In this document: piece after piece, positions 1-64,000 of the stretch
How the letters are laid out: each line of letters opens with the position of its first letter
How positions within the stretch are numbered: the stretch's first letter is position 1
Origin: Norana najaformis
Lineage: Eukaryota; Annelida; Clitellata; Crassiclitellata; Hormogastridae
Direction of reading: 5' to 3'
Assembly (NCBI GenBank): GCA_964023275.1
Contig: OZ029929.1
Span: 7,200,437 to 7,264,436, forward strand
DNA: 64,000 nt
The notes under the pieces: model-generated
What the model was told of the DNA's origin: nothing
Databases searched by the model: none
Seen by the model: the letters and a program-made list of their open reading frames with translations, nothing else
Position numbers and translations under genes: made by a program

Positions 1-95
1 TACGCACGCACACATACAGACACGCACACACAAGATGCAGTTTATAAACTTTATAAGTACGCACGCATGTCAATGTTTCTGTGTTTCAATGTGCC

Positions 96-96
<1 letters not shown>

Positions 97-153
<57 letters not shown>
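97..153. repeat. (CTGT)n microsatellite
   Basis: About 14 uninterrupted units, with GT-rich and degenerate CTGT sequence on to about 290. Confidence 0.95.
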
Positions 154-417
154 CAACTGTCTATCCGCCCAATGTATGTGTCTTTGTAACTGGGTTTGTT
201 TATATGAGATGAACTGTGTGTGTGTGTGTGTTTCTGTGTATCTGTCCATCTGTGTGTGTAACTGTGTGTTGGTGAGCGTGTGTCTGCCTGCTTTTGTTGG
301 CTCTGGGTTAAACGTTTCGACAAAGTGCCGATGCTTTCTCTACAATTGCTGCGATCATTTGGCCCAATTAAATCTTGGGTCACGCACGACAAGTCCACCT
401 CCATCAGTGCAAACTAT

Positions 418-735
418 ATTCATTTATATATTTATATATGTATTTACATAAATTTATATATATATATATATGCACGAGTTATATCCTCCAGTAACTTCTA
501 TATCAGACGCATAAATAACTAGTAACTCATAGTATAATAATAATAATAATATATAAGCCTATGAAGTAACTTACACCTGTTCATATATATATTCACTTTA
601 TAGCAATATTTATAGCTTATATATAAATTATAATGTAATATATAGCCTAGGTAATATGGGTTCATCACATATAGTTAAGTCAACTTAGGGCAACCCGATA
701 CATGAGCAGTCCTCCAATTCGGATTCTATCTTAGT
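418..735. other. AT-rich sequence, no gene
   Basis: TATA- and AATA-rich, with short (AT)n and (AAT)n runs. No element or open frame of note. Confidence 0.7.
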
Positions 736-788
736 CTGCCTGTCTGTATGACCGTATGCCTACTTGTCTGTATAGCTACCTATTTCTA

Positions 789-790
<2 letters not shown>

Positions 791-851
<61 letters not shown>

Positions 852-1088
852 GATTGACAATTTCACTGGGGAGAGTGGAAGGACGGTCGGACAGATACAC
901 GGACGAACAGACAGACGGACGAACAGACAGACGGACGAACAGACAGACGGACAGACAGACGGAAGGACGGACGGATAGGCGAACAGACGGACGGATATGA
1001 CGGATGAATGGATGGATAGGTGGATGGATCGATGGTTGGACGGATGGATGGGTAGGTAGATGGGTGGGCGGACGGGCAGATGGATGGA
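791..1088. repeat. Compound (CTGT)n then (ACAG/GACG/GATG)n array, partly inverted
   Basis: About 15 CTGT units (791-853), a 40-base unique spacer, then GGACAGAC- and GGACGAAC-type units (893-985) that are partly complementary to the first block. GGATGGAT/GGTAGGTA units follow to about 1088. Confidence 0.85.
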
Positions 1089-1443
1089 TAAAAATACGTT
1101 GTTTGCCTGTATACGCAAGGCATCTAGAGTGATGTCATTTGAAACCGTATCAATTCATATTCTTCGCGTCCGCCTATATCTCAGATACCATCTGTCTCGT
1201 CTCCTCAAATACCGAGGAGTTTATGATATTATCAGAGCGCAAGTCACGCCATACTCCAGCTTGGCGCCGAGCAAAGTCACAAAAACACCGAATTAGAAAA
1301 CAAAAAGCTACGTCCTATCGTGAAAGTAATGCCTGATGAGAGCAGACAAATTGTGGCTGTAATTCTCACAGACATAAGCCATACTGTGTCGAACCACATT
1401 CGCTGTCGCCGATATAAGGCCTACTGCCGTTGACCAGAAAACG
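1089..1443. other. Unassigned sequence
   Basis: No recognisable gene, repeat or transposon end. Confidence 0.5.
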
Positions 1444-1455
1444 TCAAATACGGTA

Positions 1456-1568
1456 GTAGTAGTTCCGCAATTTAACGACAGCTTATGGCATCAAAGGCCG
1501 TTGCCGTCGCCCTCCTCCTTTATCCAGGCTTGGGACTGGCACTACCCCAACAAGGCAGTGGCGGAGTT
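1456..1568 (+). mobile_element. Short SINE-like element F, copy 1, with 12-bp target duplication
   Basis: The element begins GTAGTAGTTCCGC, contains TTTAACGACAGCTTATGGC, ATCAAAGGCCGTTGCCGTCG, CCCTCCTCCTTTATCCAGGC and TTGGGACTGGCAC, and ends GGCAGTGGCGGAGT. It is flanked on both sides by the identical TCAAATACGGTA (1444-1455 and 1569-1580). There is no tRNA-like head, no A-rich or tandem tail and no terminal inverted repeats. The target duplications show that it moved. Central domains of this kind recur in invertebrate SINE superfamilies, but I cannot name this one. Confidence 0.75.
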
Positions 1569-1599
1569 TCAAATACGGTATTATTATGATCTGGTAATT

Positions 1600-1936
1600 A
1601 AGGGGATGCGGAGCTCCATCTAAGGGAGCTCTGCACCCCCCTTTCTTCTATCCCTGGCCGCAGACCACTGCGTTCGTCGGTTCAGGGCGATCTCGCTGTC
1701 CCTCTAGCTCGAGCTGCCACCGCTCAGCGCCGTAGCTGTACTGATGCTGGCCCTGCCTCCTGGAATGACTTACCTGCTGACCTTCGACGGCAGCTTCTCT
1801 CCCTCTCCCTCCCTCTTCCGTAAGCGCTTGAAGACCGTATTATTCCCCAGTTCGGGGAGGATGGGCCGGGAGCGCCTCTGATGAGGCTACCTTGAAGCGG
1901 TTGCTTTACAAGTTCCTGATTACAATTACAATTAAC
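1600..1936 (+). mobile_element. LINE C-terminus and 3' end, ATTACA-tailed family (B)
   Basis: The forward frame at 1741 reads DAGPASWNDLPADLRRQLLS, then after one frameshift FRKRLKTVLFPSSG. This is the LINE C-terminal signature. The 3' block is GGGAGCGCCTCTGATGAGGC, TACCTTGAAGCGG, then GATTACAATTACAATTA. The start is uncertain. Confidence 0.75.
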
Positions 1937-2544
1937 CACAACGACTGCGCTCCATTACCAGACAATTGACAATGGGGCCACACTAGTGTGCAATTTTCCA
2001 AACATTACTTTTAAGATTGCTTATTTAAAATAATATATGTATATATATACAGTATATAAAATAGAGACACACATCTTAGTTATATATGTGTGTAAGTGTT
2101 TTTAACAGAAGGCCTATTTTCTATACACATATATGTTATTTTGCCAGAGGCTTCAAGTTAATGCTGTACGACTGTTCAGTAATCGTTTTAAAATTCCGCC
2201 AAAACTTTCGCGGCCGCTGAGCGCACTTTTCAAACTAATGTCTGCTAGTAGTAGTTACTAATGTACACAGAGCGTTCATCGCCTGCCAGTGCAACTACTT
2301 TCCGTGTGTGGTATGCCACAGGAATCAGCCACACTGAACGTCGCTCGGGCCACGGTTAGGATACTTTATTGCTAGACAAATACGTCTAGTTGCGTTCTGG
2401 CCACACTAGTTTCTGCTTTTGCTAGAGATGATTTGAAAAGAAGGCAGGTGTACTTGGCAGTATAAACACGGTTTCAAGAAAGGAGGCGTGTAGCCCAGAC
2501 GTAATCTGTCTACGACCCAGGCACGTTCTTTGTAGCTTTCATTT
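1937..2544. other. Unassigned sequence
   Basis: Contains a short TA run near 2035. No gene or element recognised. Confidence 0.5.
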
Positions 2545-2600
2545 CTGTCTGCTGATGAATAGCAATATGTGTTCTTGTAAAGGCGCTATACAAATGTTCA
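2545..2600 (+). mobile_element. LINE 3' terminus leading into (ATCC)n
   Basis: TGATGAATAGCAATATGTG, then CTTGTAAAGGCGCTATACAA and ATGTTCACATAATACG, followed by CATA and ATCC repeats. Only the terminal motif is recognisable. Confidence 0.5.
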
Positions 2601-2639
2601 CATAATACGTACATGCACACAAATACATACACATATGCA

Positions 2640-2955
2640 CGTATCCTTGCATGCATGCATGCATGCATCTATCTACCCATCCATCGATCCATTCAACCAT
2701 CCACCCACCCACCATCCATCCATCCACCTTTACATCAATCCTCAACCCATCAATCCATCAATCCATCCATCCATCCGTCCATTCATCCATCCATCCTTCC
2801 TTCCTTCCTTCTTTCCTTCTATCCTCCAACCATTCATTCATCTATCCATCTCTTCTTCCTTCATTCCATCCATTCATCCATCTATCCATCCAACCATCCT
2901 TCCATCCATCCATCCATCCATCCATCCAACCATCCAATCATCCATCCATTTTTGT
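2640..2955. repeat. (ATCC)n microsatellite with ATGC, CTTC and CACC variants
   Basis: Starts with (ATGC)n at 2648, then imperfect ATCC units with CCTT and CAAC changes. It follows the LINE terminus at 2545-2600. Long open frames here are only repeat translations. Confidence 0.9.
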
Positions 2956-3535
2956 ATACATACATACACAGTGTTTAGATCACTTAGAAAGCCGTGCTTT
3001 TATGCAGCGCTATTAAGACGTCGTAAGGGATCTGCATTAGTTTGACGAAAAAACATACATAACATACATTTGCAACCTTTATTTCGTCTGGCCTAACGCC
3101 CATCGCCATTAGTGTCTGCAATCCCTAGACATTATTCCACACAGGGTGTTATATTCTAGCCTTGGGCCCTTCAAGGTATACGCATGGATTGCATATAATC
3201 GCCTTCTACTTCCGTTTCTACTTGAGGCTCAGTTCAGCCTCTGCAGCCCGACGCCCTTTGAACCCGGACCCAGCGCAGCGAATTTGACTCAGTCATCTCA
3301 GAACAAGTTGGTCTTGACCAGTCAGAGTGGACGACACACACAGTGTCTGACTTTCAATGCTCGGGGTTCGATTCTAAGCGATGCCTTGCTTCTGCAATTT
3401 TAATAAGAAGTTTCTCTAGCGCTGCGTAAAGATAAATTGATCAGAGGTGATACGAACGCCAGCCTAAATTATGTTGAAGCTCGTTAGCAACAAAAGTTCA
3501 GCAATAAGCATACAGATAACTATAAAAACCACAAT
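2956..3535. other. Unassigned sequence with a tRNA B-box-like motif
   Basis: No gene seen. GGGGTTCGATTCTAAG (about 3364) resembles a pol III B box, with TCAGAGTGGACG about 40 bases before it as a weak A box. A decayed SINE head is possible. Confidence 0.35.
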
Positions 3536-3537
3536 TG

Positions 3538-3666
3538 GGGGTGCACACACATACACACACATACATACACATATACACACATACACACACACGCACGCAC
3601 GCACACACACGCGCGCACAAGCACACATGCACACCCATACGCATACCTACACACATACAAATACAC
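3538..3666. repeat. (CACACATA)n-type array
   Basis: CA-rich with ACAT and ACGC variants. It ends at a SINE 1 tail. Confidence 0.9.
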
Positions 3667-3835
3667 ATTTATTTATTTCTATATTTATAAGGCGCCACTA
3701 TCTAACGGCCGAGCATCAATCGAACAATTGTGAGAGGACTTGCTCAAGGTCCCTACACAGTAACCGTCTCGGAGGAGGCTCGAACCCGTACTCTCCGCGT
3801 TACAAGCCGAGCGCTCTATCCAATATGCTCCCTAC
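3667..3835 (-). mobile_element. tRNA-derived SINE 1
   Basis: Read on the minus strand: a tRNA-like head (A-box area GGATAGAGCGCTCGG, CTTGTAACGCGGAGAGTACG, B box GGTTCGAGCC), then GGTTACTGTGTAGGGACC, GAGCAAGTCC and the end GGCGCC...TAAATAAAT. Four further copies are in the window. Confidence 0.8.
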
Positions 3836-4023
3836 CTCACACATACACATACACCCACAGAGCCCAACCATAACCAACGGGTGCCCATCCAGAACTGAGA
3901 ATTGACACCATATTCACGGTTCTATGACCTCTTAACATTGAAGACGAGGAGTGGCGACGATGCATTCGCTCGTTTCGAGTGATGTAACCAGTCGGAAAGA
4001 CTGCTTCAACTTTCTTACGCGCC

Positions 4024-4262
4024 GTAATTGTAATTGTAATCAGAAACTTGTAAAGCCGCGCTTCAAGGTAGCCTCTTCAGAGGCGCTCCCGTCCCGTCGT
4101 CCCAGAACTGGGGAATAATACGGTCTTCCAGTGCTTACGGAAGAAGGAAGCAGAGAGGGAGAGAAGCTCCCATCGAAGGTCGGCAGGTAATGTAGCCTGA
4201 CTTCTGGTGTCCTTGGCCCCGTGATTACCAAACGGATTACCATCGTAATTTCATCTGAGAAA
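4024..4262 (-). mobile_element. LINE C-terminus and 3' end, family B
   Basis: The minus strand reads LPADLRWELLSLS, then KTVLFPSSG, GAGCGCCTCTGAAGAGGC and an ATTACAATTAC tail. It is very close to the 1600 copy. Confidence 0.75.
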
Positions 4263-4267
4263 GACAC

Positions 4268-4350
4268 CTTTCTCCAGCTGATGCCTTGGGCATTGTTAGA
4301 ACAACGCTATGGAAGTCAATAAAGTGATACTCTAGTCTAATCTAATGACT
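4268..4350 (+). mobile_element. LINE 3' terminus, family C (same family as the 23935-26275 relic)
   Basis: GATGCCTTGGGCATTGTTAG, AACAACGCTATGGAAGTC and a CTAGTCTAATCTAATGAC tail, matching the reverse complement of 23940-24000. Confidence 0.55.
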
Positions 4351-4439
4351 TACACAGAGCCGTTGTCATCATACATCAGCCGAAACCCGAGGCGAGTCCG
4401 TTTTAAAGGCTGGCGGTTTCGAAACGGGAATCGTAATCG

Positions 4440-4731
4440 TAAATTGGAGAATTGCTAGAGCTAAGCACAGTCTTTCCACTCAAGACTGGAAACATTTTTT
4501 TCCAAAAATCTTATCCTGATTCTTCCTCTTCCCCTTATCTCTCTCCTCGCTTCAATTTCAAACACCATCCACCGTAGCCGTCCGACTGTCTGACTTCTGG
4601 ATCCTGACCTGGAACCGAACCCTTTTGCTTTCGATTTTGTTTTGACTGAGCGCCTGTGAATAAGCTGGTTCCCGCGACTTAGCTTTGGTTGGGCGCTGTA
4701 GAAATCTCGAGATTACGATTACGATTACGAC
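4440..4731 (+). mobile_element. LINE 3' end, ATTACG-tailed family (A)
   Basis: The diagnostic 3' block is CCGAACCCTTTTGCTTTCGA, TTTTGTTTTGACTGAGCGCC, TGAATAAGCTGGTTCCCGCG and GGGCGCTGTAGAAATCTCGA, then (ATTACG)n. AGCGCC (4649-4654) pairs with GGCGCT (4692-4697), and inner AAGCT (4662) with AGCTT (4681), giving a terminal hairpin. Only remnants of the coding C-terminus remain upstream. Confidence 0.75.
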
Positions 4732-4734
4732 GGT

Positions 4735-5090
4735 ACCAGCTTATTTACGGTACACTCATAGAAAGCGCTCTTAGACTCATGGACACACAAAGTGCTTTAA
4801 AACTAAATATCATACACTTATTTCTAGTAGGCAGGAGTTCTCAGAAGCGTGATCTCAAGGTGTGAAGGACCACTCGGCTTAAGCGCAGATATGGCTACAG
4901 CAATCCCACAGCACGCCACCTTCTTAACGTCAGCAATTTTCAGACAACTTTGGCGAAGTGCACCGTAGCCGCATATCACTCGCCAGACACTTGGACCATC
5001 TCATCATCCAGTGCCTTACAACGGCTCCAACTATAAATAAGTGCCACATAGATATTCGGTTGCATAGCATATACATTAACACATCTTCAT
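4735..5090. other. Unassigned sequence
   Basis: No gene or element recognised between the LINE A end and the TA/GA repeats. Confidence 0.5.
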
Positions 5091-5098
5091 CTTTTACA

Positions 5099-5560
5099 TA
5101 TATATATATATATATATATATATAGTATATGCAAAAGAAGGAGCAGGAGAAGAAGAAGGCGATGAAGAAGAAGAATACGAGAGGAAGGAGGTAGAGAAGA
5201 GGGCGAAGAAGAAGAACACAAGGAAGAACAGGAGGAGGAGCAGAAGGAGGAGAAGAAGGAGGAGGAGAAGGAGGAGGACGAAGAGGATGAACAAGAACAA
5301 GAACAAGAACAAGAGGAAGAACTAGAAGCAGCAGAACAAGAAGAAGAAAAAAGAAGATAGAGAAGAAAATAAGAAAAAAAAGAAATAAAGAAAAGAAGAA
5401 AAAGAACAAGAGGAAGAAGAATAAGAACAAGAAGAATAAGAGGAAGAACAAGAGGAAGAAGAGGAAGCAGAAGAACAAGAAGAACAAGAAGCAGAAGAAC
5501 AAGAACAAGAAGAACAAGAACAAGAAGAACAAGAACAAGAAGAACAAGAACAAGAGCAGT
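5099..5560. repeat. (TA)n and long GA-rich polypurine tract
   Basis: A 27-base TA run, then about 420 bases of GAA/GAG/ACAAGA on the plus strand. Minus-strand leucine/phenylalanine- or serine-rich frames are artefacts of this. Confidence 0.95.
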
Positions 5561-5565
5561 CTATT

Positions 5566-5742
5566 GAGCTAACACCGAGAGGCAGACATGGGTATGAAAT
5601 GTTGGCGACTGCATTTTTCTTTGCCTCGGCATATGAGGGCCAGTGGCCAGTCATCTCATTCACCACCTGATCTTCCACTGACAGTGTACGGTCAGTGTAC
5701 TCATTTTACAGATCATTTCACTAGAGGGTGCTATTCTAACAG
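5566..5742 (-). mobile_element. tRNA-derived SINE 2, head missing
   Basis: ACACCGAGAGGCAGACATGG, GGGTATGAAATGTTGGCGA, CCTCGGCATATGAGGGCC and GTCAGTGTACTCATTTTAC match the reverse complement of 27830-28020. The tRNA-like part is absent. Confidence 0.65.
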
Positions 5743-5794
5743 AAAACTTGAAATATCTTTCTGTGGTGGCGGAGAAATGTGCATAAACCTATAT

Positions 5795-6108
5795 GTTATA
5801 TATATGTATATGTTATATATATGTATATGTTATATATATGTATATGTTATATATATGTATATGTTATATATATGTATATGTTATATATATGTATATGTTA
5901 TATATATGTATATGTTATATATATGTATATGTTATATATATGCATATGTATATGTTATATATGTATATGTGTGTTATATGTATGTGTATATGTATATATT
6001 ATATGTATGTGTATATGTTATATATATGTATATGTATATGTTATATGTATATGTTATATGTATATATTATATGTGTATGTATATGTTATACGTATATGTT
6101 ATGTTGTT
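5795..6108. repeat. 17-bp AT-rich minisatellite
   Basis: TTATATATATGTATATG repeats about nine times (5797-5945), then decays into TATG/TGTA variants. All three forward frames stay open because the unit lacks stops in them. Confidence 0.95.
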
Positions 6109-6114
6109 TATGAA

Positions 6115-6775
6115 CGAAGGACGCTCAGCATAAGATTGTCTTATTATATTTATTATATTTATGAGAAATGTCGGGATTTCAACAGCATTGACCGATGTCC
6201 TGTTTACGTCTGGCACAAGTATACTATCAACCCATATAATATATTTACATATATATTAATTAATATGCATACAACATATGTAAGCACGCAATTATTTCAG
6301 ATTGATGACATATACATTAATTACATATAACGAGACAATATCTAGGCCTGTACGATTAGAATTGTCTCACTCACTCACGGTGAGGTTCCCGTTTACAGTT
6401 TATCTTAGCAGCGTTGTCAAATCTTACCGCGTTCGGTGCTATTTGAATCCACTACCATGGGTAACAGCACTGGGCGCCATGATTAGGGCACAAACAATGG
6501 GCGTTGTGTTACGCAGGGCACGAATGGGGTTTGAAAATTGAACCCTCGAATTCAGTAAATCTACCTACGGCTTTGATATTTTCACGATTCCTGCGTACAC
6601 CCGAAGCGCCATCTTAGCTGCTATGTAAGTTCGGAACACGAGTGTAAAAGGTCCAACGGAAGAGAGGACTATGAGCAGCTTTTAAAGTGCAGTCCTTCAT
6701 GATTGGCACAGTCTGAATTTACTTAACTCCGATTGCTAAATGCACTTAACTAACAGAGATGCATCCGCACAATCA
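6115..6775. other. Unassigned sequence
   Basis: No gene or element recognised. Confidence 0.5.
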
Positions 6776-6779
6776 GTCA

Positions 6780-7015
6780 CTCAGTGGGTGGGTGGGTGGG
6801 TGAGTGAGTGAGTGAGAGTGAGTGACTGAGTGATTGAATGGGTGAATGAATGAGTGGCTTGGGTGAGTGAGTGGATGAGTGGGTGGGTGTGTGGGTGAGT
6901 GTGTGAGTGAATGAGAGTGAGTGGCTGGGTGAGTGAGAGAGTGAGTGAGTGAATGAGTGAGTGGTCATTCAGTCAATCAGACAGACAGACACACACAGAC
7001 AGACAGACTCACTCT
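6780..7015. repeat. (GTGA/GTGG)n array then (CAGA)n
   Basis: Irregular GAGTGAGT, GGGTGGGT and GAATGAGT units to 6964, then CAGACAGACAC units. Confidence 0.9.
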
Positions 7016-7313
7016 TTGACTGACAGGCGCAGACAATGGACTGCCTGTCAGCCATACCTGTAGCATATAGAGGAGAGATGTCCTGTAGACAGATATAAGC
7101 GCTGACCTGTTACATAGGATCCCGTTGTGCAGATCAACACTAGGGCAAACACTAGCCAGGTGTGTTCCTGTCCTCCCCTCCACTCGACGAACCCTACAGC
7201 AAAAAGATCAATTAGTCAGTCGGTCAGTTGGACAGTGGTTCGTCCAAATGCATCTTCCTACAGAACATGACTATAATTCTTAAGGGATATGTTACCTGTG
7301 AGCCTAGTCTACT

Positions 7314-7390
7314 AATCAAACAGCAAGCTTAATCAAACAGCAAGCTTAATCAACAGCAAGCTTAATCAAACAGCAAGCTTAATCAAACAA
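7314..7390. repeat. 17-bp tandem repeat, about 4.5 units
   Basis: AATCAAACAGCAAGCTT in direct succession; one unit lacks a base. Confidence 0.95.
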
Positions 7391-7419
7391 TCCCATCCAA
7401 CACAACCAAACACTGTACG

Positions 7420-7815
7420 TTGTCACCATTCCGACCATATTCTTCCCTATCTTGCCTTACCCTATTCTATCCTACCCAATCCAATCTAACCCTAAACTAC
7501 CCTATCCAGCACAAACTTAATCTACTCAGCCCTGCTTTGCTCCTCCATGCATTGCTTAAACTATCATATACCCTTCCCTGTCCTACCCTGCCATGCCCTG
7601 CCATGTCCTACCCTATTGTACCTTACCCTAATCGACATAACCCTGAACTACCCAACTCAAACTTAATCTACTCGGCCATACTTTGCTCTTCCCTGACTTA
7701 CTTAAAATATCCTATACCTTGCCCTGCCCTGTCTTACCCTACCCTACCATACGCTGCCCTGCCCTACCTTACCATACCCTACCCTACTCTGCCCTACCCT
7801 AACATACCCTAACCT
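7420..7815. repeat. CCCTA-type pentanucleotide repeat with a ~155-bp higher-order duplication
   Basis: Irregular TACCC/TGCCC units. ACTTAATCTACTC(A/G)GCC, TTTGCTC and CTTACTTAAA/ATTGCTTAAA recur about 155 bases apart, so a longer block was duplicated. It is too irregular to be a telomeric array. Confidence 0.8.
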
Positions 7816-8470
7816 ACCCTTCCCTCTAAACAACTAATCTGTCAATGTCTCTACTAAACTGTATTGTGTTCTGGTCCATTCTTTGTTCTATTTGTTCTGA
7901 TCTGTCTTGTCTGCGAACCGTTCTCTTCCACCTGCGTCTGGACTGTTTCGTTCACTCTCACTCCCATTCCATTCCCACTCCACCATTTTCCCCTTCCACT
8001 CTCGATCACATTCCACAGACCCGGAATAAATTCAGTCTACTCCCATTCCCAGTGGATTACAATCGTCGAATCGGCCTTGTATTCGATAAGTGGTCGTAAA
8101 CTTATCGCGAAGTCTACAGCCGGCTGCGGCGCGAGTCATCCGGACCTTAGCACAGCAGCAGATAAACAAAGATCCGGGTTGCATAAGCTCTTATCAATCG
8201 TACAGCCCCTATTATCGCTCACAGTTACGATGGTATTGTATCTCCCCGGGCGATCGGAGCTAAATGGGCCCAACGAAGCTTTCCCGTCTAAAAATAGAGT
8301 CTGAGAATCCATCTTCTAGAAATGCACAGCGAGGCATGGACAGCTACTAAACTTAGCATCGCCATTCGCTAATTCATGGCATTCATTCGTTATAGGACAT
8401 CGTCCTATATTTGTTAGTTAAAATCGTTCAGTCGTTAACTAATATCATTAATTCAGGACCGTGCATAGTT
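7816..8470. other. Unassigned sequence
   Basis: No recognisable gene or element; short CATTCATTCG motifs appear towards the end. Confidence 0.5.
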
Positions 8471-8722
8471 TTCATTCACTGGTTAGTTAACAACATTCAT
8501 TGGTTAGTTAACAACATTCATTGGTTAGTGGACATCATTCATTGGTTAGTTAACAACATTCATTGGTTAGTGGACATCATTCATTGGTTAGTTTATGTCA
8601 TTACTGGTTGGTGGACATCATTCATTGGTTAGTTGACAACATTCATTGGTTAGTTAAACGTCATCATTGGTTAGTTAACAACATTCATGGGTTAGTCAAT
8701 GTCATTCATTGGTTAGTTAGCA
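8471..8722 (+). repeat. 21-bp minisatellite (CATTCATTGGTTAGTTAACAA)
   Basis: About 12 units, with TGGACAT and TATGTC variants in the second half. The same unit occurs reverse-complemented at 19826-20068. Confidence 0.95.
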
Positions 8723-8960
8723 ACAATCATTTTCTTAGCCTCGGTTTGTGAGGATGAGTGGTCAGTCCTTTCCTTCGCCGCCTGGGTTTCCCACCGACAG
8801 TGTACGGTAGGTGTATTCATTTTATAGCTGAGTTCGCCATAGGCGCAATTTGGGCATAAATCTCGAAACTTCTTAAAACTCAACAATTTTTCCACTGGCG
8901 GGAATTTGAACCTCCGACTTCAGGACGGACAGTCCAGTATGCAAACCACTAGACTCTTCT
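8722..8960 (-). mobile_element. tRNA-derived SINE 2
   Basis: The minus strand carries the decayed head (GGTTCAAATTCCCGCCAGTG as B box, 8890-8910 area) and body CACCGACAGTGTACGG-type sequence also seen at 5566. It abuts the 21-bp minisatellite 8471-8722. Confidence 0.7.
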
Positions 8961-9485
8961 TACACACCACTTATGATGAAACAGAATAACTTGGAGTGGC
9001 CAGGAACAAAGTGATCAGAAAAGAATACATCTTTACCTTACTAAATCTTCTAAACCAGTCCCATTTCTAACCCGCTCAGCTCACGTGGCACACCTACTGT
9101 AGCCTCATTAAAGTGTCTAGACGCGGACTACAGCGCCTCGAGCGACGGCTGGAGCAAGCATTCCCGCGACCGAGTGATGTGGCGCCCCTTGCGACGGCCG
9201 AGGTCGACAACCGCTTCACATCCTGGCTGTCGCTTGCGAAATCGGTCGGCGATTGTCCAAACAAGCTTTTTTATATGTTGACATGGTTATTTATCATACC
9301 ACTTGTTCACATAGCATATACAGAGTAATATATATATTTATTATTTATGCACATACGTGTGGTATTTATAAATACGCTTACACGAGCTTTTAAAGATTTT
9401 GACCTTGCTAGCTTAAGTCATTACATAAATAAGTCTGTGTGTATATGAATGTCATATAAATTGCCTATAGATATACATCCATAGA
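8961..9485. other. Unassigned sequence
   Basis: No gene recognised. A GC-richer patch (9115-9260) has an open frame without any family signature. Confidence 0.45.
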
Positions 9486-9489
9486 TATT

Positions 9490-9715
9490 TAAGCATGCGA
9501 ATATATAACTACACATTCATGTATACGTAATATATAACTATATGTATATAATCTTTTAAGTATACGTAATATATAACTATATGTATATAATCTTTTAAGT
9601 TTTCGTAATATATATCTATATGTATATAATCTTCTATATGTAGATGTACGTACACATATTATATATAATACATTATATATATATATATGTGTCAATCTAT
9701 AAATCATGAATAATG
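9490..9715. repeat. ~56-bp AT-rich tandem repeat, three units
   Basis: CGTAATATATAACTATATG, TATATAATCTTTTAAGT recurs three times, then (AT)n. Confidence 0.85.
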
Positions 9716-10029
9716 TATATATATATGATGCTGTTTGTGTAACTTGGGTAGAGCATGGAGGGGGCGTTTAAGGGATAATTTGACAGGTGCCCGTTGACAA
9801 GGCGGGCTAGGCATCGAGAAACTTGATAGGTTGAATTAGATGGGATAATTGTGCTGGCGAGGAGGCCTCAATGAAAAATGGGTTGGGAAAGGCAAGACGT
9901 AGAACTGGGTGTCCCACTCATCCGACGGACCCCGGGGTCTCAGCTGAATCAAAAGAACATTTGTCTTACTCTCGCAAGAAATGGCAACCAGCACAACGCC
10001 AGATGACGAGTCGTTGCCCCTTTCTATCG

Positions 10030-10138
10030 CATGAACTCCTTGAATCGAACCCTTCTTGCCTATCGACTTTGTTTTGACTGAGTGCCTCTTAGCTTTACTT
10101 GGGCGCTGTAGAAATATCGTGTTTACGGTTACGGTTAC
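10030..10138 (+). mobile_element. LINE 3' end, family A, internally deleted
   Basis: GAATCGAACCCTTCTTGCC, TTTGTTTTGACTGAGTGCC and GGGCGCTGTAGAAATATCG with a TTACGG tail. The middle of the hairpin (about 25 bases) is missing compared with 4440-4731. Confidence 0.65.
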
Positions 10139-10390
10139 TTGCCCTTGTGCATTAGGACTAAGGATACTGTTGGCACATAATAGAGCTTTTATTACCTTAC
10201 TTTACTCAACAGTACACACTGGCCACACATATGCAGTCTGTTAAAGATGTCTGGCTTGCCGACGTTCCTTTTATTTCAGCTTCTGTCTGTCCTTAACTGC
10301 TCTGGGATGCATTAAGGAGTTTGTGTTCCAGCTTTGAACCACACAATTTAACGATTGGTGCGTCACAGCTGGGCATTCTTGTCTTCGAAA

Positions 10391-11265
10391 CATCCACCCA
10401 TCCACCCATCCACCCACCCATTTATCCATTTATCCATCCATCCATCCATCCATCCATCGATCCATCCATCCAACTATCCATCCAACTATCCATCCATCCA
10501 TCCATCCATCCATCCATCCATCCATCCATCCATCCATCCATCCATCCATCCATCCATCCATCCATCCATCCATCCATCCATCCATCCATCCATCCATCCA
10601 TCCATCCATCCATCCATCCATCCATCCATCCATCCATCCATCCATCCATCCATCCATCCATCCATCCATCCATCCATCCATCCATCCATCCATCCATCCA
10701 TCCATCCATCCATCCATCCATCCATCCATCCATCCATCCATCCATCCATCCATCCATCCATCCATCCATCCATCCATCCATCCATCCATCCATCCATCCA
10801 TCCATCCATCCATCCATCCATCCATCCATCCATCCATCCATCCATCCATCCATCCATCCATCCATCCATCCATCCATCCATCCATCCATCCATCCATCCA
10901 TCCATCCATCCATCCATCCATCCATCCATCCATCCATCCATCCATCCATCCATCCATCCATCCATCCATCCATCCATCCATCCATCCATCCATCCATCCA
11001 TCCATCCATCCATCCATCCATCCATCCATCCATCCATCCATCCATCCATCCATCCATCCATCCATCCATCCATCCATCCATCCATCCATACATACATACA
11101 TACATACATACACACATCCATCCATCCATCCATCCATCCATACATACATACACACATCCATCCATCCATCCATCTATACACATACACATATGCATACATA
11201 CATACATACATACATGCACACATACATCCGTCCATTTATCAATCAATCCATTTATCTATCCATAG
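10391..11265. repeat. Long (ATCC)n microsatellite
   Basis: From about 10489 to 11089 it is perfect (about 150 units), flanked by variants with CACC, ATAC, ACAC and ATCT. It starts about 250 bases after a LINE A end. His-Pro-Ser-Ile and Met-Asp-Gly-Trp frames on the two strands are repeat translations. Confidence 0.99.
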
Positions 11266-11527
11266 GTTGTTTCTGGTGCCTTCTGGTGCATCGGACATTA
11301 GGCTCCCTTCTGGAACGGTCTTCGGCTGTACCTGCATTCCAACTGTTTCGCTGTGTTCAGCTGAACATGGATTTCCTCTTTAGTTTAATTACATCGTGCA
11401 TTTCGGGAGATTTAAGCTTCCTCTTGCATACTGATAGCTTTCGAAAGAGTCAGTATGCCATAAGTATGTGACCGAATGTATAAATCACTCGAAGGCATAC
11501 AGCCAATTGGTTGCATAATTTCCATAA

Positions 11528-11560
<33 letters not shown>

Positions 11561-11978
11561 TTCAACACCATCCATGACGGTCACCACCTACACCACCACG
11601 ACCATCGCAACCAGCATCAGCACAACCACAGCAAGCACCACGACGTATCTATGAACGTCCTAGGCATTACTTAAGAGTAGATGCATAAAGCTACCGTTAC
11701 TACTACTCGTATGTAGAAAAACTGCTTATGAACAGACTAAAAGAGTATCGACTTTAGTGCAAATATCAGCAGGGGAGGGGGTTCTGTAGGAGGGGGACCG
11801 TTAACCCTTACCGTTTACCCTTCCTCTTCCTCTCAAAACTCCTCTTAGCAGCCACCTGGCGACAACTGAAGGAATTTAGAAGTGGTGCTTGAGTCTCCTA
11901 CTGATCTCTGTGACCCCGAAAGAAATGAAATGCCCGTGACATCGGGTTTCTGAAGTAGTTCGAGGTAGAATGTATATT
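11266..11978. other. Unassigned sequence with a short (ATC)n run
   Basis: (ATC)n at about 11530-11562. No gene or element recognised. Confidence 0.5.
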
Positions 11979-11979
11979 G

Positions 11980-12290
11980 CAATTGTAATTGTAATCTGAC
12001 ATTTATAAAGGTCCACTTCAAGAATAAACTCATCTGGGGCGCTCCCGACCCAAAGCAGGGAAACAACTGTCAAATAATACAGACTTCAGGCGCCTGCAAA
12101 ACTGCAGAAGGGACAAACTGAGGAGCTCGAGCCGCAGCTCTCGGGAAAGGCGATTCCAGTTGGTAGTTCCAGCATAGGCAAAGCTTCTAGACTGAGCTAT
12201 AGCAGTGCGCATACGAGGGATAATCAGGGGCCCAAGGGAGGCCGGCCGGACAGTGCTACGGCTGGAACCAAGGAGACCGAAATGCATAAG
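11980..12290 (-). mobile_element. LINE C-terminus and 3' end, family B
   Basis: The minus-strand frame (12030-12287) contains RSFAYAGTTNWNRLSRELR, then LLSLSLLQFCRRLKSVLFDS. This is a near-complete LINE C-terminus ('RSF.YAG...WN.L..ELR...F.RRLKSVLF'). The 3' end runs through a GGCGCTCCCGACC-type block to the tail AATTGTAATTGTAATCTG at 11980. Confidence 0.8.
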
Positions 12291-12294
12291 TCCC

Positions 12295-13960
12295 TAAAGT
12301 ATGATGGAGCGGGTTTCTTTCATCGTGAATAACGAAAACGACAACGAAAACATTATCATCAAGAAAAATAGCAAGTAAATGATTATAAAAAGACATCAAT
12401 ACCGACGCCATAAACTTCGTGGCATCAACTTAAAGGGCTCCGTGTGTTTGAGGCCTCCAGACGATTGCGTTTCAGAACCAAGTGAGATTTAAAGGCAACA
12501 TATCAATACAGAAACCATGACAATACAAATACCATGACAGTAGTCTAAGTCACCAGAGCATTGCTAAGGCCGCGACAGTGTAAAACTTAACATAAAACAG
12601 TTAACAAAGTTAGCATTGCTTTAGGCTTATGTTGATCAATCAGCTGCATCGCAAACATGAAAACAGGAACTGGGTGTATGTAACTATATATTTATGTACT
12701 TATGTATCTCTCTGATTATTTATATAGCGCTTTTCAAGTAAGTGGTACAACAACTAAACAACCAACACTTGCCTCCTAAAAGATTTAATAGATGGACTAC
12801 GGATTTTCGTACCCCAAATGCGAGGTATTTTTCAGGTTCACATTAAGCTTACTGATTACACTAAATCAAGATGCAGATCACTTCAGCAAATATAACTGAA
12901 GCCGATATGAATCGCTGCTTTGATTTAAATTAACGAAAGCTTCGGAAAAGAGGAGTTGAATATCTCACCTCGAATGATCATATTAATTTTGTAGTCTGGT
13001 CGATGAAGGTTTGAAATGGATACGGTCTAAAATTGAAGCGGTGTAAATATGAAACCTTTTCAAATATCAGTTTTCGGTCGAGATTTTATCCAAATTTAAA
13101 GTCACCGCTTTTCGATCAGCGCATAATTTGGTCGACGGAATTTGTCAACCTCGTTGAATGATAGGCGTCGAAGTACAACAAGCCGAAGAGTTCTTGCTTT
13201 CCGGTCACCTCATTCTATCTCGTTCTCACCAGACAACTCTCTCTCCTCTCTTAGCTGTTCCTTCCCTCTGGAATTTTCCTTTTAATTCTTTATCCTACGC
13301 TCGATGCTGTTCTTGCGCTGTGGTTTTTGCTAGCGCCTGGTATACCTTTCAACTGATTTACCACAATCTCTTCCTTTTCTCAGTTTTCTTAGCTTCTTCG
13401 ATGCTTTCAGTTGCGTTCTTCGCTCTTTCTTCCAAGTTTTTACATTACGAAGCGCCGCCTTTGAAGTTCTTTCCCGATCTTTACACTTTGACCTTTCGTT
13501 GCACCCTCTTCGTCGGTTTCCTTTCCCTGTCTGTGTATGTGCGTGTGTGTGTCTCTCTGTCTTCGTCTAGTCCTTTTCTCTAACCGACTTTCTTCGCCTC
13601 CTTTCCGACAGATCTTCCTTGAAGAGGTAACCCTATCCTAACTGTCCTTAAATTTCCGCTACCTCTGTAGCTTTAGCACCCTTCCAGCTGACACCTCTAC
13701 GCACCCGCCAGTGACAGGGATCGGTGTATTCGTTGAATCACACTCTACCGTGCGCCGCTGAGAGGCTCCGAACAGAAGTGGCAAACGCGGAGACTGCATG
13801 CGGCGGCGGTGGTTTGACAGTGGTAGAGTCGTAGAAAACCTTGCGGTTCCTCCGTTGAATGTCCCTTTGACAAAATGTACCTTCGACTGAACGAAACTAT
13901 ATATAGAAGTGGATGCACAGTAGGCTGGCCCACGTGTGCACGCAAGCTTCAGCAGACGGC
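12295..13960. other. Unassigned sequence
   Basis: Largest plain stretch. A pyrimidine-rich 141-codon frame (13158-13583) has no domain, no related neighbour and biased Phe/Leu/Ser content. I do not call it a gene. Confidence 0.5.
12712..12745 (-). mobile_element. Possible LINE 3' terminus
   Basis: CTGATTATTTATATAGCGCT followed by TTTCAAGTAAGTGG has the common 3' motif on the minus strand. No more of the element is recognisable. Confidence 0.35.
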
Positions 13961-13961
13961 T

Positions 13962-14290
13962 GGCCCTGTCTCACTCTGTGTCTCACTCTGTCTCTCTGCG
14001 TCTTACTCGGCATTGCTGCATCTCACTGACTCTTAATATGGCTGTCTCACTCTGGCTGGTTACGTCTCACTTTGGCTGTCTCAATCTCTGGCTATTTCTC
14101 ATTGTGTATCAATGTGTCTCCCTCTAGATGGCTGTCTCACTCTGGATTCTCACTTTTTGGCTGTGTTTCACTTTGGATCACTGTGTCTCACTCTGGCTGA
14201 CTATGTCTCTCTCTTCCTCCCCTGGCCTGTCTTACCGAGTCTGGCTATGTCTGATTATTCCAAACTCCAGTTGTCACCCTTAGTCTGGCT
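13962..14290. repeat. Irregular TCTCACTCTGGCTG repeat
   Basis: CTGTCTCACTCTG(G)CTG units with variable spacing; a decayed minisatellite. Confidence 0.75.
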
Positions 14291-14550
14291 ATGCCAATTT
14301 TTTTTCTTACTGATCTATAAACAGTTTGTTTCTGCACATTCTTCTGCGTGCCTTTGCTTTTCGATGTGCGTATCTGGTTACAGAGAGACCGACGAAGAGG
14401 CTGGCATAGAGATGTCCGTCTACTTCGGTGCTGTCTGTCTGTCTGGCTCTACGTTTTAACGCCTCTCTGCTTCCTCTTTCACCCTCTGTCTATCTTTTTA
14501 TCTTTTTTCCTTTCTTTTTTCTGTTTCTCGATCGATCGACGGAACAATCT

Positions 14551-15075
<525 letters not shown>

Positions 15076-15302
15076 AGCTAACTAACTGTCTCTGTCCGTC
15101 TGTCTGTCTAGCATTGTTTGTCTGCTATCTGTCTGGTTGGATAGCGTTGCCTGTCTACCTAATTTTCTCTGTATGTATACATAAGCTGAAGGTAGGTCAA
15201 TGAAAGTGGTTAATTTGATGTTTATCTACACTCTGATCGACCACAGGGTCACCGTCGATTTCTAAATATACATGCGCACGCATCATCTATCATTTACATA
15301 TA

Positions 15303-16098
15303 CACTGTAAACCCGTTATAGCGAGCTCCGATATAACGAAAATTCGGTTATATCGCCATCGCGTTCATAGCTTTCGAATTTTTCTATGAGTAACGTTGCT
15401 TTCTACCACAGCGTTCACTTGTTCTCCCCATATTGACGGCTATTAAACTATTAATTTCATTTAGTTGGAATAAAACGCAATAGAGATACACAAGTTCCAC
15501 CTTCGCTGCCTCCTCCTGGGCTTCAGATGTTGGTTCTTTCATGCCTTTCAAATTGCTATCCAACAGGGCGGTATCTTCCGCGAAGTCCAGGTTTCAATTT
15601 CAATACGATGTTATTGCCCCCGTCACTCTCGTCATTACCCAATCCAAAACAAAGACAAAAATTATCGGTGACAAAATACATCCCTGTTCACTCCCTCCAC
15701 AACCCGAAACCACTCACTAACTAACTGAATACAATAAAGTATTAAACAAATGAAAATAAAGAAACAACGAGAGTACTAATACAATAAAATTACTAAGAAC
15801 CAACGAGAAATAAAACAATTACAAATCAAAATGCAGCTGTCCATATCTTTTATCGTATGCATGTAAATGTGGCCAAGCCAAGCATACCACAACACACGAT
15901 GCTTATGAACTTGTGAAGTTAACGAAGCAAAGTTGCGCCCGATAAGCACTGATTCACGACCGCCATAGGACTCTCCATGGCCTCAAACCTTTGAGTAAAC
16001 ACCTTCTCATCAAGTTAGCATGCGAAATTTTTAATAACGCGGTATCCCATATAACGCGGTCGCAGATATGGACCACGCTTTATAAAAGGTTTACGGTG
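15303..16098. mobile_element. Pogo/Tigger-like non-autonomous DNA transposon with TA duplication
   Basis: The left end CACTGTAAACCCGTTATAG (15303) and the inverted right end CACCGTAAACCTTTTATAA (reading back from 16098) match at most positions. Both are bounded by TA (15301-15302, 16099-16100). Subterminal GATATAACGAAAATTCGG and CATATAACGCGGTCGC add to the 'GTTATAACG' style of Tigger-like termini. The 796-bp interior has no recognisable transposase. Confidence 0.7.
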
Positions 16099-16454
16099 TA
16101 CTCATATATACGTATATATATATGTAATTTATGCACCAGAATGCACTTAACTGGATGCAAATAAAATACCTTTCATTCATTCGGCCACCCACGACTACTA
16201 ATCCATATAATTCAGTGTCTACTTATTAACACCCGTCCATCGGCATCCAGTTGCAACCGGACGAACTGCCCCCACACAACTCCACGACGATCACATTTCT
16301 TTGTGTTACCTTGAACTGTATGGCCTAATGTTGCACTTTGTTGCATTGCATGCATTGCAAAACAACGTACTACAACAGTAACGTTACATAATACAACCCC
16401 GCACATTGCAACGCGCTACACCGCAATTCATTACATTGCAGCACAAAGAACCAT

Positions 16455-16905
16455 ACATCATTGCATTCCATTCATTAAAAATTGCATTTCATTCCATTCC
16501 ATTCTCTCATACTGCATTCCATTTCATTCCAGTCCATTCTATCATATGCATTCCATTCCATTCCTATACTGCATTTCATTCTATTCCATTCCACTACATT
16601 TCATTCCATTCCATTCTATTGCATTTCATTCCATTCCATTCCACTACATTTCATTCCATTCCATTCTACTGCATTTCATTCCATTACACTGCATTTCATT
16701 CCATTCCATTCTCTCATACTGCATTCCATTTCATTCCATTCCACTACATTTCACTCCATTACATTACATTGCATTTCATTCCATTCCATTACATTACATT
16801 GCATTTCATTCCATTCCATTCTACTACATTTCATTCCATTCCATTCTATTGCATTTCATTCCATTACGTTACATTACGCAAAATTACACGGTATACTGTT
16901 TCATA
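16455..16905. repeat. (CATTC)n pentanucleotide satellite
   Basis: ATTCCATTCCATTCTA-type units with CATTT, CATAC and CATTA variants in a higher-order pattern of about 45-70 bases (for example CTCTCATACTGCATTCC recurs). Confidence 0.95.
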
Positions 16906-17039
16906 TTACATCACATGACTGATGCTATGTAAGCTTAATTTACCTTGCATTGCACAGTTTGTGCATAGAGGGTTTTTGGTTATAGTTGAGTATAATATTG
17001 GCCGTACATAAAAATTCATAAGTATGGACGCATATATGT

Positions 17040-17152
17040 ATGTAAATAAGTATGTAAGTATGTATGTATGTATGTATGTACTATGTATGTATGTAAATAT
17101 ATAAGTGTATATATGCATGAAAGTATGTAGGTATGTAAGTAAGTAGGTATGA

Positions 17153-17185
<33 letters not shown>

Positions 17186-17232
17186 TGTATGTATGTATGT
17201 ACCTACAAATGTTTTTATGTATGTATATGTGA
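17040..17232. repeat. (ATGT)n microsatellite
   Basis: Two runs of TATG units separated by degenerate GTAAGTAGGTATG. Confidence 0.9.
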
Positions 17233-17929
17233 AAGTATAATTATGATACTATGAATGTATGGATGTATCAAAACACTTAATATAGCTTCTTTTAGTTACC
17301 TTTCATAGGTGCTACTTGAAGTCTGGTACTACGATGATAATGGCGATGGTGCTAGCGGTAATGTAAATGTGGATATTAGTGGCAGTAGTGCTGCCATTGT
17401 GATGAAATTGTCGTTGACCACCACAAGAAGATGACTACGACGATGGTGCAAGCGCGACGGTGACTATGATGAAGATGAAACTGTTGATTCTGACAACGCT
17501 GCTGCTGCTGATGATGATGATGATGACAACGACGACGACGATGACGATCTCGTGTCTATAGTTGCCTATGATAATGGTCTTCGTTATCAAAAGCCTAATC
17601 GCCGCCGTTGCCATCGTCATCATTATAACAAGAGGAAGCGATGACAATATTCATGTGGAAGAGAATTATTAAAAAAGTAATAAAAATAAGAATAATATAC
17701 AATTTATAGAGCGCCCTAGGCCAGCCGATGCCGAGAAAAGGGCGAGGTACATTCATGTACAATTATTCGCTGATTGCAGCAACATGCGGCGCAATTAATG
17801 ATAATTGAGTAGAATGACATTGGGTCGAGTTTCAAGTTACGGTTCTTGTACACAAGGCAATTGCTGGTCTTGCACTGGGTTACCTAGCTGACCTGTGCAT
17901 ACAACTCACGCTTAATCCCACTAGGGCAA
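17233..17929. other. Unassigned; GAT/GAC-rich patch and a possible LINE terminus
   Basis: GATGATGATGACAACGACG run at about 17510-17545. CAATTTATAGAGCGCCCTAG at about 17700 may be a minus-strand LINE terminus. Confidence 0.4.
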
Positions 17930-18175
17930 ACCCAAGACCAGCTTCCTTTTACCACCTATTTGTTCTACCCCACCAAAGAAGAAGACTTGTGGTATCAGTG
18001 CCTTTTGCACTTCTCGGTCCTCTTCTGTGGAGTTCAGTACCATGCGGAGCTCTTCCCTTTCTCTTATCTCATTTCGCAAACAACTGATGACTCTTCTAAT
18101 CTTTTCCCGGGGCACCTGAGGTGAATTCATAAATTAGCGCTATATAAATATTTGAATAATAATAATAAATGATAA
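17930..18175 (+). mobile_element. LINE C-terminus and 3' end with (AAT)n tail
   Basis: One forward frame reads LLGPLLWSSVP; with one frameshift it continues MRSSSLSLISFRKQLMTLLI and stops near the hydrophobic end. This is a LINE C-terminus. AATTAGCGCTATATAAAT then leads into AATAATAATAA. It does not match families A-G at the DNA level. Confidence 0.65.
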
Positions 18176-18559
18176 TAATGACGCCTTTGGCCTTGCAGAA
18201 CAATGCAAACGGAACGGCTTTAGATGTAACTGATAATGGATTTCAGGACAACGATTATCTTAGACGAGACCCTATGTACCGTTTCTAATCAGACAGTCAC
18301 GACTCACAAAACGCGATATGTGTTTTGATTGGGGTTCCTTCCCCCAGCTTCACTCCACATTGTTAACCCTCACGCCATCCCAGATTACACAGTGGGTCAA
18401 AAATCACACGGACATTTTGACAACATCACGTCGTCGCATGTGCAGAAACGCATAAAATTCGACCGACGTTTTTCTCAAGGGATATAAACACAATTAGCAG
18501 AATTGATGTCATGTTTATACTGTGCATTTACTTTTACATGTGCTTTCAAATTCATAAAA

Positions 18560-18847
18560 ATATGATATATATATATATATACAGTCCGATCTGTGCATTT
18601 ACGTATATGTGTATATGTTTATATTGTATGTATCTATATATGGGTATATGTATATCATAGATAAGCATGTATTCTTGTACGTATATACAGTATGTACGGA
18701 TATATGAATATCATAGATAAGCATGTATTCTGATTCATAGGCTTATTATGATGTGGTGAAGGAGAAGAAACATGTTCTATAAGCATATATAAAACCTTGT
18801 TTACATATTGTTTTGTATAAAGAACTGGTACATATACATACAAATAC

Positions 18848-18878
<31 letters not shown>

Positions 18879-18912
18879 CATATGTATATATATATATGCA
18901 CATGTATTTATT
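18560..18912. repeat. AT-rich region with a ~60-bp direct duplication
   Basis: ATATCATAGATAAGCATG followed by TATTCT occurs at about 18652 and 18708. (TA)n runs occur at 18565 and 18848-18896. Confidence 0.8.
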
Positions 18913-19141
18913 TAACGTTTCTCGTGTTTTCAAATGCCTCAAGGGTATCTGTACCGAAGTCACTTAAGACATTTGCGGGCACCTGTTTTTGTAAAATTTG
19001 TTTTGTTTTGACAAGTACTTGAAATTGCCTTTGAATTCCAGATATGCGTTCGTGTTTATAGATTATATATTTTTCAACGTATACAATATTATGGACTGTT
19101 TCGTAGCTACAGATATTAATGTGGCTGGAATCCTCGTTGTG

Positions 19142-19330
19142 CCGTGAGACAGAAAGAACGCTAATCTCATAATCTAATCTTACAACTTCTATAGCGCTGT
19201 GAGACAGAAAGAACTCTAATCTCATAATCTAATCTTACAACTTCTATAGCGCTGTTATTGCAGTGCAAAGGATAGCGATCGATGGACTTATCAAGGCCTA
19301 TCTGCAAATCATTGTCTAGCTATCGGCCAC
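19142..19330 (-). mobile_element. LINE 3' terminus, family C, with tandemly duplicated end
   Basis: GTGAGACAGAAAGAACGC, TAATCTCATAATCTAATC and ACAACTTCTATAGCGCT occurs twice in direct succession (about 19142-19196 and 19198-19252). It then continues into element body. Confidence 0.6.
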
Positions 19331-19358
19331 AAGAGTTGCATGCGTTTGTCTATAAGAT

Positions 19359-19529
19359 GGTACACCGTAGCCGATTGGTTACAGCGCTCGGCTTGTAACA
19401 CGGAGAGTGTAGGTTCGAGCTTCATCTTTGACGGTTACTGTGTAGGAACCTTGGGCAAGTACTTCACTCACAATTTGTCGGCGCCATCGATTGATGCTTA
19501 GTCATTCGTGGCGCCTAATCGATGCAGAA
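19359..19529 (+). mobile_element. tRNA-derived SINE 1
   Basis: CCGATTGGTTACAGCGCTCG, GCTTGTAACACGGAGAG, B box AGGTTCGAGC, GACGGTTACTGTGTAGG, CGCCATCGATTGATGC and GTGGCGCCTAATC. The usual AAATAAA end has drifted. Confidence 0.8.
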
Positions 19530-19632
19530 TTAATAGCCGTAAAAGTAGGCCTATAGGTGCAACACCGTAATTGTGCCACGTCACTTACGAAATATAGTGA
19601 CAAACAGCGAATGTATGGCATCGTGATATTTG

Positions 19633-19806
19633 TTTTATTTCTGTATTTTACAAGTGCCACTATCAAATTACAAAGCAACAGTTGATGAAGCTGAGCAACT
19701 GTGAGTGAGGTCCCTGCACAGTAACCGTTTCAGGGGAGGAGGCTCAAACCCGCATACTCCTCTTCACAAGACGCGAGCGTTGAAACCAGTTAGCTACCGT
19801 GTCACA
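19633..19806 (-). mobile_element. tRNA-derived SINE 1, diverged
   Basis: The minus strand carries a decayed head (GAGTATGCGGGTTTGAGCC) and the CGGTTACTGTGCAGGGACC body. It lies about 100 bases from a plus-strand copy, so the two face each other tail to tail. Confidence 0.7.
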
Positions 19807-19825
19807 TGTGCGAATGACGTAGACT

Positions 19826-20068
19826 ACAGACTGAATGATGTTAACTAACAAATAAATTGTTAACTAACGAATAAATTATGTTAAGTAACGAATGATATTA
19901 ATAACGAACGATGTTGGCTAACGAATTAACGATGCTAAGTAACGAATGAATGATGTTAGCTAACGAACTGATTATATTAACTAACGAATGAATGATGCTA
20001 AGTAACGAATGAATGATGTTAGCTAACGAATTAATTATATTAACTAACGAATGAATGATGCTAGCTAA
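19826..20068 (-). repeat. 21-bp minisatellite, reverse orientation
   Basis: TAACTAACGAATGAATGATG units, with GCTAAG and ATTAAT variants. It is the reverse complement of the unit at 8471-8722 with one consistent base change. Confidence 0.9.
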
Positions 20069-20501
20069 CCGTGTCACAACCCTAGGGTCTTTATAGATCG
20101 CTACAGAAAGCATGTCTCTGTGAACCTCTAGCCACATTATAGTGTCTGCTTCCACCAAACACTGCCCTGGAGAGAATGCAAGATGGTAAAGGGTTTTGCC
20201 AGCGATCCGACAACCAACAAAACAAATTGTTTTTAATTTCAACACGGACGGTGCTCGACGTTATCAACAGGAAAATAGGTTGGCGTCGTGGCATTTGACG
20301 GAGAGGAGATGGAGTGTTATCTTTTTTTTAAAACACGCATTGCCGATGTCTGTTTCTCTATGGGAGGAGAAAGATAATAATAACATCGTGTCCTCTCTTT
20401 GCGTCCGGGTTTGAATTCCATTGAATCGTGTGAAACTGACGGATCGTGGGTGAGCGCTATATGTTGTTAGGAATTGCTGTCGTCGTGTGTTAGATTGATG
20501 G

Positions 20502-20535
<34 letters not shown>

Positions 20536-20835
20536 ATCAGCCGAAAGATCGTCCAATCCCAGGGCCACGCCTCTGCAATGGATGGCCTGGCAGGAAACGG
20601 AATAATTGGCGCAAATGTCAGGCTAACGACATAATTGTCTAGCTGTAGGTCACAGCATCTGTGCTCGACTGCCACCAGACTCTTTAGAAGTTACAGCTGC
20701 CCGCGATCAGATTGATATAATCGATACCATGCATGTATGCAAGAAGCTTCTGATGTAAGGCGCTATGTCAGTTATGGATTGCATAACAATACAAGTACTT
20801 TTATTAACATAGGTTAAATTTATGAGTGAGCTTAT
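20069..20835. other. Unassigned sequence with a (GT)n run
   Basis: (GT)n at 20503-20534. No gene or element recognised. Confidence 0.5.
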
Positions 20836-20837
20836 AC

Positions 20838-21055
20838 GAAGGTAAGGTAAGGTCACTTCAGATACCATAATTATATAAGGTAAGGTATGGAAATAATACG
20901 GCAAAAGGTGAAATAGGATAATGTATGGTAAACTAATGTTTGGTAATTGATGTTTTGGTCATCTAAGGTAAGGCAGTTTATTTAATGTTAGGCAGATCAT
21001 GTAAGGTAAGGCAGATCATATAAGGTAAGGCAGTTCATCTTACTGATAGTTAACA
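20838..21055. repeat. (TAAGG)n-type repeat
   Basis: GTAAGGTAAGG units with a GCAGATCAT/GCAGTTCAT longer period. The same pentamer recurs at 56720-56790, 57361-57430 and (reverse) 43980-44230. Confidence 0.8.
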
Positions 21056-21710
21056 GCGTTTAGGGTAATTTAGAGAGCGTCAATTACAATCACAAAATTT
21101 ACAATTACGCTAGAACGCATTCGCATTCAATCACCAACTGCAGAATACTTCATTCCATCTCCATCACCAGCAAATGATCTCATAGTTCTGGAATCCTTGC
21201 ACCAGATCCAAGTGGCATACTAACATTTTGCTCTCCGACCCACATATCCAACTCCCTACACTTGCGTTGGTGTTCTAGACGCAAGGGAGCGGTCATCTTC
21301 TAATGCCGAGCCTTCGGGCGCCATCTATTGCCGGCACGTGTCTTCATTTCCTTTTTCTTATTTCACTTCATTTCTATTCTAAGCCCCTACCCGTATGCAC
21401 ACCCACTCCATTCCCTTCAATTACGTAATCTAACGTCACCTGACCTGACGGCACCTTATCTTAGATGAAATATACAACAAGAGCGGTTTCTCTCACTCTG
21501 CCATATAGGCGTCTATCCCACAAGCCAATGACTCATTCGCCCTTGCTCAGTATTCCCCTAAACTTAAAGCATCCAAAGATGTATAGATTCTTTCCCAAAG
21601 ATGTCTAGATTCTTTGTTCAACGACTTTCTTGTCGTCAAAGTATATGAGCTTATTTTGTCTACGCTCTTACTGATTTACATTGAACGAGTCATTTTTATT
21701 ACTGTCATCT
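21056..21710. other. Unassigned sequence
   Basis: AATTTACAATTACG at about 21097 is like a LINE B tail. Otherwise nothing recognised. Confidence 0.45.
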
Positions 21711-21825
21711 TATAAATGTAAAAGTACATGTTTTTCTATAGCGACCATATGGCCCCGACCTTACTCATTTTTCAGTGAACTGATCGGGTGAGATCCTTCA
21801 CCACCACTGACCGTTTGAATGGACG
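21711..21825 (-). mobile_element. Retroelement 3' fragment, TAAATG-tailed family
   Basis: This copy reads TAAATGTAAAAGTACATG, then TTTTTCTATAGCGACCATATGG and, further on, GGGTGAGATCCTTCACC. It is the clearest copy of the family also seen at 25036 and 44232 (same strand) and at 27325, 31060 and 33505 (opposite strand). No coding part is present. Confidence 0.6.
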
Positions 21826-21879
21826 CCATGTCAACGTGTGTCTTAAATGATCAACCTGGTCGACAAGACTACGATCGGC

Positions 21880-22158
21880 GACACATGGTCAACTCAATGT
21901 ACCGCGTTTTCGTACTTCTGCTCGGGCGGGCCGCGCCTTCTCCACTGTGGGGCCGTCTCTCTGGAACACTCTTCCATCAGACATCCGATCCCTTGCCTGT
22001 TCAACAGTTCAAGAAACATTTTCTGCCCGTCTCAAGACGTTCCTATTTACAGACCGTTAGTTACTTAAAAGGCGCTTTACAAATTTAATGCTACATACAT
22101 ACATACATACATACATACATACATACATACATACATAAATACATACATACATACATGA
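21880..22158 (+). mobile_element. LINE reverse-transcriptase C-terminus, 3' end and (ACAT)n tail
   Basis: The forward frame that includes 21962 reads AFSTVGPSLWNTLPSDIRS, then TFSARLKTFLFTDR and a stop. This is the standard C-terminus of CR1/L2-type LINE proteins ('FS..GP.LWN.LP..IR...F...LKT.LF'). Only about 35 bases follow the stop: TTAAAAGGCGCTTTACAAAT, then a (ACAT)n array from 22091. The protein therefore ends almost at the element's 3' end, and the microsatellite occupies the tail position. Confidence 0.8.
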
Positions 22159-22454
22159 TACTCACTAATTAATAGTAAAGGCAAATCGACATTTAGAAAT
22201 GTTGCCTGTGAATTTCTGCCACTCGCTCATCAATTTCTTTCCTTGCCTCTTAAATTTCCACGACGTGTCGTGCGTCCATGCATCTGGGCGTCCACATAAA
22301 TTCATGCAAGAGAGGGAAATGTGATAACAGGGGCACCATCATGACACGATGTGGGCCAAAAATGTTCACTTATCAATTTCATAGTAATGAGGGGGCAAGT
22401 GTCTCATCTTTCCTCTCTGTACGGGCGCCCATGATTGGTGATAATAATACTACT

Positions 22455-22545
22455 AATAATACCTGCTGATGATTATTATTATTATTAGTAGTAGTAGTAG
22501 TAGTAGTAGTGGTAGTAGTAGTGGTAGTAGTGGTAGTAGTAGTAA

Positions 22546-22577
<32 letters not shown>

Positions 22578-22578
22578 A

Positions 22579-22613
<35 letters not shown>

Positions 22614-22615
22614 AT
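22455..22615. repeat. (ATT)n and (AGT)n trinucleotide array
   Basis: Mostly AGT with GGT and AAT variants. Poly-Ser, poly-Val and poly-Leu frames are artefacts. Confidence 0.95.
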
Positions 22616-23632
22616 TGCATCATTTCCTTCCGGTTTACTCGCTGTAGATACTCAAACATATCCGGCCCCCCAAAACACCTACACAATCATTCTTCTCGTC
22701 TCCCCATCCGCCTCTCTTCCTGCGCAGACTGGTTGGTCTCACGCCAGACGCATGCCATCCGGCGCAGAATTTATTTGCACATAGCGACATCTATCGACGA
22801 CGTGAACTTCCAGACACAGACGAGAATGAGCTTCGTATCAACAGATTTTATAGCGCGAAACCAGACATTTACTATGCATACTAGTATTATATGTGCATAT
22901 ATATATAATTATTCAAAATAAAGGTGTATACGTATACAGATAAACCTACACGTACAAGTTTATCTAAATACATGGACTTACGCATCAAATTTTTTACAAT
23001 ACGTATATGCATGCATATACTGTATGTATGAAAACATGTATGTATGCATGCATACACGTACGTACATACATACGAATGTGTAAGTATGTATATGCATGTA
23101 CCTCTGCATGTATATATATATGTACGTATGTATGAATGTATGCATGTTTATACAGATGGTGTACGATATATTAAATGCCTTAGAACTGAACTAATTTTAT
23201 AGTTTGTGGAAATTGAGAATAATTTAAGTACACATGTAGGAATGTGTGTACATGATATATATACATATATGTATACATACTTATACATGAAGATTTGACA
23301 TGTGTGTTTGTATATACATGTATTTGGTAAAGTGGACCGACTGGTGTTTGCCTTTCGTGTTGAGTCAGAGGCCTGAGTGAAGAAGGGGTGTGGCATGCCT
23401 TAGGGAATGGGTGAACGGCGTGCGAATCGTAAAGAAAGGGTGGGTAGCTTAAGGAAGGGCAGCGCTGCGACTGAAGCCTGTCAAGTTTCTAAGCATACAA
23501 AAAAATCCAACAAATCCCAGAACGTAAATATGTTAAAGTACTTTTCTTCACTCGATTAGCTGATAACAAGGCATGATCAGTTCCTTAAGCGAAACCACAA
23601 GGCTGTCGTTGTTGCTTCCGTTGTTGTTATCA
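22616..23632. other. Unassigned sequence with TATG-rich patches
   Basis: Degenerate ATGTATGC-type sequence at 22960-23290. No gene recognised. Confidence 0.5.
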
Positions 23633-23637
23633 TTATC

Positions 23638-23681
23638 AGTATCATACTACTACTACTATTACCACTGCTACTACTACTACC

Positions 23682-23712
<31 letters not shown>

Positions 23713-23870
23713 CTGCTACTACTACTACTAATAATAATATAATGATACTAATAATTATTGATATTATTATTTTCATCATTATCATTATTTTATAATTATA
23801 ATAATAATAATTATTATTATTATCAGTAGTATTATTATTATTAGTAGTAGTATTATTATCACCAAGAGGT
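23638..23870. repeat. (ACT)n and (ATT)n trinucleotide array
   Basis: CTACTACTA units, then ATTATTATT units, ending at about 23870, some 65 bases before the family C LINE end. Confidence 0.9.
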
Positions 23871-23934
23871 AAGAGAACGGCCTCTAGTCCTTCCATCACT
23901 TTCATTGTCCACCTTCTCTCCTTGTTTCCTTATG

Positions 23935-26275
23935 ACTTAGCCTTCATCATCTAATCTAGTCTAATGACTTTTATAACTCCATTCTTGTAATCGTTCCTTC
24001 AAGTGAAATCGTAATCAAGATCATAATTCTTTAGAGAAGCCATGTGGAATTCCTCTAGGTCAGAATACCAGAAGCTATGCTACGGTGGGTAAACAAGTTC
24101 AAACAGATGGGTCTCAAGTTGAGATCTGAAGGACATCAAAGAATTGACAGAACGAAGAGAACTTGACAGCGAATTTCAAAGCTTTGGACCAACTACTGAG
24201 AACGTTTCGAGAACCTAACACCGTCCTGGTATGAGGCACGAAAGAGTAACTTTTTCAGTTGCTCAAATGCAATATTTATTGCTATGAAGGGTGAGCATAA
24301 TGTAGAGATAGATCGGCTGATTTAAATGTAGTATTTTAAACTGTAAGACAGATTTTAAGCTGGATTCTTTGCTCAGTAGGCAGCCAGTGTAAGGAAACAA
24401 TATAGGCGTAATATTTTGATATTTAGTGGTATTTCTTATGGCTCTGGTCAGAGAGTTTTGAAGAATTTATACTTTATGCAACTCTCCTCCAGAGATGCAA
24501 ATGAGATGGAGTCCCAGTAGTCAAGTCTGTTACCAACTAACGCATTTGATAGTGAGATCAAGATATTATGAGGCAAATGAGATATGATTCCACGAATATA
24601 CCGTTTATGAAACTGAGGTGATTTGAATATGACCCAAACATGGTTAAAAATGACGTGGTGGAGTCAAATACGGTGTCTAAATTGCCTGCACATTCAGTAC
24701 GGTTAACGGGCAGGCCATCCAACTGAACAGACGCAATTCAATCACAATGGCTTGTGCCTAGGACGAAGAATTCGGTTTGAAGAATTCAGAATAAGTTTTT
24801 TACTAGACATCCAAGACTGAATATCGCCAAAAGCAGCAGCAGCAAGTATTTGAAGAGCAGGATAAGATGTGGAAATGTCGAATGAGAGGAATAGATGTAT
24901 ATTGTCAACGTACAAGTGGTAATCAAGAGAGCTATCAGCAAGCAATGAATCGAATGCAACGGTATGTAATGTGAACAGAAGCGGGCCCAGTACAGAACCT
25001 CGTGGAATGCCGCAACTCAAAGCATTGGGTGCGGAATGTAAATGTAAATGTACACGTTTTTCTACAGGGACCTTATGGACTCGACCCTTCTCATCTAAAA
25101 TGAATCAGTCAGGCGAGATCCTTCACCACAGGTGCCACGGAAGTCAGTTGGTTGATACGAACTGATGGAGTACGAGGATGCAAAACAGGATGAGAGCCAT
25201 ATGAGAGTGGTATCAAAAAGACCGAACATGTGTTTGCGGTGGTGAAGGATTATGCCTTGATTAACAGTAGTAAAAGTGGCAGATAGGTTGAGAAGATTAA
25301 AAGCAGTTACTTTTCCTTTGTCCATGGAGTTGATTATGTGAGTGTGTATGGTAAGTAGGACGGTTTCAGTGGAATGGTATTTGCGGTAGGCTTTTTGCGA
25401 AGATGGGAAACTATGGCAAGAGCGAAACTGGCGAAAAAAGGCCTTCAGCAAAAGAGAGGTTGACGATAGATGTGCCATTTGGGCCCGACATCAAAGCATT
25501 CTTTGAGAAGGGCGTTTGGAATAAGGTCCAATGCTCATTGTTTATCAGAGGAAGAAATAATGAGGTTACGCATCTCAGTTAGAGTTGTTGGTTGATGTTG
25601 AGAAGATTTAGTGTGTGATAGGCCATCCGAAGAAGGAACGGTGAAAACTTTGAGTCTAAGGGCCGAGATCTCGTCAGAAAAGAAGAGTAAAAACTTATTC
25701 GGCAAAGAAGAGTATGACCTAGGTAGTATATTGCATTTTTCACCAGCGATAGTAATCTTGAAGAAGATAAGTTTTCATTGACTAAATTAGTAAAGTAGGT
25801 GGATTTGGCTGCTGAGATGAATTTGCAGACAATGCGACACAGGAGCCTAAATTGGAGGTGATGAAAAGGTAATGGAAACGTCGCTAGGAACCTTTCAAGC
25901 CGGAGCGGGCTTCTGGCAGATGTTATATTTGAGATGAAACAGGGTTGGGAAGGGCGTGCTGGAAGACTCTTACAGTTAGCAGGTCTGTGCTTGTTCAGGA
26001 TTTCAGATACAGTTGTGTTTTAAATTGGCAGCAAATTCGGTAGCTGTTTCTGCTGGATACAATTCCAGATGGGAAATAAGGATAGCAGATGTAAAACCTG
26101 AAAAGCTGAGCACTTTCGAAGGACGGTAACAGAAGATAGAGTAAGTGGATAGGGTCTTACGAAGGGTAGAAACCTGAATAGCAATGGTAATGTTAGCAAC
26201 CATTCCATTCTGGTGGCGCCGCCTGACGAATAAACGATAATCTACCGACAAACAAACAGACATAAGTTGCCTATT
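23935..26275 (-). mobile_element. Degenerate CR1/L2-type LINE, reverse-transcriptase region and 3' end
   Basis: This is the longest coding relic. Read on the minus strand, the order is as follows. A pre-RT segment contains YRPSKVLSFSGF (~26100). FFSDEISALRLKV follows (~25660), then ALDLIPNALLKECFD (~25510) and NLSFAEGLF (~25460). The RT blocks are AYRKYHSTETVLL (~25370), LLNLSATFTTVN (~25270), CGIPRGSVLGPLLF (~25000) and YHLYVDNIHLFLSF (~24900). In active CR1/L2 enzymes these would read close to LDPIPT, AYR..HSTETAL, LLDLSAAFDTVDH, GVPQGSVLGP and YADD. The catalytic YxDD is changed to YVDN, and there are stops and frameshifts, so the copy is dead. No endonuclease domain was found upstream. 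The 3' end (~23940-24060) matches several short fragments elsewhere in the window. A second element interrupts the RT at 25036-25132. Confidence 0.85.
25036..25132 (-). mobile_element. Short retroelement 3' fragment (TAAATG-tailed family) nested in the LINE
   Basis: On the plus strand it starts with a TGTAAATGTAAATGTACACG tail, then TTTTTCTACAGGGACC and GAGATCCTTCACCAC. It matches 21711-21825 and 44232-44335 in the same orientation. It splits the RT between the WLSS block and the GIPRGSVLGP block. A short GGTGC lies on both sides and may be what remains of a target duplication. Confidence 0.65.
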
Positions 26276-26279
26276 ACAC

Positions 26280-26575
26280 TCATTATTTTATTATTATTAT
26301 TAATAGGGCGATTTATATATTACGTCTTAACACCCCGTCAGAAAAACTGGCGCACTGGCGACTTCATTTCCTTAGTCTCGACATAGGAATCAATTTCCAA
26401 CGAATCTGCATCCGATTTCTTCAGCAGAGTTGAGCTCAACAGAGGGCCTTGGCAGAACAGATACACTGTAGCTTTATATAGGCTCAGTTACACAATCTGG
26501 CGTGGTGGCCATGCATTTGATAAATAAAGAGGCACATTGTGATATTCATAAAGGCGCTGAATAGCTAGCTAGAAA
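26280..26575. other. Unassigned sequence with retroelement-like ends
   Basis: GGGCGATTTATATATTACG near 26304 and TTCATAAAGGCGCTGAATAG near 26546 resemble facing LINE termini. No coding part seen. Confidence 0.4.
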
Positions 26576-26576
26576 C

Positions 26577-26840
26577 GTACACACATACACATACATACAC
26601 ATGTGAATACTAACATGCATACATACTAACATACATACTTACATACTAACATACATACTTACATACTAACATACATACATACATACATGCTAACATACAT
26701 GCTAACATACATGCATACATACATACAACATACATACATACATACATACATACGTACGTACATACATCAACACATACATGAATACAAACTAACATACATG
26801 CATACAAACAAGCATACATACATACATATATACAAACATA
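26577..26840. repeat. (ACAT)n microsatellite
   Basis: CATACATA units with TAACATAC variants. Confidence 0.9.
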
Positions 26841-26982
26841 CTTAAAATAGTTGACAATGCGATCTGTATCGATTTCGCAAGACAGGCCCTGCATTCATAA
26901 CCACTTGCAGACGTGAAAAGCAATGCGTTACTCGCTCGGCTATCATTCCGCCACCTATCTATCTATCTATCCATCCACCCAA

Positions 26983-27125
26983 TTATTTATTTATTTAAAC
27001 TTTAAAGCACTTGTTACGCGCGCAATGTCAGCACATCTGAATCTGAGGCGCGGATGTATGTTCGCTGGGGGGCCAACATGGAATCATGCAAAAGCCAGGG
27101 TAAAGTAATGAGTCTTAAAATTATC
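26983..27125 (-). mobile_element. LINE 3' end, AAAT-tailed family (G)
   Basis: Tail ATTATTTATTTATTTAAAC, then TTTAAAGCACTTGTTACGCG, AATCTGAGGCGCGGATGTAT and CATGGAATCATGCAAAAGCC. This is the reverse complement of the last 140 bases of 29501-29712. Confidence 0.7.
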
Positions 27126-27324
27126 TATCACTGAAGGTGTATGAGACGCTGATAACGTAGTGCATAGCATCGGACTCTTGTGACCGGGATTTGAACACGT
27201 GACCTCAGGAGGAAATGTGTTACCCCCTCACCCCTTGACTACGAAGATAATTCGCTGGCTTATATGATGTAAAATACATACTTGCATGTGTGTATATATC
27301 AGGCCACTTAATATAGCGCCTTTT

Positions 27325-27378
27325 CCGTAAATGAGCAGGGTCGAGGCCATACAGTCGCTGCATAAAACCGTATACATT
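27325..27378 (+). mobile_element. Retroelement 3' fragment, TAAATG-tailed family
   Basis: GGTCGAGGCCATACAGTCGC followed by a CGTATACATTTACATATAC tail matches the 31060 copy. Only the terminal ~55 bases are present. Confidence 0.45.
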
Positions 27379-27379
27379 T

Positions 27380-27753
27380 ACATATACAATTATTTCTCAA
27401 GAGCTCAGCTAAGATAGGGCGTATCCGTTCTGAAACATGGTATATGGTAGAAACCCCTTAATTGACCGAAGGTGTAGTCCATACTGCCGCCTTGCTGGTG
27501 ATGCAGTGCCCCTTCCGACCGAAGACTTGGGCGTTGTTTATTGTTCGTCCCTTGGGGTTTGAAGGGCGAGGGTTTTTCTACCCACTTCCCCGGACGAGTA
27601 TGACCTGTTTATGAACCCGCTAATAATACGTCGAAACATTTGGGTAAGGAAGAGGTTGTATGGCACGCCGTGCGTCGCAGAATTTGCGTCCAGAGAGAAC
27701 AGAGGTCCTTTTGCAGAGGTGCGATGGCCTGACTTTTTGTTGGGTTTCATCAT
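27380..27753. other. Unassigned sequence
   Basis: Nothing recognised before SINE 2. Confidence 0.45.
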
Positions 27754-28024
27754 CGTGCACGATAGTCTAGTGGTTAGCGTGCTAGGCTGCCAATGCAAAG
27801 GTTGGTGGTTCAGATCCCGCCAGCGCAGAAGTATGTCTCGAGATTTCTGCTCCACTTCCGCCCCTAGCGAACTTGGCTATAAGCTGAGTACACTGACCTT
27901 ACGCTATCGGTTGGAAGATCAGCCAGCGAGGGAAAGGATTGGCCATACGCTTTCATATGCCGAGGATAAGAAAAATGAATTCGCTAACACTTCATACCCA
28001 TGCCGGCCTCTCGGGATTAGATTA
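27754..28024 (+). mobile_element. tRNA-derived SINE 2, complete copy
   Basis: Head GTGCACGATAGTCTAGTGG, TTAGCGTGCTAGGCTGCC (A-box area) and GGTTCAGATCCC (B box). The body contains TGTCTCGAGATTTCTGCTCC, CCCCTAGCGAACTTGGC, GAGTACACTGACC and CATGCCGGCCTCTCGGG. This is the reference copy for the three fragments at 5566, 8722 and 29436. Confidence 0.8.
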
Positions 28025-28249
28025 TGAGATTAACTCAAAGGATTAGGCGCTTCTGCTTCGTCGATGATGCAGTTCTGATTTGTCAGATGAGGATGACCAG
28101 TGCCAAAAAACGAGGTCGTGATTGCTGAGATGAAGATGAAAAGGAAATGGCGGAAGATGAGTAAAAGTGATTAGAACGGAGGAAGAGGAGGTGATGACGG
28201 AGACGACGAAGATGATGATGAAGATGCTTACGGTGAGGACAATGATAAG

Positions 28250-28565
28250 ATCGTATCGTAATCGTAATATCAAGATCTCTACAGCGCCCAACGAAAGCCA
28301 CGTCACGGGGACCAGCTTATTTACAGGCGCTCAGTCAAAACCAAATCGATAAGCAAAAGATTTCGGTTTCAGGTCAAGATCCAACAGTCAGGCCGGGAGA
28401 CAGCTTGGCGGGTCTGTTGGGTGAGTTTGGGATTGAAGCGGAAAGAGGGATAAGAGGAAGAAGGGGAGTCAGGACAGGATCTGTGAAAGAGAAGTGTTTT
28501 GAGTTTTGAGTGAAAGACCAACGCAGAAATTGCAAGAGGTGGAGTATAGGTGAGTTTGTATGATA
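28250..28565 (-). mobile_element. LINE 3' end, family A
   Basis: On the plus strand it begins with the tail TCGTATCGTAATCGTAAT, then ACAGCGCCCAACGAAAGCC, GGCGCTCAGTCAAAACC and on into coding remnants. The minus-strand translation includes LAISALVFHSKLKTLLFHRS, the LINE C-terminus. Confidence 0.75.
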
Positions 28566-28569
28566 AGAT

Positions 28570-29005
28570 GCAATACAGATGTTGTTAGCGGCATTGATTA
28601 TAATTACGGTGATGGTAGGCTGGTAGCGGTGGTGATGATGATTACGATTATGATAATAATGATAGCGACGACAATATTGATGATAAGAAAACAAATACGC
28701 GGTGAATTCTGAGTGTATTGCACTCCATAGTCTGAGCATCGGTTGCAGCCATCGTGGCGATCTATAAACCATCGGAGAGCGAGGACTGTCGTCTGAGGCG
28801 CCAAAGCGACAATTGCTGATGCTTCGCAGATTTGCACTGCTCAACGACCTTCAACCTCGTTAGATCCTACACAATAATAACTGGACTAGAAACTTCCCAT
28901 TTACTGATCTAAATGGGCCTAATGGGATTATTAAAGTTGTTCAACAAGTCAACCGAGCAATTAATTAACAAGACCTGGGGTGGGTTAAACGACCCGCAGA
29001 TCCTA
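28570..29005. other. Unassigned sequence with GAT-rich patch
   Basis: GGTGATGATGATTACGATT near 28632. No gene recognised. Confidence 0.45.
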
Positions 29006-29007
29006 GC

Positions 29008-29231
29008 CTATCCTATCCTTCTTTCCCTTATCTGTTCCGCAGATCCAATTCCAAACAATCCACCGTAGCCGTCTGATTGCCTGCCTGCCTGACTCTGGGA
29101 TCTAGACCTGGAACCAAACCCTTCTTGTCTATCGATTTTGTTTTGACTGAGCGTCTGTAAATAAGCTGGTTCCCGCGACTTAGCTTTCGTTGTGCGCTGT
29201 AGAAATCTCGAGTTTACGATTGCGATTACGA
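29008..29231 (+). mobile_element. LINE 3' end, family A
   Basis: Nearly complete terminal block with the pyrimidine-rich TATCCTTCTTTCCCTTATC lead, a CTGCCTGCCTGACT stretch, and the TGACTGAGCG...GTGCGCTGTAGAAATC hairpin region followed by TTACGATTGCGATTACGAT. Confidence 0.7.
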
Positions 29232-29435
29232 TAGGCCTAGCGCCCAAAGCTTTGGGTAAAAAGCCGGCGGCTAATCGCCTTAAAGAAGTCTGTGCCAGAT
29301 CATAGGTGAAGGGAGAAACTTTCACTTCACTGGTTTAGACTCCACCCATTGGGATACACGTTCCCCATGTATTTCGTTTCTGTCCACAGGTTTTCCCCAA
29401 CTATAAATCCCACCCTGACTTATGTCTTCTTGTGT

Positions 29436-29905
29436 GGATGCACGCTAATGTAACGGATAGCGTGTTGGACTGTCAACCCAAAAGTTGGGTGTTATAATGC
29501 TCCTCGCATTTGGAATTGTCTACCACAAAACGCCCGACTTGCAAACTCGCTATCATCTATTAAATCACTTGTTAAGACTCACTACTTCATCCTGTCTTTT
29601 GCATGACTCCATCTTGGCCCCTAGCGAACATAAATCCGCGCCTCAGATTCAGGTGTACTGAGATTGCGCGCGTTACAAGTGCTTTAAAAAAACACACAAA
29701 TAAATAAATAATATCCGCTAAAACGGATAGATATTACGAGGTGCCTATTCTGCTATCGTCCCTTAAGGAGTTTAGCTAAAGAGTGCGTATACTGACCACA
29801 CACTGTCGATGGAAGGACCAAACGGCGAAAGAGAGAACTGATCACATGCCTTCGTATACCGAAACGTAGAAAATGAAGTTGCTTAACAATGCTTATTCAT
29901 GGCAA
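29436..29905 (+). mobile_element. tRNA-derived SINE 2, split by a LINE
   Basis: The head (GGATAGCGTGTTGGACTGTC, AACCCAAAAGTTGGGTGTT) is at 29436-29500. The body resumes at 29713 (GCGTATACTGACCACACACT, ACATGCCTTCGTATACCG). The 212 bases between are the AAAT-tailed LINE G end, so the LINE landed in the SINE. Confidence 0.7.
29501..29712 (+). mobile_element. LINE C-terminus and 3' end, AAAT-tailed family (G)
   Basis: One forward frame reads WNCLPQNARLANSLSSIKSL, then VKTHYFILSFA and a stop. This is the LINE C-terminus. The 3' region has CCCTAGCGAACATAAATCCG, GCGCGTTACAAGTGCTTTAA and an (AAAT)n tail. It splits a tRNA-derived SINE. Confidence 0.75.
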
Positions 29906-30073
29906 CCTTTCAAGATTGGCTTAAGGACTGGAAGAAGGACTGGTTGTGCTCATATGCATGGACAAAGGTGCCATTGTTCAGCGGCTTAATCTTCTGGGGA
30001 CTTAGGCCTATTATAGGTGGTGGGTAGAAAATCGTCCGAAGATAAAGAGGCATACTTTTGTATTTCGTATATT

Positions 30074-30215
30074 AAGAATCTAACCTAAATACTTCTATAG
30101 CGCAGTTATCATAATGCCTAAGGCACCAGTCAATGGTCGCTTTAAGTCAGAATCGCAATCCAAAATTATAATCCTTTGGAGAAGCCGGGTCGAATTCTAG
30201 CTAAAGAAATAATTT
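30074..30215 (-). mobile_element. LINE 3' end, family C
   Basis: AATCTAACCTAAATACTTC, TATAGCGCAGTTATCATAA, GGTCGCTTTAAGTCAGAATC and GGAGAAGCCGGGTCGAATTC. Colinear with 23940-24060 and 59362-59580. Confidence 0.65.
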
Positions 30216-30416
30216 CGGTCGAATTTCAAATAAATAAATAATAAGTGCAAAGTATTTACTAAAACCTTGACAAAACAACAAGAAGATTCCGTGATTCGTT
30301 TCGGTCGTTGTTAGGAAATGCAGGCAAGATGACGATGATAGTAGTTCTTAATAAGTGTAGAGTTTTGATTTATTTCACTTGAACTATATTCGTTTATTTT
30401 TCCTTGGCTGAATTAT
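30216..30416. other. Unassigned sequence
   Basis: Nothing recognised between a LINE C end and element F. Confidence 0.45.
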
Positions 30417-30428
30417 ATTAATAGTTTG

Positions 30429-30529
30429 GTTCCTTCAGTTTAACGACATCTTATGATATCAAAGGCCGTTGATGTCGCCCTCCTCCTTTATCCAGGCTTG
30501 GGACGGGCACTAAAGGCAGTGGCGGAGTT
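30429..30529 (+). mobile_element. Short SINE-like element F, copy 2, with 12-bp target duplication
   Basis: Same element as 1456-1568: TTTAACGACATCTTATGAT, ATCAAAGGCCGTTGATGTCG, TTTATCCAGGCTTGGGACGG and GGCAGTGGCGGAG. The flanks are the identical ATTAATAGTTTG (30417-30428 and 30530-30541). A few bases are deleted around GGCAC(T)AAAGG. Confidence 0.75.
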
Positions 30530-30659
30530 ATTAATAGTTTGTAAGGCCGGACTACCTTTAATAGCGGCATGACTAATTTGCACGCGCCTGTCATCAAACA
30601 AATGAGACAGAAAGAGGGAGACGTTCAGAATGGACAGAGGTCATAAAAAGAGGTCGAGA

Positions 30660-30970
30660 GAGGTCGAGAGAGAGAGAGAGAGAGCGGGAGGGAGGGAGTG
30701 GGAAGCGTGAAGAACAGACAGAGATTCCCTGAAGGGAGTAAGGATGTAACCTAATATAAAGAATTCTATAACGCCGTTAATTTAATGCCCAAGGCATCAA
30801 TCAATGGTCGCTTCAAGTAAAATCACAAATCATAATGCGTCGGAGAATCAAGGTCGAATTCCGACAGGTCAGACGGTAGTAGCAGTAGTAGTAGGAGGTG
30901 GAGGAAGAGGAGGAGGAGGAGTAGTTGTAGTGATAGTAGTAGGAATAGTAACAACAGTAGCAGTAGTAAT
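30660..30970. repeat. (GA)n patch and (AGT/AGG)n array
   Basis: GAGAGAGA at 30668-30685. AGTAGTAGGAGGTGG-type units run from about 30880 to 30970, following LINE C 30750-30872. Confidence 0.8.
30750..30872 (-). mobile_element. LINE 3' end, family C
   Basis: AACCTAATATAAAGAATTC, TATAACGCCGTTAATTTAAT, GCATCAATCAATGGTCGC and GGTCGAATTCCGACAGGTC. Followed by an (AGT/AGG)n run. Confidence 0.6.
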
Positions 30971-31059
30971 AATTATAATTTTAATGAGCAGCACTTTCTT
31001 CTTGTACTTGATCTTGTTCTTTTTCGAATTCTTACACCTATGTCCTGTCTGCTTCTACC

Positions 31060-31143
31060 ATAATCCGATAAATTCATTAAAAATCAGAAGGGTCAAGGCC
31101 ATACGGTCGCTGTAGAAAAACCTGTACATTTCCATTTTACATT
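31060..31143 (+). mobile_element. Retroelement 3' fragment, TAAATG-tailed family
   Basis: TTCATTAAAAATCAGAAGGG, GCCATACGGTCGCTGTAGAA and a TGTACATTTCCATTTTACAT tail match the family in plus orientation. Confidence 0.5.
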
Positions 31144-32106
31144 TAATCCTAACGAGCGCCGTCCGCGTGAATCCGAGAGTCTAGTCCATTGCTACTGGAG
31201 GGCACAGCCCTTGGGCGCGAAGTCTGTTCGGATCGTTAGAGTCGCAGATGTTCGTCAGATGCTGAAGCTGTCAGAAGTTGAAGACCGCCAAGCGCCGTTG
31301 CTGAGGGGCTGCGAAGACAGATGTTAAGCTGCGAAGAAGGGTGAATTAAGGGTGGGACCGAAAAAACAGCTGAATGGAGAGCAAGGTACAATGATAGATA
31401 AAACCGCAGATAACACATTTGTTGTTTTGGATGTGGAGGAGGGATGGAGAGAGGAAGTGAGGACGGGAGAATGAGGCCAGGGTAGAGGGTGTAAATAAGG
31501 AAGGCGTGAGTGACGATAAAATCGGCTTTAATCAAAATATTATTCGAATCTGGACGACAAAACAATGAAATGGTCGATCTTCTCGCTCCCTCCCTCCCTC
31601 CTTCCCACCATCTCCCCCTCCCTTCCTCCTTCCTCCCTCCATACATACACACATGCATACATACATTCATACATACATCAGTACATGCATACATACATCA
31701 ATATATACATACATACATACCCACATCTCTAAATAACACTTTCGTTATTGCTACCGGTGGAATTGACATTAACATTGGTATTGACATTAACACAACACTA
31801 GTCGAATGTGAACACTAACATCTTTCTGCATACTTATATTAACAGTTTTAGGTGTCGTCGCTGCCAGCGACAATCATGATAATGACGACAACGACAATGA
31901 CTATGATGACGATGATGACGACGACGACAATGATGATGAATGGAGGAGAGTGCATGTGAATGAATCAACGAATGACCTTTAGATTTATTGTTCTATTTGA
32001 TCTGACTATCCTTTTTTGTGATTATCCAACTATCTGATTCTGCAAATGTCCGACTATTTGCTATTTCATCTTAAGCCTATAACTGGCTGACTGACCGACT
32101 GTCCGA
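31144..32106. other. Unassigned sequence with (ATAC)n and GAC-rich patches
   Basis: CCTCCCTCCTT at 31590-31640, CATACATA at 31640-31720, and GACGATGATGACG at 31890-31940. No gene recognised. Confidence 0.5.
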
Positions 32107-32114
32107 TTAATTAA

Positions 32115-32234
32115 CTCGGCCACTGCCGTATTCTGGTGGTGCCAGTCCCAACCTGGATAGAGGAGGAGAGCGACGTCAACGGCCTTTGATGCCATAAGAT
32201 GTCGTTAAACATCGGAACTACTACTTCTACCCGC
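32115..32234 (-). mobile_element. Short SINE-like element F, copy 3, with 8-bp target duplication
   Basis: The minus-strand copy includes TAGTAGTTCCGATGTTTAAC, GACATCTTATGGCATCAAAG, GCCGTTGACGTCGC and GGCAGTGGCCGAG. It is flanked by TTAATTAA (32107-32114 and 32235-32242). It shows the element's start to be at or before TAGTAGTTCC. Confidence 0.7.
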
Positions 32235-32269
32235 TTAATTAATTGGTAGGATATCGGACCACGGGACTA

Positions 32270-32455
32270 CCCGATTGCCTAATTGTTCAACTAACCCACT
32301 ATTCGATTGCCTAATTGTTCAACTAACCCACTATTCGATTGCCTAATTGTTCAACTATCTGACTACCCGATTGCCCAATTGTTCAACTATCCCACTATTC
32401 GTTTGCCTGGTTATCCGACTATCTGACTATCCGACTGTGCGACTATCATGCTTTT
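32270..32455. repeat. 32-bp minisatellite decaying to a CTATCCGA repeat
   Basis: CGATTGCCTAATTGTTCAAC, TAACCCACTATT repeats about four times, then 8-10-bp GACTATC(C/T)GA units. Confidence 0.85.
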
Positions 32456-32537
32456 CGACTCAAAAGTTAGCCGGACAATCTATTTCCTGTAAGGAAGTAG
32501 ATGGTGCCGATAGTACACCCCTTTCGGTGTATTCTGT

Positions 32538-32710
32538 GGGGTACGGTAGGCGATTGGTTAGAGTGCTCGGCTTGTAACTCGGAGAGTACGGGTTCGAGCC
32601 TCCTCTGAGACGGTTACAGTGTAGAGACCTTGAGCAAGTCCTTTACTCACAATTGCTCAGCGCCATCGATTGATGCTTAATCTTTAAATAGTGGCGCTTG
32701 ATAAATAAAC
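32538..32710 (+). mobile_element. tRNA-derived SINE 1, best-preserved head
   Basis: GGGGTACGGTAGGCGATTGG, TTAGAGTGCTCGG (A-box area) and GGTTCGAGCC at 32591-32600 (B box). The body follows with GACGGTTACAGTGTAGAGAC, CTCAGCGCCATCGATTGATG and GTGGCGCTTGATAAATAAAC. A transposase fragment follows directly. Confidence 0.85.
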
Positions 32711-32728
32711 GCAGAAGTAATAATAATT

Positions 32729-32960
32729 ATTATCAATGCTGTAGTTAAACAGTGGTGTACTCGCCTTCGTGCATGTATTGAGCCAAAGGAGGACATTTCA
32801 AACAATCGATTACTGCAAATAAATACTCTTTACTCCTTTACTAAAGAGGCTTCAAATGTGTTAACAATTTATAAGAATATAATTCACTTATTGCGATCTA
32901 TCATAGAGTTTCTTTTTACTGGATATTGTGGGCTTCTGTTTTTGCGGAACACCGTGTATA
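32729..32960 (+). pseudogene. IS630/Tc1-mariner-type transposase C-terminal fragment with right end
   Basis: The forward frame reads NAVVKQWCTRLRACIEP, then after a one-base shift KGGHFKQSI. This resembles the C-terminus common in mariner-type transposases ('W..RL.ACI...GGHF.'). About 130 bases on, TTTTTGCGGAACACCGTGTA could be the element's right terminal repeat followed by TA. Everything upstream is missing; the fragment abuts a SINE 1 tail, so the copy is broken. Confidence 0.55.
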
Positions 32961-33504
32961 CATAGTAAATGTGGATAATGTGGAACGCTAGAACGATTTC
33001 GCTGACACACCATTAAATACGAATTAGCTGATTTATGAAAACATTGGCGCATAGTAAATGCGATATGCGCCTCGAAGCAACCAATAAAGATTCTAGCGCC
33101 TTTGCTGATAGTATATTAGGCGGCGAACGGATAAGTGAAAAGAAGTAACATTTTTCATTCACGAGATGGAGCCGGAGTTATATGGCAACTATACCAAAGG
33201 TTCGAAAATTTAGTAACCAAATGGAAAAAATATGGCCCTCTAAGCGTCTGAGAGGTATTATTATATATTATTAATTATTAGTTAGATACTATAAAATTGT
33301 ATTAATGTGTTTGTGATGAACACGATGTGTTCGTAGCACTATAAATTAAAAAATATTGATGTTGCAAGAGCTTATTTATGTAATTGCAACAGCTGCAACT
33401 TCTGTTAGTCTAGATAGCTACATTGGTTAAAGCGTACGTCAAAGACGCCTTTATGCGTGAGGATGCCGGTTAGCATATCGGTATTTGGCTATAATCCAGA
33501 GATT
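32961..33504. other. Unassigned AT-rich sequence
   Basis: No gene or element recognised. Confidence 0.5.
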
Positions 33505-33600
33505 TTAATATTGGGTACACGGGGACGTTAAATAGCGTGTCACCCATTCAAACGCACATCGGTGGTGAAGGATCTCACCCGATCAATTCATTGAAAAACA
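33505..33600 (+). mobile_element. Retroelement fragment, TAAATG-tailed family, leading into (ATAC)n
   Basis: CGGTGGTGAAGGATCTCACC and GATCAATTCATTGAAAA match the reverse complement of the 21711 copy. The expected tail is missing and a long (CATA)n array begins instead at about 33600. Confidence 0.5.
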
Positions 33601-33770
33601 CATGCATACATATCCACATGCATACATACATACACGTACATATACATACATACTTACATGTATACATACATACATACATAGATACATACATACACACATA
33701 CATAGATGCATACATACATACATAGATACATACATACATACATACATACATACATACATACATACATTAA
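33600..33770. repeat. (ATAC)n microsatellite
   Basis: CATACATA with CATAGATA variants, starting at the end of the retroelement fragment 33505-33600. Confidence 0.9.
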
Positions 33771-33819
33771 TAACTCCTCGTACTCTGTCGTCGATTGCCG
33801 CAGACGATTCTTCGAATTC

Positions 33820-34280
33820 GCTTCTCTCTGCCTGTCTGTGTAGCTATGATTTTGTCTGTCTATACGTCTCTTTAATATATTCTGTCTGTTTGTCTGTCTA
33901 TGTTTCTGTCGGTGCGCCTTTGTATCTGTATGTATATATCTGTCAGTTTGTCAGCATGAACGTCTTTGTCTGTCCTTCTCTGCCTGCCTGTATTTCTGTT
34001 CGTATGTCTGCCTGTCTCTCTGTCTTTCTGACTGCCTTTTTACCTGTCCGACCGTCTCTACATCTGTATGTAGGCTTGTATGTGTTTGTTTGTCTGTCTG
34101 CCTCTGTCTACCTGTCTATGTCGCTTTCCTTGCGACTGTAAATCTGTCTATATGTCTGCTTGTTTGCCTATATGTCTCTGTCAGGCTTGATCTGTTTCCC
34201 TGTATGTATGTCTGTAAGTCTTGCTTTCTGCCCGTCTGTGTCTTTGTCCGTCCGTCTGTCAGTCAGTGTTTATGAGCCTG
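33820..34280. repeat. Degenerate CTGT-rich tract
   Basis: TGTCTGTCTG and TGCCTGTCTG units, strongly interrupted. Confidence 0.75.
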
Positions 34281-34607
34281 GCTGCCTGCTTTGCATTAGA
34301 CAATTTCAGCACTTAGCTATGGTCGTCATCAGCGTTATCCATGTCCCTTCGGGCGCTATATAAATCTTGCCGAAGGTATACGGTCTTGCACTCGACAACC
34401 CATCAGGAACAGATGTAAAAGTAATTCAATCTTATGTAATTTAGTTCTCTGCTAATCAGGCGGCTGCGGCACAGATGATGGCCTACTTACTATTCTGGTT
34501 TCTGAGGAGCAGCTATTCAGATCGTCAGTCGACGAGCCTATCAACACAGGCTTATCGCTGCCCGACAATGCGCACAGCCGGAAGACTATTTATAGTACAA
34601 GATGCAT

Positions 34608-35035
34608 CTATGTATGTATGTGATCATGTATGTATGTATGCATGTATGTATGTGGGTATGCAAGTATGTAAGTATATATGTAAGCATGCATGTATGTATG
34701 TAAATATGTATGTGTGTATGTATGTCTCTATGCATGTATGTATGTATGTATCTATGTATATATGTAAGTATATATGTAAGTATCTATGTATATATGTAAG
34801 TATGTATGTATGTATGTATCTATCTATCTATGCATGTATGTAAGTATGTATGTATTTAAGGATATATGTATGTATGTATATATGTATGTATATATGCATG
34901 TATGTGTGTATGTATGGATGTATGTATTTATGGATGGATGTATGTATGTATATATGTATGTATATATGCATGTATGTGTGTATGTATGGATGTATGTATA
35001 TAAGCAGGTATGTATATATGTATGTATGTATGAAG
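34608..35035. repeat. (ATGT)n microsatellite with an internal duplication
   Basis: TATGTATG units. ATGCATGTATGTGTGTATG, GATGTATGTAT recurs about 70 bases apart. Confidence 0.9.
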
Positions 35036-35249
35036 ACATTTAACGTATGCCTCTTTATCCCTTACAGTCAAAATGGCTAACTTTTCGGATGAACAGAAGA
35101 TGAATCAGATCAGCAACCATATGATGACGGGTAGTTATTATCATCGCCAGATGATCAGCTATTCAGATAGCCAGATGACGAGGTAATCGGATAACAATTT
35201 AATCGGATGAATTTTAGATGATCATATACATTGCATGAACGTTTTTGGT

Positions 35250-35985
35250 TGACCGGCACTTTGGATGATCAATCAGTTAGATTAGGTAATAAGATGACAA
35301 ACATTTAGATATCTAGATGACATAGCTTAACTGAAAGCAAGATATCCAGATGACATAGCTTAACCGAAAACCAGATGACTATCTAAACTGCAAGCAAGCT
35401 TATGAGATAACAAGCATTTGGGATGAACAAATGACTTAGCTCAACTAAAAGCCATGTCATAAGATGACAAGCATTTTGGATGACCAGATGACTTGCTAAA
35501 CTAGAAGCCACATAACAAGATGACAAACATTTTAGATAACCAGATGACTTGGTTAAACTAGAAGCCATATAACAAGTTTGACAATCATATGGATGAATTG
35601 GCTAAACCAGAAGCCAGATAAGAAGATGGCAAACAGTTTGGATGACTTGTCTAAACCAGAAGCCATATAAGAAGATGACAATCATTTTGGATAACTTGGC
35701 TAAACGAGGAGCCATATAAGAAGATGACAATCATTTTGTATAACTTGGCTAAACCAGAAGCCAGATAAGAAGATGACAAACAGTTTGGATGACTTGGCTA
35801 AACCAGAAGCCATATAAGAAGATGATAATCATTTTGGATAACTAGGCTAAACGAGGAGCCATATAAGAAGATGACAATCATTTTGAATGACTTGGCTAAA
35901 CCAGAAGCCATATAAGAAGATGACAATCATTTTGGATGACTTGACTAAACCAGAAGCCATATAACAAGATGACATGCAGTATGGA
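35250..35985. repeat. ~49-bp minisatellite, about 13 units
   Basis: The core unit contains AAGAAGATGACAATCATTTT, GGATGACTTGGCTAAACC and AGAAGCCATAT. The first units are shorter and more diverged. Confidence 0.9.
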
Positions 35986-35989
35986 CGAC

Positions 35990-36475
35990 CAAATGATTGG
36001 TGACCCCAAATGGCAGGCCAGATGACCAGATCCCGGTCGAGACGAACAACACGGCGCCTTTGATCAAGCGCAATTCTCGGAATTAAGACCCGTTTACTAT
36101 TCCGCTGTCGGTTCCATGTCTGCGAGCTTTAATTTGGAATTGATCCTCTGGCAATCGGCAAAGGACCGACGCAGACAGACAGGCAGACCGACATGGACAA
36201 GCGGACAGAAGGAGACGTAGAGGCAGGCTGGCAGGAGCTTTGGCAGGCGGCGCCGACAAGAGGCGGTTCATTAGGATTGAAAGACCCCAGTTGGACTGAC
36301 GCACATGCGCAGAGAATGGAGGATAGCACTCTTGTGAATATGCAAGAGGGGCTGAGGAAGGAGGGAAGGAGGCGGGGCTGGGAGGAAGATGATGAGAAAT
36401 GAAGATTGGAGAGCAACAGAGATGGACGCAGAGTAAGGAGTAGGAGGAAGAAGGAGGAGGAATGGAGAGCAGCAT
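35990..36475. other. Unassigned sequence
   Basis: GA-rich near 36350-36460. No gene recognised. Confidence 0.5.
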
Positions 36476-36830
36476 AGAATCGTAATCGTAATTCCGAGAT
36501 TTCTACAGCGCCCAAGGAAAGCCACGTCGCGGGGACCAACTTAATCACAGGCGCTCAGTCAAAACAAAATTAGGCAAAAGGTTCGGTTCCAGGTCGAGAT
36601 CCAAATGTCAGACGGAGAGACAGCGTGGCAGCTATGGGGGTGGTGGTGTTTGGGGTTGGAGAAGAGACAGACAGATAAGAGGAAGAAGGGGCGTCAGGAC
36701 AGGATCCGTGAAAGAGGAATGTTTTCAGTTTTGAGTGAAAGGCCGATGCAGAAATTGCAAGCGGTGGAGCATCGATGAGTTTGTATGATGGGTCAGAAAA
36801 CTGTCGCATAGAAGGCAGAGGTAAAGAGGA
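36476..36830 (-). mobile_element. LINE 3' end, family A, with RT C-terminus
   Basis: The minus strand reads RQFSDPSYKLIDAPPLAISA, then FHSKLKTFLFHGSCPDAPSS, matching the 48270 copy and continuing it. The tail ATCGTAATCGTAATTCC is at 36476. Another LINE ends just upstream, in the same orientation. Confidence 0.75.
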
Positions 36831-36863
36831 AGATGAGAAGGAAGAGCAAGGGAGAGTAATAAA

Positions 36864-37033
36864 TGCAATGTAATGTAATCGAGAATTTATAAATCGCCAC
36901 TTCAAGATAGACTCCTCAGAAGCACTAGGAAATAAGAAGGTCTTCAAGCGCCTGCGGAAAAAGGGGGAGAGACTAAGTAGTCCCTGCGGCAGGCCACTAG
37001 GAAAGAAGGAGGTAGAGACGAAGGAAAAGCAGC
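36864..37033 (-). mobile_element. LINE 3' end, family B
   Basis: Tail GCAATGTAATGTAATCGAG, ATTTATAAATCGCCACTTCA, GATAGACTCCTCAGAAGC and a GTCTTCAAGCGCCTGCGGA coding remnant (reverse of FRRRLKTF). It is squeezed between two other minus-strand LINE ends. Confidence 0.7.
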
Positions 37034-37260
37034 AATCACAATCGTAATCGTAATTGCACATTTATATAGCGCCTCTTCGAGAAAACTTCTCAGAGGTGCT
37101 CCCAACCCGACACACAAGACCACGATCCATTAGAATGGTTTGCAACCCTTAGCGAAGTACAGGCAGAGAAAGAACAGGAAGCTCATGTCGCAGGTTGGTT
37201 CCAGGGTCAAGGGTCATCCACGGCAAAGCTACGATGCTGCACTGCGGAAGAAGGGGACAG
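37034..37260 (-). mobile_element. LINE 3' end, family B
   Basis: Tail AATCACAATCGTAATCGTAA, then CATTTATATAGCGCCTCTTC and TTCTCAGAGGTGCTCCCAAC. The tail is joined directly to the 5' end of the previous fragment. Confidence 0.7.
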
Positions 37261-37737
37261 ATGGATACGAGACAATAGAGAATGAGGCAGAGGAAGAGAT
37301 GTAGGACAAGCAGAAGAGAAGAAAGCAGATACAAGGACAACGGAAAAGCAGCAGGGAATGAGGTAGGAGAGATAAAGGGAAAGCGTTGGACATGTAGAAG
37401 GAAGGATGGGAAAGGAAGGAGCAGATAAGTCAGGAAAGAAGGAGGGATACGTGAAGCAGTGAGGGCAGAGGTAGAGAAAAAGATGGAGAAATACACAGGG
37501 AGAGGAAAGAAAGAAGCGGCAAAGCAGAACAGAGATAGAAAACGAGATATATATATATATATAGTGAGTGAGTGAGTGCGTGAGTGAGATAGATAGATAG
37601 ATAGATAGATGGAGCGAGAGAGAGAAAAAAGAGAAAGAGAAAGAGATAGTTGAATGAGTTCCATACACACATAAAACAGACAGACATCAGCGCAGAGGGT
37701 GAGGAATTGAATCTATTATCATTTGTGGCAAGTTTCG

Positions 37738-37785
<48 letters not shown>
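37260..37785. repeat. GA-rich tract with (TA)n, (GAGT)n, (GATA)n and (CT)n runs
   Basis: Purine-rich to 37660, with TA at 37548, GTGA at 37563 and GATA at 37587. (CT)n lies at 37739-37783. Confidence 0.85.
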
Positions 37786-38067
37786 GATAGGAACCTCATT
37801 TCGTATTCGTTCTCCGCTGAGTGGTCGCAGTACTGTCCAAGTTCTGATGTGGTCATTAGCTGCCTGCGAATCATTCCCTCGGGCAACCTTGTTTTCCATC
37901 TACCCCGCCCTTCTCCTACCGTCCCACAAAGCAGTGGTCAGTCCGGAAATGGACGGCTTAAAAATAGCAACTGAACCGGATAAATTACCTGATCAGCTAA
38001 TGTCGCCTGCAGTGGGCTGGTACCATGAGTTGAAAGTCAGTATCTGACCATTGAATCATGGGGTAAT

Positions 38068-38245
38068 TGTTTATTTATTAGGCGCCAACCAACAAAGCAC
38101 AACCTTTCAGATACACGGCTATAAACAAAATAACCAGTCTAATGTGTGATGATCCTACCTCCGGGATTCGAACCCCGAACCGGCGAGAGGCCAAACGTTC
38201 TTCGCATGTCGTGCTTTCTGTACAATTGCTATGATAAAGACGTCC
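38068..38245 (-). mobile_element. tRNA-derived SINE 3 (different head, SINE 1-like tail)
   Basis: The minus strand has B box GGGGTTCGAATCCC (about 38164-38177), a body unlike SINE 1, and a 3' end GGCGCCTAATAAATAAAC identical in type to that of SINE 1. The 3' ends therefore appear shared while the heads differ. Confidence 0.65.
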
Positions 38246-38415
38246 GTGGTGCTGGCGACGATGGCCTGCCAGCGGCGCTAAAGATCAAAGAGATGGAGCA
38301 ACGGAAGGTCAATTCTATACACTCGGTCTTGCTTTTCACAATTCGGATATTCAGATAGCGCCTGTTAAGAACCTCTCATAAGCGCTGAAGCACGGCTGTG
38401 TTACCTACCTAAAGT

Positions 38416-38470
38416 AATCGAAATCGTAATTGAATATTTATATAGCGCTTCTTCAAGAAAACTACTCAGT
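38416..38470 (-). mobile_element. LINE 3' terminus, family B, very short
   Basis: TAATCGAAATCGTAATTG tail, ATTTATATAGCGCTTCTTCA and AGAAAACTACTCAG. Only about 55 bases remain, and a 26-bp minisatellite starts where the element breaks off. Confidence 0.6.
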
Positions 38471-38475
38471 CGATG

Positions 38476-38865
38476 TGGTGCGATTTTAGATAGCTGAAAA
38501 AGGTGCCACTTTAGATCAGCTGAAAATGGCGCGACTTTAGATCAGCTGAAAATGGTGCAAATTTAGATCAGCTGAAAATGGTGCAAATTTAGATCAGCTG
38601 AAAATGGCGCGACTTTAGATCAGCTGAAAATGGTGCAAATTTAGATCAGCTGAAAATGGTGCGACTTTAGATCAGCTGAAAATAGCGCGACTTTAGATCA
38701 GCTGAAAATGGTGCGACTTTAGATCAGCTGAATATGGTGTGAATTTAGATCAGCTGAAAATGGTGCAAATTTAGACCAACTGAAAATGGTGCAAATTTAG
38801 ATCAGCTGAAAAAGGTGCGACTTTAGATCAGCTGAAAATGGTGCGACTTAGAGCTGCTGAAGAGG
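38476..38865. repeat. 26-bp minisatellite, about 15 units
   Basis: TTTAGATCAGCTGAAAATGG, TGCGAC with two alternating forms (GCGAC and GCAAA). It starts at the broken edge of a LINE B end. Confidence 0.95.
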
Positions 38866-38869
38866 TTTC

Positions 38870-39560
38870 CTTAGCTGGATCTACTATCTGTTTCTGAGAG
38901 GTCTCTACCCGATCCTGGACCATCCTACAATCAAGGTTGCCATCATAATCGCTTTCCATCTTAGCATCACTCTGTCTCCCGTCCTGACCTCATCGCATTC
39001 TGACCTGGCACTGAAGCAGTGACAGCAGAGGCAGAGAAAAGGATGGAGAAATACGCAGAGAAAGGAAAGAAAGAAGCGGCAAAGGCAGAAGAACAAAGTA
39101 GAAGAACAAAGATAGAAAGCGAGAGAGACACATAGTGAGAGAGAGACAAACTAACTAACCAGACAAACTGACTCTTGCGGACTTGAGTTGATATAGCGCT
39201 GGCGAATAATCTGGGGCCTCTGACGCAACCTTTATGCGGCGCTTAGAAATTTTGAGATTATTTACATTACATTAACGGTAAAGTTTGTATTTTCAGTGGA
39301 AGAATGGTCCACGGAGATGCTCCAGTGAATGCAAACACGATGTGCTCGTTTAGGCGAGCGCGGGACCAACAGAACCCCACGGGCCGCAGGTCAAAGTGAT
39401 CGACGACATTTTCTAATTGACACTAGGAACAAGCTTGGACAATCACAGAAACAGGAACAACGACACAACAAGAACAAAACATAAGATGATTAAGAAGAAC
39501 AATAAAAAGAACAAGAACAACGACAGCAGCAAAATCCGCGATAAGAACAATTATCGACAT
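38870..39560. other. Unassigned sequence
   Basis: GA-rich near 39020-39160. No gene recognised. Confidence 0.5.
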
Positions 39561-39569
39561 CAGTAGAAA

Positions 39570-39830
39570 GATGACAACTAACATTACCAACAATAAAATT
39601 AACCAAATCCACAAGGACACTGACAGTAGCCGCAATGACATTGACAATATCAACAAGAACACTGTCAATATCAATAAGAAAACTGACAATGTCAACAAGA
39701 ACACTGGCAATATCAACAAGAACAGTGACAATATCGACAAGAACATTGATAATGCAAAAAAGAACACTGTCAATATCAATAAGAACACTGACAATATTAA
39801 TAACAACGCCGTCAAACCAAAACCCCGCGT
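39570..39830. repeat. ~21-bp minisatellite (AAGAACACTGACAATATCAAC)
   Basis: About nine units. As 21 is a multiple of three, forward and reverse frames stay open. Confidence 0.9.
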
Positions 39831-40119
39831 GAAATAATCGGCGTCCTTAAATGCCCCCTGTCGAGTTCTGGGGAAATTAAGCTGGACCGCCTGTAAGCCC
39901 ATCTCTCGACGTCACCGGATTACCGGCCGTAGCTCTTACGCATTCGACGCTGCCGCCGTTTATGTCAAACGTCTTCTTGCGAAGGCAGACAGACAGAAAC
40001 AGACAGACAAAGACAGACAGACATACAGACAGCCTGAGATAGACAGGCAGACAGTCTCCTGGTTAACGATGCACATGTTGAAACCGCAGCCAATTGCACG
40101 GCGGCTATAACAACGACTA

Positions 40120-40120
40120 G

Positions 40121-40161
<41 letters not shown>

Positions 40162-40187
40162 TCCTCCTCCTCCTCCTCCTCCTCCTT
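40120..40187. repeat. (CTG)n followed by (CTC)n
   Basis: Eleven to twelve CTG units, then about nine CTC units. Preceded by GACA-rich sequence at 39985-40055. Confidence 0.95.
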
Positions 40188-40429
40188 TCCTTCTATTCCT
40201 CTTCCTCTCCTTCTTCTTGCTCTTTCTCCTATGCCTCTGCCTTCTGTTATTCATTCTATCGCTCATGCTGCTCTTCCCCCTTCTACCCTTTCCCTCCTAC
40301 TCCTTTTCTTCCTTACTTGTCTTTCAATTCAACATTCTCCTCCGTACTACCTTCTTCTTCCTTCTCCCCTTTTATCATAATCGCCGTCTTCCATGTCAGC
40401 TTCTTCAGACTGGATCGGCTGCAGTCAGA

Positions 40430-40857
40430 CCCGAGTCACCCGACCAAACCAGAACCGACTGAACTATACCAGAACAGAACATACCAGCCTGACCAAACCA
40501 GAGCAGAATTGACTAAGCAGACCAGACCCGACCCGACCAAATCAGAACATACTGGACCAAACAGAAAAGAACATACCAGACTATAATAAACCGGAACAAA
40601 CCAGGCTGGAACTAAGCAGTAATAGACCAGATCAGACCAGAATAAATTAGACCAAACAAAATGCAGGCCAGACAAGACCAAGTCGAACAAAAAAGAACGA
40701 ATTAGACCAAACAGAACAGACTAGTCTGGACCAAAATATATTAGACAAAGAATAGCAGAACTGATACGATCAGAATATTAAACCAAATCAGACAAAACTA
40801 GATCACATCAGAGCAAAACGTATTAGACGCAAAAAGACAAGGTAGAAAAGACCCCAA
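40430..40857. repeat. Degenerate ACCAGAC-type repeat
   Basis: GACCAGACC, AACAGACCA and ACCAAAC units without fixed period. Confidence 0.75.
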
Positions 40858-41645
40858 ACCAGGCAGAAAGGAGACCATATCAGGAAGAAGAGACCAGACC
40901 AAGTAAAAAGAGACCATACCAGGCAGAAGAGAGTCGATACCATGCAGTAGAGATTATAACTGGCAGAAAGGAGACCACACCAGGCAGAACAGAGTCTATA
41001 CTATACAGTAAAGAGATTATAACTGGCAGAAAGGAAACCATAAAAGGCAGAAGAGAGTCTATGCAATGCAGTAAAGAGATTATAAATGGCAGAAAGGAAA
41101 CCAAACCACGCAGAGAGAGTCTATGCAATGCAGTAAAGAGATTAATTATAAATGGCAGAAAGGAGACCAAACCAGGCAGAAGAGAGTCTATGCCATGCAG
41201 CAAAGAGATTATAAATGGCAGAAAGGAGACCAAACCAGGCAGAGAGAGTCTATGCCATACAGCAAAGAGATTATAAATGGGAGAAAGGAGACCAAACCAG
41301 GCAGAACAGAGTCTATGCCATGCAGTAAAGAGATTATAATTGGCAGAAAGGAAACCAAACCAGGCAGAACAGAGTCTATACTATACAGTAAAGAGATTAT
41401 AACTGGCAGAAAGGAAACCAAACCAGGCAGAGAGAGTCTATGCCATGCAGCAAAGAGATTATAACTGGCAGAAAGGAGACCAAACCGGGCAGAAGAGAGT
41501 CTATGCCATGCAGTAAAGAGATTATAACTGGCAGAAAGGAGACCAAACCAAGCAGAAGAGAGTCTATACCATGCAGTAAAGAGATTATGACTGGCAGAAA
41601 GGAGACCATGCAACGCAGAAGAGAGACCATACCAAGCGCACCATA
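40858..41645. repeat. 63-bp minisatellite, about 12 units
   Basis: The unit contains GGAGACCAAACCAGGCAGAA, GAGAGTCTATGCCATGCAG, TAAAGAGATTATAACTGGC. At 63 bases (21 codons) it keeps frames open on both strands, giving false repetitive proteins. Confidence 0.95.
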
Positions 41646-42097
41646 ACAGTTTACATCTGAGCGGTCCAACCAACTGCAGACCAAACGACTTAAGACTAGA
41701 TTCGAGCAACATGCAGTCACTTAAAGAAGAACGAACAAAATGGCGGGCTGTGTCGAAAGCATTTATTCTTTTCGCAGACTCGGCATGACTCGTTCTTTCC
41801 CCCTTCCATATCTGTTAACATAGCACCTTCTTGTTCGCGTAATATGACAGCACTGGCGCTATATCATTCGCCAATCCGACGCTTGACAGAAAGAAAAGAC
41901 GCCCACGGATGTCCCCGGGGCAGTCCTTTTTATATATATATATATAATTATTAGTGTGCAATTCAGTATTATGTGAATATACATGCGTGGTGGATCTAAC
42001 TGGAAATAAATATAGCTGCGCCGGAGATATCAAAGTTATCCCTGAAATTTAAAATGCTTCTCCAGAATCAACGCCTATTTCATCCGATTCAGGTGAA

Positions 42098-42202
<105 letters not shown>

Positions 42203-42455
42203 CATAAATGCATTCACGTATGTAGACAGACAGGCAGACAGGCAGAAAGATAAGCAGACTCTCAAACACACTCACAGATACGCACACTCACTGACATGTA
42301 CACACATATACAGAGACATACATACAGACAGACGCACAGACACGCATGAATACATGCATAAATGCATTCATGCATGTAGACAGGCAGGCAGGCAGGCAGG
42401 CAGAAAGACAAGCAGACACTCAAACACACAGATACGCACACTTAGATACGTACAC
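42203..42455. repeat. ~155-bp direct duplication beside (GACA)n
   Basis: GCATAAATGCATTCA, GTAGACAG, GGCAGAAAGA, ACTCAAACACA and AGATACGCACACT occur in the same order at about 42201-42290 and 42356-42442. Confidence 0.75.
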
Positions 42456-42714
42456 ACATATACAGAGACAGACAGACACAGACAGAAAGACAGACAGATG
42501 GCTTTAGCGGCAATCAAACGTAGTGACATCCAGACGAACACTCAGGCAGATATCCTACAGTCATACATACATATATACATACATACATACAGAAAGACAT
42601 ACACTAGGGCAGACATCCTCAGATACGTAGAAAGACTGACAGGCAGGCAGACCGACAGAATAACAGTAAAACACACACCGACAGACACACACACACAGAC
42701 TTCTTATTAAATTC

Positions 42715-43160
42715 CAATCATGATCATTATCTTCATAATTCAGGCAGTTTGGACTTTTACTGTCGCCGAGTCTCGGTCGGAATTATTTTTCGTTTTCAAC
42801 ATGGATTTACTGCGTTTCGGACGGTTTTTGTTGCATGTTATCGTGACCTTCTGTGATTGGAATAGTCCACGAACAGAGGGGGAACAGGAGTCCAGCTGGA
42901 CAGTGAACCTCGCACCTGCAGACCTACGTCCGCCTTCTACGCCGGGAAATCTTACATTCGGTGAAGGAAGGGCGAAGACACTCTTTGAAGTGGCACTGAC
43001 AGTCAACCATGGAGGGACTCTACCTACCGGCCGCGGCAGACGAATGCTCGTCCTGCGCATGTCCAGCGGTTCGAGGGATATCCCGACGCCGCGTCGTCTT
43101 CCATCTACGAGGGACTGCTGGACGGTGAGACGACCGTGAGGTATCGGTGGTGGATCACAT
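42715..43160. other. Unassigned non-repetitive sequence with long open frames
   Basis: Frames of 139 (plus) and 161 (minus) codons overlap over about 400 bases. Neither shows a domain I recognise. It lies just upstream of a LINE 3' region, so it may be LINE-derived. Confidence 0.35.
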
Positions 43161-43164
43161 CGCC

Positions 43165-43443
43165 TATAGTCGTTCCTCGTCCTCGATGCTACGAGCTTTA
43201 GGAACTCTGAACATGCTGTCATCATTCAACTCTAGTTGCGAATCTGTTCGAAGGGCTTTGCGTGTACTCGCGTGCTTGCTACTGGCGACTCTTCTAGTTA
43301 TCTGAGCAATGTTTACTAATGGATGAATGTTCTGTTCTTAATGATATTTAACATCGCTAGGGCTAGCGCAGAGAACGCCTCTGACTAGTTCTCTTGAAGA
43401 GGCGCTATACAAATTTTTGATTACAATTACAAATTACAATTAC
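43165..43443 (+). mobile_element. LINE 3' region, family B subtype, one of a close pair
   Basis: Matches 63738-64000 over about 260 bases: AACTCTGAACATGCTGTCAT, CATTCAACTCTAGTTGCGAA, GGCGACTCTTCTAGTTATCT and CCTCT...AGAGGCGCTATACAAAT with an ATTACAATTAC tail. A (ATC)n microsatellite begins where the tail ends. Confidence 0.7.
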
Positions 43444-43444
43444 A

Positions 43445-43640
43445 TCATCTCTGTCAGTATCGCCAACATCAGCATCATTATCGTCATCATCACCATCATC
43501 ATCACCACTATCACTATCGTCATCGTTCGTCATCATCACCACCATCACCACCACCACCACCATCATCATCATCATCGTCGTCGTAGTCACCACCACTACC
43601 ATCACCATAACCGTCATCGTCAGCATCAGTAATATGGTCA
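43445..43640. repeat. (ATC)n-type trinucleotide array
   Basis: CATCATCACC, CGTCGTCG and ACCACCACC units. It begins at the tail of LINE 43165-43443. Confidence 0.9.
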
Positions 43641-43979
43641 TCGTCTTCAACGTCATAAAGCAAGTCAAGTGACGCATATAGGACGCTTGTGTGTGTGCAC
43701 AAGTGTAATTCGAATGGAGTCTTTATATAGCGCCCGTCGACAAAGAGCCTCTCGTGAGCGCCGTACGATGACATATGGCAAGAGTACTCGCGTGTCCACT
43801 GCTCTTGGCCGCTGCGTTGTCAATTCAAATCCTTAAAGCAAGAATCCTGGGAAAATTTTCATTATATTGTGCATGGCCACGTAACCTATGACCGCGAATT
43901 GGCTGGACTTACTCAGTCACTTATTTTAAAATAGGTGAAAATGATATAAACATAGTTTGGAGACTTAAAAACATACCAC

Positions 43980-44515
43980 AACCTTACCTCGCTTTATCTT
44001 ACTTTACCTTGTCATATCTTACATTACATTACCTTTCCTTACCTTACAAAACGTTACACTGTCTTGCCCTACAATCAAACCTCCCATTGCCTTACTTTAC
44101 CTTTTCCTTCTTACCTTACCTATCAACCCTGCCGTGTCTTAACTTACCCCACCTATTCTTGCCTTGCCTTGCCATACCTTGTAATGTCTTACCTAAACAT
44201 GCTTTGGCTTGCAGTTCTTAATTTACCTAAAAAATTGTAAATTGTACACGTGTTTCTATAGCGGCCATATGGCCTCCCCCAGCGCACGAGTGAGATCCTT
44301 CACCACCGCTACACGCCATTTAAGGTCCCCGCGCACGTACCTAACCTTTTCTAATCTAAACTTGTCTGTCCTTTACCTACCTAATATGACCTTACCTCAT
44401 CTAACTGTCTCTGACCCTAATACTATACCATACCATGCCACATCACGCCATATCATACAACTCCACAACAGACCACGCTGTACCATACCATACCATTCCA
44501 TACACCCGCTGTACA
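43980..44515. repeat. (ACCTT)n-type repeat, split by a retroelement
   Basis: CTTACCTTACCTT variants to 44230, then the 44232-44335 insertion. TACCTAACC and CATACCATACC variants follow to about 44510. Confidence 0.8.
44232..44335 (-). mobile_element. Retroelement 3' fragment, TAAATG-tailed family
   Basis: It carries the tail TTGTAAATTGTACACG, then TTTCTATAGCGGCCATATGG and GTGAGATCCTTCACCACCG. It sits inside an ACCTT-rich simple repeat, so the insertion splits that array. Confidence 0.55.
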
Positions 44516-44874
44516 TTTCCTTACTTCTCCACCGGATATTTAATTTGATCTGTGGTTGCTATGGCGATCATCTTCAGTTGTTCCTCCGTCCGCCCCTCCC
44601 TCCACGCATCTTTGAGTAATTTATGTAGCGCCAATACATGTCGTAAGCAGTTGCTTAACTGGCATGCCGTTGGGAAATTAGTGTCTCGTGTTTACGTGCT
44701 TGTAATGGAAACTGGTCTTAATGATGGTCAGCGGAATAGGCGAAAAGTGAACTATCAGTATAAATGTAGCAAACATTAAAGTAACGACATTTAAGATTTT
44801 AAGCGAAACTGATATCATCTCTCATCACTCTGATTAAAAATCTAACGTAATTGTTTTTGCTGAACTCAATCTGA

Positions 44875-45480
44875 AGACAGTGGACTGAACCAAACTGTAT
44901 TAGGCCTAAACTGGAATAAACTGGAACGGATTGGACTGCAGTGGACTCGGTGGAAAGAAGTAGTTTGAACTGAACCAAAGGGAACAAACCTATGCTCTGT
45001 TTAAAACTACGGTCTCAACTGACTAAAACCAATAGGAAAATGGATTAATTGGACTGGAGAGTTTTGGTTGAAACTAAGCAACTAGAATGGACTGGATTGG
45101 ACTGGAGTACACTGGCTGAAACTGAACTAGAATGGAATGGATTGGACTGGAGTACATTGGCTGAAACTGAACTAGAATGGACTAGATTGGACTGGAGTAC
45201 ATTGGCTGAAACTGAACTAGAATGGAATGGATTGGACTGGAGTACATTGGCTGAAACTGAACTAGAATGGACTAGATTGGACTGGAGTACATTGGCTGAA
45301 ACTGAACTACTGAACTAGAATGGAATGGACTGGAGTACATCGGATGAAACTGAACTAGAATGGAATGGATTGGACTGGAGTACATTGGCTGAAACTGAAC
45401 TACTGAACTAGAATGGAATGGACTGGAGTACATCGGCTGAAACTGAACTAGAATGGACTGGACTAGATGGAACTGGATGC
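44875..45480. repeat. Degenerate GGACTGGA repeat leading to a 45-bp minisatellite
   Basis: From 45048 the unit CTGGAGTACATTGGCTGAAA, CTGAACTAGAATGGA, ATGGATTGGA repeats about eight times. 45 is a multiple of three, hence an open frame rich in DWSTLAETELEW. Confidence 0.92.
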
Positions 45481-45840
45481 ATTGATTGAACCCAAACTAG
45501 ATTGGAATGGACTGAACTGCAATGCACTGAGCTATTATGGATTACGCTAATTAGATTATATCAAATGACCAATGTTATACTAGAACTGATCGCATTAATG
45601 CCATTATTTGTCTTGTTCCTGTTCTTTTTTGACGCAGTGTAATTATATTCAGGCTTCGAGCCGACCCATCCGTTCCCCAGCCTGCTTCCTTTCTCTCTCT
45701 CTCTCTCCCGCCCTCTCCCCTCACTGCGCATTCTCTCCCCTCGGCTTTTTATCCCCTTCGGCGCTGGTTCCCTGTCATCCGGCTCCCTCCTCCAGCACAC
45801 TTTGCATGAGTCAGTGCCTTTGGCGACCTGCACGGCTATA

Positions 45841-46440
45841 GCAGCAGCAGCAGCAGCAGCAGCAACGCTAATGGCATCTCGGCGCTGGCAGCTGCGTCTC
45901 TCACCATCCTCCTCTACCGCATCTTCCTCCTCTTCCTCATTGCATCCTCGTCCTCTTCTTCCTCTTCCTCTTCTTCCTCTTACTCTTCTTCCTTCTCCTC
46001 TTCTTTCTCCTTCTCTTCTTCTTCTGCCTCTTATTCCTCCTTCTCTTCTTCCTCCTTCTCTTCTTCCTCCTTCTCTTCTTCCTCCTTCTCTTCTTCCTCT
46101 TCCTCTTCTTCCTCCTTCTCTTCTTCTTCTGCCTCTTCTTCCTCCTTCTCTTCCTCCTTCTCTTCTTCCTTCTCTTCTTCCTCTTCCTCTTCTTCCCCGT
46201 TCTCTTCTTCTTCTGCCTCTTCTTCCTCCTTCTCTTCTTCCTCCTGCTCTTCTTCTTCTGCCTCTTCTTCTTCTTCCTCCTTCTCTTCTTCTTCTGCCTC
46301 TTCTTCCTCCTTCTCTTCTTCCTCCTTCTCTACTTCATCTGCCTCTTCTTCCTCTTCCTCCGCTTCCTCCTTCTCTTCTTCTTTGTCATCGTCATCGTCA
46401 TCATCGTCGTCATCCCACTCGATCTGCTCCTCCTCTTACT
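45841..46440. repeat. (CAG)n and long polypyrimidine TTCTTCCTCC tract
   Basis: Short GCA run at 45841-45862, then about 480 bases of CTTCTTCCTCCTTCT. The Leu/Pro/Ser frame is not a gene. Confidence 0.95.
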
Positions 46441-46599
46441 CCTCATTTATCTTCTTCTCCTCTCTGACTCCCCAGCGGTCGTCACATGGCAGCTTCTGAT
46501 GCTAACCGCTAAGCGCAGCACATGCTCGCCCGTCGGTTCGCGTTCGATCGCCACCGGTAAAGGGAGCCGCATCGTCATCATCGTCTGCGAAATAACGAC

Positions 46600-47045
46600 G
46601 GCGACGGCGACGATGATGATGATGATGACAACGACGACGGCATTAGCTGTTGCGTCGATGGACAGAAAAGAGGAAGAATAGAAGGGAAGGATGAAAACAA
46701 AAAGGAAGGAGGGAGGAACCGAGATATTCCAGGATGGAAATTCAAACGTACGGAGAGAGCAAGAGAAACAGACAGACAGACAGAAAAGAGACAGAGACAG
46801 AGAGAAAGAGAAAGAGAAATAGAAAGAGAGAAAGAGAGTGACAGAGAGACAGAAAAAGAGAGACAGAGAGAGAGTGAGACAGAGAGAGACAGAGAGACAG
46901 AGAGAGATAGAAAGACAGAAAGAGAGAAAGAGAGAAAGAGAGTGAAAAAGAGACAGAAAGAGAGACAGAGAGAGTCAGAGAGAGACAGAAAGACAGAGAG
47001 AGATAGAAAGACAGAGAGAAAGAGAGACAGACAGACAGACAGAGA
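46600..47045. repeat. GAT/GAC patch and (GAGACA)n-type purine-rich tract
   Basis: GATGATGATGATGACAACG at 46612. GAGACAGAGAGAAAGAGA runs over 46750-47045. Confidence 0.9.
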
Positions 47046-47399
47046 ATATGGCGGGGTGAAGAAGAGGAGACGAAAGAGGAGAAACAGGACAGGGACTGAA
47101 TAGAGAGAGGTAGGGACGAACTAAGGAAGGGAGGAAAGCATGGATTTGTGATTGGGAGCGCAGAGGGATAGACCAATAATAAGCTGAACAAATTCATCTC
47201 AATGGAGGATTGTCTAAATGACCAGTGAGGAATAAGTAATGAAGCAAAGGAGGAAACCAAGCAGGAGAAGACAAAGTGAGGAAGCAAAGAAACAAGGAAC
47301 ATACATGCTAAAGAAGGAGCGGAAGGAGGGAGGAAAGAAAGAAAGGGTGAAGATTCAGACAGACAGACAGCAGACAGACAGAGAGACAGACACACAGGC

Positions 47400-48265
47400 A
47401 GACAGACTGCCTTTAACCATGCAAATGTCCTGTGCTATTTATCAGGATTCGTCACCCACATCTAAATTCGCATTTACAGGTTTTTATTTTTTCCTTCAAA
47501 TTCGACTTTTCAAGTTTTTATTTTTCGGCAATATGTTTTACTATTTGGGTTTGGGCAGTTTTCGTGTCAATTTAAACATTACTTGAACATATAAAGCTGT
47601 TATATATTTTATCTCTTTGGTCGCTTAATTAACCGGACGAACATCTCTTTAACATCATCATGACTCCATCATAGCATCATCGCTCCACCATACTCAGAAG
47701 TACCGCGAGCGCAACTTGGCAATTTTTGCTTTCACTAACTGACGTACTTCTACTATGGTCAAACAGCTTTCTGGAACATTTCACAGAGGTCAGCTAACTC
47801 CTCAAAAACGGCGTTTAAAACATTTAGTGGATTAGGATTTGTTTCATCCTTCAATCAAAACTTGTACACGGGTAGTTATTTTCAATCACCTATTGTTTAC
47901 AATATTTGCTCATTACGCTGTTATGCGAGAGAGCAGTCAGTCTTAGAGCCCTGTATTACGAAATATCCATAATGCATCCATTAAAGAGACCATAAAGGTC
48001 AGAGTTCAGAAAGCTCCGTTCATAAGTCTTACTTCGCGCGCACACTGGTGGGAATTGATATCCAGCTCAGTAGCCCAGTGTATTATGTGGTCCAGATGAA
48101 TGCGATTAAAGTTTCGGTGGACACTTAACAACCTAGGCTAGCACGTTGTATGGTTTCGCAATATGTGGCATGGAACATTGTTTTGGCCTTCTGAACATAA
48201 TAGGCTAAATATTCCAGCGTCTGTAACAGTGAGCTAAATTTAACGTTGAAATAATATCAACACTC
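47400..48265. other. Unassigned sequence
   Basis: Non-repetitive by eye; no gene, splice pattern or element recognised. Confidence 0.5.
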
Positions 48266-48269
48266 CCCA

Positions 48270-48746
48270 AATTTATGCGCTATCAGAAAATGTTGTGTGC
48301 GCAATCCTCAAATATCGTGTATGCGCAAGTGGGCATCTGGTCCTTAAAATTTGGAAATCGCTCCATAGCCATAACTGCTCCATCCCTCTGGAATAAACTT
48401 CCGCAAGAATTACGACAATTATCTGACCCATCATACGAACTCACCAACACTTTACCTCTTGCAATTTCTAGGCTGGTCTTTAAGTGAAGACTGAATCCAT
48501 TACTCTTCCAAAAATCTTATCCTGGTTCTTTCTCTTCTCCTTTTCTGTCCCTCCGCTCCAATCCGAAGCACCATCCGCCGTAGCCGTCTGACTGCATGCC
48601 TGCCTGCCTGCTGGATCTTGACCTGGAACCAAACTCTTTCTGCCTATCAATTTTTGTTTTGACTGAGCGCCAGTGAATAAGCTGGTTCAAGCTACTTGGC
48701 TTTTGTTGGGCGCTGTAGAAATCTCTAGCTTACGATTACGATTACA
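48270..48746 (+). mobile_element. LINE family A with intact reverse-transcriptase C-terminus and 3' end
   Basis: An open frame (48275-48487) reads RSIAITAPSLWNKLPQELRQ, then LSDPSYELTN and LAISRLVFK before a stop. This is the LINE C-terminal signature, where full copies continue FHSKLKTFLF. The 3' untranslated part follows with pyrimidine-rich sequence, CTGCCTGCCTGC, the TTGTTTTGACTGAGCGCC...GGGCGCTGTAGAAATC hairpin and the TTACGATTACGATTAC tail. It is the copy that best joins coding end to tail for this family. Confidence 0.8.
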
Positions 48747-48749
48747 GGG

Positions 48750-49680
48750 AACATCGCACACACGGTGCCTCACTGTTCCGCAGTTTCTCGCAAACAGAAG
48801 ATGACGCATCGTCTGATGTCTTTCGAGCCACGATGCTGATGTCGAACACGTTTCAATTAATCGTAAAACCTTTTCGTTGTTGACTGTCTGTGAAACTCCA
48901 AAGACTCTCCTCGCCCTTCCTTCACAGAATATAAGATCTTTTCGGTTGCAGGCGGTTTACAGGTCTCTAGATCTGTAGGTCTGAGGCACAGCTGTCCAGC
49001 TGATACCATTCATTCCGGAATGGTAGACAGATCCCACGCAATGATGGCGAGGTATCGATTGCGAGGGACGACACACCGTCGAAAACACACAATCACGAGA
49101 TCATAACACTGCATATCACGTGCTTAGAATAGTTCAGAGGAGTTTCTCATACGCCGCGTACCACTTCGATGTTTCCCGTCTTAACAGCCAATTTTCGCCA
49201 ACGTCCTCTTCAAAGATTCTGCTTAGACTTATGAGACGGTTTTATCATCCAAACAATTCCATAAATCGACCAACTCTTGCTTCAGTAAGCGTGGCTTGTG
49301 CTTTTCCTTTTGTGTCTACGGCATCATATAGGGAATCCACAGCTTCGAGTACGATTTTCACTGCTTTTTGACATGAAGTCTACTGCTACGGGAAGTGATT
49401 ATATTGCTTCTTGGTATAGACTCTAATGACTCTAGAAAGGTTTTTTGCGTAGGGTATGGATATGACATCTTGTGTGGACTCGTGATTATAATGCGATAGT
49501 TAATAAGCGACTAGATATTTGTGTCCGATTGCTATCTACAGTGAATGGACTATTCTACTAGACATTGTCCAGACTACAGCTTCTGCTGATATAAGACATT
49601 ATACATTTCCAATGCGAAATTGAGCACTTTTACCAACAAAAGTTTAAATGACTGGACTTAACAATACATTTCAATTCTAT
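48750..49680. other. Unassigned sequence
   Basis: An 83-codon frame at 49120-49371 has no recognised domain. No elements seen. Confidence 0.5.
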
Positions 49681-49788
49681 CAATTTTGCCTATCGATTTT
49701 GTTATGACTGAGCGCCTGTGAATAAGCTGGTTCTCGCGACTTAGCTTTCGTTGGGCGCTGTAGAAACCTTGAGATTACGATTACGATA
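49681..49788 (+). mobile_element. LINE 3' end, family A, short copy
   Basis: Only the terminal hairpin block (TTTTGTTATGACTGAGCGCC ... TTGGGCGCTGTAGAAACC) and an ATTACGATTACGAT tail. This is strongly 5'-truncated, as expected for target-primed insertion. Confidence 0.65.
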
Positions 49789-49859
49789 TATGGTCAGTAG
49801 TATTCAGGCTTCAATGATGTCACCGAAGTCAGCTTTGGAACACTTTCATGTCTTGTCTG

Positions 49860-50240
49860 TCCATCTGTAGCTCTGCCCTCTTTCCGTCCTTCCGTTCATC
49901 CATCAATCACATCGTCCGTTGGTCCATCCATCCGTCCGTCCTTCCATGCATCTGTGGCTTTCATCTGTCCATCCATCCGTCATCTAGCCATCGCTTCGTC
50001 CGTACGTCCATCCATCCATCCACTCGCTCATCCGTCTGTCCATCCATCCATCCATCCATCCATCCTTCCATCCTTCCATCCTTCCATCCATCCATCCATC
50101 CATCCTTCCATCCATCCATCCATCCATCCATCCATCCATCCATCCATCCATCCTTTCATCCATCCATCCATCCATCCCTCAGTCCGTTCGTCCGTCTCTG
50201 TTTCCCCGTCTGCCCTTCATTCCGTCCGTTTGTGACTTCC
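49860..50240. repeat. (ATCC)n with CTTC and CGTC variants
   Basis: Clean core at 50038-50178, degenerate flanks. Confidence 0.92.
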
Positions 50241-50469
50241 CGCTCGTCTGCTTGTGTGCATCTGTCATTTGATCTGTTCATATGGGTTTGATAAGGCAGC
50301 TATAGATTACGGTCGCATAATCCCTGCGATGCATCAGCGGCGCCTTTCCAAGTCTCCTGCGGCGTCACCGGCTGTTCCGCCGATTGAGCTGCCTCCCTCC
50401 CTCAGTCGCCCTCAGACAAGTGGACGCAGTACCAAATGCGTTCGTTTCACGCACTCGTTATAAGTAGCA

Positions 50470-50845
50470 CGACCGCACCCACACACGCGCACACACACAC
50501 ACACATACAAACCTACACTCATGAACAGGCACGCACACATCCACACACACATCCACACACCCACTCACACACACATCCACCCACCCACTCACACATCCCA
50601 TCGACACCCACACACATCCACACACACCCACTCACACACACATCCACCCACCCACTCACACATCCCATCAACACCCACACACACACACATCCACCCACCC
50701 ACTCACACATCCCATCAACACCCACACACACACACCCACTCACACACATCCACCCACCCACTCACACATCCCATCAACACCCACACACACACACACATCC
50801 ACCCACCCACTCACACATCCCATCAATACCCACACACACACTTTA
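50470..50845. repeat. CACA-rich ~55-70-bp higher-order repeat
   Basis: CATCCACCCACCCACTCACA, CATCCCATCAACACCCACA repeats five to six times. Confidence 0.92.
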
Positions 50846-51009
50846 ATGTGACTGTCCTTTTCTCTGCCGGTGCCTGTCTTTTTGTTCCTGCTTCCGTCCC
50901 TACTTCATTGTCTGACTCACTCTGTCCTTCTGGCTTTCTCTTTGTATGTTTGTTTCTACCAGTCTCCATCTTGGTTTCTGTCTCTGCGTCTCTGTCTGTT
51001 TCTCAACCT

Positions 51010-51220
51010 TCTCTCGTGTATATATATACACACACACATATATATATATATATAGATAAATACCTATGAATAGGTATATACATAATGAACCACGCGCAAT
51101 CAGTCTATAGATATATACTCATATCGGGCTCGTATGGCTATATATAAGCCCTTATATATAAACAAAAATATATATATCTAGAATGGCTATTTATAGCTAT
51201 TGTAATTGCTAATTGTAGCG
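51010..51220. repeat. TATA-rich low-complexity sequence
   Basis: ACACACAC and (TA)n near 51030-51055; GGCTATATATAAGCC is palindromic. Confidence 0.75.
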
Positions 51221-51342
51221 CGGATCGCCGGCTTTTCGTCACGCCTGCTGCCTCTAGCTGGCCATTGCTGTTCGCGGTTCATTGCGCTCGTTGTTCATTA
51301 GTAATTCGTTCGTTTGTTTGTTGACTGTCTGCTATTTGTCAA

Positions 51343-51395
51343 CAATAATAATCCGAGAACTTCTATAGCGCCACTGTATCGTCGCTGCTAAACAA
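51343..51395 (-). mobile_element. Possible LINE 3' terminus, family C
   Basis: ATAATAATCCGAGAACTTC, TATAGCGCCACTGTATCGTC. Only the terminal motif is present. Confidence 0.35.
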
Positions 51396-51573
51396 AATCG
51401 GCGTGCGTGCTAAATTTCAGGGTCAGTCCGATTGAAAGCGAGGAAGGAAATCGGAGAAGACAAGCAGACAGCTTACGTAGGAAATGAGTTGAGGAAGAGA
51501 CGAGTTTTTGTGGCATTGATAGCCGATCCATCTTCGAAACTCCGCGAATCCTCCGTCAGTCTTTTCTCGGTAA

Positions 51574-51621
51574 GATCGACGTCAACGGCCATCGCAGCCA
51601 CAAGATGTCGTTACACACTGG
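51574..51621 (-). mobile_element. Short SINE-like element F, partial copy 4
   Basis: Only the 5' half is seen: GATCGACGTCAACGGCCATC, GCAGCCACAAGATGTCGTTA. No target duplication is visible. Confidence 0.45.
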
Positions 51622-51849
51622 TTACAATTTGTCAATCCTTAGTCAACGTATCGTCAATCTCGTGTTTATTCTTTCGTTGATCCTTCCACCCTTATTTCTT
51701 CAGTATTTCGTCAACCATAAGAGAGTATTTATTCTGTTCTTTAGCCAATCCTCTTTCTGTCTTGTACCAACATCTCGTCAAGTCGCGGCAATCATTCCCA
51801 CTTTCCACGGCAAGAAATTAATTGCCTACTGCTCTCAATCGGCGTCTTA

Positions 51850-51950
51850 GTTCATCCTGCCAGCGGTGACGCTGTACAGAGTAAGCGCTTCTGAGTAGTT
51901 TGTTCTGTAAAAAGCGCTATATAAGTTATCAAATACAATACAATAAACAG
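51850..51950 (+). mobile_element. LINE 3' terminus with ATACA tail
   Basis: AAGCGCTTCTGAGTAGTTTG, TTCTGTAAAAAGCGCTATAT, then AAATACAATACAATA. AGCGCTT can pair with AAGCGCT. The tail differs from families A to G. Confidence 0.55.
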
Positions 51951-52104
51951 CTCTGGGTGACAACCGTAAACAAAAACACACTGTTGACAACGGAATAAAC
52001 ACCTCCTGAACAATCTAATGTAAGTATGTACGAGTATACATGAGATTTTTGTGAATTTTTCCAATATTTGGGATTGTTTTCTTGGTAAAATGGTCATGTT
52101 GTTA

Positions 52105-52300
52105 AATTTTACATTCATACATTGTATGTATCTGTGTGTATGTATGTATGTACGTGTGTATGTTTGCATGTTTGCCTGTAGGTAGGCATACAATGTATGT
52201 ATGTGGGTATCTAGGTATACATGTACGAATGTCTGATGTACGTATGTATGCATGTTTGCATGTAGGTAAGTATGTATATATGTGGGTATGTATATGCATA
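52105..52300. repeat. (ATGT)n with duplicated segment
   Basis: GTATGTATG with GCATGTTTGC(A/C)TGTAGGTA repeated about 75 bases apart. Confidence 0.8.
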
Positions 52301-52574
52301 TATGACAGTCTTCTAGACAGTCTTTACTGTATATTGTTGTTATGCATTAGTCCCTGCAGTGGGACAGAGGACATGTCCCCCATTATTTAGGATAATGGCT
52401 CCCATGACGGTGCCCCTCATATTAGTGAATGTTTTAGAACCGTTTAGCAAAATCGCGTTGTTAATGAATACAGCAACAGTAATACTGAATTCGCAAGAGA
52501 TGATACAGAAAAGGACACAAGAAGACATCAGTTCTAAGTTCTAAGTACTGGAAACCATTTTGTTCGATCGTGGT

Positions 52575-52659
52575 TTTGTGTTATGAGGTTGCGAGTGCCT
52601 TCGAGGAATTTCTCTTGAAAAGCGCTACACAAATTTACGATTACAATTACGATTACAAT
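52575..52659 (+). mobile_element. LINE 3' terminus, family B, short copy
   Basis: GTTGCGAGTGCCTTCGAGG, TTTCTCTTGAAAAGCGCTAC, ACAAATTTACGATTACAATT and further tail units. Confidence 0.65.
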
Positions 52660-52814
52660 CAAATCATGTGATAAAAATTTGATGACGTAGACAACATACA
52701 GTTGTCATCAACAATGCAATCAAAGTCATAGGTTAATCCACTGTGGTACACACTAAATTAGGATGCGGTTAAATAGACTGAACTGATATACCAGACAAGA
52801 CAGCCTATATTTGC

Positions 52815-53065
52815 CAATTGTAATTCTAATCGTAAGTTTATATAGCGCCACTTAAAACAAACTCATAAGAGGCTCTCCCAACCTGACAATACAAAAAACG
52901 ATCGAAAAGATTGGTTTTCAAGCGCTTATGGAAAAGAGACAAAGAAAAGCGAAGAAGCTCATGTCGCAGGTTGCAAGGCAGCTTAGTCTAGAAACGTGGG
53001 CCGACGATAGCAAACCTTCTGTATAGGACCGCGGAAGTTCGGGCAGCGAGACAACAGGGTCGCTT
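52815..53065 (-). mobile_element. LINE 3' end, family B
   Basis: Tail CAATTGTAATTCTAATCG, then TTTATATAGCGCCACTTAAA, AAGAGGCTCTCCCAACC and a remnant coding part containing TTTTCAAGCGCTTATGG. It begins immediately beside the tail of the 53066 element. Confidence 0.7.
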
Positions 53066-53310
53066 TGTAATCGTAATTGTAATCGTAATTCCGAGATTTA
53101 TACAGCGCCCTACAGGGACCAGCTTACTTGCAGACGCTCAGTCAAAACAAAATCGATAGGCACGTGTTCGGTTTGAGGTCAAAATCCAAGAGTCAGGCAC
53201 AGAGACAGCGTGGCAGCTATGGTCAGTGATGTTTGGGATTGGAGCTGAAAGAGGGATAAGAGGAAGAAGGGGAGTCAGGATAGGATCTGTGAAAGAGGAC
53301 TGTTCTGAGT
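53066..53310 (-). mobile_element. LINE 3' end, family A
   Basis: GTAATCGTAATTGTAATCG tail, ATTTATACAGCGCCCTACAG, GGGACCAGCTTACTTGCAG, then the GAGGAAGAAGGGGAGTCAGG coding remnant. Its tail abuts the 5' end of the next minus-strand LINE (52815-53065). Confidence 0.7.
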
Positions 53311-53390
53311 GGCAGAGCGAAGAAATCTGCGACCACAGACCGAGGCGCATGACTCCTTAAGACGGAGTACAGCCAATTTAAAGGACTAGA

Positions 53391-53705
53391 GTCGTAGTCG
53401 TAATCGTAAACTCTAGATTTCTACAGCGCCCATCGAAAGCTAAATCGCGGGAACCAGCTTATTCACAGGCGCTCAGTCAAAGCAAAATCAATAGGCAAGA
53501 CGGGTTCGGTTGCAGGTCGAGATCCAAGAGTCAGACAGGCAGGTAGTCAGAAGGTTAGGTTTGGTAAAGGATCTGCAGGATAGACAAGGGTTCTAGATCA
53601 TGATCCAACAGTCAGCCAGGCAGACAGTCAGACGTCTAGGGTGGGTGGTGTTTGGAATTGGATCTGTAGGATAGACAAGGGCAAGAAGAAGAGGAAGAGT
53701 CAGGA
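53391..53705 (-). mobile_element. LINE 3' end, family A, with internal duplication
   Basis: Tail GTCGTAGTCGTAATCGTAAA, then ACAGCGCCCATCGAAAGC and GGCGCTCAGTCAAAGC. The stretch GATC(C/A)A(A/C)(G/C)AGTCAG...GGATCTGYAGGATAGACAAGGG occurs twice, so part of the 3' untranslated region is duplicated. Confidence 0.65.
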
Positions 53706-54085
53706 CCAAACTAAACTTTATACAATTTGTCACCTGGCTTATCCAATTTAGCCTGTCTCTCCGTCTCAGAAGAATGACTTTCTGGCCTTGACCTGACTAC
53801 AGCTTGTTTTTGATGCGTCATTGGCTGCTGCCTTGCACATTGTACACCGGCGCTATAGAAGTTGCTACTTAGCATAACTACTAGCAAATTAGATATGAAT
53901 TGTTTCTGCAAGACTCGACTAGATTAGACCATTAAGATCAGGTTATCGTCGCAAGAGATACGATCAGTTACCGTGAGATAAATTATGTCATATCAGATCG
54001 TATTCGACATATTAGCCGAGATTAGAATAGATTAGAGAGCGCGGGCAATAATTCCACACTCCGCCCCACGTCGCTTAATTCTCAT

Positions 54086-54097
54086 TGCGCATGCGCA
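54086..54097. promoter_or_regulatory. Perfect palindromic NRF1-type site
   Basis: TGCGCATGCGCA is an exact 12-bp palindrome matching the NRF1 consensus. An Sp/KLF-like CCGCCCCACG lies about 20 bases before it. This combination is usual in TATA-less animal promoters, so an unrecognised transcription unit may start here. Confidence 0.4.
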
Positions 54098-54370
54098 GTG
54101 CTCGTCGAGAATCCGACCCCGGTTTCTCAGCAGGCGTGCTTCTTAGCTTGTTGCATCCTTCTCTTCTTCTTCCTTCTCCTCGGCGTCCTCCTCTTCCCCC
54201 TCATCGTCCTCTTCGGTTGCTGCAGCTGCTGCTCTTGCATCCTCAGTTGTCCTTATCGATCGTCTGTCAAACCGAAGAGCGCGAATCTCGTCCCTAGGCG
54301 GCGCTCGACCGTTGCGCGTAATGGATTATCGTACCGGGTGGGGAACGGTTACGCCCCAGAACTCTAATGC
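54098..54370 (+). other. Open frame with one hydrophobic segment, no start codon
   Basis: The frame reads CFLACCILLFFFLLLGVLLF and then a Cys-rich stretch and a basic tail, ending in TAA at 54365-54367. It starts at GTG, with no ATG before the hydrophobic part, next to the NRF1-type site. It could be an exon, but I see no confirming splice signals. Confidence 0.2.
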
Positions 54371-54509
54371 TTTCAGAAAGCAGCCTAGAGACATCAATTG
54401 TCGGTTAATGAAGCACCGATGCAGAGACAGGTGACGTGGCCTACGATCAGACTGTCGGGTTATTTATGGTAACCCGACACATGTCTGGTAGTTGGAACCC
54501 TTAACAATT

Positions 54510-54570
54510 GATACCAGACACTTACCTTTGTCAGATTTATGAAAAGCGCCGTATAAATAGCTAAATCCAT
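54510..54570 (+). mobile_element. LINE 3' terminus leading into (ATCC)n
   Basis: ACACTTACCTTTGTCAG, then ATTTATGAAAAGCGCCGTAT, AAATAGCTAA and immediately (ATCC)n. Terminal motif only. Confidence 0.5.
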
Positions 54571-54785
54571 CCATCCATCCACCCACCCACCCACCCACCC
54601 ATCCATCCATCCATCCATCCATCCAGCCATTCATCCATCCATCCATCCATACATACATACATATATACATACATATGTACATACATACATACAGATACAT
54701 ACACTTCCATCCATTCATCTATCCATCCATCCATGCAAAAATACATACATACATACATATATACATACCAAACATACATACATAC
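54568..54785. repeat. (ATCC)n, (ACCC)n and (ATAC)n compound microsatellite
   Basis: It begins at the LINE terminus 54510-54570 and alternates ATCC and ATAC blocks. Confidence 0.92.
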
Positions 54786-55240
54786 TGTCGACGACCTACC
54801 GAAGTTGTCGATCGATCGGGCTTCGCACTGAACACACGCAAGTATTGATTTTCATACGTGAAATTAATTAAATCAACAGTTCAGTGACAATCGTACAATA
54901 ATCGTCGACATGCAAATTCGCTACAAGCACGAATTTATCAAACGACATTTATATCTCAACTATCACCTGAGCACCCAACAGGCTATCGCTACGAAAACCT
55001 TTTCGCGCTCCCTTAACAATGCATTTGCGATCGCTTTCTATAGGCTTTTTTCTGCCAAGTCAACGGTTATTGCTGACGTCCGTCAATGCGCGAGAACGCC
55101 GACAAATCAGAAGCATTGATTTAAATGAATCAATGCCAACGTCACCTTGGCTCAGTGCCAGCCAATCACAAATAAGTCAACAACCCGATGACTCATAGAT
55201 GTGACGTCATAGAAATTTTCGTTACACTTGCCTTCTTAAA
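54785..55240 (-). mobile_element. Candidate solo LTR-like segment
   Basis: Read on the minus strand it contains ATGAGTCATCGGGTT, GCGATCGC, GATAAATTCGTGCTTGTAGC and GATCGACAACTTCGGTAGG, GTCGTCGACAG in an order colinear with 56815-57360 on the plus strand. AP-1-like TGAGTCA and CRE-like TGACGTCA suggest a promoter. No coding domains flank it. An LTR origin is inferred. Confidence 0.35.
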
Positions 55241-55444
55241 ACTTGCTCACTCAAATGCAGAAAATTACTTACATATATACGTATGTACACATACATACAA
55301 ACATATACACATAGGCCCTATTCAAATATACATATGTGTTGCGATCTTGCTGTTAGACTATACAGGATTGCTTCACGCACACACTAGACAGCATTAGAGG
55401 GATTCATAGTGTTCATATCAAGCAGATTTAGATTTAGGTTATAT

Positions 55445-55545
55445 ATATATATCCCTTCCTTCCTTCCTTCCTCCCTTCCTTCCTTTCTTCCTTCTTTCCT
55501 TCCTTCCTTCCTTCCCTCCTCCCTTCCTTCCTATCTTTCTTTAAT
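55445..55545. repeat. (CCTT)n microsatellite
   Basis: CCTTCCTTCC with CCCTCC and CTTT variants, after a short TA run. Confidence 0.92.
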
Positions 55546-55963
55546 TATTTCAGTTTCTTTCTTATTTCTTTCATATTGGTTCAGATTCACATAGTCGGGT
55601 TCAGATCCAGATAGTTTGGTTCAGATCCACGGTGTGGTTCCTATACGGAAATTTTAGTCCACACCCACGCAGTTTGATTCAGATCTAGGCAGAGCGATTA
55701 AAATACAGAAAATCTGGCAAAATTTGGTTCATTCGTTTGTTCGTTCATTCGTTCATTCAATAAATTTATATACCGTTTCTTAAAGAGATATCCTAGGAAG
55801 CGCCACCTTTAGTTCGGCCTCGGCGAAAGACAAAACAATATTCAAACTTGCATATTTAGGCAGTTTGCGCCAGGTGCAGACAGTTGAGTTCCCATCCATG
55901 ATGTGTTATTCAAATTCAGCTTCGTTTAGGTATTTAGCAGTTAGTTTTCGAGTGCCATATATC
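55546..55963. repeat. Degenerate 'GGTTCAGATCCA' repeat and unassigned sequence
   Basis: GGTTCAGAT(T/C)CA(C/G)ATAG recurs three times at 55578-55640. (GTTC)n and a minus-strand ATTTATATACCG terminus-like motif follow near 55735-55800. Confidence 0.5.
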
Positions 55964-56302
<339 letters not shown>

Positions 56303-56612
56303 CTATGCATCCCAGTCGCATCCATCCTCGGCGACAGATTTCTCGCACTACTGCGCAAGGTGACCTGTTTGTCTCGCCCGCCTGGACTTCCACGGTCCTT
56401 CGCAGAAGCTGAGCTTTGTTTTATCCATCTTTCTGGAATAAATTGCCAAGCACCCTGCGACGTGAGCTTCTTGGCTTTTCTCTGCTCCTTTTCCGTAAGC
56501 GCTTGAAAACCGTCCTATTCGATCATCGTTTTCTGTTGTCAGGTTGGGAGCTCCAGTAATGAGTTTCTGTTGAAGTGAGGCTATATAAATCTGTGATTAC
56601 AAATTACAAGTA
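56303..56612 (+). mobile_element. LINE C-terminus and 3' end, family B, in frame to its stop
   Basis: The frame through 56429 reads SFWNKLPSTLRRELLGFS, then FRKRLKTVLFDHRFLLSGWE and stops at 56557-56559. Upstream, QGDLFVSPAWTSTV resembles the segment that precedes this block in CR1/L2-type proteins. The 3' end has GTTGAAGTGAGGCTATATAA and an ATTACAAATTACAAG tail. It starts right at the tail of the preceding family A element. Confidence 0.8.
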
Positions 56613-56814
56613 AACGCATAAACCGGACGTCGTCCACCAATTGGGGAACTCATTCCGATGCAAAAGCCTCTATTTCTTCATCTCGTAGCTTTAAATCTGA
56701 TGAGATAGGATATGGAGATAAGGTAGCTAAGATTAGGCAATGCCAAGCAAGGCAAGATAAAGTAAGGTAAGTCAGGATAGGGTAAGTGTGAACGCAATAT
56801 TGCGCTGCTTAATC

Positions 56815-57360
56815 AGCGAGTTTTGAGTGCGCGCTTCCATAGGAAATTTTCATGAGTCACCGGGTTATTTATTTATTTTTGCACGTACCGAACACGTCGT
56901 TGGGGTAATGTGGTTGGTTGGCAGAGCCCTGCAGGCAAGTAGGTTGACATCAACAATAATTATTGCTGACACGTATTTTATCACTTGGGCGATCGCGCGG
57001 CCTGCGTTGTGATGAGTCATCGGGTTTAGGACTAACCAGGATTGCGCAATAGTGGGAGGTCTAAACCATTTTGTGCTGGTTTGCTGTCTTGGCGGGAAAG
57101 TAACTTTATAAGAGAACGCAATCGTAGATACCTGGCGTGTGTTAAGTTGAAATTTCAGTTGTAAAAGTCATTGATAGATTCGTGTGCTTATAAATACGGC
57201 GATTTAAGTACTGGTGCGATTGAAATTTTCGTTTAATAAATTACGAAAACCAAGACTGTGTGACTTCTTTCGAGTTTACTATACGCTATAAGTAAAGCGA
57301 GTCGACGTTTCGAAGCTCAAGCCATCAACACTTCGACAAGATCGTTGACGACAGGTAAAG
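56815..57360 (+). mobile_element. Candidate solo LTR-like segment, inverted partner
   Basis: Contains ATGAGTCACCGGGTTATT (56850), a second ATGAGTCATCGGGTTT (57012), GATAGATTCGTGTGCTTATA with a TATAAATA box, AATAAA, and CTTCGACAAGATCGTTGACG near the end. Blocks are colinear with 54785-55240 in opposite orientation. Confidence 0.4.
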
Positions 57361-57435
57361 TCAGAACAGGTCACGTTAAGCAAGGTAAGGTAACCTTAGT
57401 TGAGGCAAGTCAAGGTAAGGTAAGGTAACAATAGT
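57361..57435. repeat. (TAAGG)n patch
   Basis: AAGCAAGGTAAGGTAACC and GTCAAGGTAAGGTAAGG. Confidence 0.75.
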
Positions 57436-57899
57436 CCTGATACAGTTCTACAGTAGGAGCACATTGCAGCATGTTCAGATGGACAGAGGGACGGATGGCT
57501 ATAAAAATGGCAAAAGGACAATCAACAACAAACGCATTTGAGCTCTAGAAACCCTGAACATAGGGTGCACAGGATTCTTACTTTACCCATTGCAGTTTTT
57601 TCCTTAACACCAAACGCAACCGCTCTCGCCCACGTGCAGGTGGCTCGGCACTACTTGGCACCGCGGAGGCAGAAGCTCTTACGCGCGTCGTGATACGGCG
57701 CACCTTCATAGCTCGGCCGCATCACCTCCCGTCAAACGCCGAGCGCCGTAAGCAAGCACAATTCGCCTCTTCGTCTACTTCTTGATCGTGTCATTCGTCG
57801 GGAGATTGATGCCACCTAGCGGTCGATTTACGCGCCGTCTGCCGTCGACCCGACTGCCGTCTATTGTCGCGCATGCGAAGTAGCTCTTGCGTCGACGAC

Positions 57900-58160
57900 G
57901 TCAACATTCTGTATCAAATGTACGCCAACTTAAGCTCCAGCTCTCAACTCTATCCGCAGGACGGCAGTATTTGCCAACTTGTTTAGCATGACAGTGTCAA
58001 CTTACAGCCATCGTCCTGTACCGTATAATGTGCCAACTTTCAACAGTTTATGTCAGCTTGGTAGTGCCGTCCGCCAAGTGCGCTGTTTTCTGCCAATTTG
58101 GTTGCTAGGCAACGATAACTGCGAACGTTAACAAACTGCAACGTTTGCCAACTTATCGAA
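57900..58160. repeat. Irregularly repeated TGCCAACTT motif
   Basis: TGCCAACTT or a one-base variant recurs near 57921, 57971, 58030, 58096 and 58145 at uneven spacing. It is not a clean tandem array. It could be a decayed minisatellite or clustered binding sites. Confidence 0.4.
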
Positions 58161-58234
58161 ATTGCACGTGTGAAGATTCTGGATTGTTAGTCTGGTTCTC
58201 TGTGCGGCTTTTATGGCGCATCTATATGGCTCCT

Positions 58235-58410
58235 CGAGTAACTGAATCTGGTTCCCTGTCAGGGTGAATCTGGATCCCAGTCGAATTAATCTAGTTTCCT
58301 GTCTGAATGAATCTGGTTCCCTGGCGAATGAACCTGATTCTCTGTCATAATGAATCTGGTTCTCTGTCCGACTGAGGCTGGTTTCCTGTCCTAGTGAACG
58401 CTTCTTCAAT
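58235..58410. repeat. Degenerate ~28-bp minisatellite in the 5' flank of the SCYL2-like exon
   Basis: About six imperfect units built on 'GAATCTGGTTCCCTGTC' follow one another. Units differ by substitutions and a few small indels. The array ends about 80 bases before the ATG, so it may lie in the promoter or the 5' UTR. Confidence 0.7.
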
Positions 58411-58492
58411 CTCTGTCGCTCTCGTCGAAAAGCGTCGCCCTGCAGCTTCCGGGATTACTGCGCTTGCTCGTGAACTTTGACCGTCGGTCGCA

Positions 58493-58642
58493 ATGGATGT
58501 CCTGTCGATGATACGTCACACTCTGGTTCCCGACGGAACCAATCCCATAACGCAACACTTCCGGTTGTCGAGACACGTGGCCAGCGCCGGACCGGAAATG
58601 GTCTGGAAGATCTATGACGCCGTGCGCATCAAAGACGGCAAG
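58493..58642 (+). CDS. SCYL2: Probable first coding exon of a SCYL2-like (SCY1-like pseudokinase 2) gene
   Basis: The frame opens at ATG 58493 (G at -3, G at +4) and runs exactly 50 codons to AAG 58640-58642. It is followed at once by GTGAGT, a consensus splice donor, so the intron is phase 0. The peptide contains NPITQHF, then RHVASAGPEMVWKIY. This resembles the N-terminus of SCYL2/CVAK104, where a short leader is followed by a 'NPVTREF...RHIAS.G....WKI' stretch at the start of the kinase-like domain and an exon junction near the same point. SCYL2 family members are Golgi/endosome- and clathrin-associated pseudokinases. I recall about a dozen identities over 34 residues, so the family call is moderate; the exon structure is better supported. 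I found no second exon in the remaining 5.3 kb, so intron 1 probably runs past the window. The upstream sequence looks like a housekeeping promoter. Confidence 0.6.
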
Positions 58643-58712
58643 GTGAGTCATCGAGGGCAAAGGTCGGAACATTTATGGTGCTCCATCTATTATGAACGCC
58701 TGTCTGTTTATA

Positions 58713-58900
58713 CGTCCAATCTTCGCCTTTAAAAGGTTCTTAAAAGGAGCCATATAAATGTGCACATACATACATACCTACATACATACATACATAAATA
58801 CACGCATGCATACATGGTTTCCAATCTTCGCCTTTAAAAGGTTCTTAAAAGGCGCCATATAAATGTGCACATACATACATACCTACACACATACCTACAT
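58713..58900 (+). mobile_element. Two tandem copies of an (ACAT)-tailed LINE 3' end
   Basis: TCCAATCTTCGCCTTTAAAA followed by GGTTCTTAAAAGG(A/C)G and CCATATAAATGTGCACATAC occurs at about 58718 and again at about 58820. Each copy is followed by CATA repeats. In the second copy CGCCTTT (58829-58835) can pair with AAAGGCG (58848-58854). It lies about 75 bases inside the presumed SCYL2-like intron. Confidence 0.65.
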
Positions 58901-59052
58901 AAATACACGCATGCATACATACATACATACATGTACCTAGTAATACATAAATACGTACGTACGTACTTAAATGCATACATACATAGATGCATACATACAT
59001 AGACACATAAGTACATACATGCATACATGCATACATACATACATAAATACAT
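58756..59052. repeat. (ACAT)n microsatellite with ACCT and ACGT interruptions
   Basis: Tetranucleotide array, interrupted once by the second LINE 3' end. It contains CATACCTA and ACGTACGTACGT variants. Confidence 0.85.
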
Positions 59053-59361
59053 ACACCTAGTAATAGGAGTGGCACGGCAATAACGACAAGCGACATGGAG
59101 TCTGGTTATGCATTCTGAATCCGTTGCAATGGTCGTTCATGGAACCTAGGCAAGCAGCGAATTGCAGCAGTCTAGAGCCAAAGCTGGCGATTTTTGAGTG
59201 TGCTATTAGTGGACTTATGCTTAACCTTAGTCTTACTTATCTCATGCACAGATGTATGCATTGTATACAACTGGTTAGGTTGTTTAGCTCATCTTCATGT
59301 AGGAACCACTTAGGGGCGCCAAGTATGATGACGGGACACGTACTGTCGATTTAACTAATCT

Positions 59362-59580
59362 AACCTAATCGAATCGAATGACTCCTATATCGCCGTTATC
59401 ATAATCTAATCCAATGTAGACTTCTATAGCGCCGCTATCATAATGCTTTCAGAAGGCATCAATCTATGGTCGCTTCAAGTCAAAATCGCAATCGAAAATC
59501 ATAATCCGTTGGAGAAGCCATGTCGAATTCCGATAGGTCAGAGAAACCAGAAGCCAGGCTTCGGTGGATAAGCAATTATT
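59362..59580 (-). mobile_element. LINE 3' end, family C, with a doubled terminus
   Basis: AATCGAATGACTCCTATATC, GCCGTTATCATAATC and then a second terminus AATGTAGACTTCTATAGCGC. The body includes GGTCGCTTCAAGTCAAAATC and ATGTCGAATTCCGATAGG. This is the longest short copy of the family. Confidence 0.65.
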
Positions 59581-59909
59581 TATGCGCAGTTATTTATTTA
59601 ACAATAAATAAATGCGCAGCACGGGTGCCAGTTGCTGCGAATTTCACAGCAACTTACTGCACAGTAATAGTAGCATTGGATATAACAGTTAATTAAATTC
59701 ACGATGACATACTGAATGATGCTCAATGACGAAGTCATTATAATGCACTTGAACTGCATTGGACGATGGCTCATCCTGGTCTTCCAATTCTCTTTGCTGC
59801 AACTGTGAGCCATCCGCCTTGCAACCGACTTGCCACCATGCGCAACCATTGCTACGTACACATGCGCAGTCCCCTTCTTCAGCCTCAGCCGAAATACGCT
59901 CTCTATGAA

Positions 59910-60320
59910 TGGTATTTATTATTATTATTATTATTGTTATTATTTTTATTATTATTATTATACGAAGTTCAATACTTTAAAAAACTTGTCAGTCTAATGT
60001 GGAAAGGTTCTGGATTATTATTATTATTATTATTAATATTATTATTATTATTATTACAACTATTATTATTACTGTTGCTATTATTATTATTACAACTATT
60101 ATTATTATAACTATTATCATTACATCATTTACTATTACAACTATTATTATTACAACTAATATTATTATAACTATTATCATTACAACTATTATTATTACAA
60201 CTAATATTATTATTATTATTACAACTATTGTTATTACTATTATTATTATTGCAACTATTATTATTACAACTATTATCATTAAACTTTCATTATTATTACA
60301 ACTTTTATTATTATGACTTT
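59910..60320. repeat. (ATT)n with ACA ACT ATT higher-order pattern
   Basis: TATTATTATTACAACTATTA units, on to about 60440 with interruptions. Confidence 0.95.
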
Positions 60321-60524
60321 TAAAACTTAATCTCTGGAAAATAGAAAATATTCTGGAACTGCTAGAACTTGTAACTAGAACTTTATTATTATTATGATAA
60401 TTATTATTATTATTTTGGTTATTATTATTATTTTTCCCCCGAGGTACTTACGATCCGTCGGGACTTATAAAAAACGCTCCGGAGAAAAAACTGTCTGTGT
60501 TGGCTAAAACTCGTCAAGTTTTGG

Positions 60525-60665
60525 CATTATTATTACTACTACTACTACTACTACTACTACTAATACTACAACTACTACTACTACCACTACCACCACCACC
60601 ACTACTACTACTACCACTACTACTACCACTACCACTACTACTACCACTACCACTACTACTAGCTG
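60525..60665. repeat. (ACT)n with ACC variants
   Basis: TACTACTACTACC units. Confidence 0.95.
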
Positions 60666-60669
60666 CCGT

Positions 60670-61510
60670 TACTGGAGGTGATATTTAGCTAATGCAGCTT
60701 CTCTACCTACAACCCCGCAGAAATGTCAACTTAACACGCACCTGATCGACAGCGATTTCATCTCATCGGAGTTTATTGCCGAAGTTACGAACGATACGGA
60801 CAACATGGTCTTAGAACTGCGTCATTTTTTATAAATGCGCTACATATCATCTCCATATAGATAACACAATCGTAAATCCATCTAATCTTATCTCGTCTCA
60901 TCTGATCCTATTCTGTCTTTGTGACTATTATCTTAGCTACGTTTTCCCGTCTCCAAGAGATTAATTAAATCATTGACAGGTTTCTCGGTAGCTGTGCGTT
61001 GTTCCGTTTAGACCGACGAATCCATTTTCAAAGTTGATTAGTAGAACAACGTGCGATTTTTCCAGCGCAAGGTGTCTCACTCAGTTGCTATTTATTGCTC
61101 ACGCGCACCTTTGAGCATGCCTTTGACGTCATCGTCTGCGTCACCAGATACTAATTGGGGAAGAGGGACAATTCTAATTGGCGAATCTGCAGTTCGACTC
61201 CTCGTGCTTCTTTTGAAACTGACCTTTTGTCAGGTGGCTCTGCTACAAAGCGGGGCAGAGAAGGGAAGGGAAGGAGAGAGTTAGGGGATGGAAGGAAGGG
61301 AAAGAGGCGTTAAATTAGGGTAAAACAGGGTCGTGGGGAGGTTAAGCCGGCCCTGATCGTCGCCGAAAACTTGGACGAGACTGATTTTACAGTATCTGCT
61401 TCCTACATCTTCCTAATGTAATATTTCATTTCTGAAGGATAATTTCTACTTTGGGTAAATCAAAACAGTCAATAAATAAAAAGTATTATTATTACTATTA
61501 TTATTATTAT
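60670..61510. other. Unassigned sequence in presumed intron
   Basis: CRE-like TTGACGTCAT at about 61124. No exon or element recognised; (ATT)n at 61485-61510. Confidence 0.45.
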
Positions 61511-61735
61511 TCATTTCTGGATTTATTAGGCGCCACTATCTAATGACTTGGCATCAATCGATGGCGCCAAGCAGTTGTGAGTGAAGGACCTGCGCAAGAT
61601 CCCTACACAGTAACCGTATCAGGGGAGTTTGGAACCCATACTCTCCGCGTTACAAGCCGAGCACTCTCCCAATAGACTACCGTGCCCCACAATAGGCTAC
61701 CGTTCCCCACAATAGGCTACCGGGCCCACGGGATT
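61511..61735 (-). mobile_element. tRNA-derived SINE 1 with repeated head
   Basis: The tail end GGATTTATTAGGCGCCAC starts at 61519. The head (ACAAGCCGAGCACTCTCCC) ends at about 61690. The outermost 5' segment, CAATAGRCTACCG with CCCCA, is then present two more times up to 61735, so the element's 5' end is tandemly repeated. Confidence 0.75.
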
Positions 61736-61739
61736 ACAC

Positions 61740-61860
61740 AAATGAATACCGAATAAATAAGTAATGAATGAAGTAAAGAATAGTAGACAAATAACTAATA
61801 AATAAATAAATAGTGAATAAATAATAAATGAACGAATGAATAAATGAATATATAAGTAGA
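61740..61860. repeat. AATA/AATG-rich low complexity
   Basis: AATAAATAAATAG and GAATGAATAAATG units beside SINE 1. Confidence 0.8.
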
Positions 61861-62400
61861 TCTATACAACAGACCGCACACACTGAACCACATACAGGCA
61901 AAGAGAGGCCGGACGTAGCGACCAAAACATTCGGAGTGCTCGGAGCGCCGTTTGCCGTCAGCGTACGTGACATCGTCAACGGCAGCGGAGGCTCGGGGCC
62001 ACAGAACGTTGGTCGCTCGACGCTCCGTCTCAGTACCTGGCTGTCGAAGACAGCGAAAGCAATCATTAGGAAAGACGATGTTCTTTTCAGAGGCGGACCA
62101 CCCCTCTCCTTTCCACCACACTTCCTCCTTCTCCACCCATGTTCTTCCCTTCCGCTGTCTCCCCCGCCGTCCCTCCCTCTCCTCGAAGCACCGTCTGCGA
62201 CTAATAAAGCATCAGATCGATTGGCAAGGCGACTGACAAGTGCAAGTAAAATAAGGGAAGGCAGCGGCACATTTAGTACACATGGCAGTAATAGTAAAAA
62301 CACCAACAGGAGCAATAGTTGTTAATTGCGGCAGTTTCGAGAAGTATGGTAGTACTAGTAGTTGTGCGACTGTGGGAATAGCGGTGGAAAGATTAGTAGT
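61861..62400. other. GC-richer unassigned sequence with overlapping open frames
   Basis: Overlapping frames on both strands (94-193 codons). None shows a recognisable domain. An exon cannot be excluded. Confidence 0.35.
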
Positions 62401-62404
62401 AGTG

Positions 62405-62416
62405 TGTAATATGTAA

Positions 62417-62451
<35 letters not shown>

Positions 62452-62490
62452 ATAGCAGTAGTAGTAGTAGTAGCAGCAGCAGCAGTAGTT
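62405..62490. repeat. (AGT)n with (AGC)n
   Basis: GTAGTAGTAGTAGTAG, then GCAGCAGCAGCAG. Confidence 0.95.
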
Positions 62491-63052
62491 GTCAGAAAAT
62501 TGTTGGTGACATGAAGCACCATTTCCTTACTTGTCCCCGTTCTGGCTGGACCTGCCACTGCCAGTGTTTCCTCTAAGCTGCGCGAGTGCGCGCGCACGAC
62601 TTTTGAAGATAGTGCGTGCAATATTTTGTGTTAGCGCGCAAATTTCATGAGCGTTCGTGTTAAATTTAGTTCACTGTTACACCTGCTAGCATATATAACC
62701 CACTATGTTCAGAGGGTCAAAACAAGACTCAGGTTGCGAAACTGTGTGACATGTCCTGCTAGGCAATCTGCACAGTCATCTGGCCAACATATACATCGAG
62801 GCAATAATGACCACCAGTTGCGACCCGTGGCAGCGTGCACGCCCCTTTGAGACTAATGAACGTGGCTGTCTGGACTCGGAACTCTAGCCTCTGTTTGATG
62901 GATGTTGCGTTGTAAAGGAATCTAAGCCTCACTGTTCTCTCTGCTAACTGGTCGCAGTTGTATCGCGACTCGGTCAGCAGTCTAAGAAGGGTAAAAACTA
63001 AAAAGAGAAATCAGTTTATATATTACACTGTGGCATTATTTCTCTTTTTCAG

Positions 63053-63109
63053 TACGGTGTAGCCCCTTGGAATGGTTTAACCGGATCTCCGGTTGGATAT
63101 CTTACACCC
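63053..63109 (+). other. 19-codon cassette 1 preceded by a splice-acceptor-like tract
   Basis: TTTCTCTTTTTCAG ends at 63052, then the frame reads YGVAPWNGLTGSPVGYLTP. It aligns without gaps to cassette 2, about 63% identical in DNA. The frame stays open for about another 45 codons. Function unknown; it lies inside the hAT-like element. Confidence 0.4.
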
Positions 63110-63224
63110 CCAAATCTATGTATAAATCTTGTATACTGCATTGTGTTGATTCATTTAGTTTTCCTGAGTATCCTAACAAGAGATTTTTTATATAATATAC
63201 TATCTCACGCTTCCTCTTTTTCAG

Positions 63225-63281
63225 TGGGGTTATGTTCCCAGGTATGGATTAACTAACCCTCCAGCTGGTTATTCTATACCT
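63225..63281 (+). other. 19-codon cassette 2 preceded by a splice-acceptor-like tract
   Basis: TTCCTCTTTTTCAG ends at 63224, then WGYVPRYGLTNPPAGYSIP and, two codons on, a stop. Many differences from cassette 1 are conservative at protein level. It could be a decayed duplicated exon or part of the transposon's internal repeat. Confidence 0.4.
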
Positions 63282-63434
63282 TCGTAGGCCATTTTTGTGG
63301 GCGTTCTTTAAGGATGACCCCGAAGACAAATCAGAGCGCAGGTTCCAAAAGATATAGCCCTCGTAGGCCAATGCGCGCACGGCGAAAAAACTTAGAGGAA
63401 ACATTGCTGCCCCACTCTCAAAAACGTGCCGACG

Positions 63435-63515
63435 CCTTGGTAGTAGAAGTAGTAGTAGTAGTAATGGTGATGATGATTAAGATGATGATGACAACGACGA
63501 TGACGACGGTCATGA
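63435..63515. repeat. (AGT)n and GAT/GAC run
   Basis: GTAGAAGTAGTAGTAGTAG, then GATGATGATGACAACG. Confidence 0.85.
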
Positions 63516-63737
63516 TATTATTCAGCATGTGTCTATAGCTAACGATGATTTTGATGCATCAAGGTATTTTTCTGGAACTTCTCAAGAGCACTGCATACGT
63601 GACTATCAAACTGATCTCAAAGTAAACAGCAAATGTATGTCGAGCGAAGTCACGCAAAAGTACATTCATTTGGAAGGTCGCTCCGAGAGGACGACGCATG
63701 CGAAGGTGCAATGTACGGTTGAACTGATATTCCGAGG

Positions 63738-64000
63738 GTAATCCTCATCCTCGTTGCTACCTGCTTCAGAAACTCCGAAAATGCTGTCATCGTTCAACTC
63801 TAGCTGGGAACATGTTGGTCGGGCTTTGTGTGTGTGCGCGAGCTTGCCACTGGTGACTCTTCTAGTTTTCTGACCAATGTTTACTTGTGTACGAATGTTC
63901 CGTTCTTAATGACATTTAACATCGTTAGCGCAGAGAGCGCCTCTGATGAGTTTATCTTGAAGAGGCGCTATACAAATTTCAAATTACAATTACAATCATG
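63738..64000 (+). mobile_element. LINE 3' region, family B subtype, running to the window end
   Basis: Homologous to 43165-43443. The terminal hairpin is exact: AGCGCCTCT (63936-63944) pairs with AGAGGCGCT (63961-63969), loop 16 bases. AATTACAATTACAATC follows. The tail is cut by the window edge. Confidence 0.7.

Follow-up and report, generated by a model that had tools for sequence, protein, structure and literature searches.

A dispersed, probable retroposon of about 110 nucleotides with a predicted twister ribozyme at its 5' end in the annelid Norana najaformis

The short dispersed repeat described here, which we call F, is very probably a non-autonomous retroposon of about 110 nt composed of two RNA modules, i.e., a predicted twister ribozyme without stem P1 at its 5' end and, following it, a two-step hairpin that is usually succeeded by a short CTA tail at the 3' end. 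In the usual description, a SINE is a Pol III gene that has borrowed the tail of a LINE. The dispersed, SINE-like family F seems to rely on RNA catalysis, in place of a Pol III head, for the definition of its 5' end. The genomic evidence, read copy by copy at the expected cleavage bond, suggests that new copies have their front end set by a ribozyme and not by a promoter of the tRNA type.

Copies in the window and their predicted twister

The window, i.e., the whole stretch of 64,000 nt that was analysed, contains three copies of F with target-site duplications; they were found where an earlier note on this DNA, made from the letters alone, had placed them. The first, F1, occupies positions 1456-1568 on the minus strand, and its 5' end (AACTCC...) at 1568 lies directly beside a 12-bp duplication (TCAAATACGGTA, identical at 12/12 positions, at 1444-1455 on the RNA 3' side and 1569-1580 on the RNA 5' side). 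F2 (30429-30529, minus strand) has a short P3 loop, is without CTA tail and is bordered by ATTAATAGTTTG (12/12) at 30417-30428 and 30530-30541. F3 (32113-32234, plus strand) ends in a CTA-like tail, has a conserved P4 loop that is one base short, and is flanked by a duplication of 7-8 bp, ATTAATT, at 32106-32112 and 32238-32244. The RNA sense is that of the minus strand for F1 and F2 and of the plus strand for F3, and the three copies are 83-88% identical in pairwise BLAST comparisons. Perfect 12-bp duplications, which had been claimed for all three copies, are present at F1 and F2 but not at F3, where the proposed TTAATTAA corresponds to the duplication ATTAATT, offset to include the two A with which the element begins. 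A fourth site at 51574-51621 (plus strand), listed earlier as a partial copy, is real, although it carries the 3' hairpin domain alone, without twister, in a variant common to a satellite-like repeat (see below), and it is doubtful whether it represents a partial copy of F. The window also contains very long and clean tetranucleotide arrays, i.e., CATC x196 at 10391-11174 (95% match) and ATCT x131 at 14547-15071 (97%).

An Rfam search of F1 returned one meaningful match, the type-P1 twister RF03160, which extends over all 68 model positions at 1506-1573 on the minus strand (65.4 bits, E 5e-15). The same model matches F2 at 30474-30534 (minus strand, 50.1 bits, E 3.5e-8) and F3 at 32108-32175 (plus strand, 33.2 bits, E 0.0024). 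All three scores are under the gathering (curated) cut-off of RF03160, which is 67.2 bits. Membership by curated score is, therefore, a property of the family and not of the window copies: in the species' own genome (608 Mb, 17 contigs), 62 matches to RF03160, a lower bound, were scored from 42,432 first-look candidates (a number that does not represent copy number), and 30 of these 62 lie above the cut-off, the best at 71.8 bits. None of 14 control genomes gave a match to this model. Besides the twister, the Rfam search of F1 yielded one miRNA family at 16 bits, which was taken as chance and rejected as a source of the element; the miRNA matches in the search of the window copies are mostly on simple repeats. 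At the curated thresholds of Rfam nothing matched in the window, which thus holds no tRNA, 5S or 7SL; ARAGORN likewise detected no tRNA in it, and no hammerhead was among its Rfam matches. Two exact patterns gave no match in viral contigs, and no phage records matched.

The earlier note had described F as having neither head nor tail. This proved to be incorrect on both counts: the head is the predicted twister matched by RF03160, and F1 and F3 finish in CTA-type repeats (in F1 at 1456-1463, minus strand) on the strand opposite to the one that had been read, while F2 has no tail. Head and tail had been missed because the wrong strand was read; a plus-strand reading with the head at TTTAACGAC is ruled out by the strand of the Rfam match and the side of the tail, both of which indicate the minus strand. 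Apart from the strand, the idea of a minimal SINE-like retroposed element without tRNA head has held up, and that of a retrocopied small RNA is right in a special sense only, as the copied RNA would probably be the 3' product of self-cleavage.

In F1 the model positions 1-5 fall on target DNA (1569-1573), and position 6 is the first A of AACTCC, which is the first base of the element. In a review, cleavage is placed at U5-A6 and stem P1 is described as dispensable for cleavage (PMC6154101). Consequently, the element starts at the expected cleavage bond, which in F1 is predicted between 1569 and 1568. The 5' strand of P1 is target DNA, and this stem is paired in 30.9% of cells versus 29.7% in shuffles, i.e., at about chance level. 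The consensus of RF03160 has a conserved U before the cut, whereas in the 95 full-length copies of F (see below) this base is A in 38, U in 33, G in 13, and C in 11 cases. With U preceding the cut in only 33 of the 95 copies, many of them may cleave poorly. The identification of the putative ribozyme rests on the model score in combination with the position of the 5' ends.

An ordinary SINE, with a Pol III head that escapes recognition and an incidental likeness to the twister, would also be short and repeated, with a fixed 5' end and target duplications. It is, however, highly improbable that F is such an element: neither a tRNA nor a 5S or 7SL RNA was matched, so no Pol III head was found, and the E value of the twister match of F1, the 30 genome matches above the cut-off, and the location of the 5' end on the expected cleavage bond all argue against an incidental likeness.

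Fixed 5' ends and marks of retroposition

A sample that avoids the choice of full-length copies was obtained by searching the genome with only the last 64 nt of the element, which yielded 43 matches at 40 places; 39 of these places were examined, with window copy F3 omitted. The alignment starts at base 1 in 32 of the 39 copies and at bases 2-5 in a further five, and the remaining two start at bases 9 and 23. LINE-like variable truncation is thus rare in this sample, since 37/39 copies start within base 5. The absence of a tRNA head, as claimed in the earlier note, is borne out by Rfam, by ARAGORN, and by these 37 copies that start within 5 nt of the common 5' end, and the longer, tRNA-headed copies that it proposed to look for do not occur among the 39 copies sampled by their 3' end alone. 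The genome search that it also proposed was performed with a 98-nt query and gave at least 41 matches in the species' own genome (40 of 247 candidates were scored), which shows that the repeat is not a product of chance.

The same fixed 5' end would be expected if F were the 3'-terminal fragment of a LINE, the 3' UTR of which would contain the twister, the hairpin and the CTA tail, so that self-cleavage of its mRNA would free a 110-nt piece that is then retroposed. A repeat motif from fish, GTCCCAAGCCCGGATAAA...GGGAGGG followed by a possible hairpin, seems to combine the same two modules. Against such an origin, 37 of the 39 copies in the 3'-end sample terminate no more than 5 nt from the cleavage site and do not continue upstream, and the occurrence of tandem F units with a target duplication between them (see below) suggests that F copies themselves act as units. 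We consider a LINE fragment, therefore, unlikely and prefer the interpretation of F as a retroposon in its own right.

The collected loci and the window together contain 193 twister or hairpin matches, 153 of which are distinct and have enough flank. Of the latter, 95 pass the full-length filter for F, a set that includes several units of single arrays, so that its members are not all independent. An exact target duplication of ≥8 bp is present in 43 of the 95 full-length copies, compared to 41 of 5000 (0.8%) when flanks were swapped between copies, and one of ≥10 bp in 30 of the 95, compared to 13 of 5000; the other 52 copies have no exact duplication of ≥8 bp. Of these 43 duplications of ≥8 bp, 26 lie immediately next to A1 and 11 are separated from it by one base. 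A scan in which no boundary was assumed returned 47 copies that carry a duplication of ≥9 bp, and in 33 of these copies it is at most 3 nt away from A1. In three of the six best ribozyme matches (L102, L104, L106), inspection by eye reveals a duplication of 10-14 bp directly beside A1. Most target duplications measure 7-18 bp, and both their length and the 3' tail vary among copies, which is a mark of retroposition. F thus possesses the duplications and 3' tail that mark the target-primed reverse transcription of SIDEs and, at the sequence level, a predicted equivalent of the self-cleaving ribozyme that heads their inserted unit.

The presence of the 3' hairpin domain in a satellite-like repeat and the enrichment of the best ribozyme matches near chromosome ends would agree with F being either a DNA-mediated element, such as a MITE, or the dispersed unit of a satellite. 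Of the 62 twister matches, 50 lie within 15% of a chromosome end, where a uniform distribution would place 30%; the corresponding numbers are 19 of 40 for the places of F found by the 3' end and, for RTE elements, 12 among the first 60 of the 125 matches. However, no terminal inverted repeat is visible by eye in F1, F2 or F3, and the varying duplication length and the 3' tail are those of a retroposed sequence, which makes such an explanation extremely improbable.

Retroposition of F has apparently continued until recently. Three pairs of copies at different places are identical over 102 nt and have different flanks (e.g., L025 and L028), indicating that the family moved recently. Compared with the most similar copy at a different locus, the 95 copies show a median of seven differences.

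RNA structure, tandem units and a possible route of multiplication

For the study of RNA structure, 98 of 114 selected copies were aligned, a set that takes in a second family, G, the hairpin of which differs from that of F; the 16 copies that were omitted comprise nine further array units and seven left out by no strict rule. In these 98 copies, helices P2, P3 and P4, pseudoknot T1 and the 3' hairpin are paired in 93.4% of 2441 cells (90.5% in shuffles), with values of 91-97% for the individual helices, and the P2, P3, P4 and T1 of a twister are thus kept. Changes on both sides of a pair occur in 68 cells versus 16.9 in shuffles (68 being reached in 0/500) and 13-27 with slid partners. The 3' hairpin accounts for 61 of them, P2 for three and P3 for four, and P4 and T1 for none. 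In F1 this hairpin is found at 1477-1508 (minus strand), with an outer stem GACGGC/GCTGTC and an inner stem GGC/GCC, and both helices show compensatory changes across the 98 copies, e.g., GACGTC/GATGTC, GACGGC/GCTGTC and GACGCT/AGCGTC. The count is weaker at the level of pairs, 11 of which show a change on both sides, a number reached by 14 of 500 shuffles and comparable to the 9-16 of the slid controls. The 3' hairpin is well supported as an RNA structure by its compensatory changes, whereas covariation in the predicted ribozyme core is thin and the support for the latter comes mainly from the model score. Folding by minimum free energy, a method that takes no account of pseudoknots, does not set the element apart in the three copies folded (z -1.15, -0.84 and -0.10). 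Members of the twister-headed family G, with its different 3' hairpin, occur at L094:338-445, L096:2155-2261 and L007:2084-2167; in L007 a duplication is visible by eye.

Some copies of F are arranged in tandem: 22 head-to-tail pairs with starts ≤200 nt apart are present at 10 distinct places of the collected loci (L004 and L012 being counted as one place). One array (L026) consists of six intact units and one degenerate unit at a spacing of 123-126 nt, with spacers that are the target duplication. As one of its units is identical to a copy on another chromosome (L023), it probably grew by repeated insertion into one nick. Locus L088 contains two different copies and three duplications of ACACGTGTATCA, and at L072 a dimer with a foreign spacer between its units lies within a single outer duplication, an arrangement indicating that a two-unit RNA was probably inserted uncut. 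These pairs, the array at L026 and the dimer at L072 would fit a twister retrozyme, in which transcripts of tandem arrays are cut to monomers and circularized by a tRNA ligase, the circles being the transposition intermediate, a route that has been proposed for the hammerhead retrozymes of animals. Yet by the ≤200-nt criterion a tandem arrangement occurs at only three of the 39 places in the 3'-end sample, to which L088 can be added as a place where the second copy is too damaged for this count. A linear template accounts for the majority of copies, which occur singly with a straight 5' end and in many cases with a 3' tail. The spacers of L026 and L088, being target duplications, are explained by repeated insertion at one site. 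It is, therefore, quite improbable that F is a retrozyme of this kind, and a linear RNA remains our preferred template for F.

Two RTE families are abundant: 12,204 first-look candidates in the whole genome yielded at least 125 scored matches, and Pfam RVT_1 and Exo_endo_phos domains were found in one copy of each. Two RTE copies (L098 and L099) have open frames of 1115 and 1066 aa. F itself, at about 110 nt, is too short for the APE endonuclease and reverse transcriptase of an RTE element. One copy of each of the two commonest RTE families contains neither a twister (Rfam E up to 1) nor the hairpin of F. The hairpin is likewise absent from the 1.7 kb downstream of a third RTE-like fragment (L075, continued in L101) and from the 400 bp downstream of 10 matches to CR1-like LINE fragments in the collected loci. 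The LINE partner of F may be some other LINE than the two RTE families. The window contains broken LINE fragments at 24745-26019 (minus strand) and 48233-48484 (plus strand), which, by motif, we presume to be CR1/L2-like.

The 3' hairpin domain is also found within a satellite-like repeat on contigs C11, C12, C13, C15 and C4, with at least 45 matches (40 of 2712 candidates scored). This repeat was rejected as parent LINE, as it recurs at about 160 or 300 bp and mostly near chromosome ends. Longer repeats with the hairpin and a different preceding block (around GTGAAAACTGTACAATTTTTTTCC) are present at L053, L077, L079, L093 and L096. When the 14 matches to longer hairpin-bearing repeats are compared in pairs, the similarity mostly begins no earlier than about 25-30 nt ahead of the hairpin.

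Taken together, a copy of F would be transcribed within a longer RNA from neighbouring promoters, and the twister would cut this RNA directly before A1 of AACTCC, at the junction with the flank. The hairpin and CTA tail of the 3' product would presumably serve as the handle for the reverse transcriptase of a LINE, and target-primed reverse transcription at a nicked target would use this product as template, leaving the duplications and a 5' end at A1. In fixing the 5' end by its cut, the ribozyme would take over the role that a Pol III head has in an ordinary SINE. P1 is absent, and no part of a twister other than the 5' strand of P1 is situated upstream of the cut, so that a new copy would carry nearly the whole ribozyme wherever it lands. 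We tentatively suggest that the P1-less twister could be a portable processing signal, which would allow the element to be cut out from any transcribed place with neither a promoter nor a fixed site, while arrays formed by repeated insertion into the same nick might give many monomers per transcript and possibly circular monomers, in the manner of a twister-type retrozyme. If true, this would add a further, dispersed way of existing as a SINE-like element to those based on a Pol III head or on a ribozyme head of the HDV type. A 5' end defined by RNA catalysis would assign the twister a concrete function in an animal genome, and the family makes testable how an element without promoter multiplies.

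Comparison with known systems

Relative to the type-P1 twister of RF03160, F is alike in core sequence and structure at the curated score and differs in being without stem P1. Truncated twisters at the 5' ends of RTE elements are mentioned in one sentence of a 2020 review, as work in preparation (PMC7761336). Like F, these are located at the 5' end of non-LTR elements and are thought to trim it from upstream transcripts, whereas F is non-coding and only about 110 nt long, and its twister and hairpin are absent from the two RTE copies examined here. The hammerhead retrozymes of metazoans resemble F in being small, ribozyme-bearing, non-autonomous non-LTR elements with tandem units; they are described as having a type I hammerhead, units of 150-450 bp and a demonstrated circular RNA (PMC7229834), whereas F is mostly single and its Rfam match is to a twister and not to a type I hammerhead.

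In the accessible literature, which leaves aside bioRxiv and most subscription journals and can thus not prove absence, none of the papers listed describes a twister-headed SINE or SIDE in its title or the opening of its abstract. The R2 SIDEs and R2/R1 hybrid SIDEs of Drosophila are short, non-autonomous elements with an HDV-like ribozyme that has been shown to cleave, and those of the R1 type have 14-bp duplications (PMC3414825). R2 SIDEs share with F a self-cleaving ribozyme at the 5' end (predicted in F) and a 3' end recognised by a LINE (presumed in F); they are reported not to be transcribed by Pol III (PMC3414825), and in F no Pol III head was matched. In contrast, R2 SIDEs are located at fixed sites of the rDNA, and their RNA is released from 28S cotranscripts (PMC3414825), whereas the head of F is a predicted twister and its copies are scattered across the genome. 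F would work like a SIDE; a LINE sharing its ends, the one further feature of this class, was not found in the two RTE copies. The NARTc, RIME and SIDER elements of trypanosomatids are, like F, short with a ribozyme (predicted in F) at the 5' end, and they are derived from a LINE; unlike in F, their ribozyme is HDV-like and doubles as an internal promoter, and the LINE parent is known, L1Tc or ingi (PMC4035085). From what these sources describe, the closest known systems to F are the R2 SIDEs and NARTc/SIDER, with their HDV-like heads, and the twisters of RTE elements mentioned in the review.
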